A DNA stretch of 64,000 nt from Hyperoplus lanceolatus (Eukaryota; Chordata; Actinopteri; Uranoscopiformes; Ammodytidae): the NCBI GenBank assembly GCA_026929865.2, contig CM049400.1, positions 20,788,501 to 20,852,500 of the forward strand. Reading direction: 5' to 3'. A program made the position numbers and the translations under genes. A model generated the notes under the pieces. The model did not search any database and was not told the DNA's origin. It worked only from the letters and a program-made list of their open reading frames with translations. Positions within the stretch are counted from its first letter, which is position 1, and the number at the start of each line of letters is the position of its first letter. Positions 1 to 64,000 of the stretch are shown in pieces.

Positions 1-3000
1 ACCCACAGGCTCCATTGTTGGGCAGTTGGGTGGTAGAATGAAGGCATGGAGGGGAAGAGTGCAAAAAGACCAGAGAGTACATACGTCTCTCTGCTGGAGA
101 GCCACAGCTGCTCTATTGATGACAAGAAGCACGGAGAGGTTTTGGACTCTTCCACAGCAGCTGGTAACAGCTTCTTCAGCAGGTGGCTTGGCCTAATTAT
201 CAGGATAGAGATGCCAACAGCCTGTCACCTCCCCTCTCTCTTTCTCCCTCCCTTCCTCCACTTTTACGGGAACAGGAGAGAAACAGGCGCACAAAGTACG
301 GACGACTGTACAACATGGCCATGTTTGCCACCAATTAAAATTGAGCACTCATTGTGCTGCCTCCAGAGAGGGAAGTGAGAGGGAATCACTGGGGAAGGAC
401 AGATGCAGGAGGTGTTTCGAGGGGGGAAAAAAATTGCACGGAGAAGTAAAGGGCCAAAGCACCAGATGATAGGGTTGAAAATTGAATAAAGATATTCAGA
501 TGAATATTTGTTTTCTATATGCATCACAATATGTCAAGTATTGGCAAACACATTAAAATAATCAAAATTATGCAATGAGCCATGGTCTAATGTCTGAGGG
601 CAGACATTATGCAGAAATTATTTTTTTTCCTTTTTTTATTGTCCAAGTTCACAACATGTAGCAACAACCACAAAAATGAATAGCGTAAGTGAGTAACGTA
701 AGATACAATATGACAGGGTGTTGAAAAACATGTATCATCAACAGATCTAACCTTCTAACTTTTGCGCACCCTTATTTGAGCTTGATTAACACATCAGTGT
801 TGTGGGAAATTAACTGACACTTTTAAGCTCTTTGGTCTTACCTGAGAGGACTGTTGGTCTTGTTGAACTTCCAAAAAGCAGTCCATCTGTGACTAAATGG
901 TGGTGCTTCTTTTGCAGATGAACCACATTATTTAATTATCCCCGATGCCCACACAGCTATCAATACAAAACTGTGTTTTTAACAAAATATCTACCTAAAT
1001 AGCAGTTCGATTTGCAACTTGAGGTTTTCCGTATTGGTTATAAATCAAGCTGCATTGTGGCAGGAAAAACTTCAGCCATTATCGAATGGAAGGATTCATG
1101 GAGTGAAGCCATAGAGAAGTAGACCCACTTCTTGTTTACACTGTGAGCAAATAAAAGTGGACTGAATCAAACAATTAATTATAATTACTGCCCACCCTAT
1201 TAATCAGAGTCCATTTAATTAGGCACAGTAATCCCTCACTCTCCACCATCAGTGATATGCGGATTAAGTGCTGAACATGCTCCTGAGTAATCCTAGGAGC
1301 CCAGGGAGCAACCACTTACACACCACTCAATCAATGAGGCTTGGGATTGTGGTGAAGCGCAGCGTGAATCTCTTTTTCCTGAGGAAAGTCCTTGTCCAAG
1401 GTCAGGACTGGCAATACACTTACCTGATAGTTTTTCAGAATGAGGAGCAGTGAGGTGTACGTCAATTTGTAGACGGGACGACCCTGCGTCTACCTGCCTC
1501 TCTGTGATTTTTTTTATAACCTCCATGTTGTTTGAAGATCAAATTGACCGCTGCATCCTCCACAGCTGGAGCATATGTAGGGCTGAGCATCCAGAGAAAT
1601 AGTAAAAAAATAAAAATAAAAATAAATAACTAACAGCCAACCGTTTCTGTGGCAACGGCTTGCTGATGCTGCTGTGTTTATGATCCGTCTCCTCCCACCT
1701 CTTTTCCCCACGCTCCTCCCCCAGTGGACGACAAAAAAAAATCCCGTTTTTAATCAGCAGTGGCGGATCCTGACCCAGATTGCCTCCAGAATGGCTGCAT
1801 GGTGAGGTTTACTGAGGCCACGGGGATTCATGGTGGGAAAGGAAAAAGGGTCCATAAGCATGGTTTTGCCAAAAACAATAGGCAAAAATGCATAAGGATG
1901 CCACGTTGAACACCTTTCGGGCAGCCGAGCCTGGTCTCCACTGCTGCAGATGGTGACCTGGTAGAAAGAATTTAAAGACACCTGCTCGCTGCAATGGCAA
2001 GAAGCTTCGACATACGGTTCTGCAGGCTCTGGTGTAACCGCCTGAGGGTCTCATATCTGTTATCCATGTCCTGCAGAGGACTGACCTATTTACCAGCTTC
2101 CAGAATCACATTTTCTCTTTTACCTCGGTGCCCAGCTGAGGGATGAAAGGTCTATCAGGACAGAGAAGTTATCTTCCATCGTCATGGGAAAAATTATCTC
2201 ATATCATAGATATTTTATACCGGTCTGTTATTTTAGACTTAGATCAGACTGAAAAGTTACCCAACCTAGCAACAGGCTAAACTGGACGTCATGGAACAAA
2301 TACAGAGAAGAAAATTGTCTGTCAAATGTCAAGCTGCTGTTGTGTTTAAACTGTCAAAACAAAAACAAAATGGGGGATTAGCAGCCTTTGGATGTTTACG
2401 TCTGATCCAACCAGCCAGCCAGCCAGACATCCAAAAGACAGGCCCGTGCAGACCGTAGCAAAAACATGTACTGGCATAATCACGGTCATACTATCCCGAA
2501 AAAACACAGCTTGGAAGATTGACGGATCACAGATCACTTCAGACGAGCAGCAGATGTTTAACAGATAGCTTTGCACAGACGCCCCGCCCAGGTTCACAGC
2601 AAGTAAAAAAAAAACTTCCCCGTCGGCTCATGTCATCTGCAGACATCGCAGACAGCTACTGGACAATTCCAACTCGGACACAGTGGACAGATTTGCTCTT
2701 AATGATTCACAGCAAACTGGAAATGACTGTACTAGATTTAAGGAAGGAGAGCAGATTCAAAACAAGTAACTTTCTCTGCTCAGATTTATACAACTTTACT
2801 TTGAGGCAGTCCCTTATCGGTGACAGTGACTTCTATTTACCAAAACGGGTGCACTGTGACGTGTTGAGTCAGTGTCTGACTCCTTAACATGAAATTCAAA
2901 GTATTTTTGGATAATTACTGATTGGCTTTGAGAGAGCAGCAGCATGTTGTTTACCAGTTGTAAACAAGATTATCTCATCACTCTACCCTCTAGTTCCAGC

Positions 3001-4305
3001 CCGAGGTAACTGAGCGGGAGGAGTGGCTGCTGTGTCGGGCCTGCAGCAAATTACACAAGTGAACATCTCGGGGACATTCAGCTCGTAGCCTGGATGACTA
3101 TTACACATAGCGCGCAAAGTTCATTACAGCGATGCAGAAGAGCAGCGACAGGCTGATGAACGTTTACTGAGACACCATTTATCATCTTGAGATAAAACAT
3201 ACTGGTGTTGCTAGGCAAACTCAGCGTGCAGCTTATGGCAGGGATGGAAAAACCCATTTAGAATCTAATCCTTCAAGATGACATTAACATGCACTGAGTT
3301 TAAGTAGCTTATATAAACGCCCTGCTGCAGCAACTGTTTGGAGTCAGAGCATTTTAGCAGGAATGTTGACAACCCTCTCGAGGATCCCTCCAAGACCTTT
3401 GTCATCGAGACCACAGCAATCGGTTTTCGTAGCAAATGTGAAACTAAATCTATCCCTGTCGGGCTTAAGTGGACACAAAATTATATCATGTGTCATTAGA
3501 AATTTCCTGGAAAATGGAGGTTTGAAAAAAGACACAAGTAGTTGTGTTGAAAGACAGAGCCCAAGCCTAAAAAAGTAAAATTCTACATTTTGCTGCGCAT
3601 AAAATATAATGCTCTGTATTGAAATGACAGCTAAGTCGAGACACAATGTATACAAACTGTAGTTTGTAAAACAAAGTGCAAAACTTTAAAATTAGCATCT
3701 ACAGGTGCTATTATTAGCAGCTACACCATGCTTTTGGAGTTGTTTAATGTGCCACAGGTGACTGGCTGACTAGTTAGCCGAAGTGATGTTAGCCAAGCAT
3801 TGTTTACCGCAGGAAGTTTGTTTGTTAGCTCGTCCGGGAAGCCGAAAAAGAGGATTATTTTTTGTACAAAATAAGCAGATATTAGCTTAAACCCTTATGT
3901 GAGATATTCAAAATCCAATGGCTCTTTTCAGTCAACAACAGAACAGAGACATAGGCTACCGTTTCATGCAAATACAGTTTAAAATGAGCTTATTTGATTA
4001 TAACCTATTTGACTATGTAGATCAGAGAACTAACAAAATTCCAAATTACAAGATAGGGAGCAGCATCAATGCATCAATACAGCCAAAACGTTACTTACTC
4101 CCTTTAATTGGCCCTTGGAATGGTGTCAGTCAATCCACTCTTTGTTTTATTGATTTACGTGGTATTTTGTATAAACATTGATAGTTTCCACAGGAGGAAT
4201 CACACTTTCTGTGTTGATTGCAACTTTTCCACTGGCACGGTTGCAGATAAGAATTACTTTATTTCAATAGTTTGGTTTATGAAAAAATATCTGCAAAACA
4301 GAGCA

Positions 4306-4350
4306 CCCCAGTAGCTCAACTGGTAGAGTTCATACCAATGAGGCCAAGGC
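4306..4350 (+). repeat. tRNA-like scrap (SINE head remnant)
   Basis: The segment at 4311-4328, GTAGCTCAACTGGTAGAG, matches the A-box region of a tRNA promoter. No B box or tRNA fold follows, so it looks like a broken SINE head rather than a tRNA gene. Confidence 0.4.
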
Positions 4351-5754
4351 CAAAGCATCTTCTCCATCAGCACTTAAAAATCAGAACATATCTTATATTT
4401 ATCATGCAGCAAGCAATGTCCAGATCCAAATCTGTGTAATTTGAAATAATAAACATTAAAATTCATCCTTTCAGTATCCCCCATATATGTAATGCACTAC
4501 ATAATGTACATTATATTTTAATGAAGAAATCCCAGGCTGTATAAAAAAAAATGTTTTGAGCTGGCAGGGGAGGAGTTTGTGCTGTACGATATACAACGTC
4601 AGCTCTAGGGCCTCTTCTCTGTGTCGCCTGTACAGTATATTTATACAGCCAGGGGTCCTATGGGAAGAGCCAAAATTAGCAGTGGATAGTGAAAGGTCAG
4701 AGAGCAGTGGGAATAGAGATCCTGTTGACGCAATCTGTCCAATCATATTCATCTCCTTTGGGCAGAGACTAGTGCCTAACAGAGCAAAACAACACAATCC
4801 CATGAAAAAAACGTTGTTTGTTGGACTTTCCTTTTAAAAGTCGATTAAGATGATGGCGGTGATGACATTTCAAACAGTTTTTCTCCAGAACACTGAAGTA
4901 CTTTAATTTAAAAAAGAAAATGCATCACACACAGTAAAAGCTCCTTAAAAAAATATTATTTTTGAATAACGACTAAAGCTCTCTAAAGAGTCGCAGCATA
5001 TTTGTGTGTTTTACAGCTGTTTAAACAGCAGCGTACACAGTAACAACAGGCATCAGCCAAAGCCTCTGGAGGAGTTGTTTTTCACAGGCTTGTGTGGTAT
5101 GCATGTACGTCCCGGCCCGCTCAGACCCACCTCAAGGCTGGCTGGTTGGCATTCCTGCCTCACTCTGTAATTATGGCTGTTCTCCAGGCCTCTGGGCTCC
5201 GAACTCCCAGCACCATCACACTCTTTAAGGGTGTGAGTTGCCTTATGTCAATGGCAAACCCTTTTCACCTGGCTATTTAACTCTGGCTCTAATTTTAAGA
5301 ATAACACATCAATCGAGAGAAATGTGCACTGGCTAACAGCGGTCGGGAAACAAGTTGGAACGAGGCTTCAGTGACACATGGCGGCATGAATCATGAATCA
5401 AAGTAAATCACAATCATTTCCCACTTCCGTTTAACTTGAAATCATCAGATAATCATAAAAGAGAATTAAAGAGTAACAGCAAAGTTCCAACACTTAAAAG
5501 TTGTGAAGAATCTGTATGCCAAACAGCACATACTGTACATACACACTTGTAATCCCACGGTTTGGAAATGAGAGACTAGTATCAGCAGAAAGAGACAGGC
5601 GTCAGGTTTAGGTTTCTGGTCTCAGCTAGGAAAGGTGTTTCCCCCTCAAAGCCTCTGCAATACATGTCCGCTGAGTCAAAATAACAAGAGAGAGATGATG
5701 GATTGTTATTCACATTTCTCTTTTTTTTGTTTTGTTTTTGATGAACATCTTTGG

Positions 5755-5805
5755 GAAATTGTTCACCTTTATTGGATAGTACAGTATGAAGCACATAATT
5801 GAAAT

Positions 5806-5844
<39 letters not shown>

Positions 5845-5950
5845 CGACATGCAATAAACGGCCCGGGGAAGGAGTCGAAACCGGGTCTGCAGCGACAAGG
5901 ACTTATACCTTAATGGTATGCGCTCTACCGGTGAGCCACCGGCGCCCCAT
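5755..5950 (-). mobile_element. tRNA-derived SINE-like element
   Basis: On the minus strand an A-box-like TGGCTCACCGGTAGAGCG (5938-5921) is followed by a B-box-like GGTTTCGACTCC (5882-5871). The body then runs through a GA microsatellite to a tail around CACCTTTATTGGA. The same body and tail recur at 7645-7810, which shows a dispersed family. No target duplication was clear. Confidence 0.65.
5811..5841. repeat. GA microsatellite
   Basis: About 15 uninterrupted GA units inside the SINE-like element. It creates the spurious serine-leucine frame on the other strand. Confidence 0.95.
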
Positions 5951-6879
5951 TCACATTCATGTTGAATAAATCATACAATAAGGCTTACATTAATCTTTTT
6001 TTTAAATAAGGTAATATTGCGATGTATAATGAGGCAGGGCCAAAGCTAACAGAACATGTTCAAAACCTGCAGGAAATGTTATGTTTGGCATACAACACTC
6101 CACATCATACGCTGCTATTCTGTCGCAGCTGTAAGAATGCAAACTTGTTGACATAAACTGATGAATAATCCAAATGCATTATCGGTACGTGAAAGGAAAT
6201 CTCACAGAAATTCACACAATCTACTCCATTCATGCAGCATGGAGCACATGACACGCCTGCAGGAGAAGGATTAGGACGATCAGCTGAGCGCGACTCAATA
6301 CCACATTGTTCCTCGCTGCTCACCGCTTGTTTTTCCTCCGGCTATCCTCGCAGCTTATCAGAGAAGGACAGAACCATACACCCACCCCCCCAAACCTACC
6401 CCACCTCCCTTAACCTTGGCCAACTTCAATCACTTGTGGCCCACTTCCCACCCCTGGGACCTTTTCAGACTCTTTATTGTTTCAAAACAAAAACACTTGT
6501 GTAAAAACACACAGCAAGCGACGAACGGCACTTAAGAAAGTCAGCTTTGGGCTTGAGATTACAGAGCACACTGCTGCCTTTGTTCATGGGTCACATCTGT
6601 ATCTGTAGGCAGCCACACAGCAGAATGTGTGCCAGCCCGAACTCATCCTCCATTCAGGCCCTCATTGTCTCTGCTCCGCACCGATAACAAACAAAACACA
6701 CTACGCAGACACATCTCATCTACTCCATCAAAGGCATATGTGGCAGTCTGGACAACAACAGGCAGGTCTACGTCAAAACAAGAAAAGATACTACTACATA
6801 AATCTTGTGGCTGTGGTTCGCAGGGGGGATTTCTCTCATTTTTGGACCATTTCAGGTTGAAGCATTTGAAAAGTTAAAC

Positions 6880-7030
6880 TTTAAAAGGAATAGTTTGACA
6901 TTTTTGGTAGGACGCTTATTCGCTTTCTTGCAAAAATGTAGATGAAGATAAAAACTAGTCTCATGTCTGTACAGTAAATGTGGAGCCAGTTAGCTTAGCT
7001 TAGCATAAAAATTGCATGTGGCTAGAAATA
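6880..7030. repeat. Dispersed fish repeat (AGCTTAGCTTAGCATAAA type)
   Basis: Contains AGGAATAGTTTGACATTTT, CGCTTATTCGCTTTCTTGC and GTTAGCTTAGCTTAGCATAA. Related pieces occur at 15880-15965, 59270-59370 and 60945-60999 in this window, so it belongs to a dispersed family, probably a non-autonomous DNA element. Confidence 0.55.
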
Positions 7031-7644
7031 GGTTTATTAGCACAGTAACGTATCTCACCAGTCAATATCTGCAAGTGATTCACAGAAAAAAAGCCACAGA
7101 AGTGAAAATCCTCCATGACTTAATGAGCGGCAAATTATGAAACATACCTTCTGTATACCGAAAAAGCTAAATATACATCTCACAGCAAATACATATCCCT
7201 GAACAGCCATAGGATATTCAGAACTTTGCACGGAAAGCACTTTGAATGCACCTTTAAACCTCAAAGAGCCACATCAGCAACATCTCTCCTTTGAGAGGGG
7301 ATTGAGCCAAGCGGAGACATTTAACCCGTATCTGTCCTCCTCGCCACGGAATTAAGCTGTAATGGAGATTAAAAAGCTCCAAGAAAACTGCTCACCTGGC
7401 ACTCACGTGAACAGGCCTGAGGCTGGAAAAAAGGGAGATGGTGTGCAGCAGAAGAGCATAGGTACTGTGTGTTGACTACACATGTGCAAACATTGCACCT
7501 GATCCCACTTAAGAACATGTTGGCCTTTTTATTGACTTTTTGCACTGTTCATCTTTTAGTTGCCTTGAGAAATCAGTGTGTTGCAGCAAATACATTTGTC
7601 ATTTCCAATGTGACGATAATCATCTGTTTTTCTTTTTTTGTTGT

Positions 7645-7810
7645 GTTTTCACCTTTATTGGACAGTATTAAGCACAGAGTTGAAATGGGGAGAGAGATAG
7701 GGGGGAAAGACATGCAGTAAACAATCTGGGCCGAAGTGTTTCCGGGGTCCACTGTGACAAGGACTTTTACCTTAATGGTGCACTCTACGCTCTACTGGTG
7801 AACCTGCGGA
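7645..7810 (-). mobile_element. Second copy of the tRNA-derived SINE-like element, degenerate
   Basis: Shares with 5755-5950 the CACCTTTATTGGACAGTA tail, the purine-rich middle, the GACATGCAGTAAAC segment and a damaged tRNA-like head near 7785-7806. The B box has decayed. It lies about 115 bp from slco3a1 exon 2. Confidence 0.55.
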
Positions 7811-7925
7811 ACATTTCATTTTAAAACCTCCCCTCAATGGTGGCATATAGACCTTTGATTTCTACCGTTTATCTCCAACAGCTCATACTCAATCTCCAAC
7901 ACACAGTTGTATACCTATGGCTCAC

Positions 7926-8382
7926 CTATGTAGAGTGATGAGTCTTTCTTCTTCACGTGATCATCGATATAGGAGACCCCCAGGGGCTGCACCGGTGTGG
8001 CTCCGATCCCCAGCAAGACCTGGGCACCGATGAGCAGCAGGTACATCATGTTGGTGTTGGCCCTGTTGGCGCATATCACGTCCTCAGCATCCTGAGTGTC
8101 CCTGCTGCTGGTGTTGGAGCAAACATCCCTACCCACGTCAGTCCTCCACGTTTCCCCTATCTCATACTGGTTGGTTAGAAACTCCGGCAAGGCCGAAAGG
8201 AGCGCACCGAGCGCCATCACGATGCCCCCGCAGCCAATCAGACGGGGCCGATGTGCTTTGGCTCCGAAGTAGCTGACGAACAGGATCAGTGCCAGGTTGC
8301 CTATCTCAAAGCTGCTGGCAATCACTCCAACGTCAGCACTTTGCAGGTTGAAGCGCCGCTCCAGGGTGGTCAGCACGCTCAC
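7926..8382 (-). CDS. slco3a1: SLCO3A1-type transporter, coding exon 2
   Basis: Second coding exon of a solute carrier organic anion transporter (OATP, family 3A), a multi-pass plasma-membrane carrier of amphipathic anions such as prostaglandins and thyroid hormone. The 457-bp frame encodes residues 54-205. It matches the SLCO3A1 N-terminal region as I know it: VSVLTTLERRFNL at the start, a membrane segment near residues 70-93, another near 101-122, an extracellular loop with an N-glycosylation sequon at Asn143, and a segment from about 165 ending in GATPVQPLGVSYIDDHV. A CAG acceptor precedes the exon at 8383-8385 and a GTGAGC donor follows at 7925-7920, so it ends in phase 1. The OATP signature with its paired tryptophans belongs to later exons, which lie beyond the left edge. 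Only the Asn143 loop differs much from the mammalian protein. Whether this is an a or b fish paralogue cannot be told here. Confidence 0.96.
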
Positions 8383-11300
8383 CTGGAAACAACAGTTAAC
8401 AAACAAATGTAAACACGGTCAAGGTAAGGATGCTGTATGAAGCAAAAATACAATACTAAGGACTAGATCATGTAAACTGAAAAAGAAAATTCATCATATG
8501 ATTTATCAATGTAAAATATTATAAGCATTTTAGCTCTGTTTACACCTCCTAGCATAAACATTTACTTTGTGGATAACACACTAATGGCAGGTTCAAATCA
8601 AGCCCCAACCTCAGCGATTTTTACCGGCATCCAATAAGGAAGTGACCTACAACTGTAGTAACCAGAAAGTGCCACTGGGGGTGGCGCCAAGACGAGCAGT
8701 TTTTCTTTAACTCACTTGTTAGATAGGCCGTTTTCAGTCTTATTAAACCTATTTACAGCCTGGGCCACAAAACCATTTTAGTCTGTATGTTTAGGTCATA
8801 TCTCCATGACAACACTGAGGGGGGTGAATTTTTTTGGCTCACGCTAGTTTTCATTCTTTTGGAGGTTAAAATGTATTGGCACAATCTCTTGAGTGACAGC
8901 TCTCCGCCCGTTGTCCCTCACTTTGCCTCGGAGGTATACGTCAGCTATCTCCCTCCCCCCGACGTGACGTCGATTCCCCTTTTCGGCAAGAGGAGTGAGG
9001 CGGAGTAAAAATCTCACAAGATGGCGACGCGCACAAACCAGGATTATTGGATGCCGTGTGAATAACTGAGGTCAGCCCGGATGCTACACCATATTATTTA
9101 CTATCTATGGTTCAAATGCATACAGATCAGAACACACTGAGATCTGAGCATGATCAGTTCAGACAGTTCGCATCTCCAGGTGGTCTGGCTGGCATTGTGA
9201 TCAGATCTCAGCTGAAAAGTGTAAAGGTCACCTAAGTCTGTCTCTTCCTGCTAGCAGGCCCCTTGCAAAGCTATCAGCAGCATCGGCTATAGGAATTCAC
9301 TCCTGAAGTAGATTTTAAAATGATTGCCGGCGCCCATCCACAGCCTGTGACCAGACATGCAGATCACATATTAATAACAGGTGTAATGGGGAGCAAATTT
9401 TAGATTATTTTGGACATGCCGCGGGGGAAATTGTGCGTATTTTCGACATTAGTCAGGCTCTTTTAAACTGTGACTTTCCATGGAATATACTGAATAGCAG
9501 GCTGTTCATATGTTCCACACTTTGGCTCCTCCCTGGAAATAGGCCTCTGTTTTTGATTAGCCTGGCATAGAAACATTTACTTCCATGCCTTTGGTGAGAA
9601 CGGCTCATCACAAGATTCTCTCTTCTCACCAGCTGTCACCAAACTTCCCGCTGAAGCAAACACAAGGTCTGCGTCTGTTAACCATCAGTGGTCTGAGATT
9701 AAACAGTCTATGACCATAACATATTGATTGTCAAAAAGTGAGTACATGAATTTGTTTGACGAGTTTGTCGTGATATCTCAAAGCAAAGACTTAACAATGA
9801 CTCTGTTGTGAAGCAGAGAGAGGGTGTATTTGCGTGTGATATGTGGGAACAGTCTTTCTGTACCATGTGAACCAGAGCATCGCATTTAAACAGTTATTCA
9901 AGCTATTTTCAGATCTGTCCCAAACTGAATCACATTTTTCCATTCCCCAGCTGGCTCCGTTTGATGGAGCTCTTAAGGGAAAAAAAGGATACTGCCAACA
10001 CAAACATCCCTTGATAAAAAAGTGACTACATTTTGCTGTTGGGAAATGTTTCTATCAAATGTGCAATTATGCCAATTTCATGCTCATAGATTTGGTTCTG
10101 GTTTTGTAAAATCAAGGAAAAAGTTAGGTAGAGTTCTTAGGGGTCAAATAAATCAGTGACGGATTCAGAAGTGACAGCAGGTTGTATTTGCAGCTGCTCC
10201 TTCACAACAGTTCAAAGCGAGGGGAGGATGATTCTTGGGAGCGGCTTGTGCTGGAGTCCAGTAGTGAAGTTCAGTGGATAGGAAACTTCAGAATGAGTCA
10301 TTATGTCCCTGCCCCTTGGGCGGCTCTTTCTCACAAATGTGAACACTCTGGATGCCTGGCTGGCTACACCCGGCTGGGATCTGATCACATAGTCGTCTCA
10401 TCCAGTTCTAAGAATCGATGGCAGTCCCAAACAAGCTGCTGACACCATAGCTTTAGCTCAGCGCAGGCAAAAAACACTGCGACAAAGAGTAGCAGCCATC
10501 ACATCTCTTATGTGAGGCCTGAGTGACTGACGGCTCCCCACTTGCAGCTGAGCCGCGTAAACACTCTGGATGAGTAAAGCCTTCGTCTCCAGGTTCAACA
10601 TGTTCTTCCACTCTGGCTTAAACCGCCATCCTTCCAGGAGGATTAAATCATATAGGAAAAATTAAATGGCTTGCACACTGGCCTGTGGTCACAGCCACAT
10701 CATTTTCTCAAACTATGGAAATGTTTATTCTGTTGCATGGCAACAAAACAAACCTTGTCATGTTGTGTGACAGCCTATCAACCAACAGAAGAACAAGTCT
10801 AATGTGAGGAATCCCAACTTCCACTAGACTTTCCTTCACGTTGCCATGACCGAGTCTGTATTATCAGCACATAAGCACATAAAGATTTAGTACTGACGTG
10901 CAAGTGCTGAATTGAAGTTATAGAGGCTGTTAATAACAGAGGCCTCGTATATTTAGGGTTATTTCCACTCAGTTTTATGAGGTGTAATGGTGCTAAAGGT
11001 ACTGCTTCGAATTGGATATTTTTAGAGTTGTTTCATTGATGTCTATATTAATTAAGTGTTTACTTTATCTTTATCTTCTCTCCATATTTGTGTGCACATG
11101 CACAAAACTTACATTTCAACTAGTTTATTGTGTTTGCATTGAAAAATGCCTCACACACAGCATGGTAGTTTTTGTAAATTTTTAATAGGTTGCGTTTTTT
11201 TAAATGTATCCTTAACAAACTTCAAACTTGTATAAAACACAGAGATAAAATTGGGCTGTATATAAAACTGACTTGAATTTTTGTCTGCGTATTAAATGTA

Positions 11301-13432
11301 AATAAACTATATAATTGTAATTAATGAATGCATCATTTTGCCAAATAAGTCAAATCTGGACAAAACATGTGTTGAAACATAACTATTGATACCGTGTTTG
11401 ATATATTCTCAAAATGATAACAATGCTCAGTTAAATTAAAGCTTCTCCCTTCCTTGCAACACTGAGTTGATTCAGTGCGATGGCAGTTTGACAGGTTTGC
11501 TCAGCTGAGACCAACACAGTTCAGGTTCAGGTGTTAGTTGCATTTTGCAGCTCGCACTTTGAAGTGTCAGATGTGATTTCTTATCAGGGAGGCGTTACTA
11601 TGATCAACAGAGCTCAGACCCTCGAGTACTGCAAATATATGTATGAACTTACACGATTACAATCTGGTGGAAATTCTGCAGAAAAGCAGAAGAGTCAGGC
11701 AACACCAACCACAGGATGCTTGAATGAACGTCCTCTTTTGGTACATTTTCAGAGTCCTCTGCTGAATCGATCTGTTTATTTATCAATTAATTGATAGCCA
11801 GAGTAAATGTTTCACAATGTCTCAGGTTGCAGCTTCTCAAGTGGGATGATTTGCTGTCTGTAGTTGTTTATCATAGTAACATGAATACCTATACTGGTCA
11901 GACATTTAACAAAGAGTCCCCTTGAGCTCTTGGCACGTTTTGACTATTGTTTTTACATTTATAGAGTAAAAACTATTAATTGAAATCTGTACTTCTGTGT
12001 TATCTGTGCTGGTTGACTGCCCTCATGTGCAGTTATGCTGCTTAACCAGGACAACAGACATGTAGCCAATGTGTCTTGCGTTATAAGCGGCTCACAGGGA
12101 GGGACCATGATAGTTTGAGTTTAGTCCCTTCGCTGCCAGCAAACACTCTTAAGCCCCATCATCCAATCAGAGATACTCGCAGCAGCAGCTCACATAGGTC
12201 GACACCAGTTCAACATAATATTGTCAGTCAACGCAGTACCTATTGTCCTCCTGCCCTTGTCAATGTGTTGTGTTCAGGGACGATGAGAGACACTGAAAGC
12301 CTCATGTGTTTTTGTAAGCGAGTGAATCCGAGCGTCACCTGAAGCTGCAGGTTCATTGTTCATACTGTTTGAACAGGTGTCACAATAGGAAAAAGCAGAA
12401 CAACCGTACTAATGCCTGTTTCATCACACACAGTAAAGAGGAAGAATAGCCCCGTCACCCTAACTGACTGTCACCGCTCCCAGTGGCTGCGGGATGCTTG
12501 ATGCTCAGCAGGTCCACTTACGGAGAAGATAAGATGTTCCACTCCTAATATGGCCAAGGCATTCAGGGGGGGTTTTCGGTTTATGGATGGATTTGCGTGT
12601 GAGCCAAGGAGATGGGTTGGGATTCTCTTAATAAATGCTTCCAACGCTGAAAACTAAACAGCTCTCTCCCACAAAGTCTATATTAGATTGTCTATGCAAG
12701 TTGAGTTTTTTCCGAGTTTTGATGCTTCGGTTTGCAACCGCGTCCCAGAAATACACATTTAGTAAAAGGTTTTTAGAAGAAGAGAGGAAAAAGTTAAACC
12801 TGTCTAGTGATATTGGTGAGGATCTGTCACCGGTGTGAGTAATAGTAAAAGTGAAAGGATGAGTATACTAACACAACAGAAAATAGGCTACAACTGAATT
12901 TTTGGGAGTCCTTGACCTTGAATGACATTTTGGTTGCAAAATGTCATTCATTTGCTGCATTCTTGAACATAAAAGGACATGTTATTATTAATGATGAGCA
13001 GATCTTAAGGGCTGGCCTACTCTTCTTTGGTATCAGCTGCAGGGTCGATTCGACCTTTGATAGGCTACATCAAGATCAAAAGATACCCTTAATTTGACAG
13101 AGGCACACCAGCTGCAAAAAGTACAACAAACAAGCAGCTAGATGAGCAGCATGAACGCTGCCCTAGCTGCAGGTAGTAACGCACTACTTTGCTGTGTGTA
13201 GAAGAAGAGGCTTCTCTTTGCCCTGTCACTGATCTGCTGGGTGTCTTTCAGTCCACAACAGCGTGCAGAGCAGCGCATCCTAGACCCGTCCACGACAAGA
13301 TTCTCAGCATGTGACATTGGCTATAGGCTACAGAAGCCGGGCACCAGTCATGGACCTAATCAAAGAGGTAACAGTTCACAGTTCAGCCTACAATACGGGC
13401 CATGCATGAGCTAGGGGTTGTGTTGCACTCAC
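8383..13432 (-). other. slco3a1: slco3a1 intron 1
   Basis: About 5.05 kb between coding exons 1 and 2, with a GTGAGT donor on the exon 1 side and a CAG acceptor on the exon 2 side. It carries the inverted-repeat element at 8625-9056. The rest, 9070-13430, is plain AT-rich sequence in which I recognise no gene or named repeat. Confidence 0.88.
8625..9056. mobile_element. 432-bp terminal-inverted-repeat element
   Basis: CGGCATCCAATAA at 8625-8637 is repeated in inverted orientation at 9044-9056. Weaker pairing extends outward to CCTCAG near 8609 and CTGAG near 9066. The interior has no coding frame of interest. A short non-autonomous DNA element (MITE) is the likeliest reading; no clean target duplication was found. 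Confidence 0.5.
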
Positions 13433-13591
13433 CAGGTATGCTCCGACGGTCCCCTGTGCCAACATGAGAGCGCATTCCGATATCAGGAATATCTTGATAT
13501 TTGAGAAGCAAGAGGAGTTTTTGCGGAGGCCACCCCCCTCCAGCATGTCCCCGGCGCTCTGGTCCGAGTCCCTGTGCTTCTTCACCTGCAT
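13433..13591 (-). CDS. slco3a1: SLCO3A1-type transporter, coding exon 1 with start codon
   Basis: First coding exon, 53 codons, beginning MQVKKHRDSD. The first 27 or so residues form a charged cytoplasmic tail. Then comes CFSNIKIF and the first membrane segment ISECALMLAQGTVGAYL, which is near-identical to SLCO3A1. The reading frame ends on a full codon (phase 0) at a GTGAGT donor, 13432-13427, and joins directly to exon 2, whose first codon is Val. The start was chosen because it is the first ATG of the frame, follows a purine-rich context (G at -3), and gives a tail that starts MQ-KK as in the mammalian protein. The tail is a little shorter than the mammalian one and lacks its long lysine run. 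Intron 1 is about 5.05 kb. Confidence 0.94.
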
Positions 13592-14060
13592 CCCCCCTCC
13601 CCTTTACGTTTACACACACAACAGAAAACACGCAGGATGACCGCAGGAAAACACCGGCTGGTGTTTCGCTTTTCCCGCGAAGACTACATCCGCGGTGCTC
13701 CTCCTCACTGTACCTCCCGTTGGCAGTGATCGTTCCAGTCTCACATCTGAGGAGCTACGTAGCACACATCCAAACTCCGCGGCGCTCTGTGGCTCGTCTG
13801 CCACCTAAACATTACCTCCTCGTCGACGGAACATATGAACTCCAATAAAGGTGTTTGCAAAGGCACAAGTGAACCGCGTGCGAGCAAATCTATGTCACAT
13901 CGCATGTTTCATTCGCGGGTTTCTGTGGGTTAAAGCTTCAGGTAAAAGGTCTGGTTTCAGCCTTCTTCTACTTCTTCCTTTTTTTATTCTCCTAACTCCT
14001 GCCGCTCCGGTCTGACATGGTCCTTCACGCACAATGACGGCTCTACTCCGCCTCAACGTT
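13592..14060 (-). promoter_or_regulatory. slco3a1: Presumed slco3a1 5' UTR and promoter region
   Basis: Sequence just upstream of the slco3a1 start codon on the minus strand. It is richer in G, C and CpG than the introns and contains several CCGC/GCGG clusters between 13490 and 13800. No clear TATA box was seen. The assignment rests on position and composition only; a transcription start could equally lie beyond the CT tract. Confidence 0.4.
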
Positions 14061-14081
14061 CTGTCCCTCTCTCTCTGTCCC

Positions 14082-14092
<11 letters not shown>

Positions 14093-14172
<80 letters not shown>
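14093..14172. repeat. CT (GA) microsatellite upstream of slco3a1
   Basis: About 40 CT units, nearly perfect, roughly 500 bp upstream of the slco3a1 start codon. It generates long Ser-Leu and Arg-Glu open frames that are not genes. Confidence 0.97.
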
Positions 14173-14175
<3 letters not shown>

Positions 14176-14396
14176 TGAGCGCTACGTATGCACGCGGCCC
14201 GAGAGGTGGTGTGGAGCAGCGTTCCAAGTCAGTTAAACTTGCCTGTGACTTGAAAAAAATCACTACAACAGTCCCCTGCGGTGCCCCGTTTGTGTAGCCT
14301 TTGTGTGTGGCACTGGTGCGAGTCGATCATGCATCATTTCCACACAATATATCTACAAGGATTAGCCTATTTTGATACCCCGAAGGACATACTTAA

Positions 14397-15875
14397 AGAG
14401 CAACTTGCAGGTTAAAAAAAAACGAGATTGATTCATAACCTACTCTGGACATGCCCATTCAAAAAGACTATGAAGGATTTTATACGTTTTTCAAAACACA
14501 AATATGTAAATTCTGAGAGAAAAGTGGCGTTTTTGAGCTACGCTGCTAAAAAGTTCACAGCATTCGAATACGTCACGGGAGGGAGTCGTGAGAATCTGAC
14601 CGAACCTAACAGCCTCAACCAATGCACAGTAGTAGGTAGTAGTGAATTAAGCCGCGCTAGCTAGCTGTAGTCACCGGGTGTGTTTAGACGTGAAGAGACG
14701 GGACTACATCGCTGCCACAGCCGCCTCCCTCCCTCACGAAACACACGGTGATCATTTTAGACAGGACAGGAGGCTTATTATGCGACACGGTGAAGTTGAG
14801 GAGGGGATACCCATACAACACCTGACCTGCGTGGTTTAATAAACAGCTGAGCTGCTTCACAATCTCTGTCCCGAGCCGCAGCTGGACTGACGGTCACGGA
14901 CACACTGTGGGACACAGACCTAGGACCTAGCTAGGGCCGACCGGACACGGAGCCGTCAGAAATTCATCCCACAGAAACTATGATCTGTAAGTCTTGTTTG
15001 CTATTGTTTTTAAACTTCCAAAGTTAGTCGGCATACTAATTTCAATGGTGAGAGAAGCAACGTGTGGTTATAATGTATTGCTGGCAGCATAACCACTAGC
15101 TAACAAGTCATAACCCATAGTCATAATCAATTTACTGTATGTTGTATTTACTTTAATTTGATCCTCAATGCTTTTATTCCTATTGTAGAACAAATCTGAT
15201 AAATCACTCGCTCTCTTTCTCTCGCTCGCTCGCCCTCCCGCTCTCTCTCTCCCGTGCGGTAACGTTAGAGCAGCAGCATGTGGAGTTACAATTAGTCCGA
15301 GACTATAGTTTCATAACAGGTATCAATAGGCTACTCCTGTCAGTGTTAGATAACCTACACAACACTAGTTCACTTACTGCTGAAACAATAGCAACCATTT
15401 ACAACGTGATCACAGTGTAGGCGTGTGGTAGTCTGGTCGCGACGTGGACACAGCATATCCTTAGCTAACGCTCAGTAGTAAGTCACAGTCAGCCTGTAAA
15501 CATGCCATCACTCCCGTCCATATTTCTGTTATTATTTAGTTGTATTTTCTGATCCTTGACTTGTCCTGTTCTCTTAGACATATACGGATCACAATTATAA
15601 GTGTGTGTCCCGTCATATCCACATGAATATATTTTTGCAAGTGTCCAAAATATCACTAAAACGCATTCATTTCTATTGTTCGAATGGACCGCAGTCCCTC
15701 CCGTGACGTCACGGCCTTGTGCCTTTTTTTTAGATGCGGATGAACAATTCTCGCACAAAAATAGCTCCAGAAGCCACTGTGATGTATATTTTTAAATATT
15801 TTTTTTTTAAATCGAGTAGTTGAATTTTTTTCCTATATGCTGTTTAACTGGGGTCTCTAACCTGCAAGTTGCTCT
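14397..15875. mobile_element. TTAA-flanked DNA transposon, non-autonomous
   Basis: The left end AGAGCAACTTGCAGGTTA and the right end form an 18-bp inverted repeat, each flanked by TTAA (14393-14396 and 15876-15879). A TTAA target is known for the piggyBac and Kolobok superfamilies. The 1,479-bp interior has no transposase-sized frame. It contains a CpG-rich stretch (14690-14960) leading to an ATG at 14980 and a GTAAGT at 14987, which could be the remains of a first exon and splice donor. Confidence 0.75.
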
Positions 15876-15879
15876 TTAA

Positions 15880-15965
15880 CATAGCATAAAGCTAGAGCCA
15901 GAGGCCAGTTAGCTTAGCTTAAAGACTGGAAACTGAAGGAATCAGCTAGCATGGCTCTGTCTACC
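15880..15965. repeat. Fragment of the AGCTTAGCTTA dispersed repeat
   Basis: Carries CCAGTTAGCTTAGCTTAAAG followed by ACTGGAAAC and a CAGCTAGCATGGCTCTG segment. It matches the family at 6880-7030 and abuts the TTAA element on its right side. Confidence 0.5.
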
Positions 15966-17783
15966 ATCCACTTGCTCAATCCATACAAGAAAGATGATGT
16001 TACGGTAGGTGGTTATTTGTTCAACTAGGCCTATTTCATGGATGTATGTTCGGGCGTAGCCGACACACATGTTAATATTTCCTGTTTTTGTTTGTCACAC
16101 AGGCCTATGCTACAATTGTAAATTGAACCTTTTGGGGGGTTGGACTGTTTAAATAGACCTAGGCTACAACACATGTCAAAGTGGTGCCAATCTTCTCATC
16201 TAACTTTTAGTCAGAAGCAGTGGCGGATTCAGAGCGTAATTTATGGGTGGGCCTAGGAATGATCTGGATGGGCCTTGTTTTTTTTCAAAGATTAAACAAA
16301 CACGTAGCCTATAGCCTACATAATATAAAATCATGAAGTGGAGAGAACGTGCAGATCGGTAGTAGGCATACATGTTACAGTTTTTGCCGAATGCTTACAC
16401 ACATGTTGCAGACTTTTTTCCCATTTCCCATTTCAAAACTGTTTTTAGCATCAAAACAATATACACATGCACTTTTGAATTACTCTTTCCTAGCAGCAAC
16501 AACACACAGATGTGCTTTATGCAAAACACAGCTTCAGTACTTTGGATGGTTTTTGACTTTAAAAGTCTCATACAGATTTTTTTTTGTGAAAGATTGATCC
16601 ACTACAGTTGATCTAGACACATGAAAACAAAATGTAAACGCTTCAGATTTTTATTTTTATTTTGCCATTTCAGGTTTTTGCAAAAGTAAAAAAAGAAATG
16701 GTACAACTAGAATATTCTACAAAACATAGTTTTCTAAGGGAATGATTGGAAGACATTTAGGCTATGAATCCTGTCTCCTGTTGGCATCTGGCCACATCAC
16801 CTCATCCACGTCACAGGCAATGTCCTCCCTTGCCAAGCAACGGGGGAAATATCGCCTTGCGTGCCGTATCCAACCTTTTGCAGAATTTTTTGGAAAGATT
16901 TATCCACTATATTTTCAATTAGAAAAGAAAACAAGTTTATATTGCAATTTCATGGTTTTGGCCAACAAAAGAAAAAAACACAACGAATAGGTAGGATCGC
17001 AGTTCAACAAGCAATTCAGTGTGTCACTATGAACTCTGAAACAATTACAGTAAAAAAAAAAAGATGTGTTGTAAGGAATGGGGCGAGTGGATTATGAATC
17101 CTTTGGATACCGCCTCCCGTTTGTGTCTGGCTACATCGCGTCATCGACATCACATGCAATGTCATCCTTTGAGAAGCAACAGCAAAAATATTCCTGATAT
17201 CCAGTCTAAATGTCCTAATTATGGAGCTATTGTGTTGTTGGGCTGGAATCTCAGACCAGCCTCCTATATTGTTAGGCCATGATCTATAACATGGTCCACT
17301 ATAGTGACCCTGTCTCCGTCTGTTGTCTCCTTTGTCATCGTCCTCCTGCCGCTCTCTTTTGTCCTCTTCCCCTGACTCTTACTGTCTCACAAAGGAGCTG
17401 AGGTCTATGTGTAATGCTAAGGCTCACACTGATTGGTATTATATTAGCTTTATTTTTTATTTTTCATGTGTGTGAATCTGTGTGCTTTTCCAATTTTAGT
17501 TGTGTTTTGTATTTTAAATAGATGTGTTTTCCAAAGGATTGCAGGTGATTTCCTTTTTGACCAATGTGTCTTATGTAAAACACTGTGTGTAGAGTTTTGC
17601 AAAAAGTGTGTTGGAGAATTTCAAACACTGTGCAAAGCACTTATTGTGTTTGTAGGGTTGGTGCTTGTGTTTAGGGCATGGTCACCAAAGTTAGAGGCTG
17701 TGATGCTTTGGGCCTAGCAACCACTATTATAAGCATTATTCAAAAACTGTAATATGCCTTTTACTCATGTCAGAATATCACAT

Positions 17784-17985
17784 AATAAAAACACAAATCC
17801 AACACTGCATAGCTCACGTTATATAGTGACTACAACCCGAACATGAAGATGGATCAAACGAATCGAATTAATTAATTTTCAGAAAAGAAAATTCAGAAAC
17901 AGCAATAATGCCACGGCGGGCAAGCATACAAAAACCATATGACAAAAACCCGGTCTAACCGGAGCTTCTACACAAGGCGGAGTCT
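17784..17985. repeat. Internal direct repeat of the hAT element, copy a
   Basis: Sequence from AAAAACACAAATCCAACACT to CACAAGGCGGAGTCT recurs with few changes at 18131-18317, inside the same element. A second, weaker pair (near 16742-16860 and 17085-17190) lies further left. Confidence 0.8.
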
Positions 17986-18130
17986 TATATAGCCTACTAC
18001 CTATATAAAATTATGAAGTGGAGAGAACTTGCAAATCTGTAGTATTTTAATATGCCTTATAGGCTACTCATGTCATATCACATAGGCCTACCAGTCTGTC
18101 GGACTCGGATCAGTTGTAGGATAATAACAA

Positions 18131-18317
18131 AATAAAAACACAAATCCAACATTGCATAGCTCACGTTATATAGTGACTACAACCTGAACATGAAAATGGA
18201 TCAAACGAATCGAATGAATTAATATTCAGAAAAAACTTTCAGAAACAGCAATAATGCCACGGCGGGCCAGCATACAAAAACCCAGTCTTACCGGAGCTTC
18301 TACACAAGGCGGAGTCT
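18131..18317. repeat. Internal direct repeat of the hAT element, copy b
   Basis: Partner of 17784-17985. The intervening stretch also repeats a segment from the element's left end (ATGAAGTGGAGAGAAC at about 16332 and 18014), so part of the element was duplicated internally. Confidence 0.8.
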
Positions 18318-18692
18318 CCCAGGCTTCGAGTTGAAAAAGTTGATTATGTCATCATAATCCGAACTGTCAATTAGTTCTCTTTCAAAAGACAAAAGTGACA
18401 AGTTGTTAATATGATATTACTTTCGCGGACAAGTCTGCGGTCGCAACAAAGCCCACTGCCCGCTCTTTGATGACACCTCCGTGAAGGAATCGCACACACA
18501 CGGCAACCGGCTCACGTTTAGCTAAGTCTTTGTAGCCTACTCCTCTGCAAGTATGGCAAAATATTGTCCATGCAGTTCGGTCTTTATCTTGCGTAGCAGG
18601 ATTGATGCTGCAGCCTCATCAATGTGGCATTTCGGGGTGGTATTTCTAGCTTGACACAGAACGCAATATCAAGAACAACTTTGCTCCCGGTT

Positions 18693-19178
18693 TCATTCCA
18701 CAAATGACGGGGCGTCGCCGTGCAGCTGATTCAAAACTGTCCCGCGGCTTTGCGGTGTATGGCTGTCACTGTATGCTTTTAGTTTAGTTAGTGCAAAAGC
18801 ATGCGACTTGCTTGATTTCCTGTAACCATCTCTGATTAAAGTAAACTCTGCGTGCATATCCGTAAAATGCCAACATGCCCTGCAAAAGACTGCGTCCCGC
18901 TCTTGGCTGTATTCCATCCATTTGAATTGCTCATACCACCTGATGTTAAATGAGTGTGATTTCCAATTTATGACAGCTGGAAATGTTTTCAGCTTTGGTT
19001 GAGTGGCAGGTTCCTCCAGGGCAGAGAGATCCGATGGAGTCCTGCCGGCGGTTGTCTCTCTGGATGCCAGCAGCTGCGGCTGTATTCTAACATTAGCAGG
19101 ACTGGTTGTGGCCATTTCCTCTGCATTCTCCGGGCAATCCTGATGCTGTGGAGTCTGCATAGCTACAACCTGGTCCAA
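18693..19178 (-). pseudogene. hAT transposase N-terminal remnant with TTF-type zinc finger
   Basis: A 161-codon frame inside the hAT element. Residues 1-75 are low-complexity leader. About residue 78 onward reads FNIRWYEQFKWMEYSQ followed by RDAVFCRACWHF, the pattern of the TTF-type zinc finger at the start of many hAT transposases and ZMYM1/ZMYM5-like proteins. The frame stops after LHGDAPSFVE, far short of the several hundred residues of a working transposase. Further coding traces in other frames lie just downstream at 18480-18690. No DDE catalytic core or hAT dimerisation domain was found, so the element cannot move itself. A host exon is unlikely because the frame is bounded by the transposon ends. 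Confidence 0.7.
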
Positions 19179-20112
19179 CGGTATTTCATCATAATTTTGA
19201 AGACGTCGTTTTTTTGTGACTCAAAGAGAGCAGTTTAGCCATTGCTAATTGAGGCTGCTATCTGATAGTGCACGAAACCGCCATCCGTTGTCTGCGTCGA
19301 CCATGATTTTGCGTAAAGACGTCACTGGACAGAACTAATGAGTAGGCTACGAGAGGGGTTTCTGAATATTATTATGTTTTGGTAGCTACTGTAAATATTT
19401 TAAATTATAAATGTATTCAAGAAAAAAATATATATTGTATGAGATAAGACAATTAAACATTAAAAAGATATATTTTTACTTTTTTTTTTTTTCATGAATC
19501 TGATTGGGTGGGCCCTCTGTCAATCTGGGTGGGCCTGTACCAACCAGGCCCACCTGTAGATCCGCCCCTGGTCAGAAGGTAACCTAAATTAGCCAATTTA
19601 CCAAAACACTTTATTCAAACAACCAATAAATCATTTGGATAATTGCAGATTAAATCTGTCCCTCGACTAATTGATTAATGGACTGATTGTTGCAGCTCTT
19701 GCCCAATAATGTTGCTTTGGTGAAGTCTCCGCGGAGGAAGGGATGTTTGCACAGCATGTTTCCAACATTTATTACAGGATTATTATGTTGCCAGCATGTC
19801 TGGGATGAGGTATCACGGTGGTTATGATGTAATGTAACCATGATGGGGTGGAACTAAACAGGAGGATACGTTTTTTTGTTAAAAGGCTGTGTAATATCTT
19901 CGTATGTAGCAATGACCGGATGACTTGGAGAGTAGACTATAGTAGACTTCCAGAGACTTGACTTTAACTCTATTGTAGACTTAAATTACTTGACGGACCA
20001 TCAACTTAGTAGTACAAGCACATACAACAGTCACAACAGTATATACTCATTGCCATGCCCTCCTTGTAGAAAGTTCGTATGTGTTTCATGGGGGGAAAAC
20101 GTTTGCACAAAA

Positions 20113-20485
20113 AATGTGTTAGGTAGCACAACAAAAAAAAAACCCTATGTGTTAGGTAGCACAAAAAAAACTTATGTAGTAGGTAACGCACCAAAAAAAA
20201 AACCTGTGTTAGGTAGCACAAGAAAAAAACTATTTGTTAGGTAGCACAACAAAAAAAAAACTGTGTTAGGTAGCACAACAAAAAAACCCCTATGTGTTAG
20301 GTAGCACAACAAAAATCTTATGTAGTAGGTAACACACCAAAAAAAAACCCTGTGTTAGGTAGCACAACAAAACAAAACAAAAAAACCTATGTGTTAGGTA
20401 CCACACAAAAAAAACCCTATGTAGTAGGTAACACAAAAAAAACCTATGTAGTAGGTAACACATATCTATGTAGTAGGTACTACAG
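20113..20485. repeat. Minisatellite, about 13 units of 26-32 bp
   Basis: Units of the form TATGTGTTAGGTAGCACA plus an A-run, with about 13 TAGGTA cores. Two unit types alternate (TGTTAGGTAGCACA and TGTAGTAGGTAACACA). Spacing varies with the A-run length. On its right it ends in the anchor sequence at 20495-20514. Unit length, imperfection and lack of unique spacers rule out a CRISPR array. Confidence 0.92.
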
Positions 20486-20494
20486 TTTTGTGTA

Positions 20495-20514
20495 CCTTAT
20501 TGTAAAGTGTTACC
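20495..20514 (-). repeat. Anchor sequence of the minisatellite element
   Basis: Minus strand reads GGTAACACTTTACAATAAGG, then the first TAGTACCTACTACATAGATA unit. The same anchor plus one unit occurs again at 24145-24198. From memory, this anchor heads minisatellite-bearing dispersed repeats in other fish. Confidence 0.6.
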
Positions 20515-21089
20515 CTGTTTTCTTTTAAGAGACAGATTTAAAAGTAACAGCACTAAAAGTATCGAAACTACTGTAGGAGTGTGGAACAAGTACAATCACA
20601 ATACATGATACTCCAAGTCCAATATATAATATCATTAACACTAACACATTATAATTTCTACATTACATAATAAATACAATGTTAGACAGAGCTATATATT
20701 GTTTGTATGGCGGTTGTTTAAAATTTACGTACTTAAAATTATTTGACTGTTCTTTTTGGTAAACATTGTTAAATAACAGGTAGTACAGGCCTGTTTTTGT
20801 CAAGCCTTTAAACAGGAAAAGTTACTTTGCAGCAGCATTGTTTGTGCCCCCAGTTAATCCTCTGACTTCTCTCATTTGCTAGTATCTCGCAGCAGACGGG
20901 CTGGGCTTCTTTTCACAGTCCACCCGTTCCCAAATCCTAAATATAGCAGCTGTTTCAGAGGGCAGAACAATAGTCTGCAGGCTTTTCGATTCAAACATTC
21001 CTGGCACTCGAGCGATCTCCTCCCTTTGACTGTTAATACCTGACTCATGTCCCTAAACGGCCACTTTACTGTATGTCAACAATGGTGTG

Positions 21090-21125
<36 letters not shown>

Positions 21126-22443
21126 TATGATTTCAATATAATGTTCTCAGATACTGTTCTCAATCAGACACAATACAGAGTACTACTTAATTACTGTATG
21201 AATGTATACATGTCTTGAAATGTATTGAAACTTGGGGTAATGCAGTGTTAATTACACCTCTCAAAGATGAAGTCAGCGATTCTAGAAAAAGGTTGTTGTC
21301 AATATAACTTTTTGTCAATCTGTGAATATCTCCTCATAATTCGCTACCTGTCCGTACTGTGTCACTGTATACAAATCCAGTGTTAATACACACCCTAGTA
21401 TCTGTAAATGGGCATGTTGCTATAGCTACGGAGCCTATAGGCCTCCATTGTCAGAAAACAGATTGTGAGTGCTAGAAAAAAAAGGCTAGCCAGTCTGTTA
21501 CAAGTTACAACTATATTCTGTAACTAACGATGGTGGTGGCAGAACATTTTTAAGCATATGGTTAGCATTGGTTGACCATCTGACAAGCACCTGGGTTAAA
21601 GCATAACTGTGGCTTCAGGGGTCGTAAGCTATGAAGGCTGCAGGATTAGAGATTGATTATCCTGGAAAGAACACAGTGAAGCAATCGGAGATACTGAATA
21701 ATAACCGTGTTCAGTAAATGTCCTGAACAGAAAGTCACAAACAGATTTTTGCTGCCACTGTGAAATTTGCAGTTTGCTTGCTTGGTTTCAAACAATCCCT
21801 TTTTGGAAACTAACATGTGGCCCAAAATGTGCTACGCAAGATTTACATTTTTCACACCGTTGTTTATTTTAGCTCTCAATATTTACATAGTCATCTCAGT
21901 TCTGGCACATCCGCGTTTGGTTGGATTTTAACACTGTAACACACACACTTTGTCAGATTAGAGCGTGTGTGTGTGTGTGACTCTAAAACTGTCAGCTTGT
22001 CAGTGTACATTTAGCTAATCCCCAAAGGGTGAACGTAGGAAGCAACATGCAAAAGCGTAGGAGGGCTTTCTGTGTGGGAGTGCATGTGCTGGTGGAGAGA
22101 GAGAGGGAGCGTCTACGATTGATGATCATTTTGCTTTGGACACCTGCCAAAACCCAGCCTGAGAATGAGGGGGCTGCCTAGATAGCAGACCACTGTTAGA
22201 CCACGCAGCAGGGATCATTTTTACTTTTCAATTGTTCTAAGGAAGTGAGACTTGTTCTAAGGAAGTGTGCTGACTATCACAGTGTGCAGTGATATCAATA
22301 TGTGACATTCACTGTCACAGGGTTCAATCCATGTTCACGGCTAACCCAAATGTTTTTTTTGCGTTTTACTTTGAAGACGATGTTATCATTTAAAAAAAAT
22401 AAGTCCTCATGTATGTAACTCTGAAAATGTATCAACTGATTAT
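20515..22443. other. Intergenic stretch
   Basis: Apart from the CA repeat at 21091, a short GT run near 21965 and a 17-bp direct duplication (TTGTTCTAAGGAAGTG) near 22231-22267, I see no gene or element. Confidence 0.6.
21091..21124. repeat. CA microsatellite
   Basis: Seventeen uninterrupted CA units. Confidence 0.97.
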
Positions 22444-22530
22444 TAGGGCTGGCCCGAATTATTCGAATATTCGAATACTCGTTCGGAAAATTAGTATTCG
22501 AGCTTAAATTAGTATTCAGCTTCGTTTTTT
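22444..22530. mobile_element. hAT-like left terminus
   Basis: TAGGGCTGGCCCGAATTATT followed by alternating ATTCGAATATTCGAATAC resembles one end of a short hAT element. A matching right end and target duplication were not found within the next 1.5 kb, so this may be a truncated or solo end. Confidence 0.4.
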
Positions 22531-23957
22531 AATTGAGAAAATGTAATGAAAGGTGTGCTTGTAACTGGGCGACTTCATTGTCCAGTAGGTCTCGCATTAT
22601 ACAATGGTGCCATCTACTGGATCCATTTAACGCAGAACCACCTTTGAACTTTGACCTAGTTCTGCTGACCTTTTCAAAGCGTGATACACCAGCTGTATGC
22701 TACGTGATTACCAGAGCAGGATGCAAACTATGCGACACCAACAGAACAAAGGTGGAGGAAGAATAGATAGTTTCCATTAACTTTATAACACAACATTACG
22801 GATCTCGGAGGAAAAGTAATGCTTAGCTAAATGCTAACCTTAGCTTAGCTGTATGTTTACGTACAGCACCCACCCATAAACTTATCTTCTCAGACTGAAC
22901 GTCTTGGCAATACCCGGTCAATATAATGGATATAATATGGACACATAAGACAATCAATAATTCGGTACTTGTTATGGATTTATTGAACAAATTCCCTGAA
23001 AACAAAGATGCACATTCCAGGATGAATTGAAAAGCTCCCGTTACGTAAGGGCTGAGATCGCAGAGAGGACAGCTGATTTGGACAGCTGATTTGGACAGCT
23101 GTTCGCGTCCAAGGGAAAAAAAAGAAACTCCAACTTACTTGGCCTATTAATTAACGTTCAAAAGCTATTAAATCTTCAACAAAATAACATGCAGAATTGT
23201 CTGATATTGGTTCCAGGGAGATAAGGATTATTAATTTTTTATTTTTTTTTTTATTAATGTTGTTTTTGTGGTGTGTTTTTCTGACAATGGATTTCGTTGG
23301 AAAACCAACGATTGGCCTGAAATGGTATCGGCCGCCTGTTATTGATATCATTATCAACTAGAACCGAATATTTTTTCATGATTTAATAAGGATGAAAATA
23401 GATTCATCCTCTGGCCTTAAATATACAGTATTGTCTAACAATAGGCTAGCGGCCAACAATCCAGACAAATGTAGACAAAAACAACTGCAAATTAATATTC
23501 TCTCTATTGAGTAATTTGTTAATCAACGAGTCAAAAGCATTGATTTAGGAGACTGAATATATATATCTGATAATAATAACCCTTTAAACTGTCTGGCATG
23601 TCTTGGTGCTGTATTGACCATTTTTTTCAATGTTCAATTTGAAAAACAGATTTCATGTCCTCACGCCATAGATAAAAATCTCACAGCCTGTAGTAGCCAT
23701 ATAGTGCCGCGTATAGCCATGTCAACTTTGCGCAGATATGCAGTCACTGGGACTGTTCAGGAGAAAAGCCCAGTCAGACCTCAGCAGCTGATCACGGGCG
23801 TAAAGCCGAAAGAGTGTCCCTCAGTACCCGATGCGATCACTGATTAATGAATGAACAGTAAAAAAATATTTAAAATAATTGTATTGATTATGGGGCCCAT
23901 TGTAGTCCGGAAACCAAGGCAATTGCCTATGTTTGCCTATGGCTAGGTTCACCTTGT

Positions 23958-23959
<2 letters not shown>

Positions 23960-24020
<61 letters not shown>
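23960..24020. repeat. CA microsatellite
   Basis: About 30 CA units with one AA interruption near 24008. It produces the Cys-Val frame on the minus strand, which is not a gene. Confidence 0.97.
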
Positions 24021-24144
24021 TCGTTATTGATGAATGAGGGTGATCCTTATCTCGTAATTACGAGATCCTGAGTGTGCAGTGTGCTAACGGCTATATTAGC
24101 TGTGAAACTTTTTTTTTAATTGGTGAATGCTCAGCGCCACCGTA

Positions 24145-24198
24145 CATATCTATGTAGTAGGTACTACAATTTTGTGTACCTTATTGTAAAGTGTTACC
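24145..24198 (-). repeat. Single-unit copy of the minisatellite anchor
   Basis: Repeats 20461-20514 almost base for base (the TAGTAGGTACTACA unit, then the anchor), in the same orientation, 3.7 kb away, but with a single unit rather than an array. Confidence 0.75.
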
Positions 24199-27110
24199 GA
24201 AAACAGATTTATCCTAGGAAGCACAAAGTGAACAGAGTAAGATTATTTTGGATTTAAATTTATTTAGATTTCATTCTATATAATAAACTATTTTAAATAG
24301 TGAAAAAGCTGTATGCTTATTGCTTATGTGATATCTAATTTTAACTCATATACCACACTTTTTATAAGATCAAATCAAAAGTGAGGCTTGATAAAAAATA
24401 TATTTTGAATACTTTAACCTGCATTGATATAGGTACATTTATTTCACAATACTAAAGGTAGATCCCATATCTGACGTGCAATTGAACTGTCAGGGTTTAA
24501 AACACCAGATGACAAATTTAGATGATTTAGACTTCTGAATTATATAAAATAGACAATGTATGGTGTATTGAAAGCCCTGACCAAAGAGCATATACTTTGT
24601 TGATTTGTATTTTCATAAACAACTCTGCTTCGTAAAACCACCCGGTTTAATTCTGAAAATTGACATTTCAGTTGAAATTTCATTGCATATTTTTCAGTCC
24701 CCTCCAGTCGCTCACTGACATGTCAGCACTTGCTCTTATTCTGAGTGCGTTTACATGTTAAGCTCCTGAATGTGTTCAGGGTTTTTCCGCCTATTTAAGT
24801 CCACAGCACAAACAGTCCTGGGACTGTGGAGACTAGGCCACAGATTGAATGGCTTCTGAACGTATCTTTTCCGTGTGATTATATTTCCTATATGAAAAAT
24901 ATTATTATGTGTTAGAAGACCCTCTAAAAGCATTGCCTTCACAAGCCAACGCTGTCTCTGACTCTACACGGTTCACTGCACATTTGGTCCCACACAGAGT
25001 TTCTGCTCTAGTAAAATGCTCAGGACATTCTCTCGTTGTCTGTCTGTAACCTGCTGCTGTCAAGAATAGTTTCTGTCTGAAAATTCAAACATGACCTGCA
25101 GTGGGAACATCTGCGGATGCTTCCACAGCAGAGACTGTGAAGTTACAGAACTGTGGTGTTTTAAAGAAAGTCAAATCATCGTTTTTTAAAATCCTTCTCT
25201 CATCTGAAAATCTCTCCTAAAAACACAGTGGCTGCCATGGAAACGGTTGCCCCAGGGCTCTGCTTATGTTGTGAACTTATCAGCAGTTTGATTTGGAATT
25301 GAGATGGTGTGAGTCTTCGTGGGTAAAGAGGCGTCCTGGTGTTCGATAAACATGTATCTATCATGCTTATCCAATTATAATTATGCTCTTAATGTTATTG
25401 ATAAAAGATGAAACAGGTTATTTTCAGATGACTGACAACTGATTGGGTATGTGCTTTACAACGCACCTAAATGATTAAATAATCCTAAAAGAATTGTAGA
25501 TAGACCCAGCCTAAAATGACTGGATAAAATGACAATTAGCTTAGAAGTTAGCTATCATAACGAGTGGCAACACAGTGGGAAATGCTGAGCCTGGCTCTCT
25601 TCAGCATAACAATCCAGCTAGCAGTGGCCTACTTTAAAGCTCACTGATAACACATTTTATCTCATATGGGCTTGAACAGTAGGCCTACAAAAACAACAAT
25701 GTGAAAATGAAACAGTTTTACAGGGAGTTTCCCACCGTTTATTATTTATTTTTGGCAAACAGCATCCAACAGCAAGTGCTGTGACTTCCTTTTTCGTCTT
25801 GTTTTCATTGTGAGGTTGCCAACCACACCCCAAATTCTTCCTTTGAACCTCTCCTTTTTTTCTCTTTTGTTTAGAAGAAAACAAAACAGACATAAAGAGT
25901 AGAGTAGTGGGCCTTCGAGGGAAAGCTAGCCGTTTCACCATGGCTCCAGTCCTCATGCTAAGCTAAGCTAATGCACAAGAGTGGCGTTGCTCTTCTCATC
26001 TCGCTCTGCAGAATTAGGCACAATAATCATTTATAATATATATATTTTTTTTCACAATAATTATTTTGCAAGCTGTCAAACTATGGCCTACCTGGAAGTC
26101 AGCCTTTGGTTTTGTTGGATTAAGTTTATTAGTTGCCTTAATCCTCGACTCATGTGAATAAACTAGGCCTATATGTTTCTTACATACAGACATTATTTAC
26201 TTGTAACTGGCATGACTGAATTCCCTTTCATTCCTCCGAGAGTGTTTGTAGTTTCTAACAGGCTTGGACAGAAACCTGTTCTCCCTGTGAATTCCCATGC
26301 ATGTTCAGACATCGGCAGCTTCCTCCTTCATGCTGAGTGCTGTTTCCTCCAGACCGATGATCAGGTGGTTCGTCCTTAGGCGCTGCATCGCTCGCTCAGT
26401 CATGCAGCGCTGCTATGCTGGAATTTTACCTGGAGGGAGTGAGGCTCTGCAGAGGACTGCGCCTACTTAAAACGCACAGCTATACTGACAGAGTATTTTC
26501 TCTCTTAAAGGCTCACAACACGCATCATGCTGTGTCAAGTGAAATTGTCCACATCCATATGCCTGGGAGTGAGCACTTGAGCCACACTTAATATCATTGT
26601 GTGCCAAAAACAAAACAAAACAACAGTAATTTAGAGGTCAGCACTCAAACAGTGCAGCTTTGCGTCCCAGGGTTCAATGCCATAGTCCATTTGCTTATAG
26701 TTAAACGTAATGACCAAAAGTGAGGTTACACCTCAAACTCAATTTTCTCTTCAGACACCAGCTTCTTTGGGCACATGAATAGTGCATAAATGTGAAGATA
26801 GTCAAATGGCATTTGCAGCTTCAATGGGGAGTTATTAAAATGTCACAAGGCACTTTTTGTGATTTTGTCCTGTCTAAATATAGCCTGCTGCTGTCTGATC
26901 CACATTTTAAACCATTTCATGCTGCTACACTGCTATCTATTTTTACCCCAGTATCAATATAGAGGACAGTATGTGGTTTTAAAAATAGAGTATGAAACAA
27001 CGTATAAAACATGTATAAAACAACGTGGTCTAGTTTCGTCCCGTGGCTAATATAATGCTAGGGGAATGCATGTGCTTATTTAGCTACAGATTGCCAGCCT
27101 CGCCTCGTAG
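24199..27110. other. Intergenic stretch
   Basis: AT-rich, with no coding frame that resembles a known protein. I see no element ends in it. Confidence 0.6.
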
Positions 27111-27380
27111 TACGGTGGCCCTGAGAGCTCACAGCACTGCAACATCAGAAAACACATGCAAGAAGACAAAACACTAGCAAATTAAGAAAACATCTTCATC
27201 AATTTCACAACACATGCGCAGCATTTAGAAAAACGCTGCAAATAGCCCAAAACACAACGGAAGTAGGCCGAAACACGACGGAAGTGCTTCCGTAAGTGTT
27301 TCCAGAGGACACTTTAAAAGTGATGCACACGTCCAGACAGGCTTGTTGATTATGCAGATTTTGACTCACAGTGCTATTAA

Positions 27381-28296
27381 CGCCACTACGAGTAAGATGG
27401 CACGTTGGCGTCCCCTTTGGACAAAAGCGGTAGTATTTTTACGACGCCCGCTGTCGCAAAGCTGTTTACTAGCGCGTGACAGGCGTGCGAGTGTGAACTG
27501 AGAAGGGCGCAATATAGTGCATGTCCGTGTGTTGAAAGTGTGAGGACTCTTTTCGGCTCCGTGAGAGTGGTTTTGACACTGCATCAACTAATGCCAGTCA
27601 CTGCCACACACACCTGATTGCAATGAGTAGATGCAGCAGTGTCACCTAACTACTCTCTCTCTCACGGAGCTGAAAGACGTGTCCTCACAGAAAGCGAATG
27701 AACGAGAGACGGCAGTTAGTATGGATCACGATGAGGTAATGTGTTTGTGTTGTTGATGTAAATAATGACTATTTCTGATGATGGTGAAGCAAAGCAAACT
27801 GTGTGTTAGTGCCAACCGCTCATTCATTTAGGAGTAAACACTGCAGTCTAGTTTCGCTCTCGTGAAATTGTATACACGTTGCTTGGCAACACCCTCGTCC
27901 CCGCCGTAGCCTATATCACTCTCCCTTTTAGCTTTTCTTCATTGCATTTTAATTTTGTTCTTTGATGGTTCAGCCCCGTTATCAGTCATTATGACGACAA
28001 ATAATTGTCTCAAACAAGGCTCCCGCTCCCCTTCCCTCACCTGGAGGGATAGGCTTCTCAAATCACGTTGCTGCGCCACACTGAAATCTGCGACCAATGG
28101 ATATGTGACCATAGAGCCTGCACGAGCGAACCGAAAATCGGACTGGGTGTGCGACCAGACCAAAAGCAGTATTAAAAACTATTTAAAAACGTCTTTCTTT
28201 ACACTGATGGTCTCGTTTGCTGTTAAAGGTAATTTATGATTATGAGAGGAAACATGAGGCTGTTTAAAAGATATTTAAATGTTACTCGTAGCCGCT
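27381..28296. mobile_element. TTAA-flanked element inserted in the foldback's left arm
   Basis: Flanked by TTAA at 27377-27380 and 28297-28300. The ends CGCCACTACGAGTAAGAT and (reverse complement) AGCGGCTACGAGTAACAT form imperfect inverted repeats. The intact right arm of the host palindrome has a single TTAA at the matching place, which shows the empty site. It carries an inner palindrome at 27533-27690 and a CpG-rich start. Confidence 0.75.
27533..27690. repeat. Imperfect palindrome inside the TTAA element
   Basis: GTGAGGACTCTTTTCGGCTC at about 27539 pairs with the reverse complement of the segment ending at about 27690 (CACGGAGCTGAAAGACGTGT), with GACACTGC and GCAGTGTC further in. Arms are about 65 bp with a short loop. 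Confidence 0.6.
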
Positions 28297-28689
28297 TTAA
28301 GGTTATCTTTCCGTCTACACTACCTAGCCTATGCTGTGTAGCAAATGTTGGCAATCTAAAAGTGTGATTAAAACCGTTTTACTGGACTGTGGAGGAGACT
28401 GTGTGCAGGAAGACTGAGACACCATCTGTCCGAAATGTAAGTAGTCATATTTTTAAAATAATTATGGCCCATTGTTAGTTGAATGTCTGTAATGTCCTTT
28501 ATCAAGCAAACAGTCATTGTTGCCAAAGACTCCACAGCTCAAACGGTTAGCCTAAAGCTAACGGTTAAGCTAGCGGACGCTAACGCTAACTAAACCCAGC
28601 GGCATTCTCTCATTTCAGTCAGTGTTGGTTATTATAGGAGGGATACGATAAAGGAGATCACAGACATTCAACTAACAATGGGCCATAAT

Positions 28690-29902
28690 TAGGGATGCAC
28701 CGAAATTAAAATTCTTGGCCGAAACCGAAACCGAATAAAATGAAACAGTTGGCCGAATGGCCGAAACCGAATACCGAAAGAGGCTTTTGCAGTTTTGTTT
28801 ATTTATTTTGCCACTTCTTTCAACATTGCATACATGAACTCCCAAATGTTCTCCTCAAACATAGCCTACAACTAAAAATCAACCCTAAATAAATAAAGAA
28901 ACAGTAAAACCTTCAAATCTAAGAGTAAAATTAACATTTTACTAGGAATGTTATTGTGAACCACTCATTGATTTGTACCTTGACTTATATGAGGAAGAAT
29001 CTACAAAAAGATCGACTTATTGCCATTTTTTTCTTTTCTTTTTTTGCAATGCATGCAGTGCAGGTTGAGTTGCTCTAAAAACTGCACCACAACTCCCACC
29101 GTAATGATCAGACTTCAGAATGTGTATCAAAGCCTAATGATCATAACAATGAGAGGCTTTAAACGATGTCCATGCTTAGGAGGTGATTGTAACTTTTTCG
29201 GCTGTAGACTGAAACTAACGGGGGGAGGCGGCTCACTGGACATATAGGCTATTTAGTTACGCTGTCAGTTTGCCGAGATGGCTCTGTATTCCATGGACAT
29301 ATAAAGAAATGTATTCAGACTCGAGCAATGCAATCAGATCGCAGTCCCCCCCCCCTCTCTCCCACAGCGCTAATGGACAATATGATTATCATTTTCGCCG
29401 TCAAACCAGATTTTTTTTGCGCTGCGGCTCTCACCAGCGAGGTGTCAGTGACTCCGTTACCAACCGTTAGTTTCACTGGGTGAATCGCTGCTTCGCTCGC
29501 GCAAGGCTTTTGTGTTTCTAATGTGATAAAACATCAGTCTTGGACGAGCATTTTATCTCAATGCTGCTTAAAGCATTGCAATGCGCCGTGTTTCATCCAG
29601 TTTGAAAAACATTTCCCACACTGGACTCTGACATAATCATGCACGCAGCCTACAGACTGCTCCTGCTGCGCGCTCCCGACCAGACGTGGACTCACATACA
29701 CGGTTACGTCTCTCTTTACTTCCATTTCCTGGTATGCAAGCGCGCAGCTCTTTTAAAAAAATATTTCCTTATTGTCATTTAGTTTGTCAATATTCGGTAA
29801 TTTTGTTCGGCCTTTTAACTGTTTCGGGCCGAAACCGAAAATGACTTATTTTGCCATTTTCGGCCGAATATTTTCGGTGGCCGAATGTTCGGTGCATCCC
29901 TA
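28690..29902. mobile_element. hAT element, non-autonomous, 1.2 kb
   Basis: Ends TAGGGATGCACCGA and its inverted copy, flanked by the octamer GCCATAAT on both sides (28682-28689 and 29903-29910). The subterminal regions are rich in GGCCGAA/TTCGGCC repeats, typical of binding-site clusters at hAT ends. There is no transposase frame. It sits in the right arm of the foldback element. Confidence 0.92.
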
Positions 29903-31699
29903 GCCATAATTATTTTAAAAATATGACTAGTACTTACATTTCGGACAGATGGTGTCTCAGTCTTCCTGCACACAGTACAGTAAAACGGCTATAATCACAC
30001 TTTTAAATTGCCAACATTTGCTACACAGCGTAGGCTAGTGTAGATGGAAAGATAACCTTAAAAGCACTGTGAGTCAAAATCATGGTCAAAATCTGCATAA
30101 ACAACAAGCCTGTCTGGACGTGTGCAACACTTTTAAGCGTCCTCTGGAAACACTTACGGAAGCACTTCCGTCGTTTTTTCGAAGCACTTCCGTCGTGTTT
30201 TTGAAGCACTTCCGTCGTGTTTCGGGCTATTTGCAGCGTTTTTCTAAATGCTGCGCATGTGTTGTCAAATTGATGAAGATGTTTTCTTAATTTGCTTGCG
30301 TTTTGTCTTCTTGCATGTGTTTTCTGATGTTGCAGTGCCGTGAGCTCTCAGGGCCACCGTATCATAGAGCTAAGGGCCTGCTTCTCACTCAGCTCGAATC
30401 CAATTGATGTTTACCGGAATGTATGACGTTAAAAAAACAACACACCACTTATGGCATTATTATAAAAAGTACATGTTTGCTGAAATGTCTGTGAGGACAT
30501 TTTTACATACCAGCCAAACCTCCCTGGTAGCAATGACACAGAAAGATTGCTACGTGAACACATTCAAATGGGAGGTAAAAAGAAATGCAAAGTTACCCAA
30601 ACCAGAAAGACGAGTCGGATGGCCTTCACACAAAGGGACAGAGAAGAAGTACTGGGCCAGCTGAGCATGGGAGCACATGAAAAAGTTTTGAGTTACAAGT
30701 GGGGTGAGATGGAAACAATGGCAGCACAGAATAGAATAGATGCCCTGGGGAACCATCGGCAGGGCGTTTCAGACAGGCTTTCGACAAGTCACAGTTTGTT
30801 TGTTTTGTTCCCCCCAGATTGGCTGCCTTTTGTCCTTCAAAACAATATTTGCAAACACAAGCAACTAGTTCCATAAGTGAGAGAACAGAGTTGTAGTAGT
30901 AGTGTCATAAATAAGCACAACCTGGAGCGACTGCACTGGGACTTTGAAGGCACTGGGATGACTCATCTCCAAGCTTTAATGACCTGAGGAGCCTCATTTT
31001 AAAGCTTTGTAATAATGTGAACCAGAAGTATCCAAAGAAGTCCTTTGATGATAACAACATGTGTGTGATGCAAACTGAAGTGTCCCAAGGTCAAAGTTAA
31101 ACAGATCTAAACATTTACATATGTAGAACCAGGGCTGTACAGTGCGACAGTTTTGATCGCATTTGCTACTGAAATTGATCACGTGCGATGATGAATACGA
31201 CTATTCGCACTTGTGCGACAGGTTGATAATGAGGAGAGGCTGTCTTTGAAACACAGAGGACAGATGCACAACACTGCTTAGAGGGCTCTACATTAACACT
31301 GCGGGTAAATGAGTCTTAGGCAAGTAACTTATTGAGTCCACCCTCCACTTTGGCTGGTGAAAGATGTGTGCTCGGGATCTGTGCTCGTGCAGCGATTCTA
31401 GGTATAAAAACTTCACAGCTTTAACGGCAATTACCGGAAGGAGACGGCACATTACCGCAGTTAAGTTAGTGCATGTACAAACAGAACATATATACCTATA
31501 TGTATACTTATTTATTTAATAGGCTATATTTAATGTTTTAAAGTTTGGTTTTAATTAAAGCTGCAGTTGAGAGTTTTTTTACTGTACTATTTGGCAAAAC
31601 TGTCATAATAGCCATTCAGCTATATGTAGGTGAAGTGGTTTAAAAATATTTTTTCATCACTTTGCTCCCCCCTGCCTCTGTGTGCTGCCCCCCAAAATT

Positions 31700-31875
31700 G
31701 CCACCGCTCATGTTAATTTTGACCAATCAGAGCGAGGTCAGATTCTCCGTTCTTATTGGCTGTGGGACCTTGGCAACGACGTTGATGCGTCAGTTGCGTG
31801 AGCGTTCACGACCCTAGCAGTCTGACACTAGCCTACTGTTTGGTACTAGGCTACTACGGCGGACAGCGAGTAGCA
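31700..31875 (+). promoter_or_regulatory. Promoter-like region of the TTAA element (copy 1)
   Basis: Holds GACCAATCAGAGC (about 31728) and an inverted CCAAT box in TTATTGGCTG (about 31755), followed by a CpG-rich tract with TTGATGCGTCAG, just ahead of the open frame. The same features are kept in copy 2 at 45848-46002. Function is inferred from motifs and position. Confidence 0.45.
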
Positions 31876-32091
31876 ATGTCTTCACAAACAAACCCTCAAT
31901 TTACCATTCCCAGGATACCAACAACTAACACTGCTAAGACAGCAAAAAAACGAGGAAAGACGAATGTTGAAAAGTTAACTGCTGAAAGGGAGACGGAGAG
32001 AGCTCGAAAAAAAGTACACCGGCCATGTCTTCTTGCCCTATCACATCAAGACCTCTCTGACCGCGACCTCGTCCCCTTCCTCTGCCCCTAG
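31876..32091 (+). pseudogene. N-terminal open frame of the TTAA element (copy 1)
   Basis: Starts at the ATG 31876 (MSSQTNPQFTIPRI), with an in-frame extension back to 31798 that is probably untranslated. It continues through a basic, alanine- and threonine-rich stretch and a heptad-like ELTAERETERA segment, then 30 residues without likeness to it. The same product with two changes is encoded by copy 2, where one C-to-T change turns the Arg codon after ERA into a stop. Length is 71 residues here. I do not recognise the family. It may be the first exon of a transposase, with the GT at about 32012 as a candidate donor. Upstream lie CCAAT-type motifs. Confidence 0.45.
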
Positions 32092-32999
32092 GCTGCCTGC
32101 CGCTAGCAGCAGGACGTCCGCTGGCTCTATATAGCCCTCGACCTGTGCTCAGTGTTGCCAATATAGCGATTTTGTCGCTATATTTAGTGACTTTTCAGCC
32201 CCCCTGGCGACTTTTTTTTTCAAAACAGCGACAAGCGACAAATCTAGCTTTTTTTTCTGGTGTTATTGGTGACTTTTTTCGCCAAAGCAAGTATCACCTC
32301 TTCTCAACGAGCAGTGGGAGCCCTGACACGCAGCCCGCTCCTCGCGCAGCAGCCCCGAGCAGCCCCTCCCAGCTGCGGTCAGAGCAGGAGCATAGATAGT
32401 AGGAGATACACACACACACCTCTACACCTTTGCTGTTTCCCATTCATTGTGTACGGCAAAGAATCAGTGCCTTTGCGCCTATTCATTGTGGACGGCAAGA
32501 AAAAAAAAGATTTCGCGCATGCGCACTTGATTCTGTATTATTTAACATGTACGCAAATAAGCATAATTCTTTGTGCCTTTTTTACGTAAATGGTATGCCA
32601 CATAAGCCTTTACGTTACATATCATTCATGGACCAATTAAAATTGAGATATTACTAGACATTTACGCAGCTTAGGCCAACGTCATTACGTTGGCTATGAC
32701 ATACAGTATCTCAAAATAACCCCCTCATTTCTTCCATTTTTCTTTATATCTTTCATCACACACTGAATAAACACTTTGATAAATATACATTCATTTATAA
32801 CAGTGTAAATTTACTTCCCCTCAAATACTCGCCATTAATTCTAACTCACAAATGATACCCCCTTAGAAAGATCCAAATTCCCAAATTCAATATTTTGTTT
32901 TCCATCATTATTTTCTCCTCCTAACCCTCTTCATAGTTCACTAATTCACAGTTCACTGGAACCCTCTTCTACCCATTCATGAGACATCAAATTATATTA

Positions 33000-33640
33000 G
33001 ATCCTTCCTCCTCCATCTCCCGTTTGAGGATGCCCCAAAGATGCTCAATAGGGTTTAGTGGAGAATTTATCCATAACCTTTCCCTCAGCTTCTTTAACAG
33101 TTGTTCAGGTGTGTTTTTTATCATGTTGTACTCCCTGCCCCAGTTTATGAAGAGGATCATGTCTGCTTCAGTATGTCACAGTACATGTTAGAATTCAATG
33201 AACTGTAGATCCCCAGTGCTGCAGCACTCATGCAGCCCCAGACCATGACACTCCAACCACCATGCTTGACTATAGGCAAGACACACTTGTCTTTGTACTC
33301 CTCACCTGGTTGCGCTCCACACTCTTAACACCATCTGAACCAAATAAATGTATCTTGGTCTCATCAGACCACAGGACATGGTTGCAGTAATCCATGTCCG
33401 TAGTCTGTTTGTCTTCAGCAAACTTTTTGTGGGTTTCTGTGCATCATCTTTAGAATAGGCTTCCTTCTGGGATGACAGCCATGTAGACCAGTATGATGCG
33501 AGTGGCATATGGTCTGAGCACTGACAGGTTGACCCCCCACCCCTTCAAGCCCTTCAGCAATGCTGGCAGCACTCATCGTCTATTTTCCAAAGCCAACCTC
33601 TGTGTACGACTGACCACGTCACTCAACCTTCGTAAACTGG
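33000..33640 (-). pseudogene. Tc1-like transposase, degenerate minus-strand copy
   Basis: Read from high to low coordinates this gives pieces of a Tc1/mariner DDE transposase in order: [10 protein letters not shown] (about 33600), SSQKEAYSKDDAQKP (about 33465), TMSCGLMRPRYIYLVQMV (about 33370), and [11 protein letters not shown] near 33045. Frameshifts and stops separate them, and the segment between about 33260 and 33060 has lost bases, including the middle Asp region. It cannot encode a working enzyme. Confidence 0.8.
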
Positions 33641-33813
33641 GCCATAGGGTGGTATTGCAACATGATAACGACCCCAAACACACCTCCAAGACGACCAGTC
33701 TTGCTAAAACTGAGGGAAATGTTATGGCCTGGCCAAGCATGTCTCCAGACCTAAACCCTATTGAGCATCTTTGGGGCATCCTCAAACAGAAGGTGGAGGG
33801 CCAAGGTCTTTAA
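33626..33813 (+). pseudogene. Tc1-like transposase 3' fragment, plus strand
   Basis: Open frame covering [20 protein letters not shown], which carries the second catalytic Asp, then [20 protein letters not shown] with the final acidic residue (Glu) of the DDE triad. The frame ends early compared with intact Tc1 proteins, and the N-terminal half is replaced by the inverted copy. The part of the frame before about 33625 is antisense to the minus copy and is not transposase. Confidence 0.85.
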
Positions 33814-34353
33814 TATCCACCAGCTCTGTGATGGTGTCATAAATGGGTGGAAGAGGGTTAGTTGCAACCTGTGAGCTCTAGTGAACTACATGCCCAAGAG
33901 GGTTAAGGCAGTGCTAGAAAATAATGATGGCAAAGCAAAATATTGACACTTTGGGCCCAATTTGTAAAATTTTTCTAAGGGGTGTACTCACTTTTGTTGC
34001 CGCGTTTAGACATTAATGGTGTGTGTGGTATTTTGGGGGGAATTACTGTTATACCTGACACTGACACTTTACTGATCAAAGTGCATTTTTCGTGTTGCCA
34101 TGGAAAGAAAAGAAAAGGAAGAAGGAGGGGGAATTGGGTACATGGTATGTCTGTGATTAAAATGTATGCTCAATATGTACGTATGTAGTTATCATTGCTA
34201 ATGTTTAATCACCTCGGAATCCTCCCTCCGAAAGACAGAGCTGCGCGTTCGTGAATTCAGTTACATTGACAGGAGACAAACACCCCAAGTAGGTGGATTC
34301 GAACAGACCCAGAGTGTTGAGAGGCACCTATTTGCAGACCCATGGGGAAAGTG

Positions 34354-34894
34354 CATGGACATATAAAGAAATGGACACCGGATTGAATCACGGCGCCCAT
34401 TCATTCCTATGAAAGCTGCTCATTGGCGCAGAGACGCAACAAGGAAGTATAATCCGGAAATTCCATGCGGCCCGGAAGCATGACGTAGCATGGACGTAGT
34501 TGCACTATGGACCTATCAAGAAAGAGGGCGGCAAGCGTAGCGGACTGGAGGCGGGAGTAGAATCATTCTCGTTCTGTAGCATCTAGCCTGGCGAAAACAA
34601 ACTGAAAGCCGCTAAAAGCCGTTGGGCTAATAAAACGCTTGAGGTGGCGTTTTGAAATGAGAAAACTTCCATTTTAATAGTATATGGTCTAAAGATAAGT
34701 ATGAGCCTATGATTGATATCCAGAAATGTTTTGCAGAGACACAATGTTGTTCTTGTTCACCGCTTGTACTGTGTGGACAGGGAAATCTGCCTACGGGCCG
34801 CATGAAAATAAGCTCCACCCCTCACCATGCAATACCAATGGGTTGGCCACATGTCCATGCTGGCTGCTCGGAGACGGCACAGTCCTGGGGGCCT
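34354..34894. mobile_element. 541-bp insertion in the foldback's left arm
   Basis: Flanked by GGGAAAGTG at 34345-34353 and 34895-34903, and absent from the mirror arm near 36111. It starts CATGGACATATAAAGAAATG, a segment also found inside the hAT element at about 29293. Class is unknown; an 8-9 bp duplication would suit a hAT-type or similar insertion. Confidence 0.7.
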
Positions 34895-35409
34895 GGGAAA
34901 GTGTAGCTCCACCCGAAGCCACGCCCCGAACTCATTTCATTGGTCAGAATTGTAACCTACTCTGAATTTGTTGTCTTCTTTTTGTTTTACTGCCGGAGTT
35001 CACCTAGCGGTGAATAATAATACACAGTTTCCACCGGTTATGGTGCTAGTACACAGTAAAATACGTCAGTTTGTTAAGGGTCCCACGTGGCCAGGACGGT
35101 GGTAAAATGTAGATGTTGAGGTAGAATATGAATGAAGCAACGAAGCGTTGGGTACATCTTCCGAAATCCGTCTCTTTAATTCACAATTATCACAAGTAGG
35201 TCAATCACATACAAATATCAACTCTTATAAATGAAACACAAAAAGTTGAACTTTTATCTTAGGAGTCCTGGAAACAAATGCTTGTCTTTTCCTCTTAAAC
35301 GAAGCTGTAAATAGCCTTTACGTAGTGTCAGTTGGAGCCTTGTTGCAGCAGTGCAGGCTAATGCTAATTGTGTTCAGATTAATAAACCTATTGTATTGTA
35401 GCCTATCTC

Positions 35410-35611
35410 ATTCTGCGGCTGCACGCGATCGTTACTGTTCACTTGCGTGATCACAAAGTCACAGACGAGCCTCGTTAAATAGCCTAATATGAACATAGGC
35501 TATTTATGTCTGGTTGAAATGTAATTCTGCGGCTGCACACGATTGTTACGTTCATTTGCGTGATCACAAAGTCACAGACGAGCATCGATCGTTCAATAGC
35601 CTAATATGAAT
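35410..35611. repeat. Two-copy tandem duplication in the foldback loop
   Basis: Segments 35410-35493 and 35524-35611 share TTCTGCGGCTGCAC, TGATCACAAAGTCACAGACG and AGCCTAATATGAA in the same order, with a few substitutions. Confidence 0.8.
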
Positions 35612-36537
35612 ATATAAATTATATGATAATTAAAACTGTGATCACTAGAGGACAAGGGATCTGGTAATAAATCAATCAGGATCTAGAATGGAAACTGTCA
35701 CCTTATGTGTCAGACGTTAATGCCTTTCACCCCGCTTTTTAAAATGAGCTGTTTATTTTAATGTGGTGGCACTTTTTGTGTTTTATTTATAAGAGTTTAT
35801 ATTTGTATGTGATTGACCTACTTGTGATAATTGTGAATTAAAGAGACGGATTTTAGAAGATGTACACAAAGCTTTGTTGCTTCATTCATCTTCTACCTTA
35901 ACATTTTACCACCGTCCTGGCCACGTGGGACCCTTAACAAACCGACGTATTTTACTGTGTACTAGCACCATAGCCGGTAAAAAACTGTGTATTATTATTC
36001 ACCGCTAGGTGAACTCCGGCAGTAAAACAAAAAGAAGACAACAAATTCAGAGTAGGTTACAATTCTGACCAATGAAATGAGTTTGGGGCATGGCTTCCGG
36101 TGGAGCTACACTTTCCCCATGGGTCTGCAAATAGGTACTCTTGAGAGTGTTGGGAAAACAGCCGTTGGGATCCCAACGGCTGAAACTCTCAAGTGCAGCT
36201 TTAACAGAAGGACATTATAATAATAATTCTGAATCAGCAAAAAATTGCAATTGGCAGGTTAGATTCTTTTTTCTAAATTGCAATCAGTGCACCCCTATTC
36301 ATTTTTCTACAATTATTACTGCACACACTAGGATATCATATTAATTGTGAATCTCAAATGAGACCAGGATGACATGCTCAAAGGTAATTAGAGCAAAATG
36401 CAAGGGTTAACGTTATGCAAGTTTTCAATCATAGCCTACTTTGTGTGCTACCAAATTTATTTTTGTGCTACTGAATTTTTTGCTTGCTAGCACCAGTGCT
36501 ACCACCTAAAAAATAAGCGTACAGCCCTGTGTAGAAC

Positions 36538-37566
36538 AGTTAAACAGCTCATCAAACTGTTTATCTTATGTTAAGACGTTAAAAAGAAAAACCTTTAAAT
36601 AACATTTGGAAACCGTCACATGTGCTACAGTTAAGCCCAAACTCACTTTGTACATATTTGTTTAGAAAAAAAATCATATTTACTCATACTTTTCAAGGCT
36701 GTCTGGGGATATTGAATGAGGCCGAAGACTCGAGTGGGTCTTTCTTTCCTTCTCTTTGTGTTTATTTCCCTCAGGAGTTTGAGGTTTATAAACAGAGCTA
36801 AAATCCTCAGGTTAACACAAACAGTACTCCAAATGAACCATGATGTGGCACTGTGACTGCTACCATAGATAGTATATAAGATAAATAGAAGCAACTGACT
36901 AAACTGGTATCAAATAGGCTACCTGAGGCAGAAATAAAGAGCACACAGATCTCCCCAGCAGCTTATTAACAGCAAAGGGTAAAGGGTAGAAAAGCTTTTG
37001 CAAAAAGTATATGATTTATCATGTGAATCCCCCCCCCCCTCTTTAATTAAAGGCTTCTTGCCAGGGCTGAGTGACAACCGGCAACTATGGCAGAAAACAC
37101 TCAGAAATCAGACGCCACTCTAAACTTAAAGGGAAAGTACAGTGAGAAACAGTAACCAGCCGGGCCTCTCTGTGTGGTGGTCTCAAAGCATGAAACAGTC
37201 CATAGTAACATGGAGACAGCTTTGTTGGCTTCATCCCTTCACTCTGCAGATTCCATCGCTCCTTTAGCAAGAGAGATACTTTAGTCGCTGACATTTTGAT
37301 TGTCAATGTTCGGCATGTGGTTGGGCTGATAATTCACGTTGAAAAGCTGACTAATTGGGCGCCACGTCCAAAAGGCTCTTTGTCACTGGAGGCTGTCCAG
37401 AGTTGAGATGATTTCTCACAACTGAGGAGATAATTCACTTGCACTTTTTGCCCAGCACAGCACAATATATTCATGTGACCTTTCTGGCCACAGTGGTGTT
37501 CCTAGTCCCAGTGAAGATAATTCCCTCAAGTGTAATGCTGCCTAAATGTGATTATAACAAATTGTA
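36538..37566. other. Intergenic stretch
   Basis: No recognisable gene or element; a poly-C run lies near 37030. Confidence 0.6.
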
Positions 37567-38518
37567 AGGGAGAGTGGGGTGAGTTGTGCCAGCGGGGAAG
37601 TAGTGCCACCCCTTGTTTCTAGAAAATCATAGAATAAATTGTAAATGTGACCACATATTTTTGAGGAGCCATCCATTTGACTCATCCTGTAAAGAAGGGA
37701 GACACAATGATGTAAGCACATTAAAGCTCAAAAAACAGTTTTTCACCTTTCAATGTAAATTTTCTATGATTAAGGTTTTCGATTATTGTGTCTCTACAAT
37801 TATAGACACGTTTGAAAACATTTGACACATATGTTAGTGCTTTAGTATGCTACACTTTGAGTCTATACAGTTTGAACAATGTTAGCCCTTAACTGCCGCC
37901 ACATGTTTTTCCAAAATGCTGGGGATGGGGTGATTTGCACCAAAGGCCGGGCCTGGGGTGAGTTGTAAGTAAGTAAGTAAGTAAGCACATTTATAACAGT
38001 TTGCACTGACAAAAGTACTGTACATAGTGCCTTCAGTAGGTGAAAAATTAAGGTAAAATAACAATAACAAATATAAGATAAGACATAAAACCCAGACATC
38101 CACATAAAAACAAAGATAGTGCAGAGGTAAGATAGTTAATGGGGAGTAAAATCCAGGGTGTACAGATGGGTTTTGAGCCTTGATTTAAAGGCAGAAATGG
38201 AGGGGGCATAATGTATGTCAGGTGGCAGTTGGCTCCACAAATTTCCGAGAGTTGTGCCAGTGGCTTGGCTATATACGCTGGTCACAAAAAAGAAAGTGAT
38301 TGTCTACAGTAGCTCAGAAGGGACTGCCATCTCCATTCCACTTAACAACACCACTGATGAGAGTTCAAGTTGTGCCACGAAACCACTTTATTTTTCTGAA
38401 AGCTATATTTCTTAAACAGTTTATTTCAGATACATATTTTAGTTAGAGACATCATTGTCAAGGCCTCACTTTAAAGTCATTTTGAGTAAAAAGTGTCACA
38501 ACTCACTCCACTCTCCCC
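37567..38518. mobile_element. TA-flanked inverted-repeat element
   Basis: Ends AGGGAGAGTGGGGTGAGTTG and the inverted GGGGAGAGTGGAGTGAGTTG, each next to TA (37565-37566 and 38519-38520), as for Tc1/mariner-type insertions. The interior has no transposase frame and contains the retroposon at 37967-38248. Confidence 0.75.
37967..38248 (-). mobile_element. Short retroposon nested in the TA element
   Basis: Flanked by GAGTTGT at 37960-37966 and 38249-38255. The left end is a run of TAAG units (37968-37985), which on the minus strand would be the microsatellite-like 3' tail common in fish SINEs and L2-type retroposons. The body is about 280 bp and non-coding. Confidence 0.6.
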
Positions 38519-38520
38519 TA

Positions 38521-40238
38521 ATTGCCACATTTTCTCTATAAAAAACAAGAATTTCACGATATCTTCAACACAGCTTTCTTCAAGATTTGAAATATTTTAT
38601 TTCAGAAGATTGGACTTAAATCCTGCAACGCTGGCAAAAAGAGACGTATAGAGTGAAGAGTCACACAGGAACTCTCAATATCACTCTCTCAAGCAATAAA
38701 GTCTTGTCAAACATTAGCAATATAGTTGCCCCAGTCTGTCTCAACACATTTACATAGAGCACATTTATGCAAAAAAACAGGAAGCTAATCAGCGGGCATT
38801 TGCCTTTCTGGCTGCATAGTCTGCTGCATCACAGGAGTTACCTGACTCTCCTCTGATCAGAACAAGAGGAAAAATACCTTAACCAAAACAAATATACATT
38901 TTATCCTGTTTGTTTCATAACTAATAAATACAATGACATACATAGTCATGCTCAAATTTAAGTCCAATATTCACTCTCCCTCTTGCTCTGTTTTGGTCTC
39001 CACCAGCTCCCATGCAAAATTAAAGGCTCTCAATTTGCCAAATGCTGCACTATGCTAGTTGCTACTGGTGTATGTTGCTGGACAGGTATCGTACAGTTAG
39101 TTTCTAGAGCTTTTTCGCCAATTGGGACTGTGGAGCATGATGATAAATGCGTGCATTTCTACTTTACAGTCATTACTTCCTTTTTTCATTGCTAATATTA
39201 TACTTATATTTTTGCACAGCCCTTACAGTTATTAAATTAGTTAGAATTAAGAGTCAACTTAAATATATTTTAAAAAAGTATGCTGGTAGGTACAATGACG
39301 TGGAAATAGTGAATGTGTTCCTAAATATTGTGCTGTTGTATCTATAACTATTTCTAAAAAAAGAAAAGTGGTTTAGGTGTGGGAAACATTCAGTGTCTCT
39401 CCTGCCCCGGGGCACAAACTGAGAGGGAGTGATGGAGAGGAGAGGACATTATGTGAAAGTCTGAAGAGCCTCCAGGGACCATTACAAACCACTTACCATA
39501 TTTATAACATGAAATATTCAGACAGCACTTTTCCCAGTAAGCACACAATCACTCTTGAAGTCAAATGCAACCAAACTGAGAGCAACATGTGAACATATGG
39601 TCGCCTGACAAACTCGGCTGCAGTGGGACAGCAGCCTGGAAGAGATGTTTTTTTTCCCTTATGCTGGCAAAGCGGAGTCAGTACTGTATATCTGCCAAAT
39701 TGTATTATACTTAGAGTGATTCAATTCTCTTAATAACTGCAGGGACAACAACTCAAACTCATATTTCCATTCAGACACAAGCTAAAAACTAAAGACTTCG
39801 GTTGAGCACATTGTGAGAGCTCACAGTTTTTTAATAACCACTCCACATATTTGCAAGATGTTGCCGGTAAAGGCCCCTTTCCTCCTCTTTCGTTGCCAAT
39901 GCTGGCAGGCAAAGAGGAGGAATCGTTTGAGGCTCTGTACATAAAAGGTGAAGTGCCCTGGTCTTTCTTCTTCCTGGTGGTGCAATTCTGAAACGTTCCT
40001 TCCTGTCTGGGAAATGACATGCTAATGGCCTTCTCTTCCCCCTTCTCCGGTCCTGTATCACAGCTGTATAATGAGAGCATCAGTGCATAAGTGGCTGCTG
40101 ATGATGGATGCCTTCAGTTTTATCAGCTGCAAGCAGCTGATTCGTCCTGAAGAAACGATCCTTTGGCTTTTGACTAAAATCTCCATCCGTCTCTGTCTGC
40201 AGCTGTCCAAATATACTTATCTTCTATATATTATATAG
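38521..40238. other. Intergenic stretch
   Basis: No frame with likeness to a known protein and no element ends seen. Confidence 0.6.
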
Positions 40239-41164
40239 CCATATTCAATATGGCTTTCTGGTGCCTCTGAACCTTTCAAAGAAATCTGTAGCAACCTAAA
40301 TCTTACACAAATAATAACTGAGCCTACAAGACCCAATCTAAAAAACCCAGTTAAATCAACTTTGATTGATTTAATATTATCAAACCAAATCAATAAAATA
40401 GTTTCTGCTGGTGTCTTTGACCTTGGGATCAGTGATCACTGCCCGGTGGCCTGTATCAGAAGCATTCACCTAAAAAAATGTCAACCTAAAATCATTATTA
40501 AGCGTAATTTTAAAGGTTTTAACCAGCAAGCCTTTTTGAATGAACTCCATCACAGTGATATTCATCTCACAACTCAAATATCTGATGTTGAATTAGCCTT
40601 GGATTTTTTCACCAATACCTTCACCTCAATTTTGAATCATCATGCACCCCATAAAAAGTACAGGGTAAAAAATAGATCGAACCCCTGGTTTACCAATGAG
40701 CTGTCTGACTTATTTATAGAGAGAAATAAAGCATGGTCTCTAGCCAGACGCTCTGGAGAAGATTTTAATTGGACAGTTTTTAGACAAATCAGAAATAGGT
40801 GTACGACCATGGTTAGGAAAACTAAATCGGATTACTACCTTGATTTAATTTCCAACTGCTACTCCAACCCTGCATTATTTTGGAAGGCTGTCAATTATAA
40901 TAAAAACAAGTCTAGCACTGTTCCCAGTCAGATAAAAATAAATGGTCATATTTTAAATGACCAGAAAGAGATTGGTTTAGCTTTTAATAAACATTTTTTA
41001 GCTGCTGGTCAACTTTTTCAGAATGGAGGATGTACACCCTCTACAACTAGTAGTAACGTACCGCCTGTCTCTCAAACTCCTCTTTTTAGCCTTGTTCCAG
41101 TTCCAACAAGTGTTGTTGTAGATGCGCTTCTAGCCATCAACCCCAGGAAGTATATGGGGAGGAC
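40239..41164 (+). pseudogene. LINE ORF2, endonuclease end and linker (frame before the shift)
   Basis: Reads LTQIITEPTR about 40300, then STLIDLILSN and the endonuclease motif ISDHCPVACIR about 40425-40460, where the SDH histidine is the catalytic one. A linker of about 200 residues rich in tryptophan and arginine follows (RSNPWFTNEL, RNKAWSLARR). There is no ATG at the start, because the element is truncated inside the domain. The frame is lost near 41150-41165, in a run of G, and the product continues in the -1 frame, which suggests loss of one base. Confidence 0.9.
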
Positions 41165-42649
41165 AATTTGGACCCATTTTCAATCAATCTCTCTACACAT
41201 ATAATATCAAAACAAATAACCCATATTTTTAATCTTTCCATCTCCTCCGGTATTGTTCCTAAAGTTTGGAAAAAAGCTCATGTCATCCCATTGCATAAAG
41301 GGGGTGACAAAAGTGATCTCAATAATTACAGGCCAATTTCAAAACTCCCATGCCTGGCAAAAATCCTAGAATCAGTTATTAATAATCAGTTGAAAACCTT
41401 TTTATCCAGTGCTTCCATTCTGAGCCCATTTCAATCTGGCTTCAGGGCAGGTCACAGTACTGTATCTGCTGTCACTTTGGTCTTAGACAACATTGTTACC
41501 GCTATCGACAATAAAAAGCACTGTGCAGCACTTTTTGTTGATCTGTCAAAAGCCTTTGATACTTTAGATCACCATCTGCTTTTACAGAGGCTGCATGATA
41601 TTGGTTTTGATTATTCTACATGTAGCTGGTTTAGGGATTATCTCTCTGATAGACAGCAGTCAGTAAAACTGGGAAGCCACCAAACTGAGTTTTTAACAGT
41701 TACAAATGGTGTTCCGCAGGGCTCAATTTTAGGTCCAGTCCTATTCACAATTTACATCAATAACATTGTTTCATCGCTACAAAACTGTCAAGCCCATTTG
41801 TATGCTGACGACACTGTACTGTATTGCATTTCTGATTCGGTCCATCAATCTGTTCAGAACCTTCAGAGCTCTTTTAACACCCTGCAGGACTGTCTAGTGG
41901 ACCTCAGGCTTGTTCTTAATACAGACAAAACAAAATATATGTGTTTCTCCAGAGCAAGAACTATACATTTTAATGATCTTAATATTCATACAAATAATGG
42001 ATCTCAAATTGAAAGAGTCACTGAATATAAATATCTCGGCATCTGGATAGATGAAAAAATATCTTTTAAATTTCACATAAAAAATCTTGTCTGTCGTCTG
42101 CGACAAAAGATTGGATATTTTTATAGGAACAGAGCCACCTTCCCGTTGTTCAGTAGGAAAAGGATTATTGAGGCAGTTTTTATGTCTGTCCTTGATTACG
42201 GTGATGTGGTTTATAGGCATGCATCTCAATCATGTCTTAAACTCCTAGACTCCGTTTTTCACTCTGCCTTAAGGTTCATTACAGGAGATGCTTATGACAC
42301 TCACCATTTTCTTTTATATGAAAAGGTTGGTTGGTCCTCTCTTAAAGAGAGACGTGATGCACATTGGCATATTTTTATATATAAAGCCCTGACCGGAAAG
42401 CTGCCACTCTATTTGACAACAATGCTGCACATCTCAGATGGGCTTTATCAAACCCGCTCAACTGAAATGCTCATGTTATATGTTCCATACGCCCGGTCTG
42501 ACCTTGGTAAGACTGCTTTTAGCCACAGTGCCCCTGACTCCTGGAACAGCCTACAACATCAAATTAAAATAAATACACTCATAACTGTTAACCAATTTAA
42601 AGTTATTATTTTGAATCAGCCCCACTCCACTTGTAACTGTTTTAATTAG
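41160..42649 (+). pseudogene. LINE ORF2, reverse transcriptase
   Basis: Nearly 500 codons open without a stop. Reverse transcriptase motifs occur in order: ISKLPCLAKILESVI and SGFRAGHST (fingers), FVDLSKAFDTLDH with the first catalytic Asp (about 41540), GVPQGSILGPVLF (about 41710), and HLYADDTVLYC with the catalytic Asp pair (about 41810). The thumb region follows (EYKYLGIWID). The C-terminal part (HWHIFIYKALTGKLPLY, SWNSLQ) is typical of fish elements of this group. The domain looks undamaged; the element is dead because of the 5' truncation and the upstream frameshift. Its single frameshift and long open frame suggest a fairly recent insertion. Confidence 0.93.
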
Positions 42650-42820
42650 GCTATTGTTCTATTTTATTCAATTGATCTGAATGTTTTAATTGTTGTTGTC
42701 TCTTTGTAAGCTTGTTGTGTATTCTCATTGTATATTGTGTATCTGTCTCAACGTCATTGTAAAAGAGGGTAACCTCAATTGATCTTTCGAGAATAAATAA
42801 AGGAAAATGAAATGAAAAAT

Positions 42821-44899
42821 ATTCACATTTTAAATCTCATTGTTTAATAGATTGCAACCTAAACATCTTGCTGTTCAGAGAGTGCACATCTTTTAAACTC
42901 ATCTATGTTTTAGCAATGTGTCTCCTTCGGAATGGTAACGTCTCTTTGTCTGTTAGTTGTTCTTGTACTTGATTCATACAGAAATATGTCAACATCCATC
43001 AGATAGGATTGCAATGCACTCCTGTACAGTCGTGCTCTCTAACCATTCTTCAAGCACCACCAATATTTGGGTTTGAGTGAAATGTCTTCACAATAACTGG
43101 AAGGATTGTCATGACATTTTATTAGGACATTCATGTTCCCCTCAAACTGAACATTTATAACTTGTTACCAAATACCTGTAAAACTAGCAACTTCCCCATC
43201 AGCCTCACTTGTACTTTGTTAAGTGCTAAATTTGAAAATATCTGCACGCTAACCTCCTAAACTGAATGGAGTGCTTGGTAAGCATTATACATAGCTTTAG
43301 TGTTTTCCTCAATGCACCACTTTGTAGCCTGATAAAGCTGCTGGCATGGCTGTTTATTATCATGACGGGTCATTTGTAGTGATGAACTGAGGACGTTAAA
43401 GACTGGATGAAGATTGGGTCATTTGGACAGAAATACAACTTCAAATGCATGATCATGCTGCCCTCCTTTCAATGCTCAAATATTCTAATCAAGTCTAATT
43501 AAACATTTGACCTGTCATTTCCCTTCAGTTTGTGTAAAAGGAATATGAACATGGTGGGAAAAAACTATATTGGCTGTTGAACAGTGTTCAACACTATGCA
43601 AAAGTGAAGAGTGTGAACACTGAATAGTAATCTTTATCCTCACAGAGAGGGAAAGAAAATTGCACAGGGTTCGAACCATCGCACAAACTATAGGCTATCT
43701 GAATTTAAATAAGTGGAATCTAAATGTCTTCTTTAGCGGCATCCTATAACACACATACTGTATATTGCATTATGGTTTTAAAATGAGCTGAACTTGAATG
43801 TTAAAAAATGTAATGTGTACATGTCTCAGACAATGTTCATATAGAACATCGAAGCAGTGCCTCACCGTTTACACCCTTTTTATCCTTTTCTATTTAAAGT
43901 AGCACGTTGCAAATGGAATTGCAAATAGAGTGTACATTTAAATAAGGCCTGTCATCTGATGTCTCCTATGGTTTTGAGCTTATTTCTCTACCGCAGCTCT
44001 TAAACTGGGGAAAAGTGGGATCATCACACACATAGACGGAGTGTTAACTAAGTCCGTAAGAAGATTTATTTGCATAAGCACACACAGGCAAAGCAGCTTC
44101 CTGTGAGGCAGCATTGGATGAAAAGACTATATGAGAGTATAGAATGTACCCTCTGAATCCTGCAATGGGTTGTGTCTTTATTCCTTTTTATTTTTTATGG
44201 CAAATAAGAATGTTGATTTACTAATTAATATATTTGGTATTAACCTAAATACCTACAGTAATACTTGGTTCTTTCAAAATAATTTAAATCCCAATTGTAT
44301 TCTTTCTTTTCAAAGTCCTACTGCATGGGCATTAAAACACTGAGGAATGTAAATGAAGAAGGAAACATGCAAGAAGATAAAGAAGTTTTGCTTCATTAAA
44401 ATCCTTAACATTCTATATTTAAAATAGCCTGTGATGCTGGATGATCCACGGCACATCACAGGCTGGAAGGTTTGACAGTTTCTCAGCCATCACTCACCGC
44501 AGACCGTAACAGAGACGTTACATACATTGAAATCGGGTATGGATTAAACAAGTGCTGTATGCATTAAAAGCACTTTTCAATATAGCTTTTCCTGAAATTC
44601 TCTGCTGAAAGTCATACACAAATGCCTGTGTGTGCACATATTTGAACTGAGGCCTCACTAAATATTGTGACAAAATATCAGATTACTGTCTTAATGAAAA
44701 CAATTAACAATTCACCAGCACAGATGGATAGTAAACAGTTTAAAATGTAATATTTGTGCACACTGTAAAGGATAGCTTTACATTCCTAAACATTGAAAGT
44801 TACATGTGTCAACCGTGAAACAGAATAACATTTTTGTTTTCGACCAGAAGAATGACCTAAAACCAATGTGTTTTTCTGTATGAACACTTTGAGCCATGA
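42821..44899. other. Intergenic stretch
   Basis: No gene and no element ends seen; ordinary AT-rich sequence. Confidence 0.6.
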
Positions 44900-44907
44900 C
44901 TTTTAAT

Positions 44908-45197
44908 TAGGGCTGTCAAGCGATTAAAAAAATTAATCTAATTAATTACAGGCTCTGTGATTAATTCATCTAAATTAATCGCATACTTTTATGACACTTT
45001 TATACCTGTTTATAAACAGCTGTATAGCCTGCTAGTGTCTCTCTCTCTCGCTCTCTCACTCTCTCTCTCTCTCTCTCTCCATCTCTCGTAACTTCTGTTT
45101 CCACAACAGACAGCGCTGCACTGCCACAGATGCTTATGCCGATTCATTCACCATCGTCGTACTCATTGGCAAAAATATTGAGAGACACACACACACA

Positions 45198-45250
<53 letters not shown>

Positions 45251-45640
45251 ACGCGGACGACGAGACAGCTAGCAAACAAAATTGAGACACGGGGAGAACG
45301 ATTGAGAGATACTGTTTTGAACCTAGCCTACATTGTTGCACCCACTCAATCAATAATGCACAGAGACTGGCTGCGGAGAATAAAGTAAGATGTCTTCCTA
45401 CCTTCATGCTTATTAAACCGTCTATAGAGCCCTCGGCCCCCTGTTTCTCTCTTTACTTTTCTCCCTTTCACCCGCGCGGGCTGTGTCTGCTTCAGGTGCA
45501 GCTCGGTGCAGCTACGCACCACTTTTGCACCGGGTCAAAGGGCATTATAGAAGTGCGATTAATCTGCGTTAATTTTTTTAATCGCGTTAATTTTTCTGTG
45601 ATTAATTAATCGAAATTAACGCGTTAATTTGACAGCCCTA
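44908..45640. mobile_element. hAT MITE, 733 bp
   Basis: Ends TAGGGCTGTCAAGCGATTAA and the inverted TAGGGCTGTCAAATTAACGC, flanked by CTTTTAAT on both sides (44900-44907 and 45641-45648). Subterminal ATTAATCG repeats are dense. The interior holds CT and CA microsatellites and no transposase. This type is widespread in vertebrate genomes. Confidence 0.93.
45180..45246. repeat. CA microsatellite within the hAT MITE
   Basis: About 30 CA units with CGCG interruptions near 45200. A CT tract lies at about 45040-45080. Confidence 0.95.
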
Positions 45641-46002
45641 CTTTTAATACATACTACACTAACATTGTACAATTACCCCTTTAATCCATACATTATAGCT
45701 GCAGTTGAGAGTTTTTTTACTGTAATATTTGGCAAAACTGTCATAATAGCCATTCAGCTATATGTAGGTGAAGTGGTCTGAAAATATTTTTTTATCACTT
45801 TGCTCCCCCCTGCCTCTGTGTGCTGCCCCCCAAAATTGCCACATTTTGACCAATCAGAGCGAGGTCAGATTCTCCGTTCTTATTGGCCGTGGGACCTTGG
45901 CAACGACGTTGATGCGTCAGTTGCGTGAGCGTTCACGACCCTAGCAGTCTGACACTAGCCTACTGTTTGGTACTAGGCTACTACGGCGGACAGCGAGTAG
46001 CA

Positions 46003-46134
46003 ATGTCTTCACAAACGAACCCTCAATTTACCATTCCCAGGATACTAACAACTAACACCGCTAAGACAGCAAAAAAACGAGGAAAGTCGAATGTTGAAAA
46101 GTTAACTGCTGAAAGGGAGACGGAGAGAGCTTGA
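46003..46134 (+). pseudogene. N-terminal open frame of the TTAA element (copy 2)
   Basis: 43 codons from the ATG at 46003, matching copy 1 except for a Pro-to-Leu and a Thr-to-Ser change, ending in TGA where copy 1 has CGA (a CpG transition). The in-frame extension back to 45925 is also shared. The upstream CCAAT and inverted CCAAT motifs are kept. Role unknown; see copy 1. Confidence 0.45.
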
Positions 46135-46258
46135 AAAAAAGTACACCGGCCATGTCTTCTTGCCCTATCACATCAAGACCTCTCTGACCGCGACCTCGTC
46201 CCCTTCCTCTGCCCCTAGGCTGCCTGCCGCTGGCCCCATATAGCCCTCGTCCTGTGAT

Positions 46259-46715
46259 CAGTGTTGCCAACTCAAAGCGATTTTGTCGCTATATTTAGTG
46301 ACTTTTCAGCCCCCCTGGCGACTTTTTTTTTTCAAAACAGCGACAAGCGACAAATCTAGCTTTTTTTTCTGGTGTTATTGGTGACTTTTTTCGCCAAGCA
46401 AGTATCATCTCTTCTCAACGAGCAGCGGGAGCACTGACACGGAGCCCGCTCCTCGCTCAGCAGCCCCGAGCTGAGAGGTGTATTTCCTGCTCTGACCGCA
46501 GCTGGGAGGGGCTGCTGCGCGAGTACCGGGCCGTCTTTCAGTGCTCTGTGACGGGGGACGGGCCAGGAAACTCCCGCTGCTCGTTGAGAAGCGTTAAAAG
46601 GTCACCAATTACACCAGAAAAAAAGCTAGATTTGTCGCTGTTTTGAAAAAAAAGTCGCCAGGGGGGCTGAAAAGTAGCTAAATATAGCGACAAAATCGCT
46701 AAGTTGGCAACACTG
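46259..46715. repeat. Snapback inverted repeat with CAGTGTTGCCAAC ends
   Basis: 46259-46470 and 46471-46715 are largely reverse complements (CAGTGTTGCCAAC at one end, its inverse at the other; GCGACAAATCTAGC in both arms). The right arm is not in copy 1, and CCCGAG is repeated at 46465-46470 and 46716-46721. This looks like an inverted duplicate inserted into the family sequence. CAGTGTTGCCAAC is a hAT-type terminus. Confidence 0.75.
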
Positions 46716-47779
46716 CCCGAGCAGCCCCTCCCAGCTGCGGTCAGAACAGGAGCATAGATAGCCTAGTAGGAGATACACACACACCTCTCCGCTCTGTTAC
46801 AATTAGTTTGCTATCTTGCCTGGCTGTTACAGCTACTTTTGTTAGGCCTACCAGCACACTTACAATGATTTTAAGCTAACATACATGGTATGTCTGTGAT
46901 TAAAATGTATGCTCAATATGTACGTATGTAGTTATCATTACTAATGTTTAATCACCTCGGAATCGGACATGGTGTTTGTCTCCTGTCAATGTAACTGAAT
47001 TCACATGAATGCGCGTAGCTGTCGTTCAGAGGGAGGAGCTACAGCAGGTAGAGCGTTGGGAAAACAGCCGTTGGGATCCCAACGGCTACAATTATCAACT
47101 GCAGCTTTAATTTGGTTTATAATGTAATAATTCAATTACACCATTAGAAATTTTTTTTTCATAATGTCATAGGTGAACCACAATGTAATTAGTTTGAACA
47201 TGATGTGCAAAATGTTATTACATTATCCACTCAGCAATTTGTTACAATATGTCGTTATGGGTCATTGATACCTTATGTGCTCTCACCATAACATTGCTTT
47301 ACTTTGCCTAAATTGTGTCTAAACGGTGATGCTCCCTCTCACACACCATCTCTTTCTTTCTAATTCTGACTACTACACAGCTCATTGCTGTCCCCAGCCA
47401 CTAACATCAATGCTGCAGAACACACAACCACGCTTGGAGCTGATCTTCTTACCAACTGCTACCCTGATACTAACATGGTAAATATGATTTAAGGTTATTT
47501 AATGTTTTCCCCTTTCATTAACACTAGTGCAAAGTGCCTCCTATGAAAGAGACATTGAACATGTTTAATTATCATTATCACAAAAGAACATGCTCCCATC
47601 ACAAATCAAAGTAATAATAACCGCAAAAATGTGTTATGCATAGGACAAGAACCCATCACCTGCTAGGAGCTGCCAAAAATGTGGAAGGCCCTTAAAGGGA
47701 CACAAGCTGCCAAGAGGAAACAGTTGCACCCTTGAGCCAGATCCACACCTTCTACAAAAAAAGAAGCCACTCCAGGACA

Positions 47780-48480
47780 TCTACTGAACCCACCTCACCC
47801 ACAGAGCAACCATCATTGTGGGAGACCCCGGCCACCCCTCACACAGCCTCTTCAGCCTCCTGCCATCAAGAAGAAGGTACCAGAGCCTTTGCGCCAACTC
47901 CACCATGGTAAACAGCTTTTTCTACCATGCTGTCAGGAAGCTCAACTCTCTCTCTCTTCCCTCTGCCCCCAGGAACTCTGGACTTTGGACCTATTTATAC
48001 TCTGCATATTGAAATTACCTTTTATTGTACTATTTAAATTTCATATTGCACATATTGTAAATAATGTTCCCCATATTGCCCATTTTAATGTATTTAATTA
48101 ATTTGTACCATTTTCTTCTGTCTTACCTTTTGCACTACGTAGACTTTATTTATTGTATATATTACTTATTTAATCATACCTTTTTATCCTTTTGTACTCA
48201 TTGCCACATTTTAACTTGCACAACATGCACCTCTAGACTCCTGAAGCATTTATATTCATGTGCTGTAAAATAACTGAACTGTAACTACAGCCTCACAGCA
48301 GCTAAGTGATATTACCCTGTGAATATAGTGCAATACAATGTTACCAGTTCACTTATGTGTGGTTGGGTCTTCTTATTTATTTTTTGCTTTAATTTCACAC
48401 TTTTTCCGGTACACTGAGAGGAGTTGCTATAGATTCCGTTATACATATTTACGAAGACAATAAATGGAAACTGAATCAAC
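47780..48480 (+). mobile_element. Non-LTR retrotransposon 3' fragment
   Basis: A frame at 47812-48012 reads VGDPGHPSHSLFSLLPSRRR followed by VNSFFYHAVRKLNS. This is the C-terminal signature of ORF2 in several fish LINE groups (DP-HP---LF-LLPSGRRY). An AT-rich 3' UTR and AATAAA near 48460 follow. No reverse transcriptase motifs remain. The left limit is unclear. Confidence 0.6.
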
Positions 48481-48813
48481 CTCCCGACCCACTAGGGGTT
48501 TACCTCTCTACCTCATTTCTACTCTGTCTCTACACTATCAATAAAGCATAAAAATGCCAACAAAATAACTTAAAAAAAAAAAAAAAAAAAAGAACAGTGT
48601 GAAGAGGGGAAGAAGTCAGAGGTAAATGCCAAATAACAATATTTTTAAAAGTCTATCTTAAAAACAATCCTGCACTTGATCTTGTGTGATTAATACACAC
48701 TGTTGTTTGTTATCATGCACAACAAGTATGTGAAGAAACTAGGTTACGGTGAGAAATCAGATTAAAACAGGAAATTGTAGCCTACAGGAGTCAGTAAAGT
48801 TGGATAAGATAAA

Positions 48814-48814
<1 letters not shown>

Positions 48815-48866
<52 letters not shown>
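48815..48866. repeat. CA microsatellite
   Basis: About 26 CA units. A poly-A run lies at 48572-48590. Confidence 0.96.
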
Positions 48867-48867
<1 letters not shown>

Positions 48868-48900
48868 CTATCTCTTCTACAAACAAACTATTCTCTAAAG

Positions 48901-49931
48901 CACATGTGTCAAACTGGCCCGCGAATCAATTCGGCCGATTTGAATCAATTCTGGGAAAAAAAAAAAAAAAATCATGATTTTTTTTAATTTTTTTAAATGG
49001 AGTCTCTGCCATATCCGCACGACGCATACACTCCCAACTGTTAGGAAACTTACGTGGCTTGCAGCTAGGAATGTCTGCTGAAAGTTCCACAGCTCAGGAT
49101 TTTAAGCCATGAATTGATGAACTTGCATCTAAGAAGAGCTGCTCACTCCAGCCGCTAGGGGGCAGCCAAAATTTAAAAAAGCAGATTTTAGCAACGTGGT
49201 AAATGGCAATCTTGCTTCACCGCTATTAATGTTTCCTCCAGTGCTTTATGGCAAAGTAAAAACCAAAAAAATAATAATAAAATAAATAAAAAATATTTTT
49301 AAGTGCTGAGCAATTAATGTACTAGCCAGCGTGGTGTGTCTGTGGCTCTGCGCGCGCGAAACGAGCAGGAGCATGCTAGTGTAGGCCTACAAGATTTATT
49401 TTCTAATTTTCCATGCTGCTTTATTTTTATGTTTTAAATTGAGAAAAACGTATTCCAAAACAACCAATATTGTATTTAAAAATAAATCAAAACAGTGTAT
49501 TTTGTACTGTCTGCATGTTTGCACAAAATGTGTCCCTGTACATATAGTAAACAAAATTGGACAAAAGTGCCTGTAGTATTTGTGTATTCAAACAAGGAAT
49601 ACACAAATACTACATTATTAGTGCGTATTGGCATCTTTGAGCAAAATACCCCCAAAACTTTTGTTGCGGCGCTCCGCGCCGCACCTCTTATTCCCGTGGC
49701 CAGCAGCAACCTTTACTAATACATTTCCTGGGGGGTACAGAGATCCCTTTTGATCCGTGATAATGTAGGTTACATATGTAGGCTGAATGATAAACATATT
49801 ACTGATAAATAAAACTATAGATTTGGAGTTGACATATGTACGTTATTTTGCCATTATTTTACTGGTCCGGCCCACTTGAGATCAGAGAGGCTGTATGTGG
49901 CCCTCAAACCAAAATGAGTTTGACACCCCTG
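48901..49931. mobile_element. hAT element, non-autonomous (Charlie/SPIN-like ends)
   Basis: Left end CACATGTGTCAAACTGGCCC and inverted right end CAGGGGTGTCAAACTCATTT, flanked by CTCTAAAG on both sides (48893-48900 and 49932-49939). The interior is AT-rich with no transposase. Inside, at 49572-49615, lies a 20-bp palindrome around TATTTGTGTATTC. Confidence 0.92.
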
Positions 49932-50755
49932 CTCTAAAGGGTCTGTGTCTATTCAGCCAATCTGTGTCAAATGTTGCCTCCTCTGCCTTTTCTGGCTCCA
50001 GGAAGTAAAATATAGTATTCTGCTGTGTAGGACATTGATTAAGATCTACTTCCCCCTTGTGGTTACTGTGAATATTTCAGCAGAAAACAACTACTTAGAC
50101 AGCATTTAAGTTGATAAAGTAGACAAAAACAAAGGAGATATGCCTACAATAAAAAGGTGAAATCTTAACTTGATTTTTAAAACCTAATTAAACCTTGACT
50201 CTTTAGCTTTAAAGAACATTTATTTTTATTAAATGGATTTTTAGGAGGCAATATTAAGGTTCTACCTCAAAGTTGCTAAGTTACCATGGAGTGAAATAGC
50301 ACAAGTGCAAGAACTGCATTGGAAATGTTTATTACACTTAGGCCTATATCAGAAAAAAAAACTTAAAAAAACAAATGAGAAGTTGGCCTACTAAATTTAG
50401 AAAAATGGCACCTTTCGGTGTGCTTTTTAGGCCTATATATTGTAGCATGCAATTATCTACTCAGGTCTACTGATGCATTCATGTGTAAGCCACATTGTGC
50501 AATTATTTACCCATCCTATTTATGAAAACCCAACACACAATTGGTTAGGCCTAGACCTAGGCTAAATAAAAACACTAAAGCGGTGCCTAGAAAGGTATCA
50601 GTTGAACTTTGCTTTTGTTGGCATCACCTTAGTTTTAAGTAGGCCTAGCCTACCCTGCCACTGACAGGCACGTGAGCGAGACCACGTCAGGGGGTTAAAC
50701 TTGGCCTATTGCTGTTGTGAGTGATCTGTTTAAGTTGTGGGTGATCTGTAGCCTA

Positions 50756-50776
50756 CCCCCGCCCGCCCCGCCCACT
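50756..50776 (+). promoter_or_regulatory. GC-box cluster ahead of the GTPase gene
   Basis: CCCCCGCCCGCCCCGCCCAC about 75-95 bp upstream of the start codon contains two overlapping Sp1-type CCGCCC boxes. No TATA box is apparent, which suits a GC-box promoter with a transcription start shortly downstream. Inferred from motif and position. Confidence 0.5.
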
Positions 50777-50848
50777 CGTCTGTCTCATAATTAGTGGTGT
50801 GAGCCAGCAGCAGCGGCACAGCGGTTCCACACAGCTGCCCCACAGGAA

Positions 50849-50897
50849 ATGGACGCCAACATTGTTGTTATGGGAACGGAAAGCGTGGGCAAATCAG
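50849..50897 (+). CDS. rergl: RERGL-like gene, exon 1
   Basis: Start codon plus 15 codons through the P-loop lysine and serine, ending in phase 1 before GTAGGC. Confidence 0.9.
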
Positions 50898-53133
50898 GTA
50901 GGCCTACCAATAAATAAATAAATACACATGTTTTATGAGGATAACGAGTAGGCTAGCCCAATAAGGAACATGTGTTTATGTGGCCGGTGTCCTAAATTGT
51001 TGTGTCTTTTTCAGCTCTGACTGTGCGCCTCCTGACTCGGAGATTCATCGGAGAATACGGAGATATTGGTAAGTTTTTTTTTTTTTTTTTTAATTAGGCT
51101 AGCTTTTATTAAATAGCCTACCGATGCAGTGCAGCCCTACCGTCATATCACTTTCCATTAACGTCACCTTTTTGTCCTCCAGAGTCCATCTACAGTCACA
51201 GTTCGGTGGTGGACGGAAGGGAAATCAGTTTCAATGTGTGGGATTCGCCTTATTCTGAGGTAAGGGACACATCGGCCTACCTATTTGACTCCTGCAATCA
51301 GTGATTTACTGTCATGAAAAATGCTGGTGTAATGTAATCGCTGGCAGTAGGAGAAATAGCCTGCACATTTAATGAGTTAAAAGTAGGAAGACCACAATGT
51401 AGCTAAACGTAAAGGTTCATCATTCAAGGTTTTACTTCTGTGACTTAAGTCAGTGATTCTTGAGAAGTAGGACAAAACAGGGTGCAATGTTGAACAAATA
51501 CAAACCCTATGTTTAGGCAAATTGAATTACAGGTAGGCCTATGTATCCAACATATAGGCTACTGAGCTAAGCTTTGACACAACCTCCCAGCTTTTGTCCT
51601 TTTATCAAAATGGGCTTTTTAGCGTGCCATTCCTTATTTTGTGTCAACACCGTCAGAAACCAACAACGCAAATTAATTTTCCCTCAATTTATGCTAGACC
51701 CATGAGATGTATAGTGATCACAAATATTCACCAAGACTGACAAAGGCCACAAAAATATTTTCAAAATGTATATGAATATATATATTTTTTTTTACATCTG
51801 ATGGTGTTGACATATTTAACGTTTCTTAAACAGAAAAAAAATAGTTTTTCTAGTAGCCATTTGGTTTTTCTGTTGATAATAGGTGCTAGTATGAACTACT
51901 TCAGGAAAATAAAATTATCAAAAAATGTCAAATAACTTCTTCAGAAATTGTAAGTCGGTGTTGACACATCATGGTTGTGACGCAGGACTTTCAAGATTTG
52001 GAATGTAAAATATTCTAAAACTACAACACTTGAACCTGTCTGACTCTATTGTACTCTGCAAAGGTAGAATGTGACAAGAGGTCCTTCATAGTGACAGTTG
52101 CCCCTTATTTTGGCTGATTTTATTACATTTTAATGGATTATCTTACGGTGGTGAAAAAAAATGTCCCACCACTTTGAAACCTTTTAAAACATGAACATGT
52201 TGAAGAAAAACAGTTTCTATTGATATGAGGGATTATTAAGTGTTGCTTTCGATAGAAAAAAAAACACTTTTTAATCATTAAAGTACATTTTTAATATGTT
52301 TTATTGCATATGAAAGATTGAAACCCTCTCTGTGGACACACTGTTCTGGACGTCGTGAGAAGATAACAAGTGTCATATATTTGACATAATAATGATCCAA
52401 TTCAATTTAAGGGGGTAATTGTGCTCCAGACATTCTATTCTCAATCCCTAATAACATCTACAAATTTAAATATTTCTATTTTTAAAGATAACAGCAGTTA
52501 TATATGGAAGACGGCCTTTTGTCCCGGTTCTCAAGAATCACTAAAGTATCAGATTTAGGCTAAAAGTGCCTTTCACCCTGTTTTATTATGCTATATTATA
52601 ATATAGTTACATCATAACTCATATCTTGATATGTAAGCACCATTTAAGTAATGCAGTAAAAGTTCAATCCATAATCATTTGATGAACATAAACATCTGAT
52701 TTGACAGGATTTGTCTGTGGGGACGCCACTCTTTGAGAAGAAGGTTCAGTGGGCGGACGGCTACGTTCTTGTCTACAGCATTTGTGACAGGGCCAGTTTC
52801 AACAGCGTCTGCCGGTTGGTTCAGACCATCAAGTCCACCAAAGACTATCTGAGTGCAGACAAAGCGCCCATAGTGATTGTGGGCAACAAGAGGGACCTGG
52901 ACCACAGGCGGACAGTGCTGAGCGAGGAGGGCCGGCTGCTGGCCCTCAAAACAGACTGCCACTTTTACGAGGTGTCAGCGGCCGAGAACTACCACAGCGT
53001 GCTCAAGGTGTTTCATGGGCTGGTGGACGGGATAAAGGATGCCAAGTTGACCATTAAGAGGCCTTTGGGTCTGAAGGGCATCGTGAAAAGCATGTCGGCG
53101 GTGTTCGCCAGGAGACGGACCGATTCCCTCTAG
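50849..53133 (+). CDS. rergl: RERGL-like small GTPase, complete, four exons
   Basis: Ras-family protein of the RERG/RASL branch, cytosolic. Exons 50849-50897, 51015-51068, 51183-51259 and 52708-53133 join in frame with GT-AG introns to give 201 residues. The P-loop GTESVGKS is at 9-16, the G4 motif GNKRDL at 119-124 and the G5-like SAAE at 150-153, so guanine-base and phosphate contacts look kept. The switch I threonine is missing (YGDIESIY) and switch II reads DSPYSE in place of DTAGQE, so hydrolysis is probably poor or absent. The C-terminus is basic (RRRTDSL) with no CAAX box, as in RERG and RERGL, so there is no prenyl anchor. RERGL fits best (FIGEY, ESIY, WADG, GNKRDL-H, EEG--LAL). RASL11/RASL12 are less likely because they keep a switch II DTPG. 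The start has G at -3 and G at +4. Confidence 0.85.
51015..51068 (+). CDS. rergl: RERGL-like gene, exon 2
   Basis: 54 bp between a TTTTTCAG acceptor and a GTAAG donor. Encodes LTVRLLTRRFIGEYGDI, the helix after the P-loop and the start of switch I. Confidence 0.9.
51183..51259 (+). CDS. rergl: RERGL-like gene, exon 3
   Basis: 77 bp between a TCCTCCAG acceptor and a GTAAGG donor. Encodes residues 35-60, including the altered switch II start DSPYSE. Confidence 0.9.
52708..53133 (+). CDS. rergl: RERGL-like gene, exon 4
   Basis: Follows TTGACAG and runs 141 codons to TAG. Carries VQWADGYVLVYS, GNKRDL and the SAAE motif, then a basic tail. Confidence 0.95.
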   Translation, partial: DLSVGTPLFEKKVQWADGYVLVYSICDRASFNSVCRLVQTIKSTKDYLSADKAPIVIVGNKRDLDHRRTVLSEEGRLLALKTDCHFYEVSAAENYHSVLKVFHGLVDGIKDAKLTIKRPLGLKGIVKSMSAVFARRRTDSL

Positions 53134-53810
53134 TCGGAGCATGAAAGAAGAGGAAAGAGTCACAGCTAATGCCTATTTGGCTGGATAGTAAAGTTTTACC
53201 AGATGTGTCACATGTTACTGTGACAAAAGGTACCAGGGAAATGCCCTGATGTAGAGGCACTACAGAAATGGGAGCTTTGCTACAAGTGTGCAAAAGACTT
53301 CAGAGAAAAACAATAGCAACTAAGCTGAAGAAAACATGGAGACTTAACATATGTCGCATATGTTTTCTGGCTACACAAGACTGATGAAATGAAACTACAC
53401 AGACTCATTAATGATCCACATATCTGACACATAGTATATTATTGTTTGCAGCACAGTGTGCAATATGTGTAAGCTGTACCAGCTATGGCCTCGTACGGGA
53501 AGAACCCATGATGATGACCAAAGATAATGTCCTGAAAATAAGGTAAACGTTTGTATTGCTTAAAAAGTGCAACTTACGTTTTTGTGTATTCAAGTCTTAT
53601 CTCTTTAAAAAAAATAAAAAATTATAAGCTCTCTCGTGCCTTATTGATTGTGGGTTTTGGTGTGAAATGTATTGCTTATGGCATAACATGTGCACAGATG
53701 TTTATTTTTTAATTTGCATTCACGATTGTAAAATCTTGAAAGAGTGGCATCCTAATTCCTGCTTCCCTGATGGACACAGTGAATAAATGGTCCAGCCAGA
53801 GAGCTCTCAT
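53134..53810 (+). other. rergl: Presumed 3' UTR of the GTPase gene with polyadenylation signal
   Basis: AATAAA at 53782-53787 is the best poly-A signal; AAATAAAAAA near 53608 is an alternative. The extent is inferred. Confidence 0.55.
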
Positions 53811-56800
53811 GGACCTGCCTCCTTCTTGTCTGTCTGTCTGTCTCTAAACTCTCTAAACGGACAAGCAACTGCCATACTCATATTTAATACAGCTTTAGTA
53901 AAATCAGACACTGTATAGAATAATCAACTGCCAGCTTTTATCACATTAAAAATACTAATCTGACATCAATAATACATTTCCTAAAGCCCCTTTCAGATGC
54001 AAACTATTTTTAACTGCCTATATGGCAGTATGAATAAGATTAAATGTACTTGTTGTATACAACCCTTTTCAAATAGTATCAATCCATTAATTAATTTAAT
54101 GAATGGCATTGTTCACACTAATGATTTTGGCTTCTCTCCATCCAAGTCCTTCCCAGATCTTAAATCATATTGGCTACACTTCAGACGGTCCTCTTTGTAT
54201 ATCGAGGGTCTGTGAATTTCATTTTAAAACCATTTCCCCTGGACAGAAAAATCATAATAATAAAAGAGTCTTATTTGCTTCTGTTGAGCTCCAGTTAACT
54301 TGGCCTGACCCCCTATTAAGCGGGGTAGATTTTCTTTATTTATTTTCCTTAGTGTGTACATTTTTTTTGCCAAGATGACACACACTTACAGGTAATGAAC
54401 AAGATGGCTACATAAAAAACAGGGATTGGCTGTGTTTCTTCTTTTCGTGCCACTGAATAAGAAAAAATGCATTTGAAGGAATAAAAATGCCATAACAATA
54501 TTGCCTTAGCATCTTGATTCACATGCTTTAGATGAAGTACACCTTTTTGACACTTTGCAACCATTAACACGCTGTCTACATGACAAACTTTCATGAACCT
54601 GTAATGCTTTTGTGTTGTCAAAGGGCAATTGAGAAGCACTTTACCGGATTAAATAGATTTACATGTGGTATAAAGCGCTGGCCAAGTGTCATGAAAATGC
54701 ATTGTGGGCACAATATTCTTGGCATGTGCGGATGTTGCTCACCCCTAATGGTACAAAATGCAGCACGTTCACTGTCCTCCGGTCTTTTAAGTGCCAATTC
54801 TGCTGCTGGCTTTTTAAGCTTTCACATCTCATCTATCAATTACTTCTTGCATCACAATTGACAAACTTCTGCCTATAGATCAGCCTGAATATCACATGGC
54901 AAGAATTTGTCAAGGTGCCAGTTTTGGAGAGATATATGTCCAAAATCACCTGAAAAAAAATATACATTGGGGTTATGGTTTTTTTTTATGTGCAGGGGAT
55001 CAACACATTTGGAACTAAAACTGTAATCTTATAAAATCAAAAAAATAAATCAGTTGTCTTCTATTAATTCTATCATAAATTGTAGCCTACTTGTACTAAG
55101 CAAGACTGTGGTCATTAGAAATGTTTCAACCGGCGTTGTAAAAGAAACAGGGGGCTGATTTTACTTCTGCATCTTCCTGTAAATTGACTCCCAGAAGAGT
55201 GGCATCCCCCACGGTGATGGTCAGTGAATCAGGTTTTGTAACACACACTCAAAGTTGCATATCGTGAAACTCATTTAGTAGAACAGTAACTAAACCACTA
55301 GACCCTGACTGAATATTTTTGGTCAAAGTCACTTCGTGAAGGGAGGTGTGTAAACAAGGAAGTACAGTAAAAAGTATAAAGAGCGCTCTGTAAAGTTTCT
55401 AGGATAACAGTTAAGGTCAGAAGAAGTCTCAATTTCTTAATGAGTTTTAACATGTGTGCATTTTTTCCACCTTGTCTTAGCCAAGCATCTACAATGACAT
55501 GATCAAAAGGCAGCTGACGATTTGTTGCTGACATTTATGTACAAGCTCTGCTTGCAGGTAATCAGTGTGATTCTGTTGCTGTGGCTTCAAAGAAACAAAA
55601 CCTTCATGAAAGTTAACCAATTTTCAGATGCCTTTGTTCTTACACAGAAAAACCAGCATAAAATGATTTTTGAATGATCTGATTGATCATCCAACTTTGA
55701 CTCTCATTTACATTATGTTACATTTACCAAAATATACATTATTTGGAAGACAATACATTTAAATCTATACACATCAATCAATATCTGATTGCTTCAGGTT
55801 ACCTGTTAGACCTCCACTGAGTGCTGTGTGCTGTTTTCTGCCAGGAAAAGGCAGTATGTTTTCAAAGGACATAATTGATCAATGCAGCAAAACAACATGA
55901 TTTACCTCATCCTATTAAATACAAGCCGGCAAAACTATTTATTATTAATTTTTTATATTAGACAAATTGATTGGACTTTTTTTTAGCTACTGGCCTTATT
56001 ATGAAGACTGACAAAGTTAATTCATGTGATGTGGTTTATTAAAACCGATTATTTTCAAAATGAAAGAGTACACAATGATGGTGTATGGGGGAGTATTTGT
56101 AGTGACCTGTTGCTTCCACAGCAAACTAGGGGTTTGATCAGAAAGTTGAAGACACCCTCAGGTCTTTACAATAAGTACATCCCAAAGTGTTGAATTAGTC
56201 ATTTATATGGTAAACTACAGTAACAGTTCTGTCTCAATTTAGCACAAATATGTTGTTACTTTGCTTTGGCTGTGTTGAACATTGCTGTCCTATGGCAGCT
56301 TAGTCATGTGTGCAATTTGGTCACTTAAAACCGCCAGAGCCTTATCTCACCTGTTCCAGCCGAGGCAGGCTCACATCTAGAGTCTTACATTATGGCATTA
56401 CAGGCTTTTGTCAACATGACAATGACTTTGCTTTTCCTAATGCAGGATTTACATAGGGGGTCTGGAATGTGTGGACTGTAAAATAAACTAAGGTTATCAA
56501 TGAGCCCTTTTCGCCGAACAGATTTATAAAAAAATATGTTAACTGTTCAAAAATGCCAACTATGCCCTGATTGCCAAGCTCCCCTGCAAAGACTCAAGGA
56601 CCCCCCGCAGTGCTCTGTAGCTCAAAAGCTTTCCAAAACCTGTCCTGGTGAGTGCACACAGAAACTACAAGTCAACCCCCTGGGCAGTAAAATTGCGAAA
56701 GTTCAAAGTTCAGTAGCACTTTAGCAGTTTTTCATGTAAGAAGTGAATGGCTCAACTTACTAGCAGTCTACAAACAGCATACAGATGTTTTAAACATGTT

Positions 56801-57194
56801 GCAGCACAAATACTTTTAGCATTCTCAAGACAAATCTTATGTTTGAATCTGACACCAAAGGTAGAAATGGGGGGTAGGGGGTTTATTTTGACAAATCGGC
56901 AAGTGCTCTAATTGTTTTATACCCATTTTATATCTAAATGTTAATAGATGGTTACCTCTGCCAACTGCTTTTAGTTAACATACAGTTCATAGGGCAGCAC
57001 TTAACATGATTAGCTCATATAAAAGTTTCTTAACACAGTAATTGATAAGGATTATAATTCACACCATTTCTTCCAAGGATAATTGCATGCTAAAATAAAC
57101 AATTTTTTAATTTTAGGTTCAACATCTTCATTCTGTCACACTTCAGCCATAATTTTTGTTTTTCATATGTCTATTTCCTGATTCTTAACACTCA
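53811..57194. other. Intergenic stretch
   Basis: A short CTGT microsatellite near 53828 and otherwise AT-rich unique-looking sequence. No gene is supported by any frame here. Confidence 0.6.
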
Positions 57195-57585
57195 TGTCAT
57201 TTCAGATCCTGCCACTCCCTCCTGCTCTGCTCTAAATTACATTCACCTGGTCTCCCCATACTCACCTGCTCCCCATCAGCTAATCAGCCCCTCAGTATTT
57301 ATTCCACCCCATTCCCCTCAGTCATTGGCAGATTGTCAGATGTCCTAGTGTCTATCCTAGCTCTTCAGCATTCTATATAATTTTGATCCTTCCTGCCTGT
57401 TCCCATTTTGACCTGTATTTTTGGACCTTGGACTTTCCCCTTTGCCTGCCCCCCTGGACTTGTTTGCCTCACCGTTTACCTGGTTTGTCATCTTTTTCTC
57501 ATTAAAAGCCTTTTTGTGAACCTGAACTGTTTCTATGTGTCTTGCTACTGGGTTCTTGTCTGTCGTCTTTCCCGGAAACCTGACA
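57195..57585 (+). mobile_element. Possible solo LTR
   Basis: Begins TGTCATTTCAG and ends CCTGACA, giving short TGTCA/TGACA inverted ends. It contains a TATA-like TCTATATAAT (about 57372), an ATTAAA poly-A signal (57501) and a pyrimidine-rich body like those of fish Gypsy-type LTRs. No 5-bp target duplication matches exactly, and there is no adjacent coding region. Confidence 0.4.
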
Positions 57586-58413
57586 CATTCATCATAAATG
57601 ACATGATCCAGCCGCTGCAGATCAGCGGATAAATATTCTCGTTTGAGCTTTTAATAACCTGAAACTCCACTGAGAGCAGGGTGGTCATGTCTGGAGGGCA
57701 GAACCGATAATGACTGGCCTTGATTGCATATTAAAAGGGTGATTGAGTTGGGGAATGTCTCCTTTCACATGGGTTCATGTGGAGGGGAAGTGAGACAGAG
57801 CTTTGCACGTGAGCCGGTGAATTAAATCAGTGTTGGGGATGAGTGACTCATCGCACTGTAATGGGTGTTGGGAGGATGACTGGGTGGCCCTCTGCAGCGT
57901 ACACTGCCAGCAGTAACTGGCCACATAAAACTGGATAGACATATTGATTATTTAAGTCTGCAGTCTGAAATAATAATAGCACAGTAACTGCTACCCAACC
58001 CCACTCCTTCACAGTATCATTTATCCAAAGAACAGAAGTCAGTTAAAATCCACAAAAGCTCTTGAATCACTGGGAGCCCAACTATTTTTCTGGTGAAATC
58101 TCTATATATCATATTAAAATATTGCTAATTTAATTTGAAATCTAAAGAAATTGATAGACGCTGATGTTGTGTAACAGCCCCTTTATCTGACATTCACCCT
58201 CTGAATAATGCTACGAAAAGGGGAGTCGCAGGGAATGTGCACTGAATGTGAGGAATGCTATTGATTGTATTTCTGAATAATTTCTATTAAAGACCTGGGT
58301 CACATAGCAAGACATTCAGTGGTGTGTCCAAGAGTTTGTAAACGAGAGCCAGTAGGGCGAACAGTAAGGCAGATGTGCAGTTGTGTCTATTTGTAATGAG
58401 TGAAAGGACAATA

Positions 58414-60235
58414 AGCAATCATGTAGGCTGTTCCTGCTTAATTAATGGCATCTGGAGAACCATTGTGCCATCCTTGTGCCAACGGCAGAGAAAGCCTTGG
58501 ATTGGTTATCGCTTATAACAATGTTAACACAAAGACTGACTCACTTTCACACCTGGAGACAATTGAAGCTATAGTTAACATGCTGCAGTTTGACCTTTTA
58601 TATACCATCTATGACTGTGACAGAATAAAAGGAGCTCCACACAACGCAGAGTAGAGGAAGATATTGCAAAGTCCACAGAGAAAGAACCACAGTTATGATT
58701 CAAGCCCAGCACCTTCTTGCTGTGTGTGTGTGTGTGTGTCACGCACCCACTTATTGTGGAACGTGACCAAATGGTGATCCCAGGTGAATGGGATTTTCAA
58801 GATGATGTTGGGATTAAATGCAGCCTAACTGTCATTCTCCACTGGATTTCCCATCAAGATGAGATTTAATTGCATTGAGGATGTTATCAGCGAGCCAAAA
58901 CCCAGTGAGCAGAATGCAATCAACAATGTCAGAAGCAAAAAAAAATTTTAGGGGTAAACAGCAGTCACCGCTGTGTCAGGAGGAATTAAGAAGTCGTCAT
59001 GCTCTGTGGTAAGCTGTGAAAACCTGAATAAAAATGCTTATAAAATGATTATTGAATTCTCTCTAGGTCTTCCTCAGACGAGCCCTCCAATTAATTAAGA
59101 CAAGCAGCCAAGAAATAATAGCGTTTTATTGGTCCAAGGTGGGTAGTTTGGATCAATAAACCATGGTGTAGTCTTTTTTCTGATAAGACCACTGGCGGCT
59201 CTAAAGTCATGAAATCGATATCTTGTGGTTTTATTTAGTTCAAAATTGAAATCCTAAAAACTTCAAAGGCTACAGGGTAAATATGAAGCTACAGCTAGCA
59301 GTATGTAAGCTTAGCACAAAGTCTGAGAACAGGGAGAAACAGCTACCCAGGCTAAAATGGATAGATACTGTATATTGGTCTTCTAAAGTAACCCTTTGCA
59401 AGAAAGTAAATAAGCAGATCCCCCATATATAGTCTGACTACTCCTTTCAATAAAAACCTATGATTGTTTTAAATCAGGAAGGCTGCTTGTTATCTGTTCT
59501 CCACAATCAGCTCAATGGTCATTCCACTCTTTAATACAAATATATCATATTCTCCATAATCAATGCAATCGTCCTCCATCTCATTCACTTACAGGTCATC
59601 ATCCCACAATCAGTGGGCCCCCTCTACAATTCCTATCACAATTCCTGCTCCACTGATCATGATCTTCAGAACTGCTCTCGCCCTTCATCACATCAGCATC
59701 TAAACGACCCTGGATTTCACGTCTCTTCTTACAGATTTCAAGACTCTATATACTGAAATGTGTCATGTAGCACATGTCTAAGTAATTATATTTGTTTTTC
59801 TTTAAATGCACAATCTCCTGATTTAATTTTTGATTAGTTCCAACACTAATCTCAAACAATGATACAACATTGTTTTACTGGACATCAGTAATTGCTTCCA
59901 GTGTTTTGAGCAGAGTGGAAGCGCACTACTGTCCTTCTAAAATAATGACACAAATAGTTTGTGTGTTTGAGCAAGCAGATAGCCAAAAAATCAAAACCAT
60001 TTTTTCGAACAATACACAGAAAAACAAGAACATACAAAAGACAGAATACGAAAAAAATAAAATGAAAGAAACAGACAGCCAGCACTCACTCAGGACCCAG
60101 TTTGAGGTATTTCCCTCTTTATATTTTCAGTGAAAGTGCCCCAAATATTTTCAAATTTGGAATGGGAAGAAGACAAATTAAATCGGATTTATTCAAGGTG
60201 CAAACAAGAAACCATATAATTTAACCAATTTTTTG
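58414..60235. repeat. Tandem segmental duplication, left copy
   Basis: Starts AGCAATCATGTAGGCTGTTC and is followed directly by a second copy. It ends within LINE-1-derived sequence (60001-60235, minus strand). It contains material missing from the right copy at about 58570-58615, 58815-58860, 58930-58975 and 59325-60000. Confidence 0.88.
59270..59370. repeat. Fragment of the AGCTTAGC dispersed repeat
   Basis: TATGAAGCTACAGCTAGCAG and CTTAGCACAAAGTCTGAGAA, the same family as 6880-7030. A shortened copy sits at 60945-60999 in the duplicate. Confidence 0.5.
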
Positions 60236-61248
60236 AGCAATCATGTAGGCTATTCCTGCTTAATTAATGGCATCTGGAGAACAATTGTGCCATCCTTGTG
60301 CCAAAGGCAAAGAAAGCCTTGGATTGGTTATTGCTTATAACAATGTTAACACAAAGACTGACTCACTTTCACACCTGGAGACAATTGAAGCTGCAGTGTG
60401 ACAGAATAAAAGGAGCTCCACACAATGCAGAGTAGAGGAAGATAGTCCACAGAGAAATAACCACAGTTATCATTCAAGCCCAGCACCTTCTTGCTGTGTG
60501 TGTGTGTGTTACGCACCCACTTATTGTGGAACGTGACCAAATGGTGATCCCAGCTGAATGGGATTTTCAAGCTGATGCTGGGGTTCAAGATGTGATTTAA
60601 TTGCATTGAGGATGTTATCAGCAAGCATGTCAGCAAGCCAAAACCCATTTTCTGAGTCAATGAGCAGAATGCAATCAACAATGTCAGGAGGAATTAAGAA
60701 GTCATCATGCTCTGTGGTAAGCTGAGAAAACCTGAATAAAAACGCTTAAAAAGGATTATTGTATTAATTAAGACAAGCAGTTAAGAAATAGTGTTTTATT
60801 GGTCCAAGGTGGGTAGTTTGGATCAATAAACCATGGTGTTGTCTTTTTTCTGATAAGACCACTGAGGGCTCTAAAGTCATGAAAATGATATCTTGTGGTT
60901 TTATTTAGTTCAACATTGAAATCCTAAAAACATAAATGGCTACAGGGTAAATAAATATGAAGCTACAGCTAGCAGTATGTTAGCTTAGCACAAAGTTTTT
61001 TTTTTTTTAACAATACACAGAAAAACAAGCACATGCAAAAGACAGAATACGACAAAAAAAACTAAACAGACAGCCAGCACTCACTCTTTTTAAATAAAGA
61101 ACCTCAGGACCCAGTTTGAGTTATTTCCCTCTTAATATGTTTAGTGAAAGGGCCCCAAATATTTTCAAATTTTTAATAGGAGGAAGACAAATTAAATTGA
61201 ATTTCTTCAAGGTGCAAAAAAGAATCCATATCATTTAACCATTTTTTG
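60236..61248. repeat. Tandem segmental duplication, right copy (internally deleted)
   Basis: Starts AGCAATCATGTAGGCTATTC and follows the left copy in order (CCATCCTTGTGCCAA, GTGGAACGTGACCAAATGG, GGTTTTATTTAGTTCAA), with several deletions, the largest about 680 bp. It runs on into the LINE-1 fragment. Divergence of several percent suggests an old event. Confidence 0.88.
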
Positions 61249-61830
61249 AAGCAGGGAGGAGAAGTTGACTTCCATTCTCTTAAAATAACCCGCTTTGCAA
61301 TGACCATACCAAATATGAGTTTGTTGTAAAACGAGTCAGGGAATAGTCGGAGCAGCCCAATATCACCAGGAGACAGTCAGGAGTCAGTTGTCTGTTATAT
61401 ATGATACTGTACAGATGAAACATTTCAGTCCAAAACCTTGTGAGCTTTGAGCAGGACCAGAAAAGATGCCCGAGAGTTCCATCAGCAGACTTACATTTAT
61501 CACAGTTAGCAGAAACAGAAGGGAAAATTCTATTCAGCTTGGTTTTGGAAAAGTGCAATCGGTGAATTACTTTATACTGAATGAGCTGAAGCTTAGCATT
61601 AATAGAGCATACTTTTATCCTACTAAGCCCTTTCTCCCATAGCTCATCAGATATTGCTTCACCAGTGTCCTTGATCCATGCCTTTTTGAAGCAGATAGCC
61701 TTCTGATTGCAATCTTCACTGCACAAAGTGCTGTCCAGGGTCCACAAGACTTTTGGAGCACCAGGGCAGCAGCCTAGACTCCTGCAAGACCAGGAGTAGG
61801 GCATAACTGACAATTCTGCTTCCCATCATC
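61001..61830 (-). mobile_element. LINE-1-type retrotransposon 3' fragment
   Basis: Minus-strand frame 61813-61280 reads SINAKLQLIQYKVIHRLHFS, then CDKCKSADGTLGHLFWSC and FWTEMFHLYS. This is the cysteine/histidine-bearing C-terminal region of L1-clade ORF2. A T-run at 60999-61012 is its poly-A tail on the opposite strand. The endonuclease and reverse transcriptase are missing. The left duplicate keeps only the last 235 bp, at 60001-60235. Confidence 0.8.
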
Positions 61831-62960
61831 GCCAAACATCATTAGGTGAAACCCCTGATTACCAAAACAAAATTCAATGTTATGCAAAAGGTTTTGTCAA
61901 AACAAAATTATTTAAACAAAAGGCTTATTTTGTTCACATTGACACTGATGCATAGAGATTGTTTCTAGTGTGTGACATTTCTAACAATTAACAATTCACA
62001 GTGCATCCTATATATAAAATTGGTGAAATCCATTAATAATCATTGTTTTTGCAAACTGTACACTATCTGATTTTCACCTCACAGAGACAAAAGAGAAATT
62101 AACAGATACATTTATTGTAGGGGCTACAGTTTATATTTTTTTGAGTTTATATCAAAGAAAACCTGTTCAATCATACTCACACAGAGCAATATACAACTGG
62201 TCGGTAGCTGAATTTGAAACTGGACTTTTAAGAATAACCACAGGAGGGCAGCTGTGCAGCAGCAGACTGTGCTGAATGAGTGGCTTTGTCTGTCTGCATG
62301 AGTCTGCTTTTTAAAATTGGTCTGCCCTCTTATCGATGTCTCTCTACCTCTATTTGTTTTTGTTTGTCTGTCTGTCTGTCTGTCAGCCAGAAAACCAGAA
62401 AACCAGACAATCAATACATATCCAATTTCAAAAGATGACGGTATCCTTTAAAAAGAACACAATAATTGATTATGTCACAATGAACTAAATATTAGAAAAT
62501 TCTCAGTCAATTTGTTTTGATTGGAATAACCCATTGTGTATGTTGACATGGGCTCTGAATTGACAAGGATTAGTGACAGCAGGGGTTATGTTTTTTGGCT
62601 CACATTGATACAGAGAAAATTAATCTGTTTGTGGCATATTTCCCAAGTGTTGGAGGGACGGACTCGGTACAGAGCCAAGGTGCCCATGTGGAGAAGAATA
62701 CTTACACGTTGATTATAGAAGTGTGCATTGAGAAGCTGACAGCAATACACAAGTCATGATGCAAGGTTATTGCATGAGGAAATATTGGTTCTCCATTCAA
62801 ACATGGGTGCTGCCCTACGACACTGTTTACATTTGTTACCTGGTCTAAAATACTGTAAATGGTTTTAAGATTATCCTTTATTAATCCCAAAGTGGGGAAA
62901 TTTGCAGTGTAATAGCAGCAAAGGGCAGATTGGCAATACCAATGAGAAATATGTAAACAA
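61831..62960. other. Intergenic stretch
   Basis: A TCTG/CTGT microsatellite at about 62365-62385; otherwise nothing recognised. Confidence 0.55.
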
Positions 62961-62964
62961 ACAA

Positions 62965-63260
62965 TACTATAGACCCCTTATCAGTCTACGTCACACAGCG
63001 TCACTCCCCCTCTACTGCGCATGTCAGCCGCAGAAAGATACAAGAGCGACACGAGCCATTCATGTCTTGTTGTGCTGTTGGATGCACAAACCGTTTATTT
63101 TTTGTTTGAATGGTGATAAAGCTAGTAAATGCCCAAATGCACCGCTGTATAATTACATAGGCCCTAAATGAGTTGTGAAATGTTTACAATAAGGACAGTG
63201 ACCGGAGACGAGGCTATAGCAATGGAGGCTTATTTACAATGACCCAGACGTTATACATCT
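62965..63260 (+). pseudogene. Possible THAP-domain transposon remnant
   Basis: Near 63062 the plus strand reads MSCCAVGCTNR, resembling the first cysteine pair of the C2CH THAP zinc finger found in P-element and Kolobok transposases. A stop follows after five more residues and the later Cys-His pair is not in frame. The flanking TATAGACCCCTTATCAG recalls fish DNA-element sequence. Confidence 0.35.
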
Positions 63261-63329
63261 CCGTCTTCTTCCCTTGTGTTTGACTAGGCAGTAGGGGTTT
63301 GCACGTGTACACGTGTAGCCGGTAAGTAG

Positions 63330-63620
63330 GCTTATGCCTCGTTTCCACCGAGTAGAGCGGGTCGGGTCGGGGCGGCTCAGAGCGGGACAGCTCACTTTTA
63401 AGAATCTCGGTGTTGTTTCCACCGCCGACCCTACCCTTACTGGTAGGGCGGGGTTTATGACTCTACCCTTACTGGTGGGGCGGGGTTTAGGCTGGACTGC
63501 GATAGCCGCCACCAGAATGTGGGTCAAACCATAGACATTATAAAGGATAGACGCCGCGTAGGCCGCTACTGCCTATTGGCGCTGACGAGAAATGCGGCCG
63601 CCATCTTGAACCGGTCACAC
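63330..63620. repeat. GC-rich dispersed repeat fragments
   Basis: GTTTCCACCGAGTAGAGCGG and a duplicated CTACCCTTACTGGTRGGGCG (about 63430 and 63461) are followed by CATAGACATTATAAAGGATA and a CpG-rich GCCGCCATCTTGAACC. They resemble short dispersed fish repeats; the boundaries are unclear. Confidence 0.4.
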
Positions 63621-63943
63621 GTTCCACTCAGTGTAGTCTGTTTGGCAGGTGGAATGAACTGTCAGCGCATGTAATTAATCATATCTCATTAAATACCAAA
63701 CTGATTTTCACGCGGTTTTCTTTGCTGCAAGGATTATACATGTAGCTAAGATACAGGGCACAAGTTTCGACGTGTTTTAATATTCATAGTGGGCTTAACA
63801 GTCATAGAATATTCTGATATGATATAAGTAACCAGACGTCCGAGATCAAAACGAGGAACATCCCCCGAAAAGGGAAGCAGAAACAGATAGGGGCAGTAAA
63901 GTCAGCTATTTTAATAAGTTAACAATAGGCCTATATGATTAGG

Positions 63944-63944
<1 letters not shown>

Positions 63945-64000
<56 letters not shown>
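63945..64000. repeat. TA microsatellite running off the window
   Basis: At least 28 TA units to the last base shown. Confidence 0.97.

Follow-up and report, generated by a model that had tools for sequence, protein, structure and literature searches.

A four-level nest of old DNA transposon insertions with a largely readable order

In transposon-in-transposon (TinT) analysis, relative age is reportedly read from which element interrupts which. Elements of the hAT type are characterised by an 8-bp target duplication and short CAGGG-type terminal inverted repeats, and Tc1/mariner elements by a TA target duplication. According to passages of PMC6004289, members of the Kolobok superfamily have TTAA as target and RR (AG) as terminal bases. 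Terminal inverted repeats of more than 100 bp and an 8- to 10-bp duplication are described for MULE and foldback elements in parts of PMC5225508 and PMC8277862.

Four levels with five insertions were found nested within positions 31130-36529 of the window, the whole stretch of 64 kb of DNA that was analysed. The sequence-only reading had proposed a nest of a hAT element, a TTAA element, a Tc1-like palindrome, a foldback and a 541-bp piece, and this is borne out by the ends and duplications, which lie where it had placed them or within 1-2 bases. The nest is very probably an ordinary series of cut-and-paste DNA transposon insertions in a fish-like genome. Its layers are old, non-coding elements, and most of the order can be read from the duplications at their edges. 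Containment, duplications and in part empty sites within the window give the proposed order of hAT, TTAA element, foldback and 541-bp piece. The foldback and the Tc1-like palindrome had been placed together as the next step after the TTAA element; both do lie inside that element, but which of the two preceded the other is not readable. A literature search by title and abstract start yielded no account of this nest, which is no proof of absence in print.

The outermost element (level 1, 31130-36529) measures 754 bp without its inserts and has the termini CAGGGCTGTAC, complementary at 11 of 12 bases. It is flanked by the 8-bp target duplication TGTAGAAC (31122-31129 on the left, 36530-36537 on the right), of which one additional copy occurs in the window, at 15184. 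The 8-bp duplication and the short CAGGG-type termini place the element with the hAT type. No second match to the hAT parts was found within the window at E 1e-4. No such hAT therefore surrounds the second copy of the TTAA element described below, and the two are independent elements. A single composite of hAT and TTAA element was rejected on the same ground, the latter being present outside such a hAT as well.

As a control, the 64 kb was randomised 40 times with a first-order Markov model and searched for a hAT-type signature (8-bp repeat and 12-bp termini with at most one mismatch) and a TTAA-type signature (18-bp termini with at most one mismatch). Neither was found in any randomised window (0/40 for each type), and a chance origin of the signatures was rejected. 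The real window contained five hAT-type signatures: the hAT of the nest, two apparent other hAT elements, one internal symmetry of the foldback of the nest and one at 38399-46363. The seven TTAA-type signatures comprised the TTAA element of the nest, a further TTAA element at 14397-15875 and five inside two foldbacks.

The level 2 element (31559-36200) is enclosed by a TTAA duplication (31555-31558 and 36201-36204) and has AG termini, complementary at 17 of 18 bases, with AGCTGCA at both ends. Based on the TTAA duplication and the AG terminal bases it is referred to as Kolobok-like. Neither of two pieces of the element scanned against Pfam matched a transposase family; one gave an IGF2_C match at chance level (0.12). 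A stretch of the element that looked tRNA-like by eye was not supported by ARAGORN (0 tRNA genes in the window) or Rfam (0 families at gathering score in the window). A search of viral_contigs for stray fish DNA, by exact match to patterns of 24 (foldback), 20 (TTAA element), 20 (hAT) and 33 bases (541-bp piece), gave 0 matches for each pattern.

The Tc1-like palindrome (level 3a, 32704-34138) consists of a partial minus-strand copy and, facing it head to head, the 3' half of a plus-strand copy. TA is present on both sides (32702-32703 and 34139-34140), the right one matching position 46882 of the second TTAA-element copy. The plus strand matched DDE_3 above its Pfam cut-off (4.1e-08), and the minus strand DDE_3 (0.0041) and HTH_Tnp_Tc3_2 (1.3e-05), neither of them reaching its cut-off; three further pieces of the palindrome that were scanned had no Pfam match. 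The palindrome was named Tc1-like from these matches, and it combines the flanking TA with a transposase match of the Tc1 type. At its two ends the outermost 17 bases agree poorly by eye; the arms align further in.

The foldback (level 3b, 34320-36143) has arms of about 350 bp that are 93.5% alike (34320-34353 plus 34895-35246 against 35771-36143), with the outermost six or seven bases pairing poorly. Its 9-bp duplication AGAGTGTTG (34311-34319 on the left, 36144-36152 on the right) occurs in the window only at these two edges, and the variant AGAGCGTTG is present as a single copy at 47050, the matching place in the second TTAA-element copy. With terminal inverted repeats of more than 100 bp and a 9-bp duplication, the foldback appears MULE-like. 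No transposase match was found in the one piece of its loop scanned against Pfam.

The left foldback arm is interrupted by the 541-bp insert (level 4, 34354-34894), which is flanked by the duplication GGGAAAGTG (34345-34353 and 34895-34903). The only other occurrence of GGGAAAGTG in the window is a single reverse-complement copy in the right arm (36109-36117, minus strand). This arm represents the empty site of the 541-bp piece, with 36 bases across the join and one mismatch, away from the join. By eye the ends of the insert form no terminal inverted repeat, and the one piece of it that was scanned had no Pfam match. Its predicted DNA fold (z 0.52) was no more stable than that of shuffled sequences, 71 of 100 being at least as stable, so it is not a strong hairpin.

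Altogether 10 pieces, from the TTAA element, the Tc1-like palindrome, the foldback loop and the 541-bp insert, were scanned against Pfam. Three of the 10 matched a transposase family and no intact transposase was seen among them. It is therefore probable that enzymes produced elsewhere mobilised the layers. The proposed history would begin with a short hAT element inserting at TGTAGAAC, followed by the Kolobok-like element at a TTAA within it. The Tc1-like palindromic element would then have entered the Kolobok-like element at a TA and the MULE-like foldback the same element at AGAGTGTTG, in either order, and the 541-bp piece would finally have entered the left foldback arm, duplicating GGGAAAGTG. 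Each insertion would have been mediated by a transposase, of whatever class for the 541-bp piece, making a staggered cut that was then repaired. For the 541-bp piece the empty site within the window covers both sides, and for the Tc1-like palindrome and the foldback the right side only, as matches to the second TTAA-element copy. We infer the transposases, as well as the hAT and TTAA steps, for neither of which an empty site was seen.

The second of the two copies of the TTAA element found in the window (45697-47106, plus strand) had been taken as an un-nested copy. It does lack the Tc1-like palindrome, the foldback and the 541-bp insert, but it is not a clean version of the element, having an extra block, an inverted segment and a TTAT flank. 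TTAT stands on its left and TTAA on the other side, and 15 of 18 bases are complementary between its termini. The extra block of 251 bp (46465-46715) consists for the most part of sequence related, in inverted orientation, to the interior of the element. Both its edges carry CCCGAG, and it could be an insertion in its own right. In the first copy, a segment of about 65 bp to the left of the foldback (34220-34284, minus strand) runs opposite to its counterpart at 46971-47037 of the second. Homology between the copies resumes at the TA right of the Tc1-like palindrome and at the right duplication of the foldback; the left sides of both show no clean join to the second copy. At the left Tc1 junction, 278 bp (32424-32701) separate the TTAA-element sequence from the Tc1-like end. 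The second copy contains nothing corresponding to them, and it has about 93 bp that are missing from the first. Alignment of the 278 bp with this missing part on both strands gave scores of 16.0 against a shuffle mean of 16.3 and 15.0 against 15.9 (300 shuffles each), so homology between them is not demonstrated.

The two TTAA copies differ at 28 of 902 aligned bases (3.1%), unevenly spread over the aligned parts (21/765, 1/80 and 6/57). The arms of the Tc1-like palindrome are only about 70% alike; at 55/418 their difference exceeds that of the TTAA copies (p 3e-11), and the alignment, being rich in gaps, makes the arms look more alike than they are. For the foldback arms (16/346) there was no evidence of a difference from the TTAA copies (p 0.23). 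Arm divergence was tried as a measure of age and rejected. Given how much more its arms differ than the TTAA copies do, the Tc1-like palindrome was probably already old when it inserted.

Repair with template switching in palindromic DNA, and not transposition, may have produced the inverted segment and the inverted block in the second copy. The 278 bp may perhaps be added to these, all of them being filler from nearby or elsewhere. Such gap filling is proposed for animal DNA transposons in part of PMC8277862, and it would suit the two inversions as well as the replaced sequence beside the Tc1-like palindrome. However, it leaves the duplications at the main insertions unaccounted for, the CCCGAG edges of the 251-bp block could mark an insertion, and the inversions would be explained equally well if each of the two copies had lost a different arm of a hairpin. 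We regard this explanation as plausible, a little short of an even chance; it supplements the nest and does not replace it. A more speculative and rather unlikely extension is that the Kolobok-like interior is a hot spot where palindromic elements land repeatedly and hairpin-driven template switching flips or replaces short segments, hence the independent inverted blocks in both copies of the 64 kb.

Fewer independent insertions would be needed if the foldback, or the 278 bp with the Tc1 palindrome, travelled within a Kolobok-like subfamily as a composite family. The 278 bp and the inverted segment, unmatched in place in the second copy, would agree with this, as would the finding of just two copies, but the foldback is bounded by a 9-bp duplication of its own, of which the second copy has one variant at the corresponding site, and the right Tc1 edge is the very TA where homology resumes, which makes such a family improbable. 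A nest partly collapsed or misjoined by the assembly, given the many repeated and palindromic sequences close together, is highly improbable, since the main boundaries are marked by target duplications of the size that each named family would lead one to expect, which misjoins would not create.

The series of independent insertions thus preferred here concerns a single locus and has little import beyond annotation, but it provides relative ages for elements of several families in one genome. It also gives a caution: how far the arms of a palindromic element have diverged must not be taken as its insertion age, because divergence is greater between the Tc1 arms than between the two copies of the surrounding TTAA element. 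Should the flipped segments turn up again in further copies, they would document, on a small scale and in nature, how DNA is rearranged at transposon hairpins.

In comparison with known systems, the reading of the nest shares with TinT analysis the principle of age by interruption, whereas PMC3014933, by its title, deals with primate Alu retroposons and the nest consists of DNA elements at a single locus. The outer element (31130-36529) has the 8-bp duplication and CAGGG-type terminus of hAT non-autonomous elements, but a terminal repeat of just 11 to 12 bases. The TTAA target and AG terminal bases of 31559-36200 are shared with the Kolobok superfamily and T2-type MITEs as described in parts of PMC6004289; it differs in that no Kolobok transposase was seen in the two scanned pieces and in its terminal sequence AGCTGCAGTTGAGAG, which is not matched in those parts. 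Transposase remnants of the Tc1 type and flanking TA link 32704-34138 to Tc1-like elements, although it is a head-to-head palindrome of two divergent partial copies and not a single gene-bearing element. The foldback (34320-36143) resembles MULE and Drosophila FB4 foldbacks, as described in passages of PMC5225508 and PMC8277862, in its arms of more than 100 bp and its 9-bp duplication, a likeness of arm length and duplication size.

Positions 30900–36800, covering the nest, and 45500–47300, covering a second copy of its TTAA element, were read directly. The former region was run in blastn against the full window, and an inverted-repeat scan of 31000–36700 gave 26 pairs, 25 of them listed. The window contains no N and has a G+C content of 40.7%; to the eye, judging from its reading frames, its genes and repeats appear teleost-like. 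Signatures of element ends were counted in the window and in 40 randomised first-order Markov versions of it, the hAT type being defined as an 8-bp repeat with 12-bp termini and at most one mismatch. Viral contigs scanned with four patterns gave no matches. Inferring relative ages from the way elements nest is established practice.

The outermost element, a hAT at 31130–36529, begins with CAGGGCTGTAC and finishes with its complement, with TGTAGAAC flanking either side. Its termini are complementary at 11 of the 12 outermost bases and at 12 over the first 20, and without its inserts it measures 754 bp. The window holds five hAT-type signatures, against none in the randomised windows; this element is one, two others resemble further hAT elements (28690–29902 and 44908–45640) and one reflects the foldback's internal symmetry.

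Inside it lies the TTAA element (31559–36200), bounded by TTAA at 31555–31558 and 36201–36204, with termini AGCTGCAGTTGAGAGTTT complementary at 17 of 18 bases. Signatures of this type number seven in the window, five of them inside foldbacks, and none in the randomised windows. The putative hAT and TTAA insertion steps are each read from ends and duplications only. Nothing else in the window matches the hAT parts (blastn, E 1e-4), and the second TTAA copy (45697–47106) lies outside any copy of this hAT; the two are therefore independent of each other. This second copy, edged by TTAT and TTAA and with 15 of 18 terminal bases complementary, differs from the nested one at 28 of 902 aligned bases, summed over three shared stretches (21/765, 1/80 and 6/57). 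The sequence-only reading took it for an un-nested version without the later insertions; it is not pristine: it carries an extra 251 bp (46465–46715) missing from the nested copy, with CCCGAG on both edges and for the most part related, in inverted orientation, to internal sequence of the element itself. No transposase to settle the superfamily of the TTAA element was found in the two pieces of it scanned. The hAT-like element at 44908–45640 (termini TAGGGCTGTCAA, duplication CTTTTAAT) ends 56 bp to the left of the second copy. A further TTAA element of 1,479 bp, at 14397–15875, also has AG ends; its inverted repeat, perfect over 22 bases, takes in the TTAA (TTAAAGAGCAACTTGCAGGTTA).

The Tc1-like palindrome (32704–34138) consists of a partial minus-strand copy head to head with a plus-strand 3' half. 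Transposase families matched three of the ten pieces scanned: DDE_3 in one plus-strand piece, above cut-off (4.1e-08), and DDE_3 (0.0041) and HTH_Tnp_Tc3_2 (1.3e-05) in minus-strand pieces, both below cut-offs. On the right, homology with the second TTAA copy restarts at TA (34139 versus 46882). On the left the junction is untidy: nothing in the second copy corresponds to 278 bp (32424–32701) of the nested one, which in turn is missing about 93 bp of the second, and these two parts align no better than shuffles. The outermost 17 bases at the palindrome's two ends match each other poorly. Its arms are 70% alike by blastn and differ at 55 of 418 bases in a gap-rich global alignment, a divergence exceeding that of the TTAA copies (p 3e-11); the palindrome is therefore probably older than its entry into the TTAA element, or arose by the joining of two distinct copies. 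In this nest, the age of an insertion cannot be read from how far its arms have diverged.

The foldback (34320–36143) has arms 93.5% alike (34895–35246 and 35771–36117). Past a 541-bp insert in the left arm, the palindrome extends outward for 28 exact bases (34326–34353 and 36109–36136), including the duplicated GGGAAAGTG. Immediately outside it stands AGAGTGTTG, at 34311 and 36144, its sole occurrences on both strands of the 64 kb; the second TTAA copy has a single AGAGCGTTG at 47050, followed by the same right flank. On the left, 34220–34284 is inverted relative to 46971–47037 of that copy (87% alike), next to 26 bp (34285–34310) with no clear counterpart there. Judging from these two copies, this segment may have flipped, or different arms of an ancestral hairpin may have been lost. 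Within the foldback loop (35410–35614) a unit of about 90 bp occurs twice, the copies being 88% alike.

The 541-bp insertion (34354–34894) is the best-proven step of the nest. It is bounded by GGGAAAGTG at 34345–34353 and 34895–34903, a sequence of which the right arm has a single copy, its two flanks directly adjoining: an empty site inside this very foldback. Over the 36 bases spanning the join there is one mismatch, away from the join itself. By eye the ends of the piece form no terminal inverted repeat, its folding is not unusual, and the one reading-frame piece scanned gave no Pfam match. The proposal of a nest at least four insertions deep was right, and is slightly better supported than first possible, through this empty site and the 9-bp foldback duplication AGAGTGTTG, absent from the earlier account. 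By containment, the hAT came first, then the TTAA element, then the foldback and Tc1, not ordered between them; the 541-bp piece postdates the foldback.

A second nest lies just upstream: a large foldback at 27111–30361 (longest arm stretch 154 bp, 96%) containing the hAT-like element at 28690–29902, with duplication GCCATAAT and left terminus TAGGGATGCAC. Long plus-strand reading frames at 40239–42649, recognised by eye, resemble those of a LINE endonuclease and reverse transcriptase.

The nest is an ordinary one. The ends of piggyBac elements differ from the AG/TTAA Kolobok type. Kolobok-like seems the better name for the TTAA element, because an AG start with TTAA, common to the nested copy and to Kolobok, is the Kolobok pattern described in PMC6004289. 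The foldback likewise has in common with MULE/foldback elements a 9-bp duplication and long arms, the pattern described in PMC5225508 and PMC8277862.
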